From Methanosarcina sp. DH2 (GTDB lineage: Archaea; Halobacteriota; Methanosarcinia; Methanosarcinales; Methanosarcinaceae): DNA of 55,811 nucleotides. The position numbers were made by a program, and so were the translations under genes. The stretch spans positions 2,207-58,017 of the forward strand of contig NZ_WJBI01000006.1 in assembly GCF_020804225.1 (NCBI RefSeq), in the 5' to 3' direction. A model generated the notes under the pieces. That model was not told the origin of the DNA. It did not search any database and saw nothing but the letters and a program-made list of their open reading frames with translations. Shown piece by piece: positions 1-55,811 of the stretch; position 1 is the stretch's first letter; every line of letters starts with the position of its first letter.

Positions 1-55
1 AATAGGATTGATAAAAATAGGATTGATAAAAATAGGATTGATAAGAATAGGGTAT
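1..55. repeat. short tandem repeats at the window edge
   Basis: The unit AATAGGATTGATAAA occurs three times in a row and then decays (AATAGGGTATTGATA). It lies just upstream of the VWA gene. The gene that should precede it is outside the window. No function can be read from it. Confidence 0.7.
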
Positions 56-131
56 TGATAATAACAGGATATTTGTAGGAATCAGGTGCTGATACAGGTA
101 AGGTGTTGATACGAAAGATTCAGCCGGGTTT

Positions 132-1754
132 TTGAACAGTCTGGATAGCGCCCCCGGGTCTTACTCTTTTTTCTCCAGAAACAGGCTCTGGCATGATTCT
201 CTTTCTGTCCAGAGACAGGCAGCTTTCCTGCTTGAGGGAGAGCTTAGAAGCACTATTGCTTATCCCCGGACGATTCCTCGCCATCTGCGTGAGAAAATAG
301 CTGAAGTGATTGCCCTTGAAATTCTCTTTGGGCAGCCATACGAAATAAAAGATACTGAGAGGTTCATAAGATTTTTCGGAGCATTTTACCCGATCTTACT
401 TACCCTGAGAAATTCAAGACCGTGGCCCGGACTTCAGAAGATTGCAAAAAGAAGCAGAGGAGCAGGAATTGCGTGCCTGAAGCTTCTTCTTCCTCTAGTC
501 TATGACCTTATGGAACGTTTTTCAGCAGCCCGGGAGAGGGGTTTGGAAACAGGTTTACTGAAAAGACTTGATGCCGAAACAGAAGCCATCCTCAGGGAAT
601 TCGAAAAAATCCTCAAACAAACTTTCCTTCTCCGGGAGAGCAGTTCCGACGATTTTTCTGCACAGGGTTTTCAGGGCTCTAACCCTATTTCCGGACAGCC
701 TGACCTTTATGAAGCTATCTTCAGTTTCATGGAGAAGGATGGATGCCAGTGTTTTCTTGACGGGATAATGGAAGGGCTGTACTGCAGGATGCAGGAGTTT
801 ATCTCTGAAATGGAAGAAAACCTGGACCTTTTTGATACCCTTGCACTTCTTTTCCCTGGCAGGAGCTGGAGTTATTCCGTAAAAGAGCTTAAAAAAGAGC
901 CTTTTTATGTCCAGCTCAAGATGCTGAAAAATTATTCGGCTTTTTTTGAAAAAAATCCTGACCTCAGGAAAATAGTAAATTTTATAGGCAGGCGGGAATT
1001 TGACCCTCCGGCTGCCCGCATACGCTACTCTCCTTTTGGAAAAAACAGGATCCAGAATGTGCGTTTTTCAGACTCAATAAATAACCTGCTGCCCATGGAA
1101 GCCGCAAAGCTCCTTAACCCGGCTCTGAAGCGTAAGTTCTATGCTGACATGCTTGAAGGAAAACTCCTGAGCTACCAGCTGCTTGGCAAACACTACACAG
1201 GCCCCCCCCGTATAAAGCCCAGGGGACCTATGATTGCGCTCGTTGACACTTCTGGCTCCATGCACGGGACCCCCCAGACTCTTGCCAAGGCTGCAGTGCT
1301 TGCCATGGCAAAGCTGATGCTCTCCCAGCAGCGGGACATGAAGGTCATCCTCTTTGCTTCTACAAGCCAGCATCTGGAAATAGAACTCAGCAGCAAAAAG
1401 AGGATGTCAGAAAAGTTCCTGAACTTCTTGCTGTATACTTTTGGCGGCGGGACGGATTTCAATACTGCGCTTGCTTCAGGCCTTAAATCCCTTAAGGAAA
1501 AGGACTTTCAGGGTGCGGACCTGCTTTTTATCACTGACGGAAAGTCAGAAATCTCTGATGAACTTGTTCTGGCTCGCTGGGAAGAGGCAAAAAAGAAGTA
1601 TAACGCACAGGTCTACTCGCTTATCATTGGAGGCAGCGGAGCAGGCGGGCTTTCACAGATTTCGGATTATACATATATAGTGGAGATGGAGCAGGGTTCT
1701 GAAGGCACTGGTGGAAGAGTGAAACTGGTAAATTGTGAGACTGGAAAACAGTAA
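132..1754 (+). CDS. VWA-domain protein, ViaA/CoxE-like
   Basis: A 540-residue soluble protein. The C-terminal third is a von Willebrand factor A domain: the metal-ion-dependent adhesion site DTSGS near residue 375, GGGTDF near 437 and FITDG near 465. The long helical N-terminal part and the overall size recall ViaA, the partner of MoxR/RavA-type AAA+ ATPases, which load or remodel metal-containing complexes in the cytoplasm. That partnership is known for the family. The ATPase gene is not in the window and would be expected just upstream. The TTG at 132 is the best start I see, but the frame is open further upstream, so the true start may be earlier. No signal peptide or membrane segment is visible. 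Confidence 0.8.
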   Translation: MNSLDSAPGSYSFFSRNRLWHDSLSVQRQAAFLLEGELRSTIAYPRTIPRHLREKIAEVIALEILFGQPYEIKDTERFIRFFGAFYPILLTLRNSRPWPGLQKIAKRSRGAGIACLKLLLPLVYDLMERFSAARERGLETGLLKRLDAETEAILREFEKILKQTFLLRESSSDDFSAQGFQGSNPISGQPDLYEAIFSFMEKDGCQCFLDGIMEGLYCRMQEFISEMEENLDLFDTLALLFPGRSWSYSVKELKKEPFYVQLKMLKNYSAFFEKNPDLRKIVNFIGRREFDPPAARIRYSPFGKNRIQNVRFSDSINNLLPMEAAKLLNPALKRKFYADMLEGKLLSYQLLGKHYTGPPRIKPRGPMIALVDTSGSMHGTPQTLAKAAVLAMAKLMLSQQRDMKVILFASTSQHLEIELSSKKRMSEKFLNFLLYTFGGGTDFNTALASGLKSLKEKDFQGADLLFITDGKSEISDELVLARWEEAKKKYNAQVYSLIIGGSGAGGLSQISDYTYIVEMEQGSEGTGGRVKLVNCETGKQ

Positions 1755-1790
1755 AACTAACGAATTTTGAGGATAGCTAAAGCAGCTTAC

Positions 1791-1919
1791 ATGAAGGGGT
1801 TAGGCAAATACATGAATATGCCTATTACGATCAATAAAACAATAACGATGGACAGAATTGCACTTATAAGTTGTTTTGGGCTCATTCTACTGCTCCAGTT
1901 TAGCTTTAATAGCTGTTAA
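1791..1919 (+). CDS. possible 42-residue membrane peptide
   Basis: A short frame (ATG at 1791, TAA at 1917) encodes a basic N-terminal half followed by one hydrophobic segment (ALISCFGLILLLQFSF). A GAGGA lies about 15 bases upstream, too far for a good ribosome binding site; a second in-frame ATG is at 1812. It could be a small membrane protein or chance. I cannot assign a function. Confidence 0.22.
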   Translation: MKGLGKYMNMPITINKTITMDRIALISCFGLILLLQFSFNSC

Positions 1920-2094
1920 CTATAAAAACCGTTTCATTTAATCTCGAACATTTTGTATATGGTTATTAAAATAAATTAAAAGCTATCAATAGGTTAACGT
2001 CCTTTATCAATTTATAATTATCATTACCATTTTTATAGTATTCTTCGTCAGTCAGTCGGTGAATCAATTAATCAATCTTCTCAAAGTGAAAATA

Positions 2095-2358
2095 ATGGTA
2101 AGCCAGAAACTTATCCAGGACTAGCAAATCGAAGACATCCTTTAAAAAGCAAAGTTCCTTCGCCTTGTCCTTTCCGATGCCAATACTCCGTACATCCTCC
2201 CCATAGCTTTTGGCTACAGGGAACAATGCTATTCCTTCACATCTCCCGGGAAGGCAGAAAAATGAGGTCCTCAAAAAGAACCCCGGGGTCTGTTTCGAAG
2301 CCACCATCGAAACCGAAATTATCACCGCCGAAGGTCCCGCAAGCTAAGATAAATATGT
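2095..2358 (+). pseudogene. dead copy of the PNPOx-fold gene at 4609
   Basis: This stretch aligns by eye with the intact gene at 4609-5073 from its ATG onward (MVSQKLIQD versus MGSKKLIQN). A TAG stops it at codon 10 (2122-2124) and a TAA follows at 2143-2145. After GYRE the frame shifts, and the second frame reads KNPGVCFEATIETEIITAEG, against KNPRVCFEADIETEVITADD in the intact copy. It then hits another stop and loses similarity. It is therefore an inactivated paralogue, not a gene. The two copies flank the ThDP enzyme gene, which points to an old duplication. Confidence 0.85.
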
Positions 2359-2389
2359 TCAATGTTCCATAACATAGTTCTTGAGATAG

Positions 2390-4102
2390 TCAGGTTGATT
2401 TAATGTACGGTCCCAGGACCATATCTTTATAAGATCCCCCTGCCGGGACCTTCGGATACAGGATCTCTTCCCTGTCCGTGCAAGCTTCCAGGAAGCAAGG
2501 TCCGTCTGCATCCATAAATGCTTCCATTTTCTCTTTCAAATCATTTCTGCTGCTTACCCTCTCCGCATAACTGAAGCCAAACGACCTTGCAATCTCTGCA
2601 AAATTCACATCTTTTGGCCTTTGTGTTCCTGTGCGTGTTCCTTCATAAGATATATCCTGAAGGTTCTGGACCATACCATCGCTTCTGTTGTTCAGCATGA
2701 GTATCTTGATTGGAAGGTCCAGCGATACGATGGTATGCAGTTCTCCCAGATTCATCCTCAGACTGCCGTCACCATCGATTGCTATGACTCCTGAATGCGG
2801 GTTCGCATAATGGACACCGATTGCTGTGGGCATGGAAAAGCCCATTGTGCCGAAGGAGCCGGAAGTCATGAAAGATTTTGGGCATTGCATTGGCAGGTAC
2901 TGTGCTGCGAGCATCTGATGGTTGCCTACACCGGTGGTTATCTTTGTGCTTCCGTCAACGTAGTTTGCAAGCATTGAAATGACCCCGGCAGCCTGTATGT
3001 ATTCGGATGTCCTGTTGTAATCCAGAGGCCACGACCTTTTCAGGTCTCTTGCACGCATCTGCCATTCCCGAATATCCAGACAGATGTCATGCTTCCTGGC
3101 ATAGTTCAACAGGTCGCGGAGCGCTGTGGCAGCATCCCCTATGAATGTGAATTTCGGACTGCGCTCGATTTTTATCTGATGCATTTTCTCGGGATTGATG
3201 TCGATGTAAGCTATGTCAGTACCTATTGCAAACCCAACCTTTTCCGCAACCCGGTCATCCCACCTTACCCCAATAGCGAAGAAGAAGTCGTTCTCCTGTA
3301 TGAGCATGTTCGCATAAGGTGTACCGAACATTCCCAGCATTCCCAGGTTCAGGTCATCCCTTTCGTCAACGACGCCCTTTGCCATGAGCGTATTGACAGA
3401 AGGTATTCCGAAAAGCTCATTGAATTCCCTGACAGCCTGGCTTCCGGGCTCCGAGTTCAGACCGCCTCCAAGATAGAGCAGGGGTCTTCTGGAGTTGAGC
3501 AGCAGTCTAAAAAAATCATTGCATTGTTCTTCAGACAGATGTCTATCATCGTGATAACTTCCCTCGAACCTTGTGATGTTCATACCATGATACTCATGGT
3601 TTTTCATCTGTTTGTCAAGGGGAAAATCTATGACTATAGGTCCGGGTTTTCCTGACTTTGCAAAGTAATAGGCATCCTTGACTATGGTTTCTATGTCATC
3701 ATCATTGGAGAGCTGTATGACCTTTTTGGCTGCATCCCTGAAGATACCTTTGACGTTAATATGCTGGAAGGAATCGGTGCCTATCTTATGCTCAGGGACC
3801 TGCCCCGCAAATACAAGCAGGGGAATGCTGTCCCCATAAGCATCGGCAACGCTGGTGAGCGTATTAGTTATAGCAGGTCCGGATGTGACTATGGCTACAC
3901 CTACCTGGTTGCTTGACCGTGAATAACCTGCTGCGCTGAATGCTGCCGATTGCTCGTTGGAATTAACTATAATCTCAATATCACTGTGTCTGAGGGCATG
4001 GAATACCGGAAGTATTGCTGCTCCCGTATAGCCAAAGATGTGTTTGACACCAAGATCCTCCAGACACTTAATCAGGACTTCTGCTCCATTCATTTCTTTC
4101 AT
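2390..4102 (-). CDS. ThDP-dependent acetolactate synthase-like enzyme
   Basis: A 570-residue protein of the acetohydroxyacid synthase/pyruvate oxidase family, which use thiamine diphosphate to decarboxylate pyruvate and transfer the two-carbon unit. The N-terminal PYR domain carries the catalytic glutamate in SNEQSAAF (E50) and the TSGPAITN loop. The central domain has the Rossmann-like QVPEHKIGTDSFQ region. The C-terminal PP domain has the ThDP/Mg motif GDGSLRMNLGEL...LNN. I chose the ATG at 4102 (MKEMNGAEVL) because CGGGAG lies 7 bases before it. No regulatory small subunit (ilvN/ilvH type) and no other branched-chain genes are adjacent, so it may be a stand-alone catabolic enzyme or a different ThDP carboligase rather than the biosynthetic IlvB. 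Confidence 0.82.
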   Translation of the reverse strand: MKEMNGAEVLIKCLEDLGVKHIFGYTGAAILPVFHALRHSDIEIIVNSNEQSAAFSAAGYSRSSNQVGVAIVTSGPAITNTLTSVADAYGDSIPLLVFAGQVPEHKIGTDSFQHINVKGIFRDAAKKVIQLSNDDDIETIVKDAYYFAKSGKPGPIVIDFPLDKQMKNHEYHGMNITRFEGSYHDDRHLSEEQCNDFFRLLLNSRRPLLYLGGGLNSEPGSQAVREFNELFGIPSVNTLMAKGVVDERDDLNLGMLGMFGTPYANMLIQENDFFFAIGVRWDDRVAEKVGFAIGTDIAYIDINPEKMHQIKIERSPKFTFIGDAATALRDLLNYARKHDICLDIREWQMRARDLKRSWPLDYNRTSEYIQAAGVISMLANYVDGSTKITTGVGNHQMLAAQYLPMQCPKSFMTSGSFGTMGFSMPTAIGVHYANPHSGVIAIDGDGSLRMNLGELHTIVSLDLPIKILMLNNRSDGMVQNLQDISYEGTRTGTQRPKDVNFAEIARSFGFSYAERVSSRNDLKEKMEAFMDADGPCFLEACTDREEILYPKVPAGGSYKDMVLGPYIKST

Positions 4103-4489
4103 CTTAAAACTCCCGGAAAGAAACAAAACTGGCACAGGACGCACTATTCAGTATAATAACCAAAAACAGCACACTTGAGCCAGAATAGTTTCTTTTTCTT
4201 GCTCAAGCGAATAGTACTACCACTAATACAACTGCTACGGATACAGGTAAATTAGATTCCGTGTAGTTTGTGGTAGAACTTAACATTATAAAAGTAAAGG
4301 GAGAATATTATACTTAAGGGTTGCCATGGGTTTTTCTGTCTGTTCAGCATCGGATCGTAGGGTGTAAGTCATTGAAAACCGGTTGCAGAAGAACTATTAA
4401 TAAACATGCCCATACAAGCTGAAAGTGCCTTTTTTCAAGTTTGATCTTTTTTCAAGTATCATCTTATCTGACATTGTTTTACATGTAAT

Positions 4490-4577
4490 GTTTAAATATA
4501 AATGAAAAGTTATCAGTTTAGTAAATGTTACAGAATTTTAGTAAATGTTATAGAATTTTAGTAAATGTTATAGAATT
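4490..4577 (+). promoter_or_regulatory. TATA box followed by three 20-bp direct repeats
   Basis: A TATA-like element (TTTAAATATA, 4490-4499) is followed by three adjacent copies of TTAGTAAATGTTATAGAATT at 4518-4537, 4538-4557 and 4558-4577; the first differs by one base. The spacing puts the predicted transcription start at the first repeat, so the array would lie over the start site and in the leader of the gene at 4609. This suggests a repressor-binding array; that is inference. Confidence 0.5.
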
Positions 4578-4608
4578 ATTCACAAACTATCTCTTTCAGG
4601 TGAATAGC

Positions 4609-5073
4609 ATGGGAAGCAAGAAACTGATCCAGAACCCCCGGCAAATCGAAGCCATCCTCGCAAACGCAAAGTTCATCCGCCTCGCCCTCTCAGACCCCGA
4701 AACCAGCAGCCCTTACCTTGTTCCCCTGTCCTTTGGCTATAAGGACAACGTAATCTACCTCCACGGCTCGTCCACAGGCAAGAAAATCGACATCATCAGG
4801 AAGAACCCCAGGGTCTGCTTCGAAGCCGACATCGAAACCGAAGTGATCACCGCTGATGACCCCTGCAAATACAATGTCCGTTACAGGAGTGTTATCGGAC
4901 ACGGGCAGGCACATTTTGTTGAAGATTACGATCAGAAAGTCGAGGGGCTTACCGTGCTTTCCGAGCATTACGGAGAAAAGGGGCCGTTTGAGTTTGAAGC
5001 ATGGAAGGTTAACAGGCTGTGTGTGATCAGGATTGAGATTGAGAAGATGACCGGGAAAGAAAGTGGATTTTAA
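4609..5073 (+). CDS. pyridoxamine 5'-phosphate oxidase-fold flavoprotein, NimA-like
   Basis: A 154-residue protein of the split-barrel FMN-binding family that includes 5-nitroimidazole reductases (Nim). Visible family features are the N-terminal helix (KKLIQNPRQIEAIL), the strand run LALSDPETSSPYLVPLSFGY, then VIYLHGSSTGKKIDIIRKNP and the closing VNRLCVIRIEIEKMTGKES. The likely job is FMN- or haem-dependent redox chemistry on a small molecule; the substrate cannot be read. I chose ATG 4609 because an AGGTGA sequence precedes it by a few bases and the dead paralogue at 2095 begins at the same place. A longer in-frame version from 4525 would run through the direct repeats and is unlikely. Confidence 0.75.
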   Translation: MGSKKLIQNPRQIEAILANAKFIRLALSDPETSSPYLVPLSFGYKDNVIYLHGSSTGKKIDIIRKNPRVCFEADIETEVITADDPCKYNVRYRSVIGHGQAHFVEDYDQKVEGLTVLSEHYGEKGPFEFEAWKVNRLCVIRIEIEKMTGKESGF

Positions 5074-5199
5074 TTTGCTTTCCTCTTAATTGTTAAAGTC
5101 TTCAATGAGGAGTTCACTGTAAAGTACTGTAAACGTGAAAATTTAACAATAAACCTTTTGTTGCCTTATATGATTATTGGCATACCTCTTCGGGGCTAG

Positions 5200-5650
5200 A
5201 TCGAGAATATCTCAGTTTTCTCTCCCTGCACCGCGCTGGGCCTGAGCCGGCTTTCCAGCCAGATAAAAAACAACCGACAAAACGACAACTCAACAAAGAG
5301 AGACAATAAGCTGAAGAAATGTCTACGGGCTAAAAAAAATACTTTCCTTAAGCTTGGAAGCCGCTTTTTAATTCCCAGGTAAATACAAGCGCCTCCGCCA
5401 GCTTGCCTGGCGGCTCTTCCCAAAAAGAAAGAAAATTGAGACTAAAGAAGAAGCTGGAAAAGAAATGTTTTTTAGGAAGTTTTAATCCTATTTGCATCCT
5501 GACAGGGTATTTGGCTTTTTCACTTTTTGGCCTTGATTCTTTCTTTTCTTTTTACTTTGAAAGCCGCTCTCCTGCGTCGAGCGTGGCAAGAACGACCCAA
5601 GATGATGAATATGGTTATACGGGTAAGAATATTTTTAATTAGTCCGCTTG
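5200..5650. repeat. copy 1 of a long interspersed intergenic repeat
   Basis: The 1.18 kb between 5074 and 6253 has no convincing gene. Part of it (5200-5650) shares blocks with 22612-23165, 38805-39630 and 44860-45480: a block with TTTTCTCTCCCTG, a hairpin block (CCGCCAG-cttgc-CTGGCGG, 5395-5413), a purine-rich stretch, and a block ending near CGCTCTCCTGCGTCGAGC. This copy stops at AATTAGTCCGCTTGAAC and lacks the palindromic tail present in other copies. Confidence 0.6.
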
Positions 5651-5709
5651 AACAAACCACTTACAACCTCACGACCGCAAGCCCCTCTTTACAAGCCCTA
5701 CAAGCTCAA

Positions 5710-5766
5710 AATAGAATAATCAGATCAGAATAGAATAATCGGATCAGAATAGAATAATCGGATCAG
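5710..5766. repeat. three tandem 19-bp repeats
   Basis: AATAGAATAATCGGATCAG occurs three times without a gap; the first copy has one substitution. It lies in the spacer before the surface protein gene. The rest of the spacer to 6253 is AT-rich and I see nothing else in it. Confidence 0.8.
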
Positions 5767-6253
5767 AAACTTCAAATTAAACATTCGGCGTTATTAATAC
5801 TAAAACTGCAAATATTATTACTAAAACTGAGAATATTAGATCACAACCTATTGGATCTTTAAAAACTAAATTATTAAGATTAGAGATATGTTAAAGAAGC
5901 AGAAGCCTTTTTTGCCAGACATGTCGGTAATTCACGATACAAGGATAATTCTTGATAAAAAGTAATTTGCGAAGAATTTTATAATATCATAGAGTGCTAT
6001 GATATAATACTCTAAATAACTGTTACAGATGATTCAAGTTTTGTTTTGCTCAAACATAGGAGTTTTGTGTTGGTGGAGGAGTCTCTGGAAATTAGCGGAG
6101 TTTATTCGAAACACAAGATAATGAATTCATTCGATTTGAAGTCTATTGTGGCTGATAGTATGTAATATTTTCTGGAATATAAACTAAAAAATACTGAATA
6201 TTTCATAGAGAACTTATTAATAAATGTTATTATTACCTGCCCGGGTGATCGTT

Positions 6254-8611
6254 ATGTTCAGACGAGAATTAGTAGCTTCTTTTCTTGTATTTTCTTTTAT
6301 CTTTGTATGCGTTCCTTCTGCTTTATGTATGAGTTCTCCGCAAACAATTTATGTTGCAGGGGACGGCAGCGGAGATTATAACTGCGCTGGAAAGAGCGAT
6401 CAGGTACAGATAAACCAGGCGCTGCAATTTGTAGCAAATAACAGTGAATATACAACTGTCCATCTTAAAGGACCTTTTACTTACGTTATTGATGATAGTA
6501 TCCTGATTGGCGACAATACAATTCTTGAGGGAGACTCCACTGCTGTGATAAAACTTGCTAACCACGCAGGCTGGCCTTCGATGAAGCCTCTTATCCAGCA
6601 GATGAGCGGCAAAGGAAATAACATTACAGTAAGGGGCTTTGAGGTCGATGGAAACTATGAGGGCAATCGTGAAATTCTGTTGGGTAGAGGATACTACAAT
6701 GTAATGTACTTTACTTACTGTAATAATGTAAAAGTATACGACATGTATATGCACAATGGGCATGGGGACGGATTGAGGGTAAACAAGGGTAAAAACATTC
6801 AGTTTTACAACAACACCATATACAAGCTGGGACACGACGGTCTGTTTGTACTCCGGAGTGAAAATGTGGAGGCATGGAACAACCGAATAACCTGCAGGAC
6901 CAATAGCGCTCTCAGAGTATGGAACTCAAACCACGTAAAATTCCACGATAACGTCATCGACTCCTTCCACCATTGGAGTGCAGGAGGTCCGGGAATACAG
7001 ATTGAAAAAGGACCTGATTCCTCAAATCAGACAGCGATCGTCAACTATGTAGAGGTGTATAACAATACTATCTGTAACAGTTTTGGACCTGGGATCTGGA
7101 TGCCAGATTATGATGAATCCACTAGCGTCGGTGATCAGGGAAAAAGTGTCCATATTCATCACAATATCTTCTACAGCACTGGCACTAATCCCAGTATTAC
7201 CTCAATCGGGGGCATTGTAGCGAGTGGATTCAATGGGACCCTTATCGAAAATAACTTATTTGACAGATGCTATGGTGCTGCTATCTACCTCACGTCCCCT
7301 CCGGAGTATATTCCGGCAGGTGGATTATTCAAGATTATTGTGCGCAATAACACAATCGTAAACACTCAAGAGGGTACAATAGATCCGAACGGGACAGGAT
7401 ATGCAGCAATAAATAATTTCCCCCAAATATACGATTTAGTGCTGCAAAATAACAGCCTTTACAATAATGTGCGTGGAGATTATAAAAACTGCACATCGAC
7501 AACAGATATATACGTTAATTCTCTTGCAGACCAGAAAAATCATGATTATCAGCTGCTGTCGGTTACAGGCCGCTGGGATGGAATAAAATGGGTTGATGCT
7601 GGAAAGGATATTGCGATAAAACTCAATAACATTGTCGCTTGCATTGCTCCTGCTCAAAGCGTTTCACCTGTCGTAAATGAAACTCAAATCACCACCAACG
7701 TATCATACAAGGAATTTCCTTCTATCTACGGTGATAAGATAGTGTGGCAGGATTATCGAAATGGAGACCTGGGAAATGCAAGCTGGGACATTTATATGTA
7801 CGATATAGCCACTTCGAAGGAAACTCGGATCACTACTAATGAATCGTGGCAGGAAAATCCTGAGATTTTTGGCGATAAAATAGTATGGGAAGACGGGCGC
7901 AATGGGAACCAGGATATCTATATGTACAATATTTCCACCAGCACAGAAACCCGGATTACAAACGATGAGTCGGATAACACTCACCCTGCTATCTATGGTG
8001 ACAAAATCGTATGGGAAGAAAGGCTCGATGCAGGAAACCATGATATCTACATGTACAGTATTTCCGCCCGCAAAGAAATCCGGATCACAAACGGCAAATC
8101 AGATAATATTCACCCTGCTATCTACGGTGACCGGATAGTATGGGAAAGGCATGATGGAGGAAACCATGATATCTGCATGTACGCTATTTCCACTCATAAG
8201 GTAACTCAAATCACTAAAAACGGAAAAGCCTGTAATCCTGCTATCTATGATGATAGGATCGTGTGGGAGGATTATCGCCTTGCAGATGAGTATGATCTCT
8301 CAAGTTCGGATATTTTTAAATATGATCTCTCCACTCACAGGGTAACTCAGATCTCAACCAGCGGAAGAGCACATAATTCTGCAATCTATGGTGACAGGAT
8401 TGTATGGTATGATTTCCGGAACGGCAACGATGATATATATATGTATAATATCACCGCTTCCAGCGAAATTCAGATTACCACAAATATATCAGAGCAGGAA
8501 TTTCCCGCAATCTTTGGTGACAGAATAGTGTGGCAGGATTACCGAAATGTACAGTATAACCCTGATATATATATGGGTAATATTAGCTACCCATCTGCCT
8601 CTGCTTTCTAA
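6254..8611 (+). CDS. secreted surface protein: beta-helix plus TolB-like propeller
   Basis: A 785-residue exported protein. A hydrophobic signal sequence (FLVFSFIFVCVPSALC) follows the start. Residues about 30-450 are a right-handed parallel beta-helix with recurring N-x-I/V-x-x-N-x-I strands of the pectate-lyase/NosD kind. After a linker, residues about 490-785 hold seven repeats of the form 'P-x-I-Y-G-D-K-I-V-W-x-D...DIYMYNIS...ITTN', fitting a seven-bladed TolB-like propeller. Similar proteins are common in the Methanosarcina envelope and are thought to act in adhesion or polysaccharide turnover. ATG 6254 was chosen because GGTGATC lies just before it, a strong match to the anti-SD of methanogen 16S rRNA. 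The gene is flanked by repeat-rich spacers and looks monocistronic. Confidence 0.85.
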   Translation: MFRRELVASFLVFSFIFVCVPSALCMSSPQTIYVAGDGSGDYNCAGKSDQVQINQALQFVANNSEYTTVHLKGPFTYVIDDSILIGDNTILEGDSTAVIKLANHAGWPSMKPLIQQMSGKGNNITVRGFEVDGNYEGNREILLGRGYYNVMYFTYCNNVKVYDMYMHNGHGDGLRVNKGKNIQFYNNTIYKLGHDGLFVLRSENVEAWNNRITCRTNSALRVWNSNHVKFHDNVIDSFHHWSAGGPGIQIEKGPDSSNQTAIVNYVEVYNNTICNSFGPGIWMPDYDESTSVGDQGKSVHIHHNIFYSTGTNPSITSIGGIVASGFNGTLIENNLFDRCYGAAIYLTSPPEYIPAGGLFKIIVRNNTIVNTQEGTIDPNGTGYAAINNFPQIYDLVLQNNSLYNNVRGDYKNCTSTTDIYVNSLADQKNHDYQLLSVTGRWDGIKWVDAGKDIAIKLNNIVACIAPAQSVSPVVNETQITTNVSYKEFPSIYGDKIVWQDYRNGDLGNASWDIYMYDIATSKETRITTNESWQENPEIFGDKIVWEDGRNGNQDIYMYNISTSTETRITNDESDNTHPAIYGDKIVWEERLDAGNHDIYMYSISARKEIRITNGKSDNIHPAIYGDRIVWERHDGGNHDICMYAISTHKVTQITKNGKACNPAIYDDRIVWEDYRLADEYDLSSSDIFKYDLSTHRVTQISTSGRAHNSAIYGDRIVWYDFRNGNDDIYMYNITASSEIQITTNISEQEFPAIFGDRIVWQDYRNVQYNPDIYMGNISYPSASAF

Positions 8612-8641
8612 GTATCCGCCGTATCCGGAAAAGCACCTCTT

Positions 8642-8772
8642 ACAGTGAGATTATCAGATAAAAATGATCCTGAATTCCAGCATCCATCAAGCAGAGCTCA
8701 GGCTATCAAGATCCTTGTAAATACTCTTAGTTATGGGGCGTTCATTGAACTTAATCCAGAAGATAAGAAAAA
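8642..8772 (+). pseudogene. remnant of a family-B DNA polymerase (motif B region)
   Basis: In one frame this reads RAQAIKILVNTLSYGAFIE followed by LNPEDKK. It lines up with the polymerase fragment of the element at 12317-18776 (QQKALKILNNSTT-stop-GIYIEMHPKNKEK). K-x(6)-Y-G is the conserved motif B of family-B polymerases. The frame closes soon after, and no other polymerase motif is visible nearby. A further open stretch (8780-8925, ending RVRNILH-stop) in another frame is unassigned. This appears to be the decayed trace of a second polymerase-bearing element just downstream of the surface protein gene. Confidence 0.55.
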
Positions 8773-9087
8773 TTTCATAAGCCTAAGGCTGTTCTTGATT
8801 TCCTGAGCCAAAGGTATCCTGAAATTAAATTTGATATTTCGAATGAACTCGCAAAAATAAGAGCTGTAAATAGTATCAGGGAAATTATGGGAAGGGTGAG
8901 GAATATATTGCATTGATACCTGTGGAATGAGACAATATTTGAGGGTAGATTCCAACCCTATTCTCCCCCTGTTCTTGTACCATCAGGCTATAATTGGCTC
9001 GTACCTATGTGCTCCCAGGTTGGCTTTATCTGTGATCTCTGTGTAAACTCAACGACCTGAACCCCATAATAAAGGAAGGTAATTTAA

Positions 9088-9162
9088 ATGTACAAAAGTG
9101 TAATGCCGGCAAGAAACCTAAACCTATTTCATGAAGAAAAACTAAAAGCACATTTGGTGTAA
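9088..9162 (+). CDS. possible 24-residue peptide
   Basis: ATG at 9088 is preceded by AAGGAAGGT, a fair ribosome binding site, and the frame runs to a TAA at 9160. The peptide is polar and basic (starting MYKSVMPARN). It is followed at once by another small frame. It may be a leader or a relic; nothing supports expression beyond the ribosome binding site. Confidence 0.2.
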   Translation: MYKSVMPARNLNLFHEEKLKAHLV

Positions 9163-9164
9163 GT

Positions 9165-9314
9165 GTGTCTCAAATAGATCTTTCAGATGGAGATCTTATT
9201 GTTTTTATTGGTGGTATCATTTTAGGAATTAGTTCAGGTCTTTTAACAAATGTATGGGTCACAAGTAAAGGAAATCAAGGCACAGCTCAGTGGTACTTTA
9301 TTGACAAATTATGA
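9165..9314 (+). CDS. possible 49-residue single-pass membrane protein
   Basis: From a GTG at 9165 the frame encodes one strongly hydrophobic helix (LIVFIGGIILGISSGLLTNV) followed by a short polar tail and stops at 9312. It lies 18 bases before the start of the next gene at 9333 and could be translated with it. No family is recognised. The GTG start is weak. Confidence 0.3.
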   Translation: MSQIDLSDGDLIVFIGGIILGISSGLLTNVWVTSKGNQGTAQWYFIDKL

Positions 9315-9332
9315 AATATAGGAGTGAGTAAA

Positions 9333-9593
9333 ATGAGTGATTACGAATTAACCGACATTGAAAAAAAAGCCCTGGATAATTGGATAATGTTAAATATACT
9401 CCCACAAAAAACACCAAATAAAAATTACACTAGTTATGCACTTAAAATTCTTTTTGAACAAACGCCAGATGGTTTCTTTATCACAAATAAGCAGTTTAAA
9501 GAAGCGATGGTCAGATGTAATTTCTTACCTGTAAATAAAAATAAATTAAATTGGGAATTCCGAATTTCCCTAAAATCTCCAGGGTTGAAATAA
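9333..9593 (+). CDS. small hypothetical protein of mobile-element type
   Basis: An 86-residue basic protein. ATG 9333 has a GGAG 8 bases upstream. The sequence has a helical start (DIEKKALDNWI), a middle part YTSYALKILFEQTPDGFFIT and an end KNKLNWEFRISLKSP. Proteins with a 'S-Y-x-L-K-x-x-F-E...GF(Y/F)ITN-x-x-F-K-x-A-M' pattern occur in phages and integrated elements as short uncharacterised proteins, possibly nucleic-acid binding; that link is from memory and not checked. Its place inside the mobile-DNA island agrees with it. Confidence 0.45.
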   Translation: MSDYELTDIEKKALDNWIMLNILPQKTPNKNYTSYALKILFEQTPDGFFITNKQFKEAMVRCNFLPVNKNKLNWEFRISLKSPGLK

Positions 9594-9765
9594 TCTAAAT
9601 GAGATTATAAACCTAACATATATTGAAAAAGCTTATCCAATTTTCCCAGGCAAAGGAAATGTTTCCAACAGAGTTTTAAAAAATGCATTTCTATTAATAA
9701 ACAAAATCTGTTTATCAGATATCACCCTGCTTCTTTGGAAGAAACATTCCTTTTGAATTGCATAA

Positions 9766-9984
9766 TCGGAAAGATTTCAATTCCTCTTTTCGAGCAGTAG
9801 TGGACAGTCCTTAGCGTGCAGGGTACGCATACAAACTTACGTTGATTGGAAGAAATCAGGGTTTTCTAAAGGAACACTGCACTGTATGAAGCAGAATGCC
9901 AAGAGTGATAAGCTATTTGCCCTTAATGCTCATATTCTGGAAAGGGTAAATAAATGGGAAGCGTTGGTTTCAAGTCAAAAGTAA
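9766..9984 (+). pseudogene. basic C-terminal fragment, possibly from a Cas1-type integrase
   Basis: A 73-codon open stretch without a proper start, ending in TAA. The last 50 residues (…VRIQTYVDWKKSGFSKGTLH… to KWEALVSSQK) form a compact, basic, helical tail. The 'W-K-K-x-G-F-S-K-G-T-L-H-x-M-K-x-N-A' pattern resembles the C-terminal segment of some methanosarcinal Cas1 proteins as I remember them; this was not aligned. If right, it is what is left of a cas1 gene next to other casposon-like parts. The upstream catalytic part is absent. Confidence 0.35.
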
Positions 9985-10105
9985 AATGTGTATACTTTTA
10001 CTGTAAAATGTAAAAGTGTAAATTTTACAGGTAAAATAGTAAAAACAGCTTAGGGAGTAGCTGTAAAAGGTTTGTAAACTGGAAATTAATTTTACAGGTT
10101 TTAGC
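9982..10105. repeat. cluster of GTAAAA/TTTTAC motifs
   Basis: About nine copies of GTAAAA or its complement TTTTAC occur in both orientations within some 120 bp, several forming short inverted pairs (for example TTTTACTGTAAAA). It starts right at the end of the possible Cas1 tail and lies about 260 bp upstream of the HNH gene. It could be a set of protein-binding sites or an old origin of the element. From 9594 to 9765 and from 10106 to 10360 I see no further features. Confidence 0.4.
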
Positions 10106-10360
10106 AAAATTCGGTGAAATGGTTCAGAATTGGAGAGAGTTAAGGCTTGGAAAAACTTGGTTTCAGGGTCAGGTTAAGGCTTAGTGGCGATTAAAAAGAG
10201 AATATTATTAATATATACTTTCTACTTATTTTATTAGCATAGGATGTTAATAATAAAACTATTAGATTTCAATACGTGGCTAGTTTTACATAATTTTATA
10301 GTAACTTTTGCACATATCGTTGCAAGATTCTTATTCAATATAACGAGCGGTAAACTTACT

Positions 10361-11473
10361 ATGGCACATAATAATATATTTGTGGATCTGACAGGACAGC
10401 GATTCGGCAAACTCCTTGTAATTAAACGCACTGAAAATAACAAAAGTGGCGTAGCTATGTGGTTATGTCAGTGTGATTGTGGGAATGAAAAAATAACAAG
10501 CGGCGGAAGCCTAAGGAGCGGTGGTACAAAAAGTTGTGGCTGTATACAGGCAGTTGATTTAATAGGTCAACAATTTGGTCAGTTAACTGTGCTAGAACGT
10601 GAAGAGAATACACCTGGTAACACTATGTGGCGTTGTCGATGTGATTGTGGAAATGAAACAATAGTAAGTGGTTCAAACTTACAGACAGGTCACATACAGA
10701 CATGTGGTTGTTCAAAAAAATTGGAAGATTTAACAGGAGAGAGATTTGGTAATTTAATTATAATAAAGCGTGTTGAAAATAATAAATATGGTAAACCTCG
10801 TTTTCTATGTCGATGTGATTGTGGGAATGAAGCAATAGTATCTCGTGAATACTTATTGAAAAGTCCAATAAAGAGTTGCGGTTGTACAAGATTTGGTGAT
10901 TTGAAAGAGCAAAAATTTGGCAAGTTAACTGTATTAAAACGTGATGATAATGGCAAACCTGACTCTGCTCAATGGATATGTCGCTGCGAATGTGGTAATG
11001 AAACAGTAGTATACGTGCACGCTTTACGCAGTGGTCACGTAAGAAGCTGTGGTTGTTTACAGAAAGGCGAGGACGCTAGAACGTCGAAAGAAAATAAAAA
11101 GGAAACGACATTTAACAGAATACTTGCTCAGTATGTAAAACACGCTAAAGAAGCAGAACGCGAATTCCTGTTAACTAAAGAGGAGTTTAGAGAATTGATA
11201 TCATCTAACTGTTATTATTGTGGCAGATTGCCGTCGCAGGTAGCTCGTCACAGACATACTGCAATTCAATACACTGGTATTGATAGAATTGACAACTCGA
11301 AGGGATACACGTTAGATAATGTAAGACCTTGTTGCAAATGGTGTAATGTCGCAAAGTTGAACGCCTCTGAAAAAGAATTTTTATTGAGTATAAAGGCGAT
11401 ATATGAACATCTAAATCTGAAATCGAGAACTTTTGATGTGGAATGTGAACTAACTAAAATCATAGATGAGTAA
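10361..11473 (+). CDS. HNH endonuclease with four N-terminal zinc-ribbon-like modules
   Basis: A 370-residue protein. Four homologous modules of 52-53 residues occupy about 9-61, 66-117, 123-175 and 180-232. Each has the form DLTGQRFGKL...W-x-C-x-C-D-C-G-N-E...S-C-G-C, giving five conserved cysteines. A linker leads to a C-terminal HNH nuclease (about 250-355) with CYYCG, GIDRIDNSKGY, NVRPCCKWCN. Such modules are known at the N-terminus of phage HNH proteins, where they probably bind DNA. ATG 10361 starts just before the first module; an in-frame ATG at 10244 adds a stretch unlike the family. AT-rich codon use differs from the trp and enolase genes. Probably a homing-type or element-encoded nuclease. 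Confidence 0.8.
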   Translation: MAHNNIFVDLTGQRFGKLLVIKRTENNKSGVAMWLCQCDCGNEKITSGGSLRSGGTKSCGCIQAVDLIGQQFGQLTVLEREENTPGNTMWRCRCDCGNETIVSGSNLQTGHIQTCGCSKKLEDLTGERFGNLIIIKRVENNKYGKPRFLCRCDCGNEAIVSREYLLKSPIKSCGCTRFGDLKEQKFGKLTVLKRDDNGKPDSAQWICRCECGNETVVYVHALRSGHVRSCGCLQKGEDARTSKENKKETTFNRILAQYVKHAKEAEREFLLTKEEFRELISSNCYYCGRLPSQVARHRHTAIQYTGIDRIDNSKGYTLDNVRPCCKWCNVAKLNASEKEFLLSIKAIYEHLNLKSRTFDVECELTKIIDE

Positions 11474-11493
11474 ATATGAGTAGGTGCTAATAA

Positions 11494-12054
11494 ATGCCGA
11501 AATTTGTTGATTTAACAAGAGAGAGATTTGGGGCGCTAACTGTAATTAAGCGTGTTGAAAATAATAAACACGGCTACGCTATGTGGGAATGCCGATGTGA
11601 TTGCGGAAATGAAACAATAGTGGGTCGTTCAGAATTACGTGCCGGTCATATAAGCAGTTGCGGGTGTTTAAAGGGAAAAATTGTTAATTCAGTTAGTAAG
11701 AGAACGTTTGGCAGTTTACTTGGCGCGTATAAAAGAAATGCTAAAAAAACAAACCGCGAATTTTTATTAACAGATGAGGAATTTAAAGAATTAGTACTAT
11801 CTGGTTGCCATTATTGTGGGAAAAAACCATTACAATCAACAAACAACTACTCAAATGGCGTTATGATTTATAACGGGATAGATAGAATTGATAATTCACA
11901 AGGATATATTCCAGGCAATGTAAGAGCTTGTTGTACGATGTGCAACTATATCAAAAATAAAAATTTCGAAGTAGCTTTTCTGTTAATGGTAAAAACGATA
12001 TATGAAAATATGCGTTTAGAATCATATATTAGCGATAAAACCAATAATGATTAA
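11494..12054 (+). CDS. HNH endonuclease with one zinc-ribbon-like module
   Basis: A 186-residue paralogue of the preceding gene, 20 bp downstream of it. It has only one module (residues about 5-57, DLTRERFGAL to SSCGC) and then the same nuclease domain (CHYCG, GIDRIDNSQGY, NVRACCTMCN). A TAGGTG precedes ATG 11494. The pair look like a duplication in which the number of modules changed from four to one or the reverse. Both lie left of the terminal repeat at 12233-12302, so they may be cargo of the element that repeat belonged to. Confidence 0.8.
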   Translation: MPKFVDLTRERFGALTVIKRVENNKHGYAMWECRCDCGNETIVGRSELRAGHISSCGCLKGKIVNSVSKRTFGSLLGAYKRNAKKTNREFLLTDEEFKELVLSGCHYCGKKPLQSTNNYSNGVMIYNGIDRIDNSQGYIPGNVRACCTMCNYIKNKNFEVAFLLMVKTIYENMRLESYISDKTNND

Positions 12055-12232
12055 TAATACTTTTTAAAATATCCTTATAAAGATACTTATTAGAAAAAAT
12101 ATATAATACAATACAGTTTTTATTAAAATTACTCTCAAAAATACTGTAGAAATATCTTATAGTAGCATACGAAAAGTTGACTTCTTTTTTCAGGTAAATT
12201 GTAAAAAGAAGAGTACTCCTTTTGTTAGGGCG

Positions 12233-12302
12233 ATTTTCTAAAAAATGCGGTTGTGCATATTCTTCACACTTGCGTTGCGTTTTTTAGAGTTACCTATATC
12301 CC
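12233..12302 (-). repeat. right terminal inverted repeat of a second, left-hand element
   Basis: Read from 12302 leftward, this begins GGGATATAGGTAAC and later has GCACAACCGCATTTTTTAG. It matches, with divergence, the terminal repeats of the 12317-18776 element (GGGATATATATAAC ... GCACAACCGTTTTTTAG). It ends at the same 14-bp target sequence (12303-12316). So it looks like the right end of another element inserted at the same target. No matching left end was found upstream; that end is probably lost. The stretch 12055-12232 holds nothing else I can name. Confidence 0.65.
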
Positions 12303-12316
12303 CCATTAAGAGTGCG
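12303..12316. repeat. 14-bp target-site duplication, left copy
   Basis: CCATTAAGAGTGCG occurs here and again at 18777-18790, immediately outside the two terminal inverted repeats. A 14-bp duplication is long for most DNA transposons and within the range reported for casposons (14-15 bp). Confidence 0.85.
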
Positions 12317-12378
12317 GGGATATATATAACAACAAAAAAGTATACGCCGTTTTGTGAGATTTACGCACAACCGTTTTT
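12317..12378 (+). repeat. left terminal inverted repeat of the element
   Basis: Starts GGGATATATATAACAAC and ends GCACAACCGTTTTT. Only two positions (12363-12364) differ from the reverse complement of the right end. Confidence 0.9.
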
Positions 12379-12895
12379 CAAAAGTCTTCCTGTCTAAAAT
12401 TAATTCATTTTTATAAATTAAAGCTTAAAAAATAGTGTACTCTTTGCAGATATTATGCACAACAGTTAATTTAGAGAAGTCGTCTTAACAAAAAATAAAT
12501 TTCTGCAATTTTTACGTAAAATGAATGAAGTGTAATTCTTATAAAAAGAGTGAAAACATTCAAAGTTGAAATGTAATGATCATATTAGACAAATAAGAAA
12601 CAAGAAATTTAGATTTTAGGTAGAATAAGATTTATAATTAACTAATCGCCAAAATTTATCTTCATGATGTAGTAAAAGATTTAATAATCCATTTTATTTT
12701 TCTATTTCATTAAGTATCATTATTTTGTTACTATATTACAACCTTTTTAAAAAAGTTATAATTAAAAAGTATTATAATCTATGACAGTTATTAGTCATAA
12801 TACGGGTCCATTGAATAAAAAATGAACATTTACAAAATCGTTGAGAAACTTCACAATTGAGGCACCCGTGTAAAATATTTCAAGGAGGTATTTTT
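12379..12895. other. AT-rich spacer inside the element
   Basis: No gene seen. A short piece near 12460-12475 (ATGCACAACAGTT) resembles the inner part of the terminal repeat and may be a sub-terminal binding site or a relic. Just before the next gene lies a strong ribosome binding site (AAGGAGGT, 12882-12889). Confidence 0.4.
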
Positions 12896-14560
12896 ATGAG
12901 TGAGTTGGAAAGTATCTTAATTACTAGCCCTGAATCCTTACCTAGTTTCTTCCGTGATGTCCAAGTTATTGGTCCCGCACACCTTGAGTTACAAAAATAT
13001 CGCGCAAAATATTCTAAATTGGATATCTCATCCAAACCCACTAATTGTGAAGTCCGTGCAGATAAAAGTCCTATGCTGTTAGTGCCCAAAGAAGTGAGGG
13101 AGGCTTATCAGCGTAACGACTTTGCAGCGATCAAAAAATTTGAAACACAATCTCAGGAGGACCTTCAAGCTGTATACGATAATGTTTCAAAAAACGGCGA
13201 AAAAGCTTGGACGAAAGTCAAAAAAGATGGTAAAGAATTCTATATGAGCTGGTCGGATAAAGGATCTATGTGGGCTTATACAGTAAGTACAAGCACCTCT
13301 GACGACGTAACCCAGCAAGCTTTGGTTCAAATTGGCACTTACTCTAAATCAACTTCAGTTCTCGGTCTCCAATCGTACAATTTGACCTTGCCTACTGTAG
13401 TTGCTGAGTCATTAATTGCCTTAATTGTGGCTAGAGCGGTTTCCGGCATCATCGCTGAAGGCCTTGGCTTTGCAATTGCTAGTTTCTCTTTACTTCTGGC
13501 TCAAGCTGCTGCTGCAGCCGGTTTTGAATCATTCTCATTCGCTATCCCCGTCGCTTTGGTGTCCACTGTGGCATCTTGTTTGGTATTTGCCGTTGTGTTT
13601 ATTGGCTTGGCGTATTTATGGAACTGGTTGAACCGAAAATACACCATTCGGTTGCAGGTTTTTAATTGGGACTACACGAATGATTGGAGTGTCAATGGGC
13701 AATATCTCTCGAATGCCACGATCTGTGGTGGTAACGGTGATAATAAGGTGTTAAATTTTACTTTACCTAAAATGGTAAAACCAGGTGATGTGGTTACGCC
13801 TCCTGGATTTGATCCAGTAGAGGCTCTTGATTCTGTGTGCTATTATGGGGTAATCATCTGGGAGAATGACAACACCTTCGCGCAAGGCTGTTCAATGGCT
13901 ATACCAATAGAGAAAAATAAAAACGAAGGGTTCATGTGGGCATTTGACTGTCCCCGTTTCTCTAGCAACCAACAAGCAGCCGAGAATGGAATAAAAGACC
14001 CAAAAATTTATCGGGATACATGCCATTGGAACGAACAACCATTAGGCTTTAAAATCACTTCCTCGAAGATTCCAGTTAGTTTTGCCTTAGATGCTTTGAG
14101 TGGTGCCTCTGATGGTCTTTACAACATCAATATACATATAGGTGAGTTGCTGGAGCAGACAATAGACTTTTCCATACAAGACCCGAAACCAACTGCGCAG
14201 CTCTCAATGACGTCTCATCAAGGAGCAGGATACCGTGAAGACTTCCATACATGGTCTTTGCTGGAAAATGACGGATTTATGAAGTTAAACTTGAATATTC
14301 CAGTTCCGATTCCAGTTACTTTAACCATGGGGCTGTGTGCTGCTCTTGTAGACGGCAAGGCAGATTGCCCGTTCTCAATTAAAGTTAATGGCAATTTTAT
14401 TGTTAAAGGCTCCAGAGATAATAAGTGTGATTTCCATCCGGTGGAGTTCACGATTAATGAAAGCTTGCTGAAAGCAGGAGATAACGAAATTATTATCTCA
14501 CTGGAAAGAGATGCCTCCACTCAATTATTTATCAATGCAGCAACTGTGTCGGAAAAATAA
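12896..14560 (+). CDS. cargo protein with central membrane hairpin and beta-rich C-terminus
   Basis: A 554-residue protein that I do not recognise. Start ATG 12896 follows AAGGAGGT by 6 bases, a textbook site stronger than most in this window. No signal peptide is seen. Residues 1-160 are polar. Residues about 167-245 are two or three long hydrophobic helices rich in Ala, Ile and Phe, closed by LYWNW-like aromatic residues (AYLWNWLNRKY). Residues 250-554 look beta-rich with many Asn, Trp and Cys. A soluble N-terminus, hydrophobic helical hairpins and a beta-sandwich-like C-terminus recall pore-forming effector proteins, but that is only a structural analogy. Base composition is higher than its AT-rich surroundings and the codon use is unlike the nearby HNH genes, suggesting separate transfer into the element. 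Confidence 0.7.
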   Translation: MSELESILITSPESLPSFFRDVQVIGPAHLELQKYRAKYSKLDISSKPTNCEVRADKSPMLLVPKEVREAYQRNDFAAIKKFETQSQEDLQAVYDNVSKNGEKAWTKVKKDGKEFYMSWSDKGSMWAYTVSTSTSDDVTQQALVQIGTYSKSTSVLGLQSYNLTLPTVVAESLIALIVARAVSGIIAEGLGFAIASFSLLLAQAAAAAGFESFSFAIPVALVSTVASCLVFAVVFIGLAYLWNWLNRKYTIRLQVFNWDYTNDWSVNGQYLSNATICGGNGDNKVLNFTLPKMVKPGDVVTPPGFDPVEALDSVCYYGVIIWENDNTFAQGCSMAIPIEKNKNEGFMWAFDCPRFSSNQQAAENGIKDPKIYRDTCHWNEQPLGFKITSSKIPVSFALDALSGASDGLYNINIHIGELLEQTIDFSIQDPKPTAQLSMTSHQGAGYREDFHTWSLLENDGFMKLNLNIPVPIPVTLTMGLCAALVDGKADCPFSIKVNGNFIVKGSRDNKCDFHPVEFTINESLLKAGDNEIIISLERDASTQLFINAATVSEK

Positions 14561-14675
14561 TTCCGCGATTGTCTCACAAGGACAGCTCACATGTGCCATT
14601 TTTAAGCAAATGGAGCATGTGGGCTGTCATAGTGTATGAAAACACAAACTACATCTGTTCTAAAGGTATTTACTA

Positions 14676-14811
14676 ATTGAGCCTATCCCAAAACTCTTAA
14701 TTTGCTTCTTTGTATCTGTATTTTAAACAACTAATCGAAATTTTGGCTATGAAGCCAATTCTGAGTATTTCTAACAATTGAGAATAAAACAGGCTTTGGG
14801 ATGAGCTCAAT
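14676..14811. mobile_element. 136-bp MITE, copy 1
   Basis: Inverted ends ATTGAGCCTATCCCAAAA and, reversed, ATTGAGCTCATCCCAAAG bound a non-coding piece. Its reverse complement lines up with the similar piece at 38452-38578 (AGCTCATCCCAAA..., then TTTTATTCT). It is probably a non-autonomous derivative of an insertion sequence, sitting between the cargo gene and the polymerase remnant. Confidence 0.65.
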
Positions 14812-14837
14812 ATGAAATTTATAAAAAGGAATATAAA

Positions 14838-17527
14838 TCAATAACTCAAATAATCCATCACCTTCCTCATCTCTAGAGTATTCAGATTAAAATCCCTTTC
14901 CTTCACTCTTTTTTTCAAATCACTCAACGCCTTTCTATATTTTATGCCAATCTCCCTGGCTTTAGCAGGAGTTAAATTCAGAACAAATTCCCTGATCTTT
15001 TCAATGTCTGGGTACGTTTCAACATTATTGCTCTCAAGCTCCTGCATCTCTATCTTGTTTGCTTCTTTTCCGATATACACACATCCTTTAGGCTTCAGAT
15101 GTCTCCTTTGTAAGACTCCAATATCTCCTTCAAACTTGGCTTCAGGATGGTCTATGTAATCAAGAAATATATCACTTAATGGCTTCCAGTATTCCCTTCC
15201 CTGAAGTGTATCTCCTGTATTGTAATCAATGAATTCTTTCTCAACTACAATCTGTGGATTTGTATTGAAAGGAGCAACAGGCTTAATCTTCTCTACGTCT
15301 GTGCCAGCTTTTGCACCATTACCTACAAGAAAGAAATTAAAAGGTTTAATTTGTTCATTAAATGGTTTTCCCTTATTCATTTTCTTGAATCTTATCAGGA
15401 TAATTCCTGTCGATACCGCGAGCTTAGAGATAACTGCATAATTCTCATACTTCTCTAATACATCAGGTAACTCTTCAGGATGAAAATGAACCTGGAGAAT
15501 GTCTTCCCAGAACTGCTTATGCCATTTATCCCCTTCCTTTAATTCTCTGCTAAATGGATTTGTGATATGTCCCAATCCATGTAGCTTGTAGAAAAGCTTC
15601 TTACCTTCAGGAATTGTGATTTTATTTCCATCTCTTTGGAACAGACAATATCTTTTAGAACTGATTCCATAAAACCAGATATCTTCCATTCCATCTTCTA
15701 TTTCTAGAATCGGCTTATTGAAATCATAAGGATTCAGAGAATCAAAGAGATGGCTTAATTCATAAGCGAGATATGGAGGAACAAATATTGAATCTGTATC
15801 CATGTAAGCATGTACTTCTCCTTTGTCCATCATAAACTTCTCTGCAATCGCAAGTAAAAACCTAGCTCCTGCTGTAATACTAGCTCCAATAATAGGATTG
15901 AAATATTTACCAAGTTCTTCATATTTGCCTTCAGACTCGAATTGAATGGTACTAAACACATCCAACTTTTCCTTATTCTTTGGATGCATCTCGATATAGA
16001 TTCCTTATGTGGTGGAATTATTGAGAATCTTTAAGGCTTTCTGCTGTGAATCCAGAACATCGTATTCATGAGAATCCTTAGACATTTCCTTCATTTCGTC
16101 CTTTATTTTCTGCCTGCGTTCAACAAGGACTTTGATAAGATTGTCTTCTTTAGGATTTACGTGGACTCCATAGATTTCTGAATCTTTAAGCCCTTCCTGT
16201 ATTTCTTCAGGAATGAACTTGATAGCCTTCTTGATCTTAGGAAGCTTGCCTGTAAGCAGCTTTGAGGCTAAAATGTCTGAGAGAAAGTAATACAATGATC
16301 CATTGAACGTTATATAATTAATTCCGATGTTGAATGTTCCATCATCATCTGCATATTTCGTTCTGACTGGGAGTATGTCCTCATCAGGCTCGATTTCAAC
16401 CAGGACATTCAATTGTTTCCAAAAATCATGGTTGAGTGCATCTTCGAAAGTGAATTCCTCGATCAACCGTTGAGTATTCTCCGTGTCATCAATGTACTGA
16501 ATCTTATCTACAATGGTGAATTCCCAGGGACCAAGAAGAAGTGTTACTGTTGGGTACATGCTGAAAAAGTCTAAAACTGTAACTTTAACAGGCGTTTTTC
16601 TGATTCTGCATTCACATCTTCCTCCATAGTATTCACTCATGAGTCTACCGAGAATTGTAGGAGGGAAATCAGGGTTCTGTTGCATAAAAGGCTTAATGTT
16701 TAACTGACTAAGTGCCTGTTTTCCAAGACTGGCGGCTGAATAATACCAGTCATTGGTATGCCTAACTGATACCTTTCATACTCCTGTCTTACTTTTTTGA
16801 ATAGTTCATAAGTGGCTTTTACATCTGTAAGATTATAACCAATATATCCTGGAGTTATTACTCCATGCTTCTCTGTTGATTTCTTCTTTATTGGAGTATC
16901 AAAGATCTCACAGGCTTTTTCAAGTGTAAGAGATTTATTGTCAGTTAAAGTACAGGCAAGATTACTTAAATCCAGGAAATTGCCCTTAAAGGTTCTCTCC
17001 TTTCTGTATTTGCCCTTTGCTCTGGTAAACTCAACATTGTATGATCTCCCATTTAGATGCTTTATACGTAAACGCGGATAGGTTGTATCCTCAGTAAGTT
17101 TAAAGGAAAAACCATCCTTACGTGAATATCTGCCATGACCGTAGTCAAGAATAATCCTTGACAGATCGAAGTTGATATTGTAACCAATACAGAGTGTTTT
17201 TCTTTCATAGACATCCAGATAAAAAATTTGGATGAACTCTTCAAGAGAGAATAAGCGTATGTTATGTTCTTCTGCATACTTTTTTAGAATTTCATACTCT
17301 TTTTCCGTAACGTGCCTATGATCCCAGAATAAACCTCCATAAAGGAAAATATCATTCTCATGTACGGCGAAAGAGCCAAATTTCAAATTAAGAAACTCAT
17401 CCGCTGTGGTTTCTGTATCAAGTGTAATAACTCTGGGGAAATAGAGATTCTCAAATATTTTGCTATTTGTTGGCTTAATAATCGAGCCCTTTCTGCGTGG
17501 AAATCCCCTCAGAGCTATGTGTTCCAT
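14838..17527 (-). pseudogene. polB: family-B DNA polymerase, casposon type, broken twice
   Basis: Read right to left, three frames together make one polymerase of about 890 residues. The first (17527-16700) has the 3'-5' exonuclease: TLDTETTADEF (Exo I), YNINFDLSRI (Exo II) and GYNLTDVKATYE (Exo III). Near 16735 the frame shifts: the first frame goes to a TAA at 16700, while the next frame reads AASLGKQALSQLNIKPFM into the second part. The second part (16685-16005) has motif A, DFFSMYPTV, and enters motif B as KILNNSTT, where an in-frame TAA (16007-16005) replaces the expected tyrosine of the YG pair. The third part (15989-14838) continues in the same frame (GIYIEMHPK) and has motif C, YMDTDSIF, and SSKRYCLF. 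Length and the companion HNH gene fit the protein-primed polymerases of casposons. It is almost certainly inactive. Confidence 0.85.
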
Positions 17528-17883
17528 CTGTTTTCCCCCCAATAGAACTGATTGAGTAATACCAGTTCCTTTTCTGCCATTCTACTTCTCAGAGCTGAAT
17601 GTGTAAGCCAAATGTAAGGAATACGAGATTTCAAATCTAGTTGTTTTGACCTAAATTTAGGTGGTATCCTGTTCTGTAATTGAGTTATAACAGCATGACA
17701 ATTAAGGCAAAGTACACAGGTTTCTGATGAAAAACCTACAGTTGAAATATGATGATCTTCAAAAATCCGAAGAGCATAAGGGTTTGTTTCTCCACAACAC
17801 TCACATATTCCATTTTGTACTAGATTAGCAAACTTCGCTTGTTCTTTCAACTTTGCAAGTAAGTCAAGCGGGAGTTGATCCAA
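17515..17883 (-). CDS. HNH nuclease of casposon type
   Basis: A 122-residue protein with an HNH zinc-type fold: CECCGETNP, EDHHIST, CVLCLNCH. The paired C-x-x-C motifs hold structural zinc and the HH pair is the catalytic site of the family. Its end overlaps the polymerase start by 13-28 bp, so the two were co-transcribed and probably co-translated. Casposons of Methanosarcina commonly carry a short HNH gene next to polB. The start is uncertain: the TTG at 17883 overlaps the upstream frame and has no clear ribosome binding site. The catalytic residues look intact. Confidence 0.7.
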   Translation of the reverse strand: MDQLPLDLLAKLKEQAKFANLVQNGICECCGETNPYALRIFEDHHISTVGFSSETCVLCLNCHAVITQLQNRIPPKFRSKQLDLKSRIPYIWLTHSALRSRMAEKELVLLNQFYWGENRWNT

Positions 17884-18160
17884 TGTTGATTAAATTTAGT
17901 GGAATTGAGTACATAGGAGGAAAATGGGGTTTTGTTTCTTTTAAAAACTCGCCCTCCCATAAAATTGGAAGTGATGTCCCTAATTCGTCTATCCATGTGT
18001 TTGTGGCTAAAATAGTAGCATTTTTTGATGTAATATGAAGTTTGGGTGAGTTTGCCAAATTTCTTTGTTTTTTTAGTTCATTTAATGTGAAGAAAGATAC
18101 AACTGATGTTAAAAAAGTAGCTAAATTAAGAATATTTTCTGACCATAGTGAGCTATTCAT
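17864..18160 (-). pseudogene. truncated membrane-anchored hypothetical protein
   Basis: A 98-residue frame starting MNSSLWSENILNLATF, with one membrane helix (LATFLTSVVSFFTLNEL), then a short beta-type region ending LINIGSTPA and a stop. Proteins with this beginning usually continue past an 'L-x-N-I-G-x-G-x-A' turn for another 100 or more residues, so this copy looks cut where the HNH gene begins. It may instead be a real short gene. Function unknown. Confidence 0.45.
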
Positions 18161-18714
18161 TTTCTACGTGTTTAACTTATTTCAATATAAATTAAGCACA
18201 TTTCGAAAGAATATAACTTTTCGAAATATTTCTGTTATATCTTTTTCATTCCATGATGAATTATGATTTTTTTTCTTGCAAAGCAGATTTAATGAGAAAA
18301 TTTGTTATTATTGAATTTAGTTTTGGATATATTAATAAAGTTACTATTATAAGGTACTTTTGAACTATACTCTTTCTTGCTAAATTTTCCAATTCTTTGT
18401 CTTTGACATTTTCTAATTTCACAGCAATTTCCGTAGTTATAAATATTTATCTTTCTATATAATTTCGCTTCAAAACGTAGCAATTAGTAATTCCCATTTT
18501 ATTCAATAATAACTATTATTCACATTCTTATCTCTTTGAGTTTTGAGAATAAGTCTGAAAGAAAGGACGTACTTAAGAGAATCAGAGTAAGAAAAATAAG
18601 AAAAAAATAGTCTCATATTATTTTCATTATACAAATCAGTGTATAAAAGATCCAATTCTTTTATTAAATCGATGCCATGAAACGATCTTTTATTTTAGTT
18701 GAGGCACCTTTCTA
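18161..18714. other. AT-rich spacer inside the element, right side
   Basis: Only short random frames are present. I see no gene, no hairpin of note and no recombinase remnant. The right terminal repeat begins at 18715. Confidence 0.5.
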
Positions 18715-18776
18715 AAAAACGGTTGTGCAGAAATCTCACAAAACGGCGTATACTTTTTTGTTGTTATATATATCCC
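18715..18776 (-). repeat. right terminal inverted repeat of the element
   Basis: Reverse complement of the left end with two differences. It ends ATATATATCCC against the right copy of the duplicated target. Confidence 0.9.
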
Positions 18777-18790
18777 CCATTAAGAGTGCG
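18777..18790. repeat. 14-bp target-site duplication, right copy
   Basis: CCATTAAGAGTGCG, identical to 12303-12316. It lies about 50 bp past the stop codon of the minus-strand gene at 18842, so the target was the 3' flank of that gene, not a tRNA gene. Confidence 0.85.
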
Positions 18791-18841
18791 AGGGGTGAAA
18801 TTCCAACTTACGCCTGACTGTGGGAAGGAAATTGCTGTAAA

Positions 18842-19660
18842 TCAGATGATTCTGGACACAAGAGTATAAGCAAAAGCACTTAAAATCAACCTGATCGAAG
18901 AAAAAACAACCGAAATCATTGAAAACGCCAGCAGGTAGACATTCAAAGCCAGAATACCCGTGAAAAAGCCTGAGAAATCGACATTGAGAATCAGGGCAAT
19001 CACATTTACCAGTAAAATGAAAGTGAATATTGTCACTAGACCTCTCCCTGCTCCTTTAAGATCTTCTCTACTCAGGGCTATATGAGAGGAAATGCCGATT
19101 GCAAGAGCAAAATAGATCCAGAAATTGGGAGAAGCCAGGCTTTCTGCTGAAAAAATGCTTTCAAAAAGCTGGGCTGTGAGTGCGAAGATTTTCATTAACA
19201 TGTAGGGTTCAGGCTGACCGGAGCCAAGGGTCAGATAATTTCCAAAGGTGGCAAAGGAATCAGGCAGAAAAAGGTACATCCCAAGGACCAAGGCTGCTGT
19301 TCCGCTGAATATGGGACCCATGCCTATGAAAAAGTTCCCTATGTTCTGGTAGAGGCTTTTTGGATTCCAGCTGTGGTTGACATACCCAAGGACTCCGTCC
19401 CGGGCTCTCAGGTCAAAGAGCTTGAACTCATTTATTCTGTGCCTGAAAAGGTAGCACATCAGCAGGTGGCCAAGTTCATGGATTGGGGTGCCTATCCAGG
19501 CTGTAAACATAATTCCTTTCCTGCCGAAAACACTCTGGATGTAAAAGTTGGATCGTTTCTCAATAATGCCCAGTATCATGCCTATAAGAATTATAGAACC
19601 TGTGACGCAGAGGGTTTCGAACAGGCTTAATCGAAAAATATTGAGAAGTATATCTTCCAT
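18842..19660 (-). CDS. membrane protein with HELGH metalloprotease motif
   Basis: A 272-residue integral membrane protein with about six hydrophobic segments. The first helix (SIILIGMILGIIE) is followed by WIGTPIHELGHLLMCYLF, where HExxH is the zinc site of membrane metalloproteases such as the M50 (site-2 protease) group. The rest (GPIFSGTAALVLGMYLF, IALSREDLKGAGRG, FILLVNVIALILNV) is hydrophobic. The second zinc ligand typical of M50 is not obvious, so it may be a protease or a family relative without proven activity. It is alone on this strand; the mobile element entered just beyond its stop codon. Confidence 0.65.
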   Translation of the reverse strand: MEDILLNIFRLSLFETLCVTGSIILIGMILGIIEKRSNFYIQSVFGRKGIMFTAWIGTPIHELGHLLMCYLFRHRINEFKLFDLRARDGVLGYVNHSWNPKSLYQNIGNFFIGMGPIFSGTAALVLGMYLFLPDSFATFGNYLTLGSGQPEPYMLMKIFALTAQLFESIFSAESLASPNFWIYFALAIGISSHIALSREDLKGAGRGLVTIFTFILLVNVIALILNVDFSGFFTGILALNVYLLAFSMISVVFSSIRLILSAFAYTLVSRII

Positions 19661-20070
19661 TTTTTAACCCCTAAAACAAAAAATTTAGAATTCACAGTCT
19701 TTTTAGCCTTTCATATCTGAACAGTCTCTACAATTATAAGCTTTACTTACAAGGTTATTTCATGGATTTCTTCCCTAGATTTGGTAATCAAGGTAAGTGG
19801 AAAATGTGAAAGATTGGGTTTAGCAGGACAACAATCTAAAAACTCATATAATTTAGTAAAGTGCATTGGTTAAAGAAGAAATCATTAGATAATTTATGAT
19901 GTATAACTTTAATCATCTTTTACCCATTGATTTTCATTGAAATGCGGGAGAACAATAAGGGAGAGTAGTTAAATATCCTCTTTTGATGCAGTTAAAAAAG
20001 AAAATTAAAAAGAAAAAATTAAGCTTAACGAACAAAGTGAAAACTTATATACTTTATTTAAACCCGAAAA
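19661..20070. other. intergenic region without recognised features
   Basis: AT-rich, with no reading frame of interest and no strong hairpin. It probably holds the promoter of the minus-strand gene ending at 18842. Confidence 0.5.
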
Positions 20071-20520
20071 TCAGTTCTGGCTTGTAACATCAAACCAGAC
20101 AGGGGTTTTGTCTTCAGGGTCACAGTTATAGTTTATGGTGATTTCCTCATTTTTTCGGATATCTTTTATACAGACATATTTCAAAAGGTTGTTGTTGAAG
20201 TCTTTCTGGTATTTTGCATTTGGGGCATACGAGTGGTTATAAAGAGACCCATAGCCCAGAGCAATCGCGGCTTCTCTTGAATCAGTTCCCCATGCGAAAT
20301 AGTAATTATAAAGCTGGGTAAGCTCAAGAGTATTTACTTCTTCAGGAGGAAGAACGATAACGGGGCAGGTTTCTATTACTTCATCTTTTTTAAGATTTCT
20401 CTGTGCAAATACGCCTCTACCTTTGCCAGGTGCGTCTTTAACACTTACCAATGACATTTGATCAGGCTCCTGTATTTTTATAAATTGCCTGTTAACTATT
20501 GCATTATTTTGAGAAGGCAA
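20071..20520 (-). CDS. SET-domain protein, probable lysine methyltransferase
   Basis: A 149-residue protein made almost only of a SET domain. Family motifs in order: GKGRGVFAQRNLKKDEVIE (SAM-binding start), ALGYGSLYNHSYAPNA with the NHS signature near residue 98, and KNEEITINYN (the E-x-x-x-x-Y end). Such short archaeal SET proteins include Gö1-SET of Methanosarcina mazei, reported to methylate the chromosomal protein MC1-alpha. By analogy it probably methylates a lysine on a DNA-associated protein in the cytoplasm. It stands alone between the metalloprotease-like gene and a permease. The start could be the ATG at 20520 or the in-frame ATG further in (MSLVSVKDA). Confidence 0.8.
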   Translation of the reverse strand: MPSQNNAIVNRQFIKIQEPDQMSLVSVKDAPGKGRGVFAQRNLKKDEVIETCPVIVLPPEEVNTLELTQLYNYYFAWGTDSREAAIALGYGSLYNHSYAPNAKYQKDFNNNLLKYVCIKDIRKNEEITINYNCDPEDKTPVWFDVTSQN

Positions 20521-20707
20521 GTAATTTAAAAGTTTCTGTCCAAAAACTTTTATTGGGAAGTCTATTGAATTTTTAAGAGGAATTTATGGAATTTTTAAGG
20601 AGATTCCAAAAATTTCACAGATTCTTCAGGTGTCCAGGAAAATTTTGCCCCGAAGACTGAAAAGAGACTCTGAATGCTGTTCCTCGATTTCTGGTAAGGC
20701 AGGAAAG

Positions 20708-22018
20708 CTACTGTGCGTCTTCACGAACCTTAAGTTCCTTCTTTCTGGACGCGATACTTTTATCTGCACTCTTTCTCCCGAGAAATCTGTAATACCCAAA
20801 CCCTATGAGAAAGACAGGATAAACGATTTTCCAGGTAAAGCCTGAAACCAGAAAGCTCAGAGACAGGAGCGCAAGAGCTGAGAAAACCCATTTCTGCCAG
20901 CCAGTTTCTGTTTTCCAGTAGGCGAGAATGATGAAGGCATAGAGGAAAACAAAGTTCTGGTTTACGAGCAGGATCATGGATGATACCGGGATTTCGAAAA
21001 AGTAACTTCCGAGAATAAGGAAAATTGACAGGATGTATAGCCCTACCAGGCTGGAGACAGGGATATTCCTCTTTGAAAGCTTTCCAAAAACACCAGGGAA
21101 AGCACCTGTCCTGCCTCCGGCAAAAAGCAGGCGGCTTGCAGTAAAGTTCCACGAGCAGGCGTTTGCCGCAATAACTATTATCATGAGCCATATAAGGAGA
21201 CTTCCCCCGGGCGTAAAAAGGACAAGGCCGGAAAGTCCGGCAGCTCCTTGAAGAGGGACACCTGCTGCACTCGCTCCTGTGGTAATAAGGGCAAGGAGGA
21301 TATAGATAGATGTTACCAGGGCAAAACTCAGCCAGTAAAGCAAAGGCACGTTTTTCTCAGGTTCTTTAATTTCTCCGAGGGAAAAAGACAGGTTCTCCCA
21401 GCCCAGAAACGCCCAGAAAAGAAGGGCTGCGACTTTCCAGACATTGTTCAGGTCTACGTTTCCACTGCCGCTAAGAGCTTCACCGGCAACCTCTAGCCCT
21501 GACCCGAAGAAATCAAGGTTGAAGGCGATAAGCAGTCCTGTAAGCAGAAAGAGAACAGTCAGAGCTGCATAGTTAATCATGGAAATAGCTCTCATTCCTG
21601 CAAGGTTTGAGATAAGCATTAAGGTTACAAGAAGGGCTGCAAAAAAAGCTGCACCTAATTCGGACAGACTGAAAAGCTGCCTCATGTATTCGCTTCCAAT
21701 AAGAGCAACTGCAGGAAGCCCAAAAAAGAAAGAACCGCCTACAAGATATGAGACTGCATACCCTCCCCAGGGACCTACGGCCTCTTCAGCATAACCTGCA
21801 AGCCCTGCAGTTGAAGGGAATTTCAGGCCCAGACGGGCGCAGATCTGGATAAGAGGAATTGCGATAAGAGCGATGAGGAACCAGCCAAGAACTGCCTCAT
21901 GAACGCTTCCGACATCAAGTGCCAGGCCCGGCAGCGCCAGAATCCCTGTTCCTACAAGCATACAGATTGCAAGTCCCAAACCTGTCCGCAGGGTAATTGT
22001 TTTTTCTAATTTTCTCAT
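20708..22018 (-). CDS. APC-family amino acid permease
   Basis: A 436-residue integral membrane protein with about twelve hydrophobic segments. The N-terminal GLGLAICMLVGTGILALPGL holds the unwound-helix motif G-x-G-I-L of the amino acid-polyamine-organocation superfamily; LFWAFLGWENLSF and WNFTASRLLFAGGRTGAFP are the usual helix 6 and helix 8 regions. It should import an amino acid or exchange amines across the cell membrane. The substrate cannot be read. A decayed copy of its first 60 residues lies just upstream (22195-22414), so the locus once held a tandem pair. Confidence 0.8.
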   Translation of the reverse strand: MRKLEKTITLRTGLGLAICMLVGTGILALPGLALDVGSVHEAVLGWFLIALIAIPLIQICARLGLKFPSTAGLAGYAEEAVGPWGGYAVSYLVGGSFFFGLPAVALIGSEYMRQLFSLSELGAAFFAALLVTLMLISNLAGMRAISMINYAALTVLFLLTGLLIAFNLDFFGSGLEVAGEALSGSGNVDLNNVWKVAALLFWAFLGWENLSFSLGEIKEPEKNVPLLYWLSFALVTSIYILLALITTGASAAGVPLQGAAGLSGLVLFTPGGSLLIWLMIIVIAANACSWNFTASRLLFAGGRTGAFPGVFGKLSKRNIPVSSLVGLYILSIFLILGSYFFEIPVSSMILLVNQNFVFLYAFIILAYWKTETGWQKWVFSALALLSLSFLVSGFTWKIVYPVFLIGFGYYRFLGRKSADKSIASRKKELKVREDAQ

Positions 22019-22109
22019 TTTTCCTCTAGGATAACTCCACTAAATTCCTCTATGGATAGCTCCACTAAATTCATCCGTAAATATATTTTGCACCATTTAT
22101 AAATTTGCC

Positions 22110-22190
22110 AGTAAAAAATAAGTCTAAAGAATAAGTCTAAAGAATAAGACTAAAGGCTAAAGGATAAGGCTAAAAGTCTTAAGCAAGTCT
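22110..22190. repeat. degenerate tandem repeats (AAGTCTAAAGAAT)
   Basis: Several imperfect copies of AAGTCTAAAGAAT/AAGGCTAAAAGT fill the gap between the permease and its dead copy. Confidence 0.6.
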
Positions 22191-22194
22191 AAAT

Positions 22195-22414
22195 TTACAG
22201 ATTATGATTTAAAGATTCGGGTTTATAGGTCTGAATAAGTGGCATTGCAGCCAGAATGATCAGAAGCCAGCCGAAAACCACTTCCTGCACCGTTCCTGCA
22301 CCGTTCCTGCATCCGCTACCATCCCGGGCAAGCCCAGCAGTCCTGAGCCTATAACCATAAGGATAGCCAGAACAATTCCACGCCCGGGAGTAACTGTTTT
22401 TCAAGCTCGGTCAT
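22195..22414 (-). pseudogene. fragment of an APC permease N-terminus
   Basis: Starting from ATG 22414 (MTELEK), different frames give GRGIVLAILMVIGSGLLGLP and then EVVFGWLLIILAAMPLIQT, matching GLGLAICMLVGTGILALPGL and EAVLGWFLIALIAIPLIQI of the intact permease. At least two frameshifts are present. One is a tandem 11-bp duplication (GGAACGGTGCA twice, near 22283-22305). The rest of the protein is missing. It is the remains of a paralogue. Confidence 0.8.
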
Positions 22415-22611
22415 AGTTTTTATCCATTTAATTTCAACAGATCAAGAGCCATCAACAGATAAGAGTAAAGGTAAAAAGTTAGAAAAAAACTTTTAGCCCT
22501 ATAACCTTTGCGTTTTTTATACTGCAAGTATTCTATTCGAAGCCTGAAAAAAGAAGATATGTCGAATAGACCTGAAGATTTCAACTTCAAAATGAATTTC
22601 AATTAATAATT

Positions 22612-23165
22612 CTAGGAGCGCCTCTACCAGCTCTTCTGGCGGCCCTTCCCGTAAAAAATGAAGTAGTAGAAATAAAAAGACTTGAAAAAGATTGGAAAAG
22701 CGATCTCCAAGTAGATGATTTTTTGTCCTAATTCTTACTATTTCATTTTGCCTTTACTTTCTGGTTTATATTCATTCTCCTTAGCCATTTTTACTTTCTA
22801 GAATTTCTTTTTTCCCTTTTTCGCGAGAAAGGCCGCTTTTCTTCTTCTAACTTGAAAAAAACGGCATAATACAAAGAATAACGTTACACGGGTCGGAAAT
22901 AATTTAATTCTATCACTTTAAGTAAATCTCACTACTATAACCCCTAAATTAGTCCTCTTGAGCGTAGCGAAAAGAACCTCGTGCTGTTGCACTTGCAGTG
23001 CAACTCCCAGAAAATCTCCGATTTCCTGTGATCCCGAAGCGAAACTCGGGAAGTAAAAGCTATAGTTTTATAAATTAGTCTGCTTGAGCGAGCGAAGCGA
23101 GTGAAACAGACCTCGTGCTCCCGAAGCGAAACTCGGGCGAGGCGCAATTCGGGAGATTCGGGATT
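22612..23165. repeat. copy 2 of the interspersed repeat, with palindromic tail
   Basis: Contains the CCAG-CTCTT-CTGG block, a purine-rich block, the AAAGGCCGCTTTTCTTC block and a tail with AAATTAGTCCTCTTGAGCG, a perfect hairpin (GTTGCACT-TGC-AGTGCAAC, 22986-23004), a GAAAATC/GATTTC hairpin and CCCGA...TCGGG stems. A second tail unit begins with AAATTAGTCTGCTTGAGCG. The spacer 23166-23446 shows nothing more than the likely promoter of the next gene. Confidence 0.7.
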
Positions 23166-23446
23166 TTAAAGTTTATAGTCGGGCACTGTTTTCTTTTTAC
23201 TCAAAAACATCAGCCAGGTGATTGCGGGCGACTAATTAATTAATTACTTAAAAAGCCTTTTACTTAACTTCATGAGTGTATATATCTCTTTTAAAAATAA
23301 AAGCTTGAAATTCTTAAACATAAGCTTGAAACTCTCTATAAATTTACAAAAATATAGGAAGACTAATATCAGAGTATTCCTATATAAATAGTTTAATTCT
23401 TAAAACCGGCATTTATTACAGGATTTGACTGGAAAGGGGTTTAAAT

Positions 23447-24196
23447 ATGTTCTCATTGAATGAACAAAAAGCTATTGAACTTGGAGAATCTGGAGAAAAA
23501 GCAGTAAGGGAACAAAACGAGTACGACGCACTCCAGTATATTGTGTACCTCAGGGAACTCGGGGAAGAACTGCTCAACGCAGATTTTGAGACCGATTTAA
23601 AGAGGGTTGCGATTTCACTCCGGAATATTGGCAATAAAGCTGTTCAGAAAAGGAGTGAAAGTGTAGCATCCAATACAGTAGAGGCTATTGATGCTCTTGC
23701 AGAACCTTCCGTCGAAAAAGACTTCTCTAATGCCCTCTGGTCTTTCTCAAAGGCTGTGCAGGAAATCGGAAAAGGAGCTGCACAGATGGAGATGCTTGAA
23801 ACTGCAGAAATTGCTGTTAAAGCCCTCGAAATAATAGGCAGAGGTGCTGTTGCAAAAAAGATGGAGGTTGTAACCCTCTGGACAACCATGGCACTTGAAG
23901 AAATTGGCTACCTCGCAGGCAAAAAACAACTTGAAGATCTGAGTAACGCAGCAAAAACCGCAAGAGAGGGAATTATAATCGCATCCGAAGATAATGGGTT
24001 CATTCCCAGGGAGCAGATTGTAAGATATCCTCAACTGATCTCCCAAACAGTAAGCGAATTTTCGGACATGCAGAATCTTCAGCCTGCCGGCTATGAGGGC
24101 AGCAGGCCCAATGAGGAATTTACGGAAGAAGAATTCTTCGAAGGAGAGGTCGAGGAAGAAGAGCCTGAAACCGGGGATTCGGGAAAAGAAAAATAA
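23447..24196 (+). CDS. alpha-helical repeat protein, family A (copy 1)
   Basis: A 249-residue soluble protein built of repeated helix pairs of roughly 35-37 residues with a core such as 'A-L-x-x-I-G-R/K-G-A-V/A-x-K-x-M-E' (for example ALEIIGRGAVAKKMEV). It starts FSLNEQKAIELGESGEKA, the same N-terminal pattern as the four tandem genes at 50-54.3 kb. The last 40 residues are very acidic (EEFTEEEFFEGEVEEEEPE). AAAGGGGT precedes ATG 23447. HEAT/armadillo-like solenoids usually bind proteins. No catalytic motif, signal peptide or membrane segment is seen. I do not recognise a named family. Confidence 0.7.
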   Translation: MFSLNEQKAIELGESGEKAVREQNEYDALQYIVYLRELGEELLNADFETDLKRVAISLRNIGNKAVQKRSESVASNTVEAIDALAEPSVEKDFSNALWSFSKAVQEIGKGAAQMEMLETAEIAVKALEIIGRGAVAKKMEVVTLWTTMALEEIGYLAGKKQLEDLSNAAKTAREGIIIASEDNGFIPREQIVRYPQLISQTVSEFSDMQNLQPAGYEGSRPNEEFTEEEFFEGEVEEEEPETGDSGKEK

Positions 24197-24316
24197 TAAT
24201 TGCATGCGCATCAGAGGGCAATTGGCTTAAAGGAAAAACTGAATCTTTGCCTGAAAAGATAAACCTTTTCGATAAGCCTTTTCGCCTGAAAGCAGAAAAA
24301 AAAATTCATGGCTGCT

Positions 24317-24919
24317 TTAAACAGCCGACTGTCTTTTTTTAAAGTTTCTTGAAATTTCCAGGAATCGTTCTATTATTTTTAGCCCTTCGGGAGTAAGCAC
24401 GGACTCAGGGTGGAATTGCAAGCCATAGATAGGATATTCTGCGTGTTCGACTGCCATAATGGTTCCATCTTCTGCCCGGGCAGTAACCTTTATTCCGGGA
24501 GCCGGTTCTCCAATCTCAAGTGAGTGGTAGCGGCCTGCCTCAAACTGTTCTCTAAGTGTTGTAAAGAGTACTGATTCCGTGTGCAAGATCCTTGAACTTT
24601 TCCCATGTACGGGTCCCACTTTACTTCTCCTTACAGGCCCGCCGAAAGCTACGTTGATTGCCTGGTGCCCGAGGCAGACTCCCAGAAGAGGAATTTCCCT
24701 GCCCATTTCCCTGATGATCTCCAGACAGTTTCCTATATCCTTCGGGTCAGAGGGGTTTCCGGGTCCCGGGGAGATTACCAGCGCATCAGGCTTTATTTCC
24801 CTTAACTCTTCCAGGGTAACCGTGTTGGGAAGGACCAGGGTATCTTTTTCAAAATATGAGATATAATCCACGAGGTTCCATACGAAAGAATCCTTGTTGT
24901 TTATGAAAACGATTTTCAC
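24317..24919 (-). CDS. trpG: anthranilate synthase component II (glutamine amidotransferase)
   Basis: A 200-residue class I glutamine amidotransferase. It frees ammonia from glutamine for TrpE, which makes anthranilate from chorismate. The nucleophile cysteine is in GVCLGHQ, the oxyanion motif is SPGPGNP, and the His-Glu pair is in LQFHPES. The start is GTG 24919 with GGAGGG 8 bases upstream. It is the last gene of the trp cluster and is separated from trpE by 250 bp without a gene, which contains short repeats of TCTAACCCTG; its own promoter or a processed leader is possible. Confidence 0.95.
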   Translation of the reverse strand: MKIVFINNKDSFVWNLVDYISYFEKDTLVLPNTVTLEELREIKPDALVISPGPGNPSDPKDIGNCLEIIREMGREIPLLGVCLGHQAINVAFGGPVRRSKVGPVHGKSSRILHTESVLFTTLREQFEAGRYHSLEIGEPAPGIKVTARAEDGTIMAVEHAEYPIYGLQFHPESVLTPEGLKIIERFLEISRNFKKRQSAV

Positions 24920-25169
24920 CTGAAAAACCCTCCAAAAGCCTTTTCTTCCGGACGTCCCCCTTTACTCATTTTTTCGAATAGAATTCTCTTCTCCAGAGCC
25001 ATTTTTCCTGAATTATTTGTATTTAAATCTCTTTCCATAAGTCTCATCCCGGTAACTTTTTCTATTCTTTCCTTCCATTCCTGCGCCTGATTCCCGTTTC
25101 TCGACTCCTCAACTGTATTTCTTAACCCTGTCTAACCCTGTCTAACCCGGTCTTAACCGGAGTTTCAGC

Positions 25170-26945
25170 TCAGAGTTCTCCGCCAATAGCCGCAAGCATT
25201 GCTGCCATTTTCCTTTCCGTTTCCCTGAACTCATACGCAGGATCGGAGTCCGCAACAATCCCTGCCCCTGCCTGTACCGAAGCCTTTTTTCCCTGTATAA
25301 GCAGAGTCCTTATCACGATTGCAAAATCAGCATCCCCGTTCCAGCTGTAATACCCTACCCCGCCGCCGTAGATCCCTCTTGGAGCTGTTTCAAGTTCGGA
25401 AATAATTTCCATTGCCCGGATTTTAGGAGCCCCTGATAGGGTTCCAGCAGGAAAAACTGCCCTGAAGGCATCGAACTGGTCGCACTCGGGCCTGAGGTTT
25501 CCCGAAACCGTGCTTTCTATGTGCTGGACATGAGAATATTTCAGGACTTTCATAAACCCGGAGACCTTTACCGAGCCGCTTTCGGAAACCATGCGGACAT
25601 CGTTTCGCCCAAGGTCAACAAGCATTACATGTTCTGCCCTTTCCTTTTCGTCATTAAGCATGTGTGAAGCCAGGGCTTCGTCTTCAGCTTCGGACTTCCC
25701 CCTCGGACAGGTGCCTGCGATGGGATTTATTATGACAGTGCGTTTATGTACTGTTAGAAGTGTTTCAGGGCTTGCCCCTACAATTGCAAGGTCTCCAAAC
25801 TCGAAGATATACATGTAAGGGCTCGGGTTTATTTCCCGGAGCTGCATATAAAGCTCGAAAGGGGACTGTTTCAAATTGAATTCGCATTTCCTGGAAAGGA
25901 CAGCCTGGAAAATATCCCCTGCGAAAATATGTTCTTTCGCCTGGAGCACGGAAGCTTCAAATTCCGACCTGTCAGCGCTGCAGACCTGTACAGGTGAAGA
26001 TGGCGCTATTAACGGGCTCGAAACTACTGCATTTGAAGCGGCTGTTTCCCTTGCGACTGTCTCCCTTATCACTCCTTTTGCTTCAACTCCTTTTACTTCA
26101 ACTCCCTTTGCTGCGTCTTCAGGCAGGGAAACTTCCTTAATTGCGGAATAAAGCTTATCTGCCTCTGAAAGAGTCTCTTCATATACTCTTTCTGCATCCG
26201 AGCACGGGCTTACGAAAGGAGTGATCACTATATACACTTCTTCAGTCAGGTGATCGAAAATAAAACTTTTCGAGACAAGGATGTACTGGAGTTCGGGAAT
26301 CCCGGACTCAAAGCCCTTTTCAGCCCCGAGCCAGCTGTCGTAGATCGCATCATAAGCTGTGTAACCAATAGCCCCTCCCAGGAAGGTCTGCCTTTCAAAG
26401 CGCTTTGTATTGAGGAATTCAATCCCGTTTGTCGGAGGAAAAGCCAGGCGAAGGGCGTCAAAAGAATCTTTTCCGCGTGGAATTGCAACCGTGAACTTTC
26501 CAGGAGGCTGCGTTTCTTTTTGCTTTCCTCTGCGTTCTATCTCTCCGGTTTCATCTCCGTTTTTCTCTACGTTTTTTTCTCCGGTTTTCTCTTCAGTTTC
26601 AGCTCCGCAGACTTCCTCTGCTTTTGCGACAATTTCTTTGAAGAAAGCACAGGCTTTCGGGTTCAGGAGCTCAAGGGAGAGTTTTCTGTTACTTATCGTC
26701 AGCAGGGCATCAGGTTCGTTTCCAACAAAAGAATACCTTGCCTTATTTGCCTGTTTTTCCACGGATTCAAGCAGGTAGGAGTAACCTGCAGTTCCTGAGC
26801 CTCTTAAAGCCCGGTAAAGCTCGAGAGGAGAGCAGACGGGATAGCACCCAAAATCAACTTTTGCAAGGAGCTGGACGAGCCCGGGTTTTTTGAGCCCTGA
26901 GACAAGCTCCTTAAACTCTTCTTTTCCAAGGTCAAAGGAAAGCAT
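25170..26945 (-). CDS. trpE: anthranilate synthase component I
   Basis: A 591-residue chorismate-using enzyme, cytoplasmic, partner of TrpG. The N-terminal feedback site is visible as YSYLLES, the motif that binds tryptophan, so inhibition by the end product is expected. Catalytic-domain motifs include NPIAGTCPRGK, DLGRNDVRMV, GTLSGAPKIRAMEII and GGGVGYYSWNGDADFAI. ATG 26945 follows GAGGTG; it overlaps the end of trpF by 14 bp. The protein is longer than the usual 460-520 residues because of two low-complexity inserts: a Glu/Lys/Asn-rich one at about 115-145 and one with the short repeat KGVEVKGVEAKGV at about 285-310. Confidence 0.95.
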   Translation of the reverse strand: MLSFDLGKEEFKELVSGLKKPGLVQLLAKVDFGCYPVCSPLELYRALRGSGTAGYSYLLESVEKQANKARYSFVGNEPDALLTISNRKLSLELLNPKACAFFKEIVAKAEEVCGAETEEKTGEKNVEKNGDETGEIERRGKQKETQPPGKFTVAIPRGKDSFDALRLAFPPTNGIEFLNTKRFERQTFLGGAIGYTAYDAIYDSWLGAEKGFESGIPELQYILVSKSFIFDHLTEEVYIVITPFVSPCSDAERVYEETLSEADKLYSAIKEVSLPEDAAKGVEVKGVEAKGVIRETVARETAASNAVVSSPLIAPSSPVQVCSADRSEFEASVLQAKEHIFAGDIFQAVLSRKCEFNLKQSPFELYMQLREINPSPYMYIFEFGDLAIVGASPETLLTVHKRTVIINPIAGTCPRGKSEAEDEALASHMLNDEKERAEHVMLVDLGRNDVRMVSESGSVKVSGFMKVLKYSHVQHIESTVSGNLRPECDQFDAFRAVFPAGTLSGAPKIRAMEIISELETAPRGIYGGGVGYYSWNGDADFAIVIRTLLIQGKKASVQAGAGIVADSDPAYEFRETERKMAAMLAAIGGEL

Positions 26946-27636
26946 TGGCACACCTCACTTCTTCAATAAAATTCCTGATTTTCACAGCGTCTTTGTTTCC
27001 GCAGGTCTCTACCCCTGAAGCCGTATCCACAGCATAGGGAGAAACAACCCTGATAGCTTCCTGCACGTTTTCGGGTCTGAGCCCGCCGGCAAGGATAAGG
27101 GGAAGGCTGGTCTCTTCTGCAATTTTCCGGCTCAGGTCCCAGTCGTGTACACAGCCTGTACCGCCTATTTTTCCGGCAACCCCTGAGTCCAGGAGTATGC
27201 TGTCAACAGCTCCGCTTTCTTCCATCTCGCGGACCTCCTCAAGAAGCCTTTTTACAAGGTTCTGGAGTTTGGAAGCTCCTCGCCCGGCAGGCACAGAAAG
27301 GGTTTTTATTACAGGTATGTCTGCTTTTTCCCTTATGATTTCAAGTTCTAGAAGGGGCAGGTCGGAGTGGATCTGCACTATGTCCGGTCTTACTTTATCG
27401 ATAAGTTCCAGGGCACAGGTGGAGTTTTCAGGCATTATGACCATTACTGAATCAAGGTATTTCGGGACTTTTGAAACAAGGGCTGATGCGATGTCCGAAT
27501 CAAGCTTTCTCGGGCTCTCCACAGGGACTTCGGTTATAAATCCTAGCGCGTCGGCTCCATAGAGAGCTGCAAGTTCAATATCTTCAGGGCTGCAGATCCC
27601 GCAGATTTTGATCCTGGTTTTTAATCCTGTTTTCAT
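26932..27636 (-). CDS. trpF: phosphoribosylanthranilate isomerase
   Basis: A 234-residue (beta/alpha)8 enzyme converting phosphoribosylanthranilate to carboxyphenylamino-deoxyribulose phosphate. The catalytic cysteine is in KICGICSPED, and the acid residue is in the ILLDSGV region. The phosphate-binding end has LILAGGLRPENV and DTASGVET. It overlaps trpD by 4 bp (ATGA), which implies translational coupling, and overlaps trpE at its end. Confidence 0.95.
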   Translation of the reverse strand: MKTGLKTRIKICGICSPEDIELAALYGADALGFITEVPVESPRKLDSDIASALVSKVPKYLDSVMVIMPENSTCALELIDKVRPDIVQIHSDLPLLELEIIREKADIPVIKTLSVPAGRGASKLQNLVKRLLEEVREMEESGAVDSILLDSGVAGKIGGTGCVHDWDLSRKIAEETSLPLILAGGLRPENVQEAIRVVSPYAVDTASGVETCGNKDAVKIRNFIEEVRCANAFL

Positions 27637-28745
27637 GCCCTCTCCCCGGAAGCCGGGCTTAACATGGAAATTCGGGACGGAGATAAAGTTGTTTTTCCAG
27701 GAAAAGAGCCCTGTTGTTTATCCTTTTCGTAAAGTTCTCTGGTAAAAGTCCGGAACTGGTTAAACTTGACCATGACTTTTCCGCTGTCAATAGCGTCTTC
27801 GGCAATGGGGATAGCCTGTCGGATTGAGCTCACTATCCCGCTTACGTAAAGGGCTGCAGCTGCATTCAGGATTATGAGGTCCCTTTTAGGTCCTTTCTGG
27901 CCTTTGAAGATGCACAGAAGGTCTCGTGCATTTTCTTTCGGAGTACCTCCTTTGATGTCCTCCGGATTTGCCCGCAGCATGCCAAGGGACTCAGGGGTCA
28001 ACGTGTAGGTCGAAACTTTCCCATTCTTTAATTCCGCAACATAGGTTTCACCCGTATTTGTGATCTCATCCATCCCGTCCCCATGCACTACCAGGGCATG
28101 CTCTGTCCCCAGTTCGGCAAGGGCATAAGCTATAGGCTCACAGAGACTTTTATCAAAAACTCCAACAACCTGCCCTTTTGCTCCTGCAGGGTTTGTCAGG
28201 GGTCCAAGGATATTAAAGACTGTCCTTACCCCGAGCTTTTTCCTGACCCCGGCAACCCGCTTCATTGCAGGGTGGAAGACCGGGGCAAACATGAAACCTA
28301 TACCTATCTTTTCTATTGTCTTTCTAACCTGTTCCGGGGGGAGGTCCACTTTAATCCCGAGAGCTTCAAGCACGTCAGAACTTCCTGACATTGAGGTAGC
28401 TGCTCTGTTTCCGTGTTTGGCTACCGGGACTCCGGCTGCTGCAGTCACAATTGCAGCTGCTGTTGAGACATTGATGGTGTTAAGCCCGTCTCCTCCTGTC
28501 CCACAGGTATCTACAAGCCTGAAAGGCGTCCCTGGCCTGATAATATTGGCAACTTTCTTCATACCGCGTACGAAACCTGCAATTTCTTCGGGCTTTTCCC
28601 CTTTTGCCTTCAGGGCAAGTAAAAAAGCCCCTATTTCCTCATCTCCGGCCGTGCTCAGGAGCTTTCCTACTGCGGTTTCGGCTTCTTCTGAACTCAGGTC
28701 ATGACCTTTTTCCAGTTTTTTGATATATGCCTTCATTTCCTGCAT
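27633..28745 (-). CDS. trpD: anthranilate phosphoribosyltransferase
   Basis: A 370-residue enzyme joining anthranilate to phosphoribosyl pyrophosphate. Visible motifs: DTCGTGGDGLNTINVSTAAA (PRPP loop), KHGNRAATSMSGSSDVLEAL (anthranilate site) and NILGPLTNPAGA. I put the start at ATG 28745 (MQEMKAYIKKLEKG) because AAGGAGG lies 7-8 bases upstream; a longer version from 28778 would overlap trpA but has no such site. The C-terminal 30 residues after ELYEKDKQQG extend beyond the usual family end. Confidence 0.95.
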   Translation of the reverse strand: MQEMKAYIKKLEKGHDLSSEEAETAVGKLLSTAGDEEIGAFLLALKAKGEKPEEIAGFVRGMKKVANIIRPGTPFRLVDTCGTGGDGLNTINVSTAAAIVTAAAGVPVAKHGNRAATSMSGSSDVLEALGIKVDLPPEQVRKTIEKIGIGFMFAPVFHPAMKRVAGVRKKLGVRTVFNILGPLTNPAGAKGQVVGVFDKSLCEPIAYALAELGTEHALVVHGDGMDEITNTGETYVAELKNGKVSTYTLTPESLGMLRANPEDIKGGTPKENARDLLCIFKGQKGPKRDLIILNAAAALYVSGIVSSIRQAIPIAEDAIDSGKVMVKFNQFRTFTRELYEKDKQQGSFPGKTTLSPSRISMLSPASGERA

Positions 28746-28774
28746 CTTTTCTGCCTCCTTTGCAATTCCCTGGT

Positions 28775-29614
28775 TCAATTTGCTTCAAGTATGCCGGATT
28801 TGAGTTCCCTTGAAAGGGCTTCCAGCCTTTCTTTTACGTCTTTTCCTTCTTCAATGATCTTTACAAAAGCCGAGCCGACAATCACAGCGTCTGCACCAGC
28901 CTTCCTAACCTCTGCAGCCTGTCTTCCTGTTGAAATTCCAAAGCCTACAGCTTTCGGAATTTCAGTTTCTACCCTGGAAAGCAGTTCTTTTGTGGAACCT
29001 GCAACATTATCTCTAGCCCCCGTAACCCCGAGCCTTGATACCAGGTAGATGAAGCCCGATCCCCTCTGAAGGATCTTCCTGATCCTTGCATCGGTTGTTG
29101 TAGGTGCGACCAGAAAGATCAGGTCAAGCCCGTGTTTCTCACAGCTGTGTTTCAGGTCAGCTGCTTCTTCCACCGGGATATCGGGTATGATCAGTCCGCT
29201 GATTCCGGCTTCTGCGGCATGTTCTACGAATTTTTCCACTCCATACCTGAATACAGGGTTGTAATAAGTCATGCAAATAAGAGGGACTTCAACCTCAAGG
29301 TCCCTGACAAGTTCGAAGTAACGTTCAGTATCCATGCCTGCTGCAAGCGCTCTCTGTCCTGCTGCCTGGATAGTTGGCCCGTCAGCCACAGGATCGGAGA
29401 ACGGGAAACCAAGTTCGATTATATCTGCTCCCCCGTTTGCCAGGGCTCTTACAATCCCGCAGGTTGCCTCTGCTGAAGGGTCTCCTGCCATTACGTAGCT
29501 GATAAGGGCTCCTTCTTTCTTCTCCCTGAGTTCGCTGAATTTTTCCGAGATTTTTTGCCTTCTAATTTCGGCTCTTAATTCGGCTCTTGTTTCGGTTTTC
29601 ATTTCGGTTCTCAT
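28775..29614 (-). CDS. trpA: tryptophan synthase alpha chain
   Basis: A 279-residue TIM-barrel subunit that cleaves indole-glycerol phosphate to indole, passed to TrpB. The catalytic Glu is in ELGFPFSDPVADGP and the Asp in MTYYNPV surroundings; phosphate-binding VGFGISTGRQ is present. It follows trpB by one base, so the two are coupled. The first 20 residues (TEMKTETRAELRAEIRR) are encoded by imperfect 12-15 bp repeats and are an extension not found in typical TrpA. Confidence 0.95.
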   Translation of the reverse strand: MRTEMKTETRAELRAEIRRQKISEKFSELREKKEGALISYVMAGDPSAEATCGIVRALANGGADIIELGFPFSDPVADGPTIQAAGQRALAAGMDTERYFELVRDLEVEVPLICMTYYNPVFRYGVEKFVEHAAEAGISGLIIPDIPVEEAADLKHSCEKHGLDLIFLVAPTTTDARIRKILQRGSGFIYLVSRLGVTGARDNVAGSTKELLSRVETEIPKAVGFGISTGRQAAEVRKAGADAVIVGSAFVKIIEEGKDVKERLEALSRELKSGILEAN

Positions 29615-29615
29615 T

Positions 29616-30827
29616 TCAGATCCCTCTCTTCAGGCTCAGGACGGTTTCCAGGTCTTTATCTCCCCTTCCTGAGAGGTTTACTACCACAAACTCTCCGAGT
29701 TCCCCTGATTCAGCGGCTTTTTTCAGGTAGGCAAGGGCATGAGAGGATTCAAGGGCAGGAATGATTCCTTCAAGCCGGCTCAGTTCATTAAAAGCTTCAA
29801 TCGCTTCGTCATCCGTGACATAACGGGCCGTAACCCTGCCGCTCTCAGCAAGGCATGCCAGCTCAGGTCCTACCCCTGAGTAGTCAAGCCCTGCAGATAC
29901 GGATTCGGACTCAAGGATCTGCCCGTTTTTGTCCTGCAGCACCTTTGTCCTTGCTCCGTGCAGGATTCCTTCTTCTCCGGCGCAGAGGCAGGCTGAATGA
30001 AGGGCTGCTTTTTCCGTACACTTCAGGGCTTTTCCCCCGGCTTCTACAGCAATCAACCTGACCTCCCTGTCTTCGACAAAAGGATGGAAAATCCCCATGG
30101 CATTGCTCCCTCCGCCTGCACAGGCGATGATAGAATCAGGCAGTCTGCCTTCTTTTTCTATTGCCTGCTCCTTTACCTCACGCCCTATCACGCTCTGGAA
30201 GTCCCTTACAATCATCGGGTAAGGATGGGGGCCGACCACCGACCCGATCAGGTAGTGTGTGTTTCCGATATTTGTGACCCAGTCCCTGAAAGCCTCGTTG
30301 ATTGCGTCCTTGAGGGTTTTTGAGCCGGTCTCTACGTCTTTTACCTCTGTCCCCATGAGTTCCATTCTGTATGCATTCATCTGCTGGCGTTTGATGTCTT
30401 TTGCCCCCATGTAGACAATCGTTTCAAACCCGAGGGTGGCTCCCACCATAGCAGTTGCAGTCCCATGCTGCCCTGCACCTGTTTCTGCAATCAGCCTGGT
30501 CTTTCCCATAAACTTTGCAAGCAGTGCCTGCCCTATGGCGTTGTTGAGCTTGTGTGCTCCTCCGTGCACAAGGTCTTCCCGCTTGAGATATATTTTAGTC
30601 CCGTATTTTTTGCTCAGGTTCCGGGCAAAGTAAAGAGGAGTTTCCCTGCCCCCGAAGTCCCTGAGGTAGTGGTCAAGCTCTGCAAGGAACTCGGGGTCGT
30701 TTTTGTACCGCTCGTACCCCTCTTCGAGCTCTTCTAAGGCCGGCATGAGTACTTCAGGTACGTACTGCCCTCCGAATTTCCCGTACTTTCCTTTCACCTG
30801 TAATTCTGAAATTGTAGTTCCTGTCAA
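29616..30827 (-). CDS. trpB: tryptophan synthase beta chain
   Basis: A 403-residue PLP enzyme making tryptophan from indole and serine. The PLP lysine is in HKLNNAIGQ, the catalytic Glu in AETGAGQHG, and the phosphate-binding loop is [10 protein letters not shown]. Length and sequence fit the TrpB1 type, the partner of TrpA. The start is TTG 30827, supported by AAGGGAG 8 bases upstream; no ATG is nearby in frame. A 250-bp gap separates it from trpC. Confidence 0.96.
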
Positions 30828-30884
30828 TTCGATTACTCCCTTGTCTCTTGAGTTCTGATGTCTTAATCGCTGATTTCGTGATTA

Positions 30885-30942
30885 CTTATCTCGTGATTAC
30901 TTATCTCGTGATTCTGATTCGTGATTCTGATTCGTGATCCTT
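30885..30942. repeat. tandem repeats in the trpC-trpB gap
   Basis: TCGTGATTACTTATC occurs twice and is followed by TCGTGATTCTGAT-like units two to three times. The array lies in what would be the leader of trpB if trpB has its own transcript. No gene lies in 30828-31077. Confidence 0.7.
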
Positions 30943-31077
30943 AGTTTTTTAATTCCTGATTCCTTTCTTTGTGATATTATGAAAAAAAATTCAGTCAGAA
31001 TTTCGTTTTGAAATGAAAGCGGATTTTTCAACCCCATTTCCGCAGGTTGAAAGCTCCGAAAAATCAAAGAAAAGCAA

Positions 31078-31884
31078 TTATTCACGCCAGCAAAGACTCT
31101 GGACGAATTCTTTAGTTTTCTCAAAAACTGAGTCGCTTTCCATAAGTGCAGATCCTATAAGCACAGCGTCTGCCCCTGCCTGTATTACACGCCTGACATC
31201 CCCGGGACTGTTCATTCCGCTCTCACTTATAATGATATGGCTGGTCCCGTGGTCAAGGTCATATTCCCGAATGAGTGGTGCAAGCTCTTCCGTTGTGGCC
31301 AGGTCGATTTTAAGTGTCTCAAAGTCCCGGTTATTGATCCCGATGATTTTTGTGTTGGTTTCCAGGGCAAGTTCAAGCTCTTCCCTATTGTGAACTTCAA
31401 CAAGAGGCTCAAATCCTTTTTCGAGAGCAAGATCAACAAAAGCATTCAGCTCTTTTCCCAGGATACCTGCAATCAAGAGGATGAGGTCGCTTCCTTCTTC
31501 CTGGATCTGCAGCCTGTCAATAATAAAATCCTTTCTGAGGACAGGCAGGCATACTGTTTTCCTGACTGCGTTCAGGTTTTCGAGTGAACCACGAAACACT
31601 CCAGGCTCAGTCAGTACAGAAATTGCAACAGCTCCGGCTTCCTCCATCTCCCATGCAAGTTCAGCAGCCACTGCAGGCGGGATCTCCCTGAAACTCTTTC
31701 CAGGGGATGCAGGTTTGACCTCAGCAATTACAGGCACCCGCCCATCTGCCCTTACGGCTGCCACAGCGGCGATGAAGTTCCTTTTCTGGAACTGCGGCTG
31801 CGGTTCTTCTGTATGGATATCGGTCCCGAAAGCCTGAATCCGGGTCTTTGTTGTGTTGAGGATGTGGAGGATTGAATCGTGCAT
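31078..31884 (-). CDS. trpC: indole-3-glycerol-phosphate synthase
   Basis: A 268-residue (beta/alpha)8 enzyme closing the indole ring from carboxyphenylamino-deoxyribulose phosphate. Motifs: VIAEVKPASPGKSF (catalytic Lys), VLRKDFIID, VEVHNREELELAL, IGINNRDFETLKIDL and ISESGMNSPGDV. It is the first gene of the cluster trpC-B-A-D-F-E-G. The start is ATG 31884 with an AGTGAT just before it; a TATA box lies about 50 bp upstream. Confidence 0.95.
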   Translation of the reverse strand: MHDSILHILNTTKTRIQAFGTDIHTEEPQPQFQKRNFIAAVAAVRADGRVPVIAEVKPASPGKSFREIPPAVAAELAWEMEEAGAVAISVLTEPGVFRGSLENLNAVRKTVCLPVLRKDFIIDRLQIQEEGSDLILLIAGILGKELNAFVDLALEKGFEPLVEVHNREELELALETNTKIIGINNRDFETLKIDLATTEELAPLIREYDLDHGTSHIIISESGMNSPGDVRRVIQAGADAVLIGSALMESDSVFEKTKEFVQSLCWRE

Positions 31885-31907
31885 AAATTATCACTGGTGT
31901 ATAGTTA

Positions 31908-31944
31908 TGTACAACAATGTCTAATACCGTACTTGATATAAAAA
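31908..31944 (-). promoter_or_regulatory. promoter of the trp cluster with a TGTACA palindrome
   Basis: On the minus strand a TATA box reads TTTTTATATC (31944-31935). The expected start site is about 25 bp downstream, near 31913, where the palindrome TGTACA (31913-31908) lies; a related GTAC is between them at about 31929-31932. TGTACA is the core of the TRP boxes bound by TrpY in Methanothermobacter. Whether a TrpY-like regulator acts here is unknown. Confidence 0.45.
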
Positions 31945-32094
31945 GGTTTTGGATGAGGCTGAGAGTTCAAAAAATGGACCAATTTGAAGTGTTGAGTAAA
32001 GCTTCTAAGTCTGATATCCTGGTGAGCTGCGAATCAGTCTGTCAACTTTGTCGGACTCCGGGCTGAATAAATAAATTGCTGACAATTAATTTCC

Positions 32095-32330
32095 GTGCAG
32101 AGCGGCTGGCCCTGCCCTGCAGTTTAAGAAAAGCAAATTATTACTATGCTCGAAGGTTCAAGCAAGTCTGAGAAATACTTTTTTACCTCGAGGACCGTTT
32201 TTAATCAGCAGATAAATATGAGCACTCCCGCCAGCTTGTCTGGCGGCCCTTCAATAAAGAAGACGGAAGTTGAAGGAAGTACAAAACTTTAAAGAGACTA
32301 AACGACCCGATATGACAAATTACGGCTGTA
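32095..32330. repeat. partial copy of the interspersed repeat
   Basis: Includes the perfect hairpin CCGCCAG-cttgt-CTGGCGG (32228-32246) followed by the purine-rich block, as in the copies at 5.2, 22.6, 38.8 and 44.9 kb. The palindromic tail is missing. Confidence 0.55.
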
Positions 32331-32371
32331 TGGGGAAAAATCCAGATTTAGAACGGAGATCGACTCGATAT

Positions 32372-32587
32372 TTAAATTTTCAACAAATCCCCATGCACTC
32401 TCAACCATTCTTTTCTTTCTTCATAATCAGGCAGAATTTTCTGTACTTCATTCCAGAAAACCTTTGAATGGTCTTTATATTTTGTATGGCAGAGTTCGTG
32501 GACGACTACATAATCGATAATGGACATTTTAGCCATAACAACCCGCCAGTTGAACCTCAATTGATTTATGCTTCGGTAAGAGTGCAA
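32372..32587 (-). pseudogene. C-terminal fragment of a YgjP-like metallohydrolase (DUF45)
   Basis: A 71-residue frame matches the end of the SprT/YgjP-type zinc hydrolases: INQLRFNWRVVMAKMSIIDY, VVHELCHTKYKDHSKVFW and ILPDYEERKEWLRVHG. The zinc motif HELCH plus a downstream His is complete, but the first 150-170 residues of the family are missing and the sequence before it is non-coding. Therefore it is a truncated gene. The junction lies next to a direct repeat (32589 onward). Confidence 0.75.
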
Positions 32588-32588
32588 A

Positions 32589-32830
32589 CTGTACGTTAAA
32601 GTTCTGCATGTGAAATTAAGGTGTTGAAATCAAATAACATGGTAATTTCCAATAATCCTGTAAAAATTGTAATTTTGTTTTATTCATTTGGTGTCAGAGG
32701 CATGCTTTTAGGTAATATTCCAAGGAGAATAAAACTATATGTTAAAATTCTGCATGTGAAATGAAGGGGTTAGAATCGAATAATAAGATAATGTCTAATT
32801 AATGGTCCAGTAAAAAAATTGTGATTCTGC
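32589..32830. repeat. two diverged copies of an 85-bp direct repeat
   Basis: About 32592-32676 and 32739-32824 share GTTAAARTTCTGCATGTGAA, then a run with GAATCRAATAA and a GTCCAGTAAAAA/CCTGTAAAAA end. They start at the break of the YgjP fragment. Origin unknown. From 32831 to 33115 I see nothing I can name. Confidence 0.6.
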
Positions 32831-33119
32831 TTCGTCCTTTCAAGATTGAAGCTCTTCTTTAAAGCTATCCTTACAGGCATTAAAACAATTGGTATGAATA
32901 TTATATTTCTTTTTAACAAAGTATGATTAAATTTTTCATTTTTTTTGCTAAAAACCGCCGGGTTCAAGCCGCGCCGGATCGCTGAAAAGGAAAGCAGAAG
33001 GACGCCATTCCGGTCCCCCTGAATAGTGCCTCCTAATTAAACGGGCCTCCCGGAAGCTTAAAAGTAAAAATGAATAAAAGGGAACCTGATCACAAAAACC
33101 CGTAAAACCTCACTTATCC

Positions 33120-33215
33120 ATAAATTAGTCCTCTTGAGCGAAACGGAGTGGAGCGAAAAGGACCGCGTACTCCCGAGGCGCAATTCGGGCGAGGCGCAAT
33201 TCGGGATCACAAAAA
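33120..33215. repeat. tail module of the interspersed palindromic repeat
   Basis: AAATTAGTCCTCTTGAGCGA, then GGAGCGAAAAGGACCGCGTA and two CCCGAGGCGCAATTCGGG-type stems. The GTTGC hairpin module is absent in this copy. Confidence 0.75.
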
Positions 33216-33247
33216 TCCGTAAAACCTCACAGGTCCTCCCTTCCCGG

Positions 33248-33817
33248 TTAGTTCTCAATGTGGTCATAAATCGTGACCATCGCCTTTGTTATTTTGTACA
33301 TATCTTCAAGTATCGGTGTTGTGTCTTCAGGCTGCCCGAGGGTCGCATTTGCAGCATCGAGCATATCCTGCGGGTATACGAGGCTTGCATTCAGGTCTGA
33401 AATAGCGCCGTCGAAGGTATTCATAGCTGATTTTGCGTTACTTATGTTCGTTGGATCTTCCACAACAACAATCGCTGAATCCACAGTGTCTATGCCTGTA
33501 GCCGTTCCCTCTATTGTGGACTGCAGAAACGGATATTCTTCAGAGTGTTCATTAAGGATTTCGTTTATAAGGTTCAGATTGAGGTTAAGCAGGCGAAGCA
33601 TTGATTCAAGAAATCGGAAGCCCAGCCCCAGTTCATTCTCAATGACTTCAGTTTCATTATATGAAGTCGTTGAATACTCTGTTAGATTTATTTCTCCGGT
33701 TTCATTTTCGAGAATTGTTCCATCTCCTGTAGCCGCTTCGGCTGAAGCCGGAAGGACGGCCAGAATGATGAAGAGTCCTGCGGCTATCCACAGGCAAAAA
33801 ACCTGTAATCTGTTCAT
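33248..33817 (-). CDS. small secreted protein, unknown function
   Basis: A 189-residue protein with a signal sequence (LWIAAGLFIILAVLPASAEA) and a mature part that is helical and acidic, with several N-x-S/T sites (for example NLTEY, NATLG). No cysteine or lipobox is visible, so a free or loosely bound envelope protein is likely. ATG 33817 is preceded by GGGGGAA. The gene is followed by a palindromic repeat and preceded by a decamer array. I do not recognise the family. Confidence 0.6.
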   Translation of the reverse strand: MNRLQVFCLWIAAGLFIILAVLPASAEAATGDGTILENETGEINLTEYSTTSYNETEVIENELGLGFRFLESMLRLLNLNLNLINEILNEHSEEYPFLQSTIEGTATGIDTVDSAIVVVEDPTNISNAKSAMNTFDGAISDLNASLVYPQDMLDAANATLGQPEDTTPILEDMYKITKAMVTIYDHIEN

Positions 33818-33896
33818 TGCAATTTCCCCCACTATCTTTTATCGGAACTTCCAGAAACTGTCTATCGAAACTTCTATTGAACCTTAAGAATCTGAA

Positions 33897-33966
33897 GGAA
33901 CTTAACGGAACTTAACGGAAATTAACAGAAATTAACGGAAATTAACAGAAATTAACGGAAATTAAC
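33897..33966. repeat. seven tandem 10-bp repeats (GGAAATTAAC)
   Basis: Seven exact-length decamers, GGAACTTAAC (2) and GGAAATTAAC/AGAAATTAAC (5, alternating first base), upstream of the secreted protein gene. The 10-bp period puts all copies on one helix face. The rest of 33967-34494 is AT-rich with nothing recognised. Confidence 0.9.
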
Positions 33967-34494
33967 CTATTTTCTTCCCTATTAAAAAATAAACTAAGCT
34001 GCCTATAAAAACGTAGGGATTTGTATAAAATAATCGAGTAAGTATAATATATAGAAGAGGACAATATATCATGGAGTTTGTACAGATTTTTTCATATTAG
34101 ATAAAATCTAACCAACTGTTATACTGAAAGTTTAGAAAATAAAGTATCAAGTTACACTATAAGAAAAGAAAAACCTCATATCTCACTCAAAAACTTTATA
34201 TATTTGCAAACAACTGAATTATAATTTTAGGATTATTTTAATGAAGTATGAATATCTTTATCATGTTTTCATATCTCCTTTTCAATCACCTTCCTCAAAT
34301 ACACTCTCAATAGAGAACTCGGGCATCTTAAACCCTGAACAATAATCAGGAATTAAGACACTTTACACCACTGAATTTTGCCTCCGAAAATGCCCGAAGT
34401 CCGAACTCTCTCCTGCCTGAGTGAAGTAAAAAGAACTGAAAGCTACTGAATTCATAGTGTAAGACAAGGAAATTCATAGTTTTTTGATCCCGAA

Positions 34495-34630
34495 GCGCAA
34501 TCAGGGAAGAAAAGATGAAATTTTATAAATTAGTCCTCTTGAGCGAAACGAAGTGAAGCGAAAAGGACAGCGCACTGCAGAGCCGCAACTCTGCTGGCGA
34601 AGCATTTACATGTAAGGCGAACATACAGTG
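34495..34630. repeat. variant tail module of the interspersed palindromic repeat
   Basis: AAATTAGTCCTCTTGAGCGA and GAAGCGAAAAGGACAGCGCA are present. The hairpin that follows has a different sequence (GCAGAG-ccgcaa-CTCTGC), with further inverted pieces near ACATGTAA. It ends about 70 bp before the cyclophilin gene, on which its transcript leader may carry it. Confidence 0.6.
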
Positions 34631-34697
34631 CACAAAAAGCCGACAAAAAGACAGGCACACATAAAAATCAGATCAAAAGATCGAAAGAGGAACAGAA

Positions 34698-35165
34698 ATG
34701 GCCGTATGGAAGGGAAAGAAAGTGGTTCTGCACACCACTATGGGTGACATCACTCTTGAACTGTTTGAGGACATGCCAATTACGGCAGGAAACTTTGCTA
34801 AACTTGTGGACAAAGGTTTCTACGATGGCGTAATTTTCCACAGGATCATCGACAAATTTATGATCCAGGGCGGAGACCCGACAGGAACGGGCATGGGTGG
34901 GCCCGGCTATGAGATCCCGGACGAGTTCACAAAGCGCAACAAAAACGAGAGGGGCACGATTTCAATGGCAAATGCAGGCCCTAACACAGGCGGTAGCCAG
35001 TTCTTCATTAACCTTGTAAATAACACTCACCTTGATAAAAATCACCCTGTTTTCGGAAAGGTCGTAGAAGGCATGGATGTTGTTGATGCTATGGCTAAGG
35101 TAAAAACCGACCGCCAGGACCGCCCGAAAACCGAAGTAAAAATTGTGAAGGCTGAACTGGTCTGA
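34698..35165 (+). CDS. peptidyl-prolyl cis-trans isomerase, cyclophilin type
   Basis: A 155-residue cytoplasmic cyclophilin that speeds proline isomerisation during folding. Family motifs: YDGVIFHRIIDKFMIQGGDP (active-site Arg and Phe), ISMANAGPNTGGSQFFI, and HLDKNHPVFGKVVEGMDVV. No signal peptide. GAGGA precedes ATG 34698. The gene is single. It has the short bacterial/archaeal PpiB-like form. Confidence 0.93.
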   Translation: MAVWKGKKVVLHTTMGDITLELFEDMPITAGNFAKLVDKGFYDGVIFHRIIDKFMIQGGDPTGTGMGGPGYEIPDEFTKRNKNERGTISMANAGPNTGGSQFFINLVNNTHLDKNHPVFGKVVEGMDVVDAMAKVKTDRQDRPKTEVKIVKAELV

Positions 35166-35194
35166 AGTTTTTCATAACCGGATCAACTTCTCAT

Positions 35195-35450
35195 TTTTTC
35201 AATCAATAATTTTTTCAATCAATCATTTTTTCAATCAATCATTTTTTGTTTTCCCTGTTTTCCCTATTTTGCCTGTAGGTTTTGAGATAATCCTCTGACT
35301 ACTTTTCGTTCAATTATGCCAGTAATTATTTTTACGCCAACAATTACATTTCGAGTTTTGAACCTTAATCAACCTTTCTAACTTATTATTTCTGATTATT
35401 ATTTCTGATTATTATTTCTGATTATTATTTCTGATTATTATTTCTGATCA
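35195..35450. repeat. two short tandem arrays
   Basis: TTTTTTCAATCAATCA-type units occur three times near 35195-35247. TCTGATTATTATT (13 bp) occurs about four and a half times at 35388-35450. They lie in the spacer before the ribonucleotide reductase gene. The first T-rich array is also suited to end transcription of the cyclophilin gene. Confidence 0.75.
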
Positions 35451-35626
35451 TATTTTCTAAAAGGATTTTCGGATAGGATGATAAAAAATCCCACCTAATA
35501 GGGAACACAAATTGTTTTTAGTAAAATAACAGGACATATAGCAGAACATATGGCGGGACATATAACGGGACCATAAAAGGACCTATAATAGGGCCTGCTG
35601 TTAAAAAGTCAGAATATTCGGGTGAA

Positions 35627-37306
35627 GTGATTTCTGTGTTAGAAACCGGAGAGGGATGGGATGTTCTGGCAGCGGAAACTCTTAAAACCAGATATCTTCG
35701 GGAGGGGGAGGAGGATTGGGAAGATATCTGTGAGAGAGTAGCAAAAGCAGTTGCAACAACCCATGAAGAGTATATTGAATTCTTTAACCTTATGGTCAGC
35801 AAAACCTTCCTTCCAAGTTCTCCTACTCTTATGAATGCAGGAACAGCCTCAGGGCAGCTTTCAGCCTGTTTTGTCATACCTGTGGAGGACAGCATAGAAG
35901 AAATATTCGACTCTGTCAAAACTGCTGCCCTTATACAGAAGACCGGGGGAGGTACAGGGTTTGATTTCTCAAAGATACGGCCAGGTAGTTGTTCCCCTGT
36001 GGCCTCAGGCGACGTTAATGCGAGCGGCCCTGTAGCTTTAATGAGGCTCTTTAATGAGGCGACCGAAGTTGTAAAACAGTTCGGGAGAAGAAGGGGCGCC
36101 AATATGGGTATCCTCGATGTTTCTCATAATGATATTATTCCTTTCATAAAGGCAAAAAGTACGGAAGGCGCACTGAGCAATTTCAACATCTCTGTTATGG
36201 TTCCTGATGCTTTTATGAACCTGGCTGCCGAAGGCGGAACAGATGAGATCTGGAATGCAGAAACAGACATAAAGGTTGGTGATATTTTTTCCGAAATCGT
36301 TGATGGGATCTGGAGAAATGGGGAGCCGGGAGTCCTTTTCTACGACCGAATAAACCGGGACAATTTCACTCCTGCCCTTGGTGATATCACTGCCACAAAC
36401 CCATGTGGTGAAGAGCCCCTCCTGCGTTTCGAATCCTGCAATCTGGGCAGCATTAACCTTTCTCTTTTTGTTGTAGACGGAAAAATCAACTGGGATTTAC
36501 TCAGGGAAACAGCCGGAAAAGCTGTCCGCTTACTGGATAATGAAATCGATGTAAATGTCTACCCTGTCCAGGAAATTGAGAAGGCGACCAGAAAGACAAG
36601 GAAACTTGGGCTTGGAGTTATGGGATTTCATGATATGCTTTTGAAACTGGGGCTGCCCTATGACTCAACAGAAGCTCTCGAGCTTGCAGAAAAGCTCATG
36701 GAGCAGATTAACTGGGCTGCAGTCCGGGAATCAAGGAAACTTGCAGCAGAAAAAGGGCCTTTTCCGGAACATGAAAGCTCCACCTGGGAACTTCCAATGA
36801 GAAACGCTGCATTGACCGCAATCGCCCCTACCGGCACCATCAGCATTCTTGCCGGTTCCTCTGCAGGGATTGAGCCTGTTTTCAGCTGGGTCTACAGGCG
36901 GACACAGACAGTAGGAAAAGAGTTCATGCTTGTCCACCCCCTTTTTGAGGCATATTTTAAGCCAGAGCTTTCGGGATCTGATTACTATGAGCTCCTTGAG
37001 CATGTTTACACCCATGGCACCCTGCAGGATATGAAAGACCATGAAATAGTGAACGAAGAAGAAAAAAGGCTCTTCAGGTCAGCCCTTGATATTGGCTGGA
37101 AGACTCATATTGATATCCAAGCAGCCTTTCAACGCCACTGCCATGCAGGAATCTCAAAGACTATCAATATGCCTGCAGATGCCACAAAAGAAGATATTGA
37201 GGAAACTCTTATTTATGCCTGGAAGCAGGGATTAAAAGGCCTTACAATCTACAGGACCGGAAGCAGACAGCATGTAGTTCTCAGCTTGAAAAAGTCAGGA
37301 AACTGA
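35627..37306 (+). CDS. ribonucleotide reductase, adenosylcobalamin-dependent (class II)
   Basis: A 559-residue reductase large chain. Signatures: PSSPTLMNAGT, SACFVIPVEDS (one redox Cys), GGTGFDFSKIRP, NPCGEEPL (radical-site N-C-E), and APTGTISILAGSSAGIEPVF. It lacks an N-terminal ATP cone, and no small subunit gene (class I) or glycyl-radical end (class III) is present, so class II, using vitamin B12, is the best call. The C-terminal tail after YRTGSRQ is short and has no Cys pair. The start is uncertain: GTG 35627 or GTG 35636, the latter better spaced from GGTGA. It makes deoxyribonucleotides in the cytoplasm. Confidence 0.88.
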   Translation: MISVLETGEGWDVLAAETLKTRYLREGEEDWEDICERVAKAVATTHEEYIEFFNLMVSKTFLPSSPTLMNAGTASGQLSACFVIPVEDSIEEIFDSVKTAALIQKTGGGTGFDFSKIRPGSCSPVASGDVNASGPVALMRLFNEATEVVKQFGRRRGANMGILDVSHNDIIPFIKAKSTEGALSNFNISVMVPDAFMNLAAEGGTDEIWNAETDIKVGDIFSEIVDGIWRNGEPGVLFYDRINRDNFTPALGDITATNPCGEEPLLRFESCNLGSINLSLFVVDGKINWDLLRETAGKAVRLLDNEIDVNVYPVQEIEKATRKTRKLGLGVMGFHDMLLKLGLPYDSTEALELAEKLMEQINWAAVRESRKLAAEKGPFPEHESSTWELPMRNAALTAIAPTGTISILAGSSAGIEPVFSWVYRRTQTVGKEFMLVHPLFEAYFKPELSGSDYYELLEHVYTHGTLQDMKDHEIVNEEEKRLFRSALDIGWKTHIDIQAAFQRHCHAGISKTINMPADATKEDIEETLIYAWKQGLKGLTIYRTGSRQHVVLSLKKSGN

Positions 37307-37430
37307 ACTTTTGCTTGACACGGCAATTCTGGAGTACTGGCTTGCCAATACAGAATAAAAATAACTTTTTGTTAAATTTGTAAATTTTTTTATTAAGTAT
37401 TATATCACTGGAATTGCCATTATCTTACTA

Positions 37431-37441
37431 AAAATATATAT
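37431..37441 (+). promoter_or_regulatory. TATA box implying a leaderless mRNA
   Basis: AAAATATATAT ends about 25 bases before the ATG at 37465, the usual distance from TATA box to start site. No ribosome binding site is present. The paralogue at 39735 has the same arrangement. Confidence 0.55.
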
Positions 37442-37464
37442 ACATTCATACCCCCTGAATATAT

Positions 37465-38430
37465 ATGACTGCTGCCTCTAAACCCCATCTTGAACTGCTC
37501 ATGGCATGTGTTATTTATGGTACCGTCGGAATTTTCATGGAATGGCTTAAGGATATGTCTGTAGGCTCTATTATTTTCTATAGAGTCCTTTTCGGGCTTT
37601 CAGCCATATTGTGTTACCTTGCAATTACCGGAAACCTCGGTCAACTCTCCTTGAAAAAGAAGAAAAAGTACCTGCTTCTTCTGGGAATTCTATACGTTTC
37701 GCAAATGTTTTCCTACTATTCTGCAATTCGCTACCTGGGAGCTTCTTCTGCTGTCCTTCTCCTGTATACTGATCCTATATACCTGACTTTCCTTGCACCC
37801 GTTCTCCTCGGAGAAAAAAATACCGAAAAAACGATTCTTGCCCTTTTCCTTGGTCTGGCAGGCGTTTTCTACGTAACAAGGCCTGAAGGCGGCTTTGAAC
37901 AGCTTGCATTTGGAAGCAACTATCTGAAAGGTGTAATCTTCGGGCTCGTAGGAGGCCTTTTCAGCAGTGGTGTCATAATATCTGTCCGCTACCTCAGAGA
38001 CGAGTACAACGGCCTTACTCAGCTTGTCTGGCAGAGCGTAATCAGTCTGGCATTCCTTTCTCCTTTCGCAATCTCCCTGCCAGGGCATGTGCTCGTTGAA
38101 AACCTTTACACCCTGGTACTTTTCGGAGTCCTTATCACCGGTGTAGGTGCAGTGTTCTATATAAGAGGTGTTGCAGGAGTAACCGCCATTACAGGCAGCA
38201 TCCTCACCCTTCTTGAGCCTGTTTCCTGTATCTTCTTTGATTACACGGTTCTGGGAAACCCGGTCCATAGCGGGATGCTTATAGGTTCCTTCTTTATCCT
38301 TGCAGCAGCAGTCGTAGTAAGCCTGGACAATTCAGTTTTCCTGAGAAAGCTGCTTTTCGGGGAAAAGACGGTATTGAGCAAAAAGGTACCTTTCTGGAAA
38401 AAAGAACTTTTAAGGCCACAGGGTAAATAA
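37465..38430 (+). CDS. EamA/DMT-family transporter (copy 1)
   Basis: A 321-residue membrane protein with ten hydrophobic segments in two homologous halves, the EamA (drug/metabolite transporter) pattern: IYGTVGIFMEWLKDMSVGSI at the start and GVTAITGSILTLLEPVSCIF in the second half. It probably exports or imports a small metabolite; which one is unknown. It is followed by a MITE and 1.3 kb of repeats, then by its paralogue (39735) with about the same length. Both appear to have leaderless transcripts. Confidence 0.85.
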   Translation: MTAASKPHLELLMACVIYGTVGIFMEWLKDMSVGSIIFYRVLFGLSAILCYLAITGNLGQLSLKKKKKYLLLLGILYVSQMFSYYSAIRYLGASSAVLLLYTDPIYLTFLAPVLLGEKNTEKTILALFLGLAGVFYVTRPEGGFEQLAFGSNYLKGVIFGLVGGLFSSGVIISVRYLRDEYNGLTQLVWQSVISLAFLSPFAISLPGHVLVENLYTLVLFGVLITGVGAVFYIRGVAGVTAITGSILTLLEPVSCIFFDYTVLGNPVHSGMLIGSFFILAAAVVVSLDNSVFLRKLLFGEKTVLSKKVPFWKKELLRPQGK

Positions 38431-38451
38431 TCACCCTTTTTTCTCTTTTTA

Positions 38452-38578
38452 AGCTCATCCCAAAACCAGTTTTATTCTTAAATCAATAATTGCTCAGAAC
38501 TATTCTCCATATAAGAAACTCGATTTATCGTTCGAGATATAGGATTTAGAGAAACAATTTTGAGTTTTGGGATCGGCT
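38452..38578. mobile_element. 127-bp MITE, copy 2
   Basis: Ends AGCTCATCCCAAAAC and, inverted, AGCCGATCCCAAAAC. It is related to the piece at 14676-14811. It lies 20 bp past the transporter stop codon and could act as its terminator. Confidence 0.65.
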
Positions 38579-38584
38579 CTTTTA

Positions 38585-38660
38585 CTATATTTTCAGTAAA
38601 AATCCAGTTCTTGATAAATCCAGTTCTTGATAAATCCAGTTCTTGATAAATCCGATTCTT
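38585..38660. repeat. three to four tandem 17-bp repeats
   Basis: AAATCCAGTTCTTGATA occurs three times, followed by a diverged fourth copy (AAATCCGATTCTTAATT). Confidence 0.85.
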
Positions 38661-38804
38661 AATTAAGCTTCCAGATAAACTGTGTATCAGAAATAAGCAT
38701 TTAAAATAGTTTATGAAAGTGGTTTTCTACAAAAATAGATTTCTTACAGGTTTTACCAGATTTTTCCTCTTCCATAAAGAATAGTAGTCCCTGATTAATT
38801 GTTT

Positions 38805-39630
38805 TATATATTCCCGGAGTCCCGACAGGGAATCTTTCAGTTTTCTCTCCCTGTGCTGGGCGAGACCGGACTGTCAGGTAAGGAAAAGATAAGCGGCAAA
38901 CGGTACCGCAATTAGGAGAATTATATCCTGAAGAATTGTCCGCTGGCCTGAAATAACCATTTCCTTTCCCTCGGAAACTATCTTTCAATGCAGGTAAACA
39001 TAGGTGCCCATCCAACCTGGCTGGTGGTCTTTCAAAAAGAAGTAGAAGGAAGAAAGGAATAGAAACAGGATTTCAAAGAGACTGAGAGAGTATTTTTCAA
39101 GTAAAATTTACTTTTTTGGTCGCATTCCTACCGTTTTTCTGTTACTTTTACCTCCTGGATTTCTCCATTCTTCTGCTAGTTTTTTTCTATATTCGCCCAA
39201 TAATTTTCACCTACTGGCTTTTATATTTCTTCTCTTTTTGGGAAAGACCGTTCGACGCAGGAGAGCATGACAGGATTTATGATTTATCCTCAAATTTAGT
39301 CCTCTTGAGCTAAGCTCACTACTATAACTCGTAAATTAGTCCTCTTGAGCGGAGCAAAGCGAAGCGAAAAGGACCGCGTACTGTTGCGATTATATCGCAA
39401 CTCCCAGAAAATCTCTGATTTCCTGTAATCCCGAAGCGAAACTCGGGAAGTGAAATCTGTGATTTGATAAATCAGTCTGCTTGAGCGAGCGAAGCGAGTG
39501 AAACAGACCTCGTGCTGTTGCACTTGCAGTGCAACTCCCAGAAAATCTTCGATTTCCTGTGATCCCGAAGCGAAACTCGGGAAGCGAAACTCGGGTGGCG
39601 AAACTCGGGTGGCGAAACTAGGGCGATTAA
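38805..39630. repeat. copy 3 of the interspersed repeat, with a double palindromic tail
   Basis: The longest copy: TTTTCTCTCCCTG block, CCAACCTGGCTGG hairpin, purine block, GGGAAAGACCGTTCGACG block, then two tails. Tail one has the hairpin GTTGCGAT-TAT-ATCGCAAC (39383-39401); tail two has GTTGCACT-TGC-AGTGCAAC (39517-39535). Both end in CCCGAAGCGAAACTCGGG-type stems. Short frames inside it are translations of repeat DNA. Confidence 0.75.
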
Positions 39631-39698
39631 GGATATATTCTGGATATCAAACAGCATTAATTTTTACTCCGAAAATCAGCCACTTCACAGTAAACTAC

Positions 39699-39711
39699 AA
39701 AAAATATATAT
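39699..39711 (+). promoter_or_regulatory. TATA box implying a leaderless mRNA
   Basis: AAAAAATATATAT ends about 24 bases before ATG 39735. No ribosome binding site lies between. Same arrangement as at 37431. Confidence 0.55.
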
Positions 39712-39734
39712 CTACGGTCTTTTAATTCCCAAAT

Positions 39735-40652
39735 ATGCCAGTGCAGGGAAACTCTTTCAAGCCGTACTCCGAGGTTATAACAGGTAGCATTATTTACGGC
39801 ACTATAGGAGTTTTTCTGGACAGGGTCCAGGATATGTCCGTAGGATCCGTTTTATTCTGCAGGCTTTTTTTCGGCTTATGTATGATTTTCTTTTACCTGC
39901 TATTGAGCGGAAGCCTTAAACAGCTCATGCCAGGCAGGAACAAAAAATATCTCCTGCTTCTGGGTTTTCTGAATGCGGTAACAGGAATATGCTATTTCTC
40001 GGCTATAAGGTACAGTGGAATTTCCATTGCTGTACTGCTCCTTTATACGGCTCCCGTATATGTTAATCTGCTTGCTCCTTCAATCCTTGGAGAAAAAAGT
40101 AGCAGCAAAAGCCTTCTACCTCTTTTGCTTTCTGTTGCAGGGGTAATACTCATTACCCGCCCTGGAGAGGTTCTGGTGAGTCTTAGCACAGGATCCGATT
40201 TTATGAAAGGCCTCTTCTTCGGCTTACTTTCAGGGCTCTCCTTCGGCACCACCATAGTAACAATTCGTTATTTAAGGCACGATTATACGGGGATATCACA
40301 GACTTTCTGGCTGACAGGAATAAGTCTTCTGTTTATGTTGCCGTCTGCGTTTTTGACCCCTACCTCAGTTTTCTTAAGAAACTTCAATACTCTGTTTCTA
40401 TTTGGTTTGACAATTACATTCGCTGCTATTCTGTATCTAAAAGGAATTTCAGGCATCAGGGCGCAGACAGGCAGCATTCTTGCTTTGCTCGAACCGGTTT
40501 CAGGAATTTTCTTTGATACTGTAATCCTGAAAAGCCCTCTCTATATCTCGACTTTTCTGGGTTGTGTGCTCATCCTTACAGCAGCCTATCTTGTGAGCAG
40601 GAAAGAAACCGAAGCCTGCAATCTGTCGACAGATCTCCAGTCAGTACTTTAA
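39735..40652 (+). CDS. EamA/DMT-family transporter (copy 2)
   Basis: A 305-residue paralogue of the gene at 37465 with ten hydrophobic segments. The same landmarks occur in the same order: IYGTIGVFLDRVQDMSVGSV near the start, SAIRYSGISIAVLLLYTAPV, and GIRAQTGSILALLEPVSGIF near the end. It likely moves a related small molecule. The pair arose by duplication and the spacer between them was then filled by repeats. The substrate is not visible. Confidence 0.85.
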   Translation: MPVQGNSFKPYSEVITGSIIYGTIGVFLDRVQDMSVGSVLFCRLFFGLCMIFFYLLLSGSLKQLMPGRNKKYLLLLGFLNAVTGICYFSAIRYSGISIAVLLLYTAPVYVNLLAPSILGEKSSSKSLLPLLLSVAGVILITRPGEVLVSLSTGSDFMKGLFFGLLSGLSFGTTIVTIRYLRHDYTGISQTFWLTGISLLFMLPSAFLTPTSVFLRNFNTLFLFGLTITFAAILYLKGISGIRAQTGSILALLEPVSGIFFDTVILKSPLYISTFLGCVLILTAAYLVSRKETEACNLSTDLQSVL

Positions 40653-40847
40653 CCATATATGTATACTGTCCTGTTTTATAACACGTACTATTATCAGTGA
40701 TACGGCAAAGGTTTCAGGTCTGAAAATAGTGGCTGCTGGAGTATAATCTGGAAATTTTCATGGAGTCGCCTGCCCCTCTGCCCAAAAGCTCTTTACTTAA
40801 GAACCCCTCTATTTTTAATATTAAAGTTTTGGAAATGCAGGAAAAGC

Positions 40848-41549
40848 ATGACAGACGGAAGCCGAATGACAGATGGAAGCCCAATTATAGAGCTTAAGAA
40901 CCTGACCAAAGTTTACAAAAACGGAGTGGAGTTTCGCGCGCTCGACAATGCAAACCTGATTATTACAAAAGGGGAATTTGTTGCAATTGTAGGGCCTTCG
41001 GGTTCAGGCAAAAGCACACTCATGCATATCATAGGTCTGCTCGACACGCCCAGTTCAGGGACTCTACTTATAGACGGCAAAGATGTGACAAAAATGTCGG
41101 ACAAGGAGCGTTCCGGAATGAGAAACAGGATGCTGGGCTTTGTTTTCCAGTACCACCACCTGCTCCCGGATTTTACTGCTCTGGAAAACGTAATGATGCC
41201 GCTCCTGATTGCGGGAAAGAGCAGGGAAGAAGCAAAGAGTGCTGCCGAAAAACTTCTGACAGAAGTCGGGCTTGAAGATAGAATGGATCACAGGCCAGGG
41301 GAGCTCTCCGGAGGCCAGAACCAGAGGGTTGCGGTAGCCCGGGCTCTTAGCTGTTCTCCGGCAATCGTACTTGGAGATGAACCTACAGGCAACCTGGATA
41401 CTAAAGCGGGAGACTTGATCTATGAATTGCTCCGCAAGCTGAACAAAGAATATAATCAGACTTTTATTGTGGTAACCCATAACGAAGAACTGGCTGGAAA
41501 AGCCGATAGGGTTATCAGAATTGTAGACGGAAAGATAACGGATCAGTGA
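40848..41549 (+). CDS. ABC transporter ATP-binding protein, LolD/MacB type
   Basis: A 233-residue ATPase. Walker [11 protein letters not shown]-loop [18 protein letters not shown], signature [16 protein letters not shown], Walker [12 protein letters not shown] and the switch His in VVTHNEE are all intact. The sequence is of the class that energises FtsX/MacB-type permeases (lipoprotein release or peptide export). No permease gene is adjacent; an FtsX-like permease is 4.5 kb away at 46016. The start has a 7-residue repeat ([11 protein letters not shown]), so translation may start at either ATG (40848 or 40866). A TATA-like TTAATATTA lies about 30 bp upstream. Confidence 0.88.
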
Positions 41550-41558
41550 GGGGGAAGT

Positions 41559-42011
41559 ATGGAATACGCAAAAGGAAGGATAGGCAGGGTCTTTACCGTG
41601 AGGGTTGACCACGGGGATGACCTCATCCTGGAACTTATCAAACTTGCAGAACTGGAGAAGATTGAGTCGGCTGTGTTTATGCTGCTTGGCGCGCTGAAAG
41701 AAGGAAAGCTTGTTACAGGTCCGAAAGAAAATAGAAGACCTCCGGAACCTGTCTGGTCTGCCTTTAATGATGCCCACGAGATTCTTGGGATAGGAGACAT
41801 TTTTCAGGAGGACGGAAAGCCTAAAATTCACCTTCATGCAGGAACAGCCAGGGAAGACAGCATTAAACTTGGATGCCTGAGAGGTGAGAGCGAAGTTTTT
41901 ATGGTTGTCGAGGTATTCATTTTCGAGCTGGAAGGAATTTCTGCCAGAAGGGTAATGGATATGGAGCAGGGCTTTGCTCCCGTGAACTTTATGCAGGCAT
42001 CTGATAAGTGA
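41559..42011 (+). CDS. PPC/DUF296-domain protein
   Basis: A 150-residue protein made of one PPC domain, the fold also found in plant AT-hook proteins. Typical pieces are FTVRVDHGDDLILELIKLAE, ESAVFMLLGALKE, and KIHLHAGTAREDSIKLGCLR. Archaeal stand-alone members form trimers; some are thought to bind DNA or a small ligand, but the role is not known. GAGGGGGA precedes ATG 41559. It begins 9 bp after the ABC ATPase gene, so the two are probably one transcript. Confidence 0.85.
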   Translation: MEYAKGRIGRVFTVRVDHGDDLILELIKLAELEKIESAVFMLLGALKEGKLVTGPKENRRPPEPVWSAFNDAHEILGIGDIFQEDGKPKIHLHAGTAREDSIKLGCLRGESEVFMVVEVFIFELEGISARRVMDMEQGFAPVNFMQASDK

Positions 42012-42178
42012 TATTTCTATTTCTAATAGAGTAAAAGTTATACCGGAATTGGGGGTAATTGAAGCCTGAAGCGAGTTATGGAAAATCAGATCTGGCAGAT
42101 TTCCTTATAATTATTTTTTAATAAATTTCTCTTAGTAACTTATTTTAATGGACTTATTTTTTATTAACCTGTTTTTAA

Positions 42179-42247
42179 TAGTAATTGCTTTTTTAGTAAT
42201 AATTGCTTTTTTAGTAATAATTGCTTTTTTAGTAATAATTGCTTTTA
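42179..42247. repeat. four tandem 18-bp repeats
   Basis: AGTAATAATTGCTTTTTT repeats about four times between two convergent genes. Its T-runs could serve to end the transcript of the PPC gene. Nothing else is seen in 42012-42324. Confidence 0.85.
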
Positions 42248-42324
42248 GCAGGCTTGATTCCAGTATACTTGTTTTAGTAGACTTATTTTAAACTTAACTG
42301 CGGTGAATTTAATTTGCAGTAGAT

Positions 42325-42714
42325 TTAATTTTGCAGTATAATCTCCAGTTCCCTTAGTCTTTTGAGTGCGATCATTTTCTCATTATTATCTTCTAAAAAC
42401 TCCTCTTCGAGAATATGTACTATCTGCGGGAACGGCACTGTTAACTGATAATATTTTACGGGTCTCCCTTTTCCCTTATTCTTCTTTTCGGACCTTTCAT
42501 CCACCCAGCCTCTATCTCTAAGAGGGCGCATGGCTACGCTCACTTCCGGCTGTCTGAGCCCGGAAACAAGTTCGATATGAAGGGATCTGAGTTCCCTGCA
42601 GTCCTTTAAACACACGATTGCGGTGGCCTCTGTCCTCGGGAGTCCCAGGCTCTGGAGCATATCAATAACTGAATACTCTTTTTCGGTTAAATTAACTGGA
42701 GAATCGTCGGTCAT
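42325..42714 (-). CDS. winged-helix transcriptional regulator
   Basis: A 129-residue DNA-binding protein. The helix-turn-helix lies at about 25-75 (LGLPRTEATAIVCLKD then GLRQPEVSVAMRPLRDRGWV), followed by the wing with a basic, glycine-containing strand (KNKGKGRPVKYYQL) and a C-terminal helix likely used for dimer contact. It resembles the TrmB/MarR-like regulators common in Methanosarcina. No ligand-binding domain is present. Its target may be its own promoter or the diverging enolase region 650 bp away; nothing in the sequence shows which. Confidence 0.7.
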   Translation of the reverse strand: MTDDSPVNLTEKEYSVIDMLQSLGLPRTEATAIVCLKDCRELRSLHIELVSGLRQPEVSVAMRPLRDRGWVDERSEKKNKGKGRPVKYYQLTVPFPQIVHILEEEFLEDNNEKMIALKRLRELEIILQN

Positions 42715-43141
42715 CGAGAGTGAATAATACTTTCAGGTTTATATATTTTATGTAGATAAAATTATTTTTCTTAATAAATTGAGTATTGTCAATAAGTAAA
42801 AAAGGCATCTAACCCAAGTAAGGCTTTTTTTTAGGAGTTTTTGTATAAAAGACCGCTGGAACAAATCTCCAGAAAAAAATAGGCTTTGTAGTTCGAACCA
42901 AAACCTTTAAAGCAAGTGTTTGCAGGAATTAAACATCCTTTAAGCAGAAAATAGACTATTCAGAAACATGAAGATAGATTTTGCCATATAAAGCATGGAA
43001 GTTCCCAAAGGTTGGAAATAAACATTTCTGATAAATGGAATAACAAGTTTTGAGCGCATGTATATCTTCAATTCTTCAAGTGAGGAAGATCCATTCTAAA
43101 AGAGGAAAGAGTCAAAGAAGAAAGAGTCAATCCTCAAAAAT

Positions 43142-43206
43142 GAGACTCCTTAAGTACTGCTGTCCCGAGGCAGACAGGATGCCGGAAGCGTGAAAATAGG
43201 AGTCTC
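43142..43206 (+). ncRNA. candidate structured RNA upstream of enolase
   Basis: A perfect 9-bp outer stem (GAGACTCCT at 43142-43150, AGGAGTCTC at 43198-43206) closes a 47-base interior. The interior has a second hairpin (CTGTC at 43160-43164, GACAG at 43173-43177) and a GC-rich ATGCCGGAAGCG piece that can pair with GGCA in the loop. The block is much richer in GC than its surroundings. It could be a leader element of the enolase mRNA 157 bp downstream, or a small RNA. I do not recognise a known riboswitch. The remaining spacer (42715-43141) shows nothing definite. Confidence 0.4.
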
Positions 43207-43363
43207 TTCTGTGAGAAACACGGGCAAAACTAAGGTAAATTTATTCGTTCTAACCGGATAAAGAATTAAATACGATTCGGACATGTAACGGTTAGGTTAA
43301 GTAAAAGTCAAGTTCAAATAACAGAATATATGTATAAATAGATCAGAGATTAGAAAGGGTGAA

Positions 43364-44653
43364 ATGATGTCGTATATCGGTTTACAGCAGGATTCTGGAG
43401 AATATAAGATCCAAAAGATACATGCTCGGGAGATCCTGGACTCAAGGGGAAATCCCACTATTGAAGTTGATGTGTTCACACCTAAGGGATTTGGCAGAGC
43501 AAGCGTCCCTTCAGGAGCTTCCACGGGTACGAACGAAGCCCTTGAACTGCGCGATGCAGACCCCAACAGGTACGGTGGAAAGGGAGTCCTGACCGCAGTC
43601 AAGAACGTAAATACCATTATCCAGAAGGAATTGCTTGGACTTGATGTGCGAAACCAGCGGGAAATCGATGAGCTTATGATCGAACTCGATGAAACCGAAA
43701 ACAAATCGAACCTCGGAGCCAACTCTATTCTTGGTGTATCCATGGCGGTTGCAAAAGCTGCAGCTGATTCCCTTAATATGCCCCTTTACCGCTATTTCGG
43801 CGGCTCTAATGCTTTTACCCTTCCGGTACCCACAATGAATGTCCTGAACGGAGGCAAACACGCAGGAAATGAGCTTGCAATTCAGGAATTTATGATCCAG
43901 CCCAAAGGCGCAGAAACCTTCTACGAAGCTCTTCAGATCGGGACTGAAATCTACCAGACCCTGGGGAAGTTACTGGAGAAAAAATATGGGCGCTCTTCCA
44001 CCAATGTGGGCTATGAAGGTGGATATGCCCCCAAAATGAGCGAGTCCACAGAAGCCCTTGACGCCCTCGTACATGCAATTGAAGAAGCAGGCTATACCGA
44101 GACCGAGGTTACAATCGGGCTTGATGCTGCAGCGACAGAGTTCTATGAAGAGGAATTCTATTCAATTGACGGAAAGAAACTGGCTGCCCCGGAACTGCTT
44201 GACTACTATGTGGAGCTTGTGAACTCCTATCCTATCCTTTCTATCGAAGATCCCTTCTATGAAGAAGCCTTCGATGACTTTGAAGCCCTTACCAATGAAC
44301 TCTGGGACACGATCATTGTAGGTGACGATCTCTTTGTCACAAACATCGAGAGGCTCTCAAAAGGTGTGGACATGGGATCAGCAAATGCCCTTCTCCTTAA
44401 AGTCAACCAGATCGGCTCAATCTCAGAAGCCTTTGATGCCGCAAGCATGGCTTCCAGAAACGGCTACACAGTAATCGTAAGCCATCGCTCTGCAGAAACC
44501 GAAGACACCACCATCGCAGATCTTGCGGTTGCAATAGGAGCAGAAATGATCAAGACCGGAGCTCCGGCACGCGGCGAAAGGACTGCAAAATACAACCAGC
44601 TTCTCAGAATAGAAGAAGATCTCGGTGAAGTTGCACACTACGTGCAGCTTTAA
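43364..44653 (+). CDS. eno: enolase (phosphopyruvate hydratase)
   Basis: A 429-residue cytoplasmic enzyme converting 2-phosphoglycerate to phosphoenolpyruvate in gluconeogenesis/glycolysis. Landmarks: REILDSRGNPTIEVDVFTPK, ASTGTNEALELRD, the magnesium ligand regions GLDAAATEFY, SIEDPFYEEAF, VGDDLFVTN, catalytic lysine in LLKVNQIGS and SHRSAETED, and the end ARGERTAKYNQLLRIEE. It starts at ATG 43364 or 43367 after AGGGTGA. It is slightly longer at the N-terminus than bacterial enolases (SYIGLQQDSGEY). Single gene. Confidence 0.97.
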   Translation: MMSYIGLQQDSGEYKIQKIHAREILDSRGNPTIEVDVFTPKGFGRASVPSGASTGTNEALELRDADPNRYGGKGVLTAVKNVNTIIQKELLGLDVRNQREIDELMIELDETENKSNLGANSILGVSMAVAKAAADSLNMPLYRYFGGSNAFTLPVPTMNVLNGGKHAGNELAIQEFMIQPKGAETFYEALQIGTEIYQTLGKLLEKKYGRSSTNVGYEGGYAPKMSESTEALDALVHAIEEAGYTETEVTIGLDAAATEFYEEEFYSIDGKKLAAPELLDYYVELVNSYPILSIEDPFYEEAFDDFEALTNELWDTIIVGDDLFVTNIERLSKGVDMGSANALLLKVNQIGSISEAFDAASMASRNGYTVIVSHRSAETEDTTIADLAVAIGAEMIKTGAPARGERTAKYNQLLRIEEDLGEVAHYVQL

Positions 44654-44696
44654 CTTTTTTAATCAACTTTTTTTTAATTAACTTTATTCACTTTTT
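44654..44696 (+). terminator. T-rich archaeal terminator after enolase
   Basis: Three runs of T (six to nine long) follow the stop codon at once (AACTTTTTTAATC, ACTTTTTTTTAATTAAC). No hairpin is needed for archaeal termination at such runs. Confidence 0.6.
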
Positions 44697-44859
44697 TAAC
44701 TTTTATTCCTTAGTTTTTTGCTCCTTAGTTCTTAGTCTTTTAGCTCATTTTTTCATTGACACCTGACTTTTGAGTCTTTTTATGTTTCTAACTTCTTATG
44801 TTTCTGACTTCTGCTAATTGATGGGAAACTGGTTGATATTGATCCGATGCGGCCTGAAT

Positions 44860-45480
44860 AGCATTATCCATCTCTTTCGTCTCGCACCGAAACCAGGTTG
44901 GAGCCTGCTTCTTTGATGAATGGAAAAGAAAAATACTCTGCTTGTTCGAGATAATACCTTCCTTAACTCCGAAATCGCTTTTGGATTCTGGTAAAATATA
45001 AGCGCCTCCGCCAACCTGTCTGGTGATCCTTCAAAAAAAGAAAGGAAATTGAGAATAAAAAAGAAATTTAAAAAGAGGCGTTTTTTAAGTAGGGTAATTC
45101 TGTTTATTTTCACACTGATAGGGCTTTGAGTACATCATTTTTTGGCCTTTTCAGCAGCTTTTCCTTTTGTATTTTCTCTTCTTTTTTCTCTTCTTTTTCC
45201 TGGGAAAGGCCGCTCTCCTTCGTCGAGCATGATAAAAACGGTTCGGTATAGCGAATAAGGTGGTACAGGTTAGAAATAATTGTAATCTAGTTCTTTTTAG
45301 GACTTTTGAGCCAAGCTCACTATTGTAACTCATAAATTAGTCCTCTTGAGCGAAACGAAGTGGAGCGAAAAGGACCGCGTACTGTTGCGATTACATCGCA
45401 ACTCCCAGAAAATCCTCGATTTCCTGTGATCCCGAAGCGAAACTCAGGAAGCGAAACTCGGGTGGCGAAACTCGGGCGTG
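44860..45480. repeat. copy 4 of the interspersed repeat, with palindromic tail
   Basis: Contains GCGCCTCCGCCAACCTGTC, the purine block, a GGGAAAGGCCGCTCTCC block, and the tail with GTTGCGAT-TAC-ATCGCAAC (45384-45402). The spacer 45481-46015 is T-rich on the plus strand to 45740 and then holds short CTGAAAATCT-like repeats; I see no gene there. Confidence 0.7.
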
Positions 45481-46015
45481 ATAAAAACTACATGAAATAG
45501 CGGATATGGTTGTAAGGGTTAGAGTACGGGCTTATAAATTTCGAACGAGCTGTGTTTATTCAAAATACCACGCATGAATGTGGGCAACCTGCTCTTTCAA
45601 TACAATTCATATCTAATTTTCTCTCAGCTTTTGCTTTTTTATTCCATCTTAACACCTTTTATTGTTTGTTTCTACTTTTTTATATTTTTTTGGTCTTTCT
45701 TCCACTTTTACATTTGCTCTGTCTTTTTTCTTCCCTGTATTAGAAACAGATTTATAATCAGCTTCCCAAAAATGAATACAGAAGTCTAAAGTATCAGGAT
45801 TGCTCAAAAATCCATGTATGTTTTATCCCTTGAAAGTTAAATAAGTCTAAAAATCTGAAAGTTTGAAAATCTGAAAATCTAATAACTCAGAATCCCTTTA
45901 AGTCCGAATCTCTCCGAAATTTGAAACGCTTAGTAAGTTGAATCCCCTGACACTTTGAAGGTTTAAGGCTGCCTGAAAATTCTGACAGTCTGGTCGGGTC
46001 CAGGAGTTTATTCAG

Positions 46016-47185
46016 ATGTATGAACTGAAAATCGCTTTGAGGCAGGTATTATCCCGAAAAAAGCAGACCCTTTTTGCCATCCTTGCTGTTGCCCTTGCGG
46101 TTGCTGTAATTACGGTGATGATGGCAATGCTTTCCGGGTTTCAGGACGAGCTTGTGACAGCAAGCATAGAAAATAACCCTCATATTGTTATCAGTCCTCA
46201 AGACGAGGAAGAAGAATTCATTCACCTTTACAGGTATACATCTGCCCGAATCGCTGAAAGAGAAGGAGTTCTAGCTGTATCCCCTAGATATCTGGGCCAG
46301 GCTGCGCTGGAATATCGGGACAGTGCCGAAGGGGTTTCTATTCAGGGAGTCGACCCTCTAGCTGAAGAGAATGTTATGAGGGTGAGTGAGGACGTTATAG
46401 AAGGGGACCTCATGAGCCTTGTCCATACAAGGTACGGGATCCTGCTCGGGGAACAACTTGCAGAAAACCTTGAAGTTCATATAGGAGACAGGGTGGACGC
46501 TGTTTTTCCGGGCTCGCAAACAACTTCTTTTAAGGTCGTGGGCCTGATCCATACCGGCACTGCTGCAGATGAAGTAACAGCCTATGCAAGGTTGGATTCT
46601 GTGCAGAATTTTTTTAATGAACCCGGAGTTGTGAGCACTATAGGAGTCAGGGTTGCAGACCCTTACCAGGCAGATACCATTGCAGCTTCGATTGAGAGAG
46701 ATACCGGGCTTGATGCCGTAAGCTGGAGCGAAGCAAATGCTGAAATTCTCGGTCTCCTGGAAACCCAGATGATATTTGTAAATATTTTTTACCTCTTGAT
46801 CTACGGGATTGCGGGTTTCGGGATCGCAAATACTCTTATTACCATTGTTGCCCAGAGAACAAGGGAAATAGGCATCCTGAAAGCTATGGGGGCTTCTCAA
46901 AAAAGCATAATGATTGTCTTTATTTTCCAGTCCATGGTCCTCGGAGCCATAGGCCTGGTCCTCGGTACAATTCTTGGTTATGTTGCGACTGTTGCCCTGA
47001 AGAGCTATGAAATTGAAGTCCCTCAGGAGATGTATTTCGGGCTTCAGACTCTTCCCCTTGAGGTAGAGCCGCTTAATTTTGTATATGCTGCTTTTTTTGC
47101 TTTCATAATCAATATCATCTCGGGCATCTACCTTGCAAGGAAAGCTGCAAAACTTGACCCTGTAACAGCTATTGAAAGCGCCTGA
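46016..47185 (+). CDS. FtsX/LolE-like ABC transporter permease
   Basis: A 389-residue membrane protein with the MacB/FtsX layout: one N-terminal helix (TLFAILAVALAVAVITVMMA), a large extracellular domain (about 45-250, with HIVISPQDEEEE and VGLIHTGTAADEV), then three helices near 255-385. The cytoplasmic loop RTREIGILKAMGASQKSI is the family's coupling motif, and the end AAKLDPVTAIES is also typical. It would work with an ATPase such as the one at 40848, but the genes are not adjacent. AGGAG lies 13 bases before ATG 46016. The substrate is unknown. Confidence 0.85.
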   Translation: MYELKIALRQVLSRKKQTLFAILAVALAVAVITVMMAMLSGFQDELVTASIENNPHIVISPQDEEEEFIHLYRYTSARIAEREGVLAVSPRYLGQAALEYRDSAEGVSIQGVDPLAEENVMRVSEDVIEGDLMSLVHTRYGILLGEQLAENLEVHIGDRVDAVFPGSQTTSFKVVGLIHTGTAADEVTAYARLDSVQNFFNEPGVVSTIGVRVADPYQADTIAASIERDTGLDAVSWSEANAEILGLLETQMIFVNIFYLLIYGIAGFGIANTLITIVAQRTREIGILKAMGASQKSIMIVFIFQSMVLGAIGLVLGTILGYVATVALKSYEIEVPQEMYFGLQTLPLEVEPLNFVYAAFFAFIINIISGIYLARKAAKLDPVTAIESA

Positions 47186-47266
47186 ACAGGATTGGATGAG
47201 TAGCGCAATAACTTTTGAAATGCCCTGTCAGCAGGTATATCAGATAATTCATATCAAGCATGTGTT

Positions 47267-48085
47267 TCAGATAATTCCTATCATTTCCAGCCCCACATAG
47301 ACCATAAGGAGCACAAAAAGGTGTTTCAGATATTCGGGATTTATTATATGGGCAATATCAGCTCCTCTTCTTGCCGCGAGAGACCCAGGCACTGCCAGCA
47401 AAACCCAGTTAAACAAATTAATATATCCCAGGGAATAAGGAGGAAGCTCAGGCTGTCCCCAGCCATTGACAATATATCCGAGTGACCCTCCAAAAGAAGT
47501 AAAAATTATTACAGCAGCCGAGGTTCCAACGGCTTTCAGCATATCAAAACGCAGAAAGATCAACATTATTGGAATTCCGATTACTCCTCCCCCTATCCCG
47601 AGAAGCCCAGAAAAAAAGCCTATCAGAATACCTGCAAAGGCATAAGAGAGTTTATTGGAGCTTATTTCTTCATTTTCCTTTACAGCCGGCGTTGTGTACG
47701 TTTTGAGCGCTCCCAGTATGACCACGATCCCGAAAGTTGTGCTCAGTACGGCTGCCGACAGGTAAGAGGCAACTGCTGCCCCCCCGAAACTAGCAGCTGA
47801 CCCAAAAATTCCCATAAGAGTTGCCTGCTTCCAGAGCACTGCCTGCTTTCGCTGGTACTTTAAAGTTACACTAATAGCATTGAGCAAGATTACAAAAAGG
47901 CTTGTCCCGAGAGCTATTCTTATAGCCAGGTCAGGATGCAGTCCCGTTTCCTGCAAGAGCCAGTACTGGATAGGGAACATAATAAAACCCCCTCCCACAC
48001 CCAGAAGGCCTGAGATCACACCTGTAAAAGCGCCTGTGAGAAAGAGGATTCCAATGTATAAGGGGTCTGTAGGGGTCATTTCCAT
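47267..48085 (-). CDS. TauE/SafE-family sulfite/anion exporter-like permease
   Basis: A 272-residue membrane protein with eight hydrophobic segments in two homologous halves. Both halves hold the family signature: GVISGLLGVGGGFIMFPI near residue 20 and GFFSGLLGIGGGVIGIPIML near residue 155. Members move sulfite, sulfoacetate or other organosulfur anions; the substrate here is unknown. It faces the FtsX-like permease gene tail to tail with an 81-bp gap. Confidence 0.85.
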   Translation of the reverse strand: MEMTPTDPLYIGILFLTGAFTGVISGLLGVGGGFIMFPIQYWLLQETGLHPDLAIRIALGTSLFVILLNAISVTLKYQRKQAVLWKQATLMGIFGSAASFGGAAVASYLSAAVLSTTFGIVVILGALKTYTTPAVKENEEISSNKLSYAFAGILIGFFSGLLGIGGGVIGIPIMLIFLRFDMLKAVGTSAAVIIFTSFGGSLGYIVNGWGQPELPPYSLGYINLFNWVLLAVPGSLAARRGADIAHIINPEYLKHLFVLLMVYVGLEMIGII

Positions 48086-48566
48086 TTCAGTATTTTGTTT
48101 TTGTTTCCGGATTTTTCCTGTTTAAAAACATGTTTCTAATTGTTCTCTGCATGAAACTGCGAGTTTATTTAAGTTAACAGTATCGTACTGAAAATATGCA
48201 GGGTTGCCACTGATGGTAATACGGAAAAATCCGGAACTTGCAGAAAGGTTGTACTTGAAAGGATAAATCATGGATCAAAAGGGTGATCGGTTTTCTTAAA
48301 TAATTTACCCCTGGAAAGTCTATCTCTCTTCTCAAAAGTATCTGCATATTTCTCTCTTTATCTGAATTATCCAGAATATCCAGTGTGCTACGTATTTTTA
48401 AGGATGGGGTCTCTGCCTTATCTTCCAACTCTTTTTTCTGCGCAACAAATATTTAAAATGAGTTATAAGTATTAGCCAGAGCATGTTTACAGTATCTATC
48501 ACTAGAAAGTATTTACCAGACCGGGTTTATAATTTATTTACATAACCGGGCTAAAGAGGCGCTTTC
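48086..48566. other. intergenic region between divergent genes
   Basis: This should hold the promoters of both neighbours. Near 48519-48550 ACCGGG occurs twice around a TATA-like GTTTATAATTT. No gene is seen. Confidence 0.45.
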
Positions 48567-49220
48567 ATGATCAAAATCGAGTTACACGGCACATACAATA
48601 TATACTACGCAATTAAAGGCATGAGGAATCCCATGAATTCATGGCACCTTATGGACAGCAGCGAGCCTGATCAGGCAGGGAACTGCATACTTGGAGAAAA
48701 GGACCTTAACCTGGCAAAGCGTCTGACCCTTGCAGGAAACGAGCATGGCAAGTTTCTCAGGTTCATTACAGTCTGCTTTGACCTCACGGCTCCCCTATAC
48801 TGGTGGAAAGAATTTGATACTTACAAATTTACGGAAAAGAATTCAACCTCAACAATGCATAAGCTGACCAGCAGGGATCTGGCTCCGCACGACTTTTCCT
48901 TTGATACTATGTCGGAATACAGGAACGCCCAGATCCGGCACCTCAACGACCTTATCAAAGCCTACAAATCCCGTGAAGGGGACAGTGAAGAGGACAATGT
49001 ATACCGAAAAACAGTCTTCAGGGAACTTGTCCAGGACCTCCCGAGCGCTTACATGCAGAAAAGGACAGTCATAACGAACTACGCCGAGCTTAGAAATATT
49101 TATTTCCAGCGCCGCCACCACAAGCTCGATGAGTGGAAGGATTTCTGCACATGGATGGAAGAGAAACTACCATATGCTGAAGAGCTCATCTGCGTGGAAA
49201 AAGATGAAACTAAAAACTAA
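48567..49220 (+). CDS. hypothetical protein, possible distant ThyX relative
   Basis: A 217-residue soluble protein. Its centre reads LRFITVCFDLTAPLYWWKEFDTYK and STSTMHKLTSRDL, and its end QKRTVITNYAELRNIYFQRR then HHKLDEWKDFCTWMEEKLPYAEEL. Proteins with the same blocks occur in phages and bacteria as uncharacterised genes. The order (ring-binding WWKEFDTY, then basic helix NYAELRNIYFQRRHHKLDEW) resembles flavin-dependent thymidylate synthase, but the ThyX motif RHRxxSxNxxS is not present, so activity is doubtful. ATG 48567 follows GAGGCG. It stands alone. Function not assigned. Confidence 0.55.
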   Translation: MIKIELHGTYNIYYAIKGMRNPMNSWHLMDSSEPDQAGNCILGEKDLNLAKRLTLAGNEHGKFLRFITVCFDLTAPLYWWKEFDTYKFTEKNSTSTMHKLTSRDLAPHDFSFDTMSEYRNAQIRHLNDLIKAYKSREGDSEEDNVYRKTVFRELVQDLPSAYMQKRTVITNYAELRNIYFQRRHHKLDEWKDFCTWMEEKLPYAEELICVEKDETKN

Positions 49221-49289
49221 AATATAACGGTTAAAGAGAAGCCATCTCGCAGGGTTTTAACCCCTGTTTCTCAGACTTCTCTTTTTAAA

Positions 49290-49410
49290 TTCTGCCTCGC
49301 CCGAATTGCGTCTCGCCCGAATTGCGACTCGCCCGAATTGCGACTCGGGAGTACGCGGTCCTTTTCGCTCCACTCCGTTTCGCTCAAGAGGACTAATTTA
49401 TGGGTTATGG
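49290..49410 (-). repeat. tail module of the interspersed palindromic repeat, inverted
   Basis: Reverse complement of the tail unit: three CGCCCGAATTGCG-type units, then GGAGTACGCGGTCCTTTTCG, GCTCAAGAGGACTAATTTA. It lies about 70 bp after the hypothetical gene. The GTTGC hairpin is absent. Confidence 0.75.
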
Positions 49411-49883
49411 TGGTAAACTTTATTCAGGAGGACTAAATTACAATATATTTTATCAGTATTCCTTATTCGCTCTTCATAACTGTTTTTTCACGTTCGACTA
49501 GGAAGAGCAGCTTTAAAGATAGAAAAGAAAAACAAAGGTGACAAAAGATAAAAGTCAGTAAGTAAAAGTGATATAAAAATCTGTGGAGATGCTATAAAAA
49601 CAGAACCAGATGTTAACTTAAAAATGCTCTTTTTCGCGTTTTGTCTTTTAAATACCTGGATCAATATTCACCGGTTAATAACAGATTATTAATTAATTTA
49701 AAAGTGAGAGAATTGCTTAATGTTTTATATTAATGATTTTATGTGGTCACGGATTTGTTATGTACATTATATGCTCGTTTAGCTGAAAAGGTACTGGAAT
49801 AATTATAAAAAGCCTAACATTGGCATTAAAGGAAAAGAGTTAATACATTTCCTTTATAATATATATTATATGAACATAAATTC

Positions 49884-49982
49884 ATGCGGATTTCTGGCAT
49901 GTTTACCCGTGTGAATACCAACAACACAACCTTCATGGCAGGCGAAAGGGTTCAACTCCTTACCTTTCGCCTGCCAGAATAA
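49884..49982 (+). other. 32-residue frame or hairpin RNA
   Basis: A TATA-like run (TATAATATATATTATA) at about 49856-49871 is followed by a frame from ATG 49884 to TAA 49980. Its second half is a perfect 13-bp inverted repeat: GGCAGGCGAAAGG (49937-49949) and CCTTTCGCCTGCC (49963-49975), followed by ACTATTTTT. This fits a short transcript ending in a hairpin and a T-run, or a small coding gene (MRISGMFTRVNTNN...). I cannot decide between them. The rest of 49411-50116 is AT-rich without a gene. Confidence 0.4.
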
Positions 49983-50116
49983 ACTATTTTTAATACCGGA
50001 ATATAAAGAAGAATGAATTGTGCAGGAATTAAAAAATGAGAGTTCTCCGGGTTTAGTTGTAATCCAAAAATAGATAAAGGGCTCTTTACAGTGTTTTGGC
50101 AGTATCTTTTTAGTAA

Positions 50117-50716
50117 TTAGAAATCTTCCATCAGGGCTGCTGCGTTTATTGCGGCTTTCTCAAGGCCCGCATCTGCAGCGCACCTTCCGATATCCCTGAT
50201 TAAAGAAAAGAAGTCTTCATTGAAGGCTTCAAATTCATCTTCCGAGCCCCTGCAAAAGATATGGAGTTCCTTTAAGCATAACTGGCTTATAATAGCTTCT
50301 TTTTCCATTCCCTGTTTTATAGCCTCTTTCCCGACTTCTTTCAGGGAGATAGCTATCAGCCTGAGAGAAAAAAGAGTTTCCATATCAGCTGTTTTTTCCC
50401 CCAGAGCCTTAAGAGCAAGAGCAGTCTCCATTACCGCTTCGGTAGCTCCATTTCTTGCCGCTTCTTGCCCGACCAACCCGAGGGAAGCTGCCGCGTTAAG
50501 GACACCGGATTTCATGTCTTCGTCAGCTGCAGCCAGCCCCAGGGATTTTATACACTCAATTGCCCCGCCTGTTACATCCCGCGGGAGCTGACCGGAAAAA
50601 AACTTTATTCCAAGCTCACCCAGTTCATCTATTATCCTGAGAAGCCGAGCCTCTTCTCGAGCCTTAACTGCCTTAAGCCCGGGCTCAAGCAGAAGGATTT
50701 CTTCTGTTAAAAGCAA
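50117..50716 (-). CDS. alpha-helical repeat protein, family A (copy 2)
   Basis: A 199-residue helical protein with units such as AAASLGLVGQEAARNGATEA, ALKALGEKTADMETL and SLKEVGKEAIKQGMEKEAII, the same repeat as at 23447 and in the three genes to its right. TTG 50716 is the start: GGAGG lies 6 bases before it and no ATG is available. It is the most diverged and shortest of the tandem set and lacks the LNE-x-x-A-x-x-L-G N-terminal pattern. Transcribed last in the row, after a 408-bp gap filled by decamer repeats. Function unknown; probably protein binding. Confidence 0.68.
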   Translation of the reverse strand: MLLTEEILLLEPGLKAVKAREEARLLRIIDELGELGIKFFSGQLPRDVTGGAIECIKSLGLAAADEDMKSGVLNAAASLGLVGQEAARNGATEAVMETALALKALGEKTADMETLFSLRLIAISLKEVGKEAIKQGMEKEAIISQLCLKELHIFCRGSEDEFEAFNEDFFSLIRDIGRCAADAGLEKAAINAAALMEDF

Positions 50717-50989
50717 ATTTAGCCTCCAGTTTCACAGCCGTTATTGCAATTTATGAGCCCTCAGGTTATTACTTTTTCGTATTTTACTGATATCTCTTTA
50801 TTAATCTCAAAAGCCGGACTGAAAAAGTTTGAATTGGAAGAAAATTCGTATAAATAGAAAAGAATCTATTTAATCTGCTTAAAAGATAATGATCTATTTA
50901 TAATAAATAAGATCCAGGGAAGATTTGATTTGTAATATATACCATAAAGAGATAAAATAGATCAAAAATAAAATAGAATCAAACCGAAT

Positions 50990-51098
50990 AAAACAGAATA
51001 AAATCTAGTAAAATCTAGTAAAATCTAGTAAAATCTAGTAAAATCTAGTAAAATCTAATAAATTAAAATAAATTAAAATAAATTAAAATAAATTAAAA
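50990..51098. repeat. tandem 10-bp repeats (AGTAAAATCT and AATAAATTAA)
   Basis: AGTAAAATCT repeats about six times, then AATAAATTAA about four times, in the gap between two helical-repeat genes. The 10-bp period and A-tracts favour curved DNA. Confidence 0.85.
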
Positions 51099-51124
51099 AG
51101 CGACATTTAAGGGGCTCTTGCTGA

Positions 51125-52012
51125 TCACAGGCTTGAATAAACCTTTTTCTGCAGCTCCTTTATCTCCTGAAGTTTCTCGGTTTTTTCACCGGTTTCCGTG
51201 ACTCCCGGGAATTTAAAGCTGTCAAGAGCCATTTCCGTAACAATAGGAGAATTGGTCAGGGCTTTTTCTTCAGCCTGTACTTTTAGAGTCTCAAGCGCCC
51301 ACTGGCTCTGGAGTACAGCTTCACGAAGTTTGTTTTTCAAAGAAAGCTTTCCTGCATCTTCAATAGAAAGGGCTACTGAACTCAACGCCTCGTCGAAGTA
51401 TTTTTCTGCAGCAAGCTTGCCTATTTCCTCAAGCAGCAGAAGAGTGCTGATAGTTTCAGCCTCAAGGCTTTCTGAGGCTACCTTTTTTCCGACCTCTCCA
51501 AGGCAGGTTATTGCGTTAAGCAAAGCTTCTTCCATACCCTGCATCGCGGCAGCAGACCCGATATCTCTTAAGAGCAGGGAAAAGGCAACAATTTCTTCCT
51601 GATCTTTTTTCTCAGGGTAGGGAAGGTTCCAGATTTCCATCATGGTAGTAGCAGCTACTTTTGAGCCTGCTTCAAGCGAACTTGAAGCTGCTGTTCTTCC
51701 GAGCTTCCCAGTTGCTATCATTGTCCTGTTCAGAACGGATCCGTACCCTTTTTTTGCTGCTAATTTTGCCAGTTTCCCGAAGGCAAGAGCTGAGTTGATC
51801 GTAACAAGTTCCATTCCTTCCTGCGCAGCTGCCTGTGCAATATCCGAAATAGAAAGGACAACTCTTGCTGCATCTGCCTCTTCATTTTCAGAGAAGAAAC
51901 CTTCTGCGATCCCTGTAAGGGAATCCAGCGCCTGGAAAACTTTGCTCTCATTTCTTTCCTCAACTGAGGACAAACCTATGTCGACTGCCTCTGCCTCATT
52001 TAATGTGATCAT
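51125..52012 (-). CDS. alpha-helical repeat protein, family A (copy 3)
   Basis: A 295-residue protein starting ITLNEAEAVDIGLSSVEE, the shared N-terminal pattern. It holds about seven helix-pair units with cores such as SISDIAQAAAQEGMELV, ALAFGKLAKLAAKKG, CLGEVGKKVASESLEAE and LLEEIGKLAAEKYFDEA. AGGGGC lies before ATG 52012; a longer frame from 52048 contains this ribosome binding site and is unlikely. No membrane or catalytic features are present. It looks like a scaffold or binding protein. Confidence 0.7.
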   Translation of the reverse strand: MITLNEAEAVDIGLSSVEERNESKVFQALDSLTGIAEGFFSENEEADAARVVLSISDIAQAAAQEGMELVTINSALAFGKLAKLAAKKGYGSVLNRTMIATGKLGRTAASSSLEAGSKVAATTMMEIWNLPYPEKKDQEEIVAFSLLLRDIGSAAAMQGMEEALLNAITCLGEVGKKVASESLEAETISTLLLLEEIGKLAAEKYFDEALSSVALSIEDAGKLSLKNKLREAVLQSQWALETLKVQAEEKALTNSPIVTEMALDSFKFPGVTETGEKTEKLQEIKELQKKVYSSL

Positions 52013-52453
52013 TCTTTTTGCCCCTTTTACCAGTATATAATAATTCAAGTTTCAAGCCTGTTTTCCTGCATATTTACACAATAATTGAGCGTAATTTTTA
52101 TGCGATTATGTCAGTTTAAAAATGTTTCACAGCATAAAACTACTGAACGGGATATAACTATTATACGGAGTAATACTGCCTGGCTTACTCTATGAAATTA
52201 AGGGATATTAGTGTTGCTATTTTGTAATAGAGGTACTCCATTATGAAACTTCTTAGGTTTGAGGCTGTCGGTAAACCTGAAAAGCAACCTTTCATGGAGA
52301 ATAAAAACTTCTTTCAAAGTTCCAGGAAAAAAGGCTTATGGCTAAAAGAGTGGGTAAATTGAAATTAAGGGTTGGAAACTTGCCTTTTAAGTAAGACCCA
52401 TTCAAGTAAATTTACTTATTTAAGTCAGATTTACTTACTCAACTCAGGTTTAC
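52013..52453. other. intergenic region between helical-repeat genes
   Basis: No gene seen. Short AAGTAAATTTACTTATT-like repeats lie close to the end of the next gene (52380-52450). Confidence 0.45.
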
Positions 52454-53290
52454 TCATTCAAAAGATTCGGCTTCATGAATGTACTCGGAACTACTAAATG
52501 TTTCAAGAGAAAGTTTTGTCAGAAGCATATAACTTACCAGAAATTTTTCTTTAGGTTCAAGCATTATTGTTCCAAGCGCATCAGCAGCCTTTATAATGAT
52601 ATTTTCAAAGTTTCTGAAGTCAGTTTCTTGAAACTGATGTTCCGAAGAAACAGGCACTTGCTGGTGAGAATGGATTTCTCCCCTGTGTTCCATAAGGTGG
52701 GTCAGCGTACTCTGGAACTCTTCAGAAAAAAGTGGCTCGTCCATGTCCTGAGAGACAGATAGAAGAATGCTTGATCCGGGAGAAAAAAGTCCTCCGTTCT
52801 CCGGGACCCTGACGATCTGCTGCCTGGATGTTTCTTTTCCTATAGCTCCTATCGCAAGAGAAGATACGAGAGATTCTCTTTTCATGTTATGAAGGGATGC
52901 AGAATTTGCGATCTCCCCGAGGTATGCAACTGCGATCCTCACCGCTGCCTCCATTTCCTGTCCAACTGCAGACTTTCCAACTGCGCAGAGAGAGTAAATA
53001 ATACTTAAACCGGTGTTAGACATTTTCTGTTCTCTGGCAGCCTCAGCCATCCTTCCCAGAGAGATCAGGGAAATTAAAACTCCGAGTTCCATTTTTTGAA
53101 GGGCAGCGGCATTTCCAATGTCTCTTATGCTGGTTATAGCCCTTTTTGCGTCGGGCTCAAGCCCTTGATTTATATATTTCGTCCCCTGCTCTGTTAAAAA
53201 ATCTATGGACCTCAATACACCCAGTTCATCATTATCCTTGACAGAGCTTAAGCCAAGGTCTGTTGCCCTGGCTTCATTTAAAATAGACAT
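52454..53290 (-). CDS. alpha-helical repeat protein, family A (copy 4)
   Basis: A 278-residue protein starting SILNEARATDLGLSSVKD. Units include SIRDIGNAAALQKMELGV, SLGRMAEAAREQKM, SLCAVGKSAVGQEMEAAV and YLGEIANSASLHNMKRES. The last 100 residues leave the repeat pattern and are polar, ending in a helical region (NIIIKAADALGTIMLEPKEK). ATG 53290 follows GGGGTG with proper spacing. 164 bp separate it from the next family member. Confidence 0.7.
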   Translation of the reverse strand: MSILNEARATDLGLSSVKDNDELGVLRSIDFLTEQGTKYINQGLEPDAKRAITSIRDIGNAAALQKMELGVLISLISLGRMAEAAREQKMSNTGLSIIYSLCAVGKSAVGQEMEAAVRIAVAYLGEIANSASLHNMKRESLVSSLAIGAIGKETSRQQIVRVPENGGLFSPGSSILLSVSQDMDEPLFSEEFQSTLTHLMEHRGEIHSHQQVPVSSEHQFQETDFRNFENIIIKAADALGTIMLEPKEKFLVSYMLLTKLSLETFSSSEYIHEAESFE

Positions 53291-53454
53291 TCGAAACACC
53301 CCAGTAAAATTTCTTAGATCCGGGAAGGGAATCTCGATATGAAATAACCTTGCCGGTATTCAGACCTCTTCTTTACAGAAGCAGGTGCTGTGCAGTTCAG
53401 ACACTCACACGAATTCTTGCCCGGACTGTTCTTCTCCAGGACTCGAAAAACCCC

Positions 53455-54330
53455 TCAATCAATATCAGGAAACTTTCTCTTTCCTCTAAAATTTTTGTTT
53501 AGTTTTGATTCCAGATTCTCGATATCCAGGCTCTCAAAACGCATGAGAGCCACTTCGGCTATAATGGATGCACTCACGAGATAGCGATCCTCTGCATCAA
53601 ACTTAATGGTTTCAAGGGAATAAACTGCCTGAAGTAGCGCCCTTTCAAGTCCCTGCCTGTCGGCGGCTTTCCCAATATCCCCGAGTAAACGGACACTGGT
53701 ATCAGCAGTTTCTTTCAGGTTCTTCTCAATTGCCCCGGAGCCTATTTCCTGTAATAGAAGTTCGGCATTTAATGCCGCATCTTCAAAGTTCTGGCCTGCT
53801 GCAACTTTTCCTGTTTCCCCGAGTAAAGCTGCCGTACTATTTGCGGCATCCCCCAGACTTTGTTTTGTTACGCTTTTTCCAATCTCCCCAAGAGCGTAAA
53901 TGACTGCTATTATCTCTTTTCGGGTTCTCGTAAAGGCTGCAGTATTTCCCATCTCTCCCAGACAGGATGCTGCAATCTTTGCTGGAACCTCCATTTTCTG
54001 CCCTGCTGCCGCCTTTCCAATTTCGCCAAGAACAAGCGCTATATTAACAACAATGTTTTCCATACCACGCCTGCAAGCCTCTTTTGCAATAGGGGCAAAA
54101 AGAAGAATGGTATTTGTAACAACCATTTCGCATCCAGAAAGAGCTGACGCTATTCCTACCTCTTTTATATATTCGATTAATCTTTTAGTATCACTTTCCA
54201 GCCCTTCCCTTGCATATTTTGCTGCAAGTTCTGATAGATAGTTAAGGATCTCAATTATACCGGCTTCGTCCTTTTCATCTACCAGAGATAACCCTATCTC
54301 TAACGCCTCATTTTCATCAAGCGGTAGAAT
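53455..54330 (-). CDS. alpha-helical repeat protein, family A (copy 5), unusual start
   Basis: The protein continues without a stop from codon ATT at 54330 to 53455 (291 residues): LPLDENEALEIGLSLVDE matches the N-terminal pattern of its neighbours, and units such as VLGEIGKAAAGQKMEVPA, CLGEMGNTAAFTRTRKE and LLGDIGKAADRQGLERA follow. No ATG, GTG or TTG lies in frame before 54126. An ATG at 54337 is one base out of frame and meets a stop after six codons. GGGGG lies 8 bases before the ATT. So either translation begins at AUU, or one extra A in ATGAAAG has broken the start, or translation starts at ATG 54126 and gives a shorter protein. It is the first gene of the tandem row. Confidence 0.6.
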   Translation of the reverse strand: MLPLDENEALEIGLSLVDEKDEAGIIEILNYLSELAAKYAREGLESDTKRLIEYIKEVGIASALSGCEMVVTNTILLFAPIAKEACRRGMENIVVNIALVLGEIGKAAAGQKMEVPAKIAASCLGEMGNTAAFTRTRKEIIAVIYALGEIGKSVTKQSLGDAANSTAALLGETGKVAAGQNFEDAALNAELLLQEIGSGAIEKNLKETADTSVRLLGDIGKAADRQGLERALLQAVYSLETIKFDAEDRYLVSASIIAEVALMRFESLDIENLESKLNKNFRGKRKFPDID

Positions 54331-54524
54331 CTTTCATGCCCCCAGATTGTCTCTTAAGTAAGTATGGATATGTGAGGATATTAGCTTTGTTATGAAAACG
54401 ATAGGAAAAGTAATCTGAAGAATTCTCCCACTTATTCTATTAACTCATTTATCCTATTGAAGGAAAAAAAATGTTTGACCTTCTTATATATCATAAGGTA
54501 TATCAAAAATGAACAAATAAGTCA

Positions 54525-54557
54525 CTACCGAAATTTATAAATAGAATAATACGGTAG
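54525..54557. promoter_or_regulatory. inverted repeat around a TATA-like sequence
   Basis: CTACCG (54525-54530) and CGGTAG (54552-54557) flank TTTATAAATA. A protein binding both arms would cover the TATA box. It may control the row of helical-repeat genes on the minus strand, about 200 bp away. Confidence 0.35.
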
Positions 54558-54930
54558 TAAGATACCGGTTGCTTACGAGTGAATCAAAGCCTCATTTCAC
54601 ACACACACGAGAATCGAAACGATTACTCTAGAAGGATAGGTTTCATCCCTTCTTCCTGTCCGTTCCTAACGTTGGCTCGTGAGCAACTATCCCTTTCATA
54701 CTTGTCTTTCAATATGAAGTTTCAACTGCGCTAATTTTCGATTCTGCCTTCTCTTTACAAATCTTCCATTACTGCAGACAGGATCAAATGGTCACATTAA
54801 TGTATGTTTGCTCTAACCGCCCTGGATGAATTGAATGTGACAGGAACCTGAAAACAGCTTTCCAACCTGAATTCTATGAACCCCCAACTTGTCTGACAAC
54901 TCTATTGAAAAAACAAATTTGTGCTGGTGC

Positions 54931-55115
54931 ACCCCGCTAAAAGCAACGGAGTATGTTCGCGCCCCCCTCCAAATTCCGTTAAAGGAAACAATAGCCTTAA
55001 ACATTTAGTCTGAGCAGAAGTTAACACCAAAAAATGGAATTGATGAATCATATTATTATTAACGGTTACCTGGGAAGTTTTCCATCCCCGCAGCAAGCTA
55101 GCGGGGTATTCGACT
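54931..55115. other. two IS200/IS605-end-like hairpins in a gene-free region
   Basis: ACCCCGCTAAAAGCAACGGA followed by GTATGTTCG (54931-54959) and CCCCGC-agcaagcta-GCGGGG followed by TATTCGAC (55086-55114) are similar in layout: a CCCCGC arm, an AGC...GCT core, a GG arm, then GTATTCG. Archaeal IS605/IS1341 elements end in such hairpins. No tnpA or tnpB is nearby. The whole stretch 54558-55167 has no gene that I can support. Confidence 0.3.
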
Positions 55116-55167
55116 GAAATAAAAAGAGCGTGAAAGGAAATATTTTTCAGGTTTTTGTAATTTTTGT

Positions 55168-55410
55168 CTACTTGAGCGAAACTCACTACTATAACTTATA
55201 AATTGACCTTTTTGAACATAATTCGGGAACAGTGTCCATAAATTAGTTTTCCTAAGTGAATCTCACTGCTCTAACCCGTAAATTAGTCCTCTTGAACGAA
55301 ATGAATTGGAGCGAAAAGGATCGCGGGCTGTTGCACTTACAGTGCATGTAACTCCCAGGAAATCTCTGATTTCCTGTGATCCCGAATCGCAATTCGGGCA
55401 GCGAAGAAAA
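55168..55410. repeat. tail modules of the interspersed palindromic repeat
   Basis: Three starts of the module are seen (near 55168, 55236 and 55278: CTTGAGCGAAAC, AAATTAGTTTTCC, AAATTAGTCCTCTTGAACG). The last continues with a decayed GTTGCACT hairpin (the right arm has an extra TG), a perfect CAGGAAATC-TCT-GATTTCCTG stem, and CCCGAATCGCAATTCGGG. Confidence 0.7.
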
Positions 55411-55619
55411 GAGATGTATATGCCCGGCTGTCCTGTAGCAAACATGAGGGAGATTAGAACATATGTACTACTGTACCAGAGGTTCTGAAAAAGACATACT
55501 AAGAACTGCCGCTCCGGAACTAGATATAGCCAGTCCGCAAAAGAAACAGTACATTTGTTTGAAACGGTTGACTCTATAGAAATGACTGGTTCGGTAGATG
55601 ACTGGTCAGTAAAAACTAA

Positions 55620-55640
55620 TCCGGGAATGGAATTCCCGGA
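55620..55640 (-). terminator. hairpin terminator of mtmB
   Basis: TCCGGGAAT-GGA-ATTCCCGGA is a perfect 9-bp stem with a 3-base loop. It lies 35 bp beyond the mtmB stop codon and, on the minus strand, is followed by TTAGTTTTTAC. The position and the T-run suggest a transcript end. Confidence 0.65.
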
Positions 55641-55675
55641 CTTAATTGACTGAACACCAAATATAAACTTTCGGC

Positions 55676-55811
55676 TTAGAATACAAGTCCCAGGTCTTCT
55701 AGCTTCTTTCTTGCTCCGTCATAGACCTGCATGTATTCGTCAGTTGGGGTTATTGTCTTTACATCGTAGCATTCCTGGAAAGTCTTTCCAGCTGGTGCGC
55801 TTGCATAGTTC
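55676..55811 (-). CDS. mtmB: monomethylamine methyltransferase MtmB, C-terminal end only
   Basis: The last 44 residues (NYASAPAGKTFQECYDVKTI to DGARKKLEDLGLVF) and the stop codon are in the window; the gene continues beyond the right edge. The sequence closely matches the C-terminus of MtmB as remembered from Methanosarcina. MtmB transfers the methyl group of monomethylamine to the corrinoid protein MtmC for methanogenesis. The pyrrolysine codon (an in-frame TAG in the middle of the gene) lies outside the window. Genes for the corrinoid protein and permease, if present, would be to the right. Confidence 0.9.
   Translation of the reverse strand, partial: NYASAPAGKTFQECYDVKTITPTDEYMQVYDGARKKLEDLGLVF

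Follow-up and report, generated by a model that had tools for sequence, protein, structure and literature searches.

Two casposon-related units on one 14-bp target in Methanosarcina sp. DH2, and the polarity of casposon arrays in its family

How do two mobile elements come to share a single target? The question is raised by a stretch of 55,811 nucleotides (the whole of it called here the window) from contig C30 in the 4.6-Mb assembly of Methanosarcina sp. DH2. The 14-bp sequence CCATTAAGAGTGCG occurs there at 12303-12316 and again at 18777-18790 (both on the + strand), identically, and nowhere else in the genome even when one mismatch is allowed. The two copies enclose an element of 6,460 bp, E2 (12317-18776). 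The original prediction, made from the letters alone, was that a second terminal repeat, facing the opposite way, meets the first of these copies from the left, that two related elements therefore share one target, and that this is what would result if an integrase, acting site-specifically, inserted repeatedly where an earlier insertion ends, much as Cas1 adds spacers to a CRISPR array.

The second repeat is there. A profile of casposon ends matches 12221-12302 (+) out to the outermost base (E = 8e-18), with the tip abutting the target, so one element, E1, ends at 12302 and the other begins at 12317. The terminal 31 bp of E1, read from the outside inwards (as the reverse complement), are GGGATATAGGTAACTCTAAAAAACGCAACGC, and agree at 30 of 31 positions with the published terminal inverted repeat (TIR) of MetMaz-C1, a family 2 casposon of Methanosarcina mazei, a score that none of 5,000 shuffles reached. 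When the E1 end is aligned with the two repeats of E2, the score against the right TIR exceeds those of all 5,000 shuffles and the score against the left TIR is reached by 10 of them. Could the repeat have arisen within E2, as a tandem duplication of that element's TIR? Several casposon ends do carry TIR-like copies about 100 bp further in, among them the left end of E2 (12428-12492, - strand; profile positions 2-69, E = 8e-6), but those copies lack the tip, whereas the E1 end has it. Moreover, the E1 end is of the MetMaz-C1 subtype, unlike the TIR of E2, it faces away from E2, and relics of cas1 and polB lie behind it. A duplication is contradicted by tip, subtype, orientation and relics alike, and I give it almost no credence.

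By its sequence, E1 is a decayed casposon that has lost its left end. Its gene for a family B DNA polymerase is reduced to a 40-residue fragment (8654-8773, +; 85% amino acid identity to residues 482-521 of casposon PolB), and its casposase gene, cas1, to two decayed pieces, at 8770-9012 (+; tblastn E = 2e-10) and, from the C-terminus, at 9805-9987 (+; 63-69% amino acid identity, E = 3e-16). From the cas1 remnant to the right end is 2.3 kb, against about 2.45 kb in MetMaz-C1 (same coordinates in genome G008). These relics lie within the interval of 8.6-10.3 kb where a third copy of the 14-mer had been suspected; there is no such copy there, nor elsewhere in the window or genome. The lost left end was likewise to be looked for upstream, and pattern, profile and inverted-TIR searches of the window and the genome found neither a left TIR to partner the right one nor an outer copy of the target site duplication (TSD). 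With both missing, E1's own target duplication cannot be demonstrated, which must be counted against the history proposed below. E1 also contains two genes for HNH endonucleases built of repeated motifs (10244-12054, +; phrog_374, E = 2e-79 and 6e-24). They have no counterpart in the other casposons retrieved, and may be cargo of E1 or a later insert. Their proteins bear cysteine-rich repeats, four in one gene and one in the other, and phrog_374 HNH genes of this kind are almost absent from the genus. A separate curiosity is that a PolB fragment is fused directly to a casposase fragment in three relics (window 8654-9012; L137:10326-10942; L138:10344-10624), with a different fusion point each time.

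E2 has ends in far better order. Its left TIR (12317-12397, -; profile E = 6e-17) and right TIR (18695-18776, +; E = 1e-19) are inverted over 68 nt at 94% identity, the outer 31 nt are identical, and the type sequence is GGGATATATATAACAACAAAAAAGTATACGC. Since the tips (31/31) and the target copies (14/14) are perfect, E2 was integrated in the normal way. Inside is a polB pseudogene (14838-17542, -), 37-46% identical over its whole length to the PolB of a casposon on contig C17, broken by one frameshift near 16700 and by an in-frame TAA at 16005-16007 within a conserved motif. Adjoining it is a gene for an HNH protein (17515-17883, -), found by tblastn to resemble the HNH protein next to polB in several casposon loci (E from 1e-7 to 1e-9), and the order of the two genes is that of intact casposons. 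A small open reading frame of 98 aa follows (17864-18160, -). At the other side is a cargo reading frame of 567 aa (12857-14560, +), for whose product Pfam, NCBIfam, PHROGs and PADLOC gave no match; its middle is strongly hydrophobic, and its one partial relative is in a single Methanosarcina genome, G019. What was not found, by tblastn within E2 or by a Cas1 profile anywhere on C30, is cas1. For this reason E2 is classed from its sequence as a casposon-derived, cas1-less element, not as an autonomous casposon, and its integration was probably carried out in trans, by a casposase whose gene lies elsewhere. The first reading is to be refined to that extent: neither E1 nor E2 now has a working cas1, hence the placement of E2 was probably the work of another element's enzyme. 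Full-length casposases, of 409 and 411 aa, are encoded on contigs C17 and C29 of the same genome.

There are published accounts of what casposases demand of a target. The M. mazei enzyme needs some 30 bp of tRNA-Leu in addition to the target, and that of A. boonei a leader motif along with the target's first bases. In loci related to the one considered here, the 14-bp copy ends in TGCG and next to it stands AGGGGTGGGATTCGAACC, which is a tRNA-Leu T-arm in reverse complement; the T-arm block follows the TSD in other casposons as well, and a complete tRNA gene is often present at the TSD. The window contains no complete tRNA gene, and its T-arm block is degenerate: AGGGGTGAAATTCCAAC (18791-18807, +), which agrees with AGGGGTGGGATTCGAAC at 14 of 17 positions. 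Even so, it is the best T-arm match on either strand of the window, and it lies exactly at the edge of the target, adjoining the CGCA edge of the TSD beside the copy at 18777-18790. A T-arm in this place fits the requirements of both enzymes, and I will call it the leader.

MetMaz-C1 offers the closest comparison. It shares with the locus the TIR found at the E1 end, a 14-bp TSD ending in TGCG and a target at the T-arm of tRNA-Leu, and the casposon of this type in G008, which has the TIR and TSD sequences of MetMaz-C1, lies nearer the leader than a relic, a decayed casposon end close by on its distal side. It differs in that its cas1 and polB are intact, where E1 is a relic, and E2 has no cas1, a TIR of another subtype and a PolB with no more than about 46% identity. 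Nor are casposons in tandem anything new. They were reported in Methanococcoides (Krupovic 2014), in Methanosarcina (Krupovic 2016), and later in Nitrosopumilus (Nitrosopumilus adriaticus NF5), and a mini-casposon formed a tandem in vivo in M. mazei Go1. Those cases are like this one in being head to tail with a copy of the target between the units; they differ in that the older unit is here a relic that has lost its left end, and the younger one has no cas1. The locus adds one more case to a phenomenon already in the literature.

I propose, with considerable confidence, that it is a two-unit casposon array, in which E1 came first and E2 was stacked on its leader side by a casposase acting in trans. 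I infer this order from the perfect ends of E2, from the decay of E1, and from a close relative, G004, where the relic occurs without E2. For the biochemical steps I follow what has been published on the casposase of M. mazei. A MetMaz-C1-like E1 would have inserted at a 14-bp site beside a sequence like the T-arm of tRNA-Leu, duplicating the site. A casposase from another element of the same genome would have recognized the T-arm-like leader together with the TGCG edge of the target copy on that side, joining the ends of E2 across this copy with a 14-bp stagger. Repair would then have duplicated the target again, leaving E2 between E1 and the leader. E1 would have decayed and lost its left end afterwards, or already before E2 arrived.

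One might suppose instead that homologous recombination between casposons joined the E1 end to E2, and that there was no second insertion into the same target. Two arrays elsewhere lend this some plausibility. That of G044 (L063:1-20000 with L066, on G044:C54), made up of two complete units and a distal remnant, has target copies that differ at 5 of 14 positions, aaaagaagagtgcg and then ataactttagtgcg twice, which also tells against the proposed mode of growth and is unexpected because simple duplication of one target would give like copies. In G136 (G136:C1 1614079-1628303), the target polarity is reversed at one junction relative to the adjoining ones, as though a unit had turned round. In the window, however, identical target copies flank two perfect E2 tips, the expected product of a single integration, and recombination is a very improbable account of this locus.

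Stacking on the leader side of a relic is not peculiar to the window within this genome. A second array, on C29, reads from its distal side: decayed cas1, shared target copy, an intact casposon of 18.4 kb, target copy, leader. This is the layout of the window, a decayed unit distal and an element with good ends next to the leader. Relatives are less simple to interpret. G004 has the E1 cas1 relic (94% identical over 1,122 bp) upstream of a flanking gene common to both genomes, along with one or more decayed casposon ends, and E2 is absent. In the relic the two genomes agree more closely than in the flanking gene (94% against 83%), so shared descent is in some doubt, and on these sequences simple inheritance of the relic is not proven. 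In G014, G008, G003 and G005 the whole region of 5.6-18.8 kb is absent, with unrelated intergenic DNA in its place, and a search of relatives for an exact empty site found none.

Does the rule hold more widely? A sequence-only profile of casposon ends found them in 30 of 31 Methanosarcina genomes, together with further back-to-back junctions, and a junction pattern matched in 28 of the 186 genomes of the order, a control pattern in none. Flanks were retrieved for most junctions, and ends, target copies, casposase genes and PolB genes were mapped on them. The family-wide search gave about 57 junctions in 42 arrays. Beyond TGCG there was a T-arm leader wherever the sequence could be followed, with the TTYGAA block of the T-loop in 23 of 29 leader ends; the array of G163, whose target lacks TGCG, was oriented by its T-arm. 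The junction pattern also matched six times in viral contigs, and a casposase scan of named genomes gave just two distant matches, both in Methanosarcina.

Polarity was counted in the 31 arrays whose sequence could be read for 8 kb or more on each side of the junction. An intact casposase is found only in the leader-side neighbour in 15 arrays (from 13 genomes), only in the distal one in none, and in both in three; the split of 15 to 0 has a probability of 6e-5 by a two-sided sign test. Intact PolB is confined to the leader side in 11 and to the distal side in none. An outer end matched by its TSD is found only on the leader side in 25, only on the distal side in two and on both in one, and the two distal ends, each with 4 mismatches to the target, are probably due to chance. 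Apparent distal-only cases in G164b and G124 were artefacts of contig or sequence edges and vanished with more sequence or under the 8-kb rule. Identity between left and right TIRs was tried as a measure of age and rejected, showing no trend along the array. Two arrays have three complete units: in G121 the target copies are identical, and in G165 only the leader-proximal unit has an unbroken casposase.

Such a polarity might be an effect of survival. If insertion took place at either target copy, and ends were retained where they adjoin a tRNA gene or what is left of one, while distal ends were freely deleted, then the leader side would merely seem younger. Many single Methanosarcina casposon ends do adjoin tRNA-Leu or a remnant of it and have no detectable partner, as this account would have it. 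Yet it leaves three things unaccounted for: the decay of complete inner elements increases with distance from the leader (cas1 in G165, polB in G044, also G136a and G163, the reverse in no array), intact casposase genes are split 15 to 0, and arrays stand at broken tRNA remnants, as in the window, where there is no tRNA gene. I consider it unlikely. A different objection to a strict rule comes from the mini-casposon tandem, which entered the TSD of MetMaz-C1 designated "left". With cas1 on the left and polB on the right, and polB nearer the leader in G008, the order of genes makes that TSD seem the leader-distal one. The mini-casposon may have arrived by another route, recombination through TSD-TIR sequences that it has in common with the chromosome. 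On balance I think it likely that the casposon arrays of Methanosarcinaceae grow strictly from the leader end at tRNA T-arms, so that the order of units is an order in time, and that casposons without cas1 are mobilized in trans. The literature searched, which is that apart from the 2016 M. mazei paper, contains no description of a consistent leader-side polarity or of cas1-less casposons.

The earlier comparison with the growth of CRISPR arrays has thus gained support: the casposon integrase is a homologue of Cas1, the intact element is on the leader side throughout the family, and the cas1 remnants of E1, the TSD and the T-arm leader agree with repeated insertion at one site. The likeness between casposon arrays and CRISPR arrays has been remarked on before in the literature. 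In both, an integrase of the Cas1 family acts at a fixed leader and duplicates the target at each insertion, and the newest unit adjoins the leader. The differences are no less clear. Each unit of a casposon array is an entire transposon, 2-20 kb long, with TIRs and 14-bp target copies, there is no Cas2, and there is no evidence that such arrays confer immunity. The present locus has neither short regular spacers nor Cas1-Cas2, and no Cas1 gene is on its contig; it works like growth from a leader end and is not a CRISPR array. Tn7 islands at attTn7 are similar in the repeated use of one site and the decay of older copies, and different in that transposase and target are unrelated.

CRISPR adaptation is thought to have descended from casposons. 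If natural casposons stack with the newest at the leader, then the leader-first rule was already present in natural transposons with Cas1, and the rule that defines CRISPR growth predates CRISPR. Methanosarcinaceae would supply many natural arrays on which to test it. The units without cas1 suggest that casposases act in trans on foreign ends, the step needed to pass from transposon to spacer integrase. What deserves to be followed up is the family-wide polarity and the cas1-less members, which make a useful new test of CRISPR-like growth.

Some of these members differ from E2. An element of 8,020 bp in G146 (L232:7-8026) has TIRs of 31/31, a TSD of 14/14, intact PolB and HNH genes and no cas1, and it carries a gene with a SIR2 domain (Pfam SIR2_2, SIR2 models of PADLOC), possibly cargo for defence. 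Elements of about 2 kb in G018 (L121:4392-6408) and G155 (G155:C2, about 78381-80480) have casposon ends, target copies and a leader, with neither cas1 nor polB, and to judge from that structure are MITE-like miniature casposons. Finally, additional tip-less copies of the TIR motif, one or two per end, are frequent about 100 bp inward of casposon ends (besides that in E2, G008:C1 1771165-1771235, G017:C241 2717-2895 and G044:C54 13424-13488); they might be additional binding sites for the casposase.
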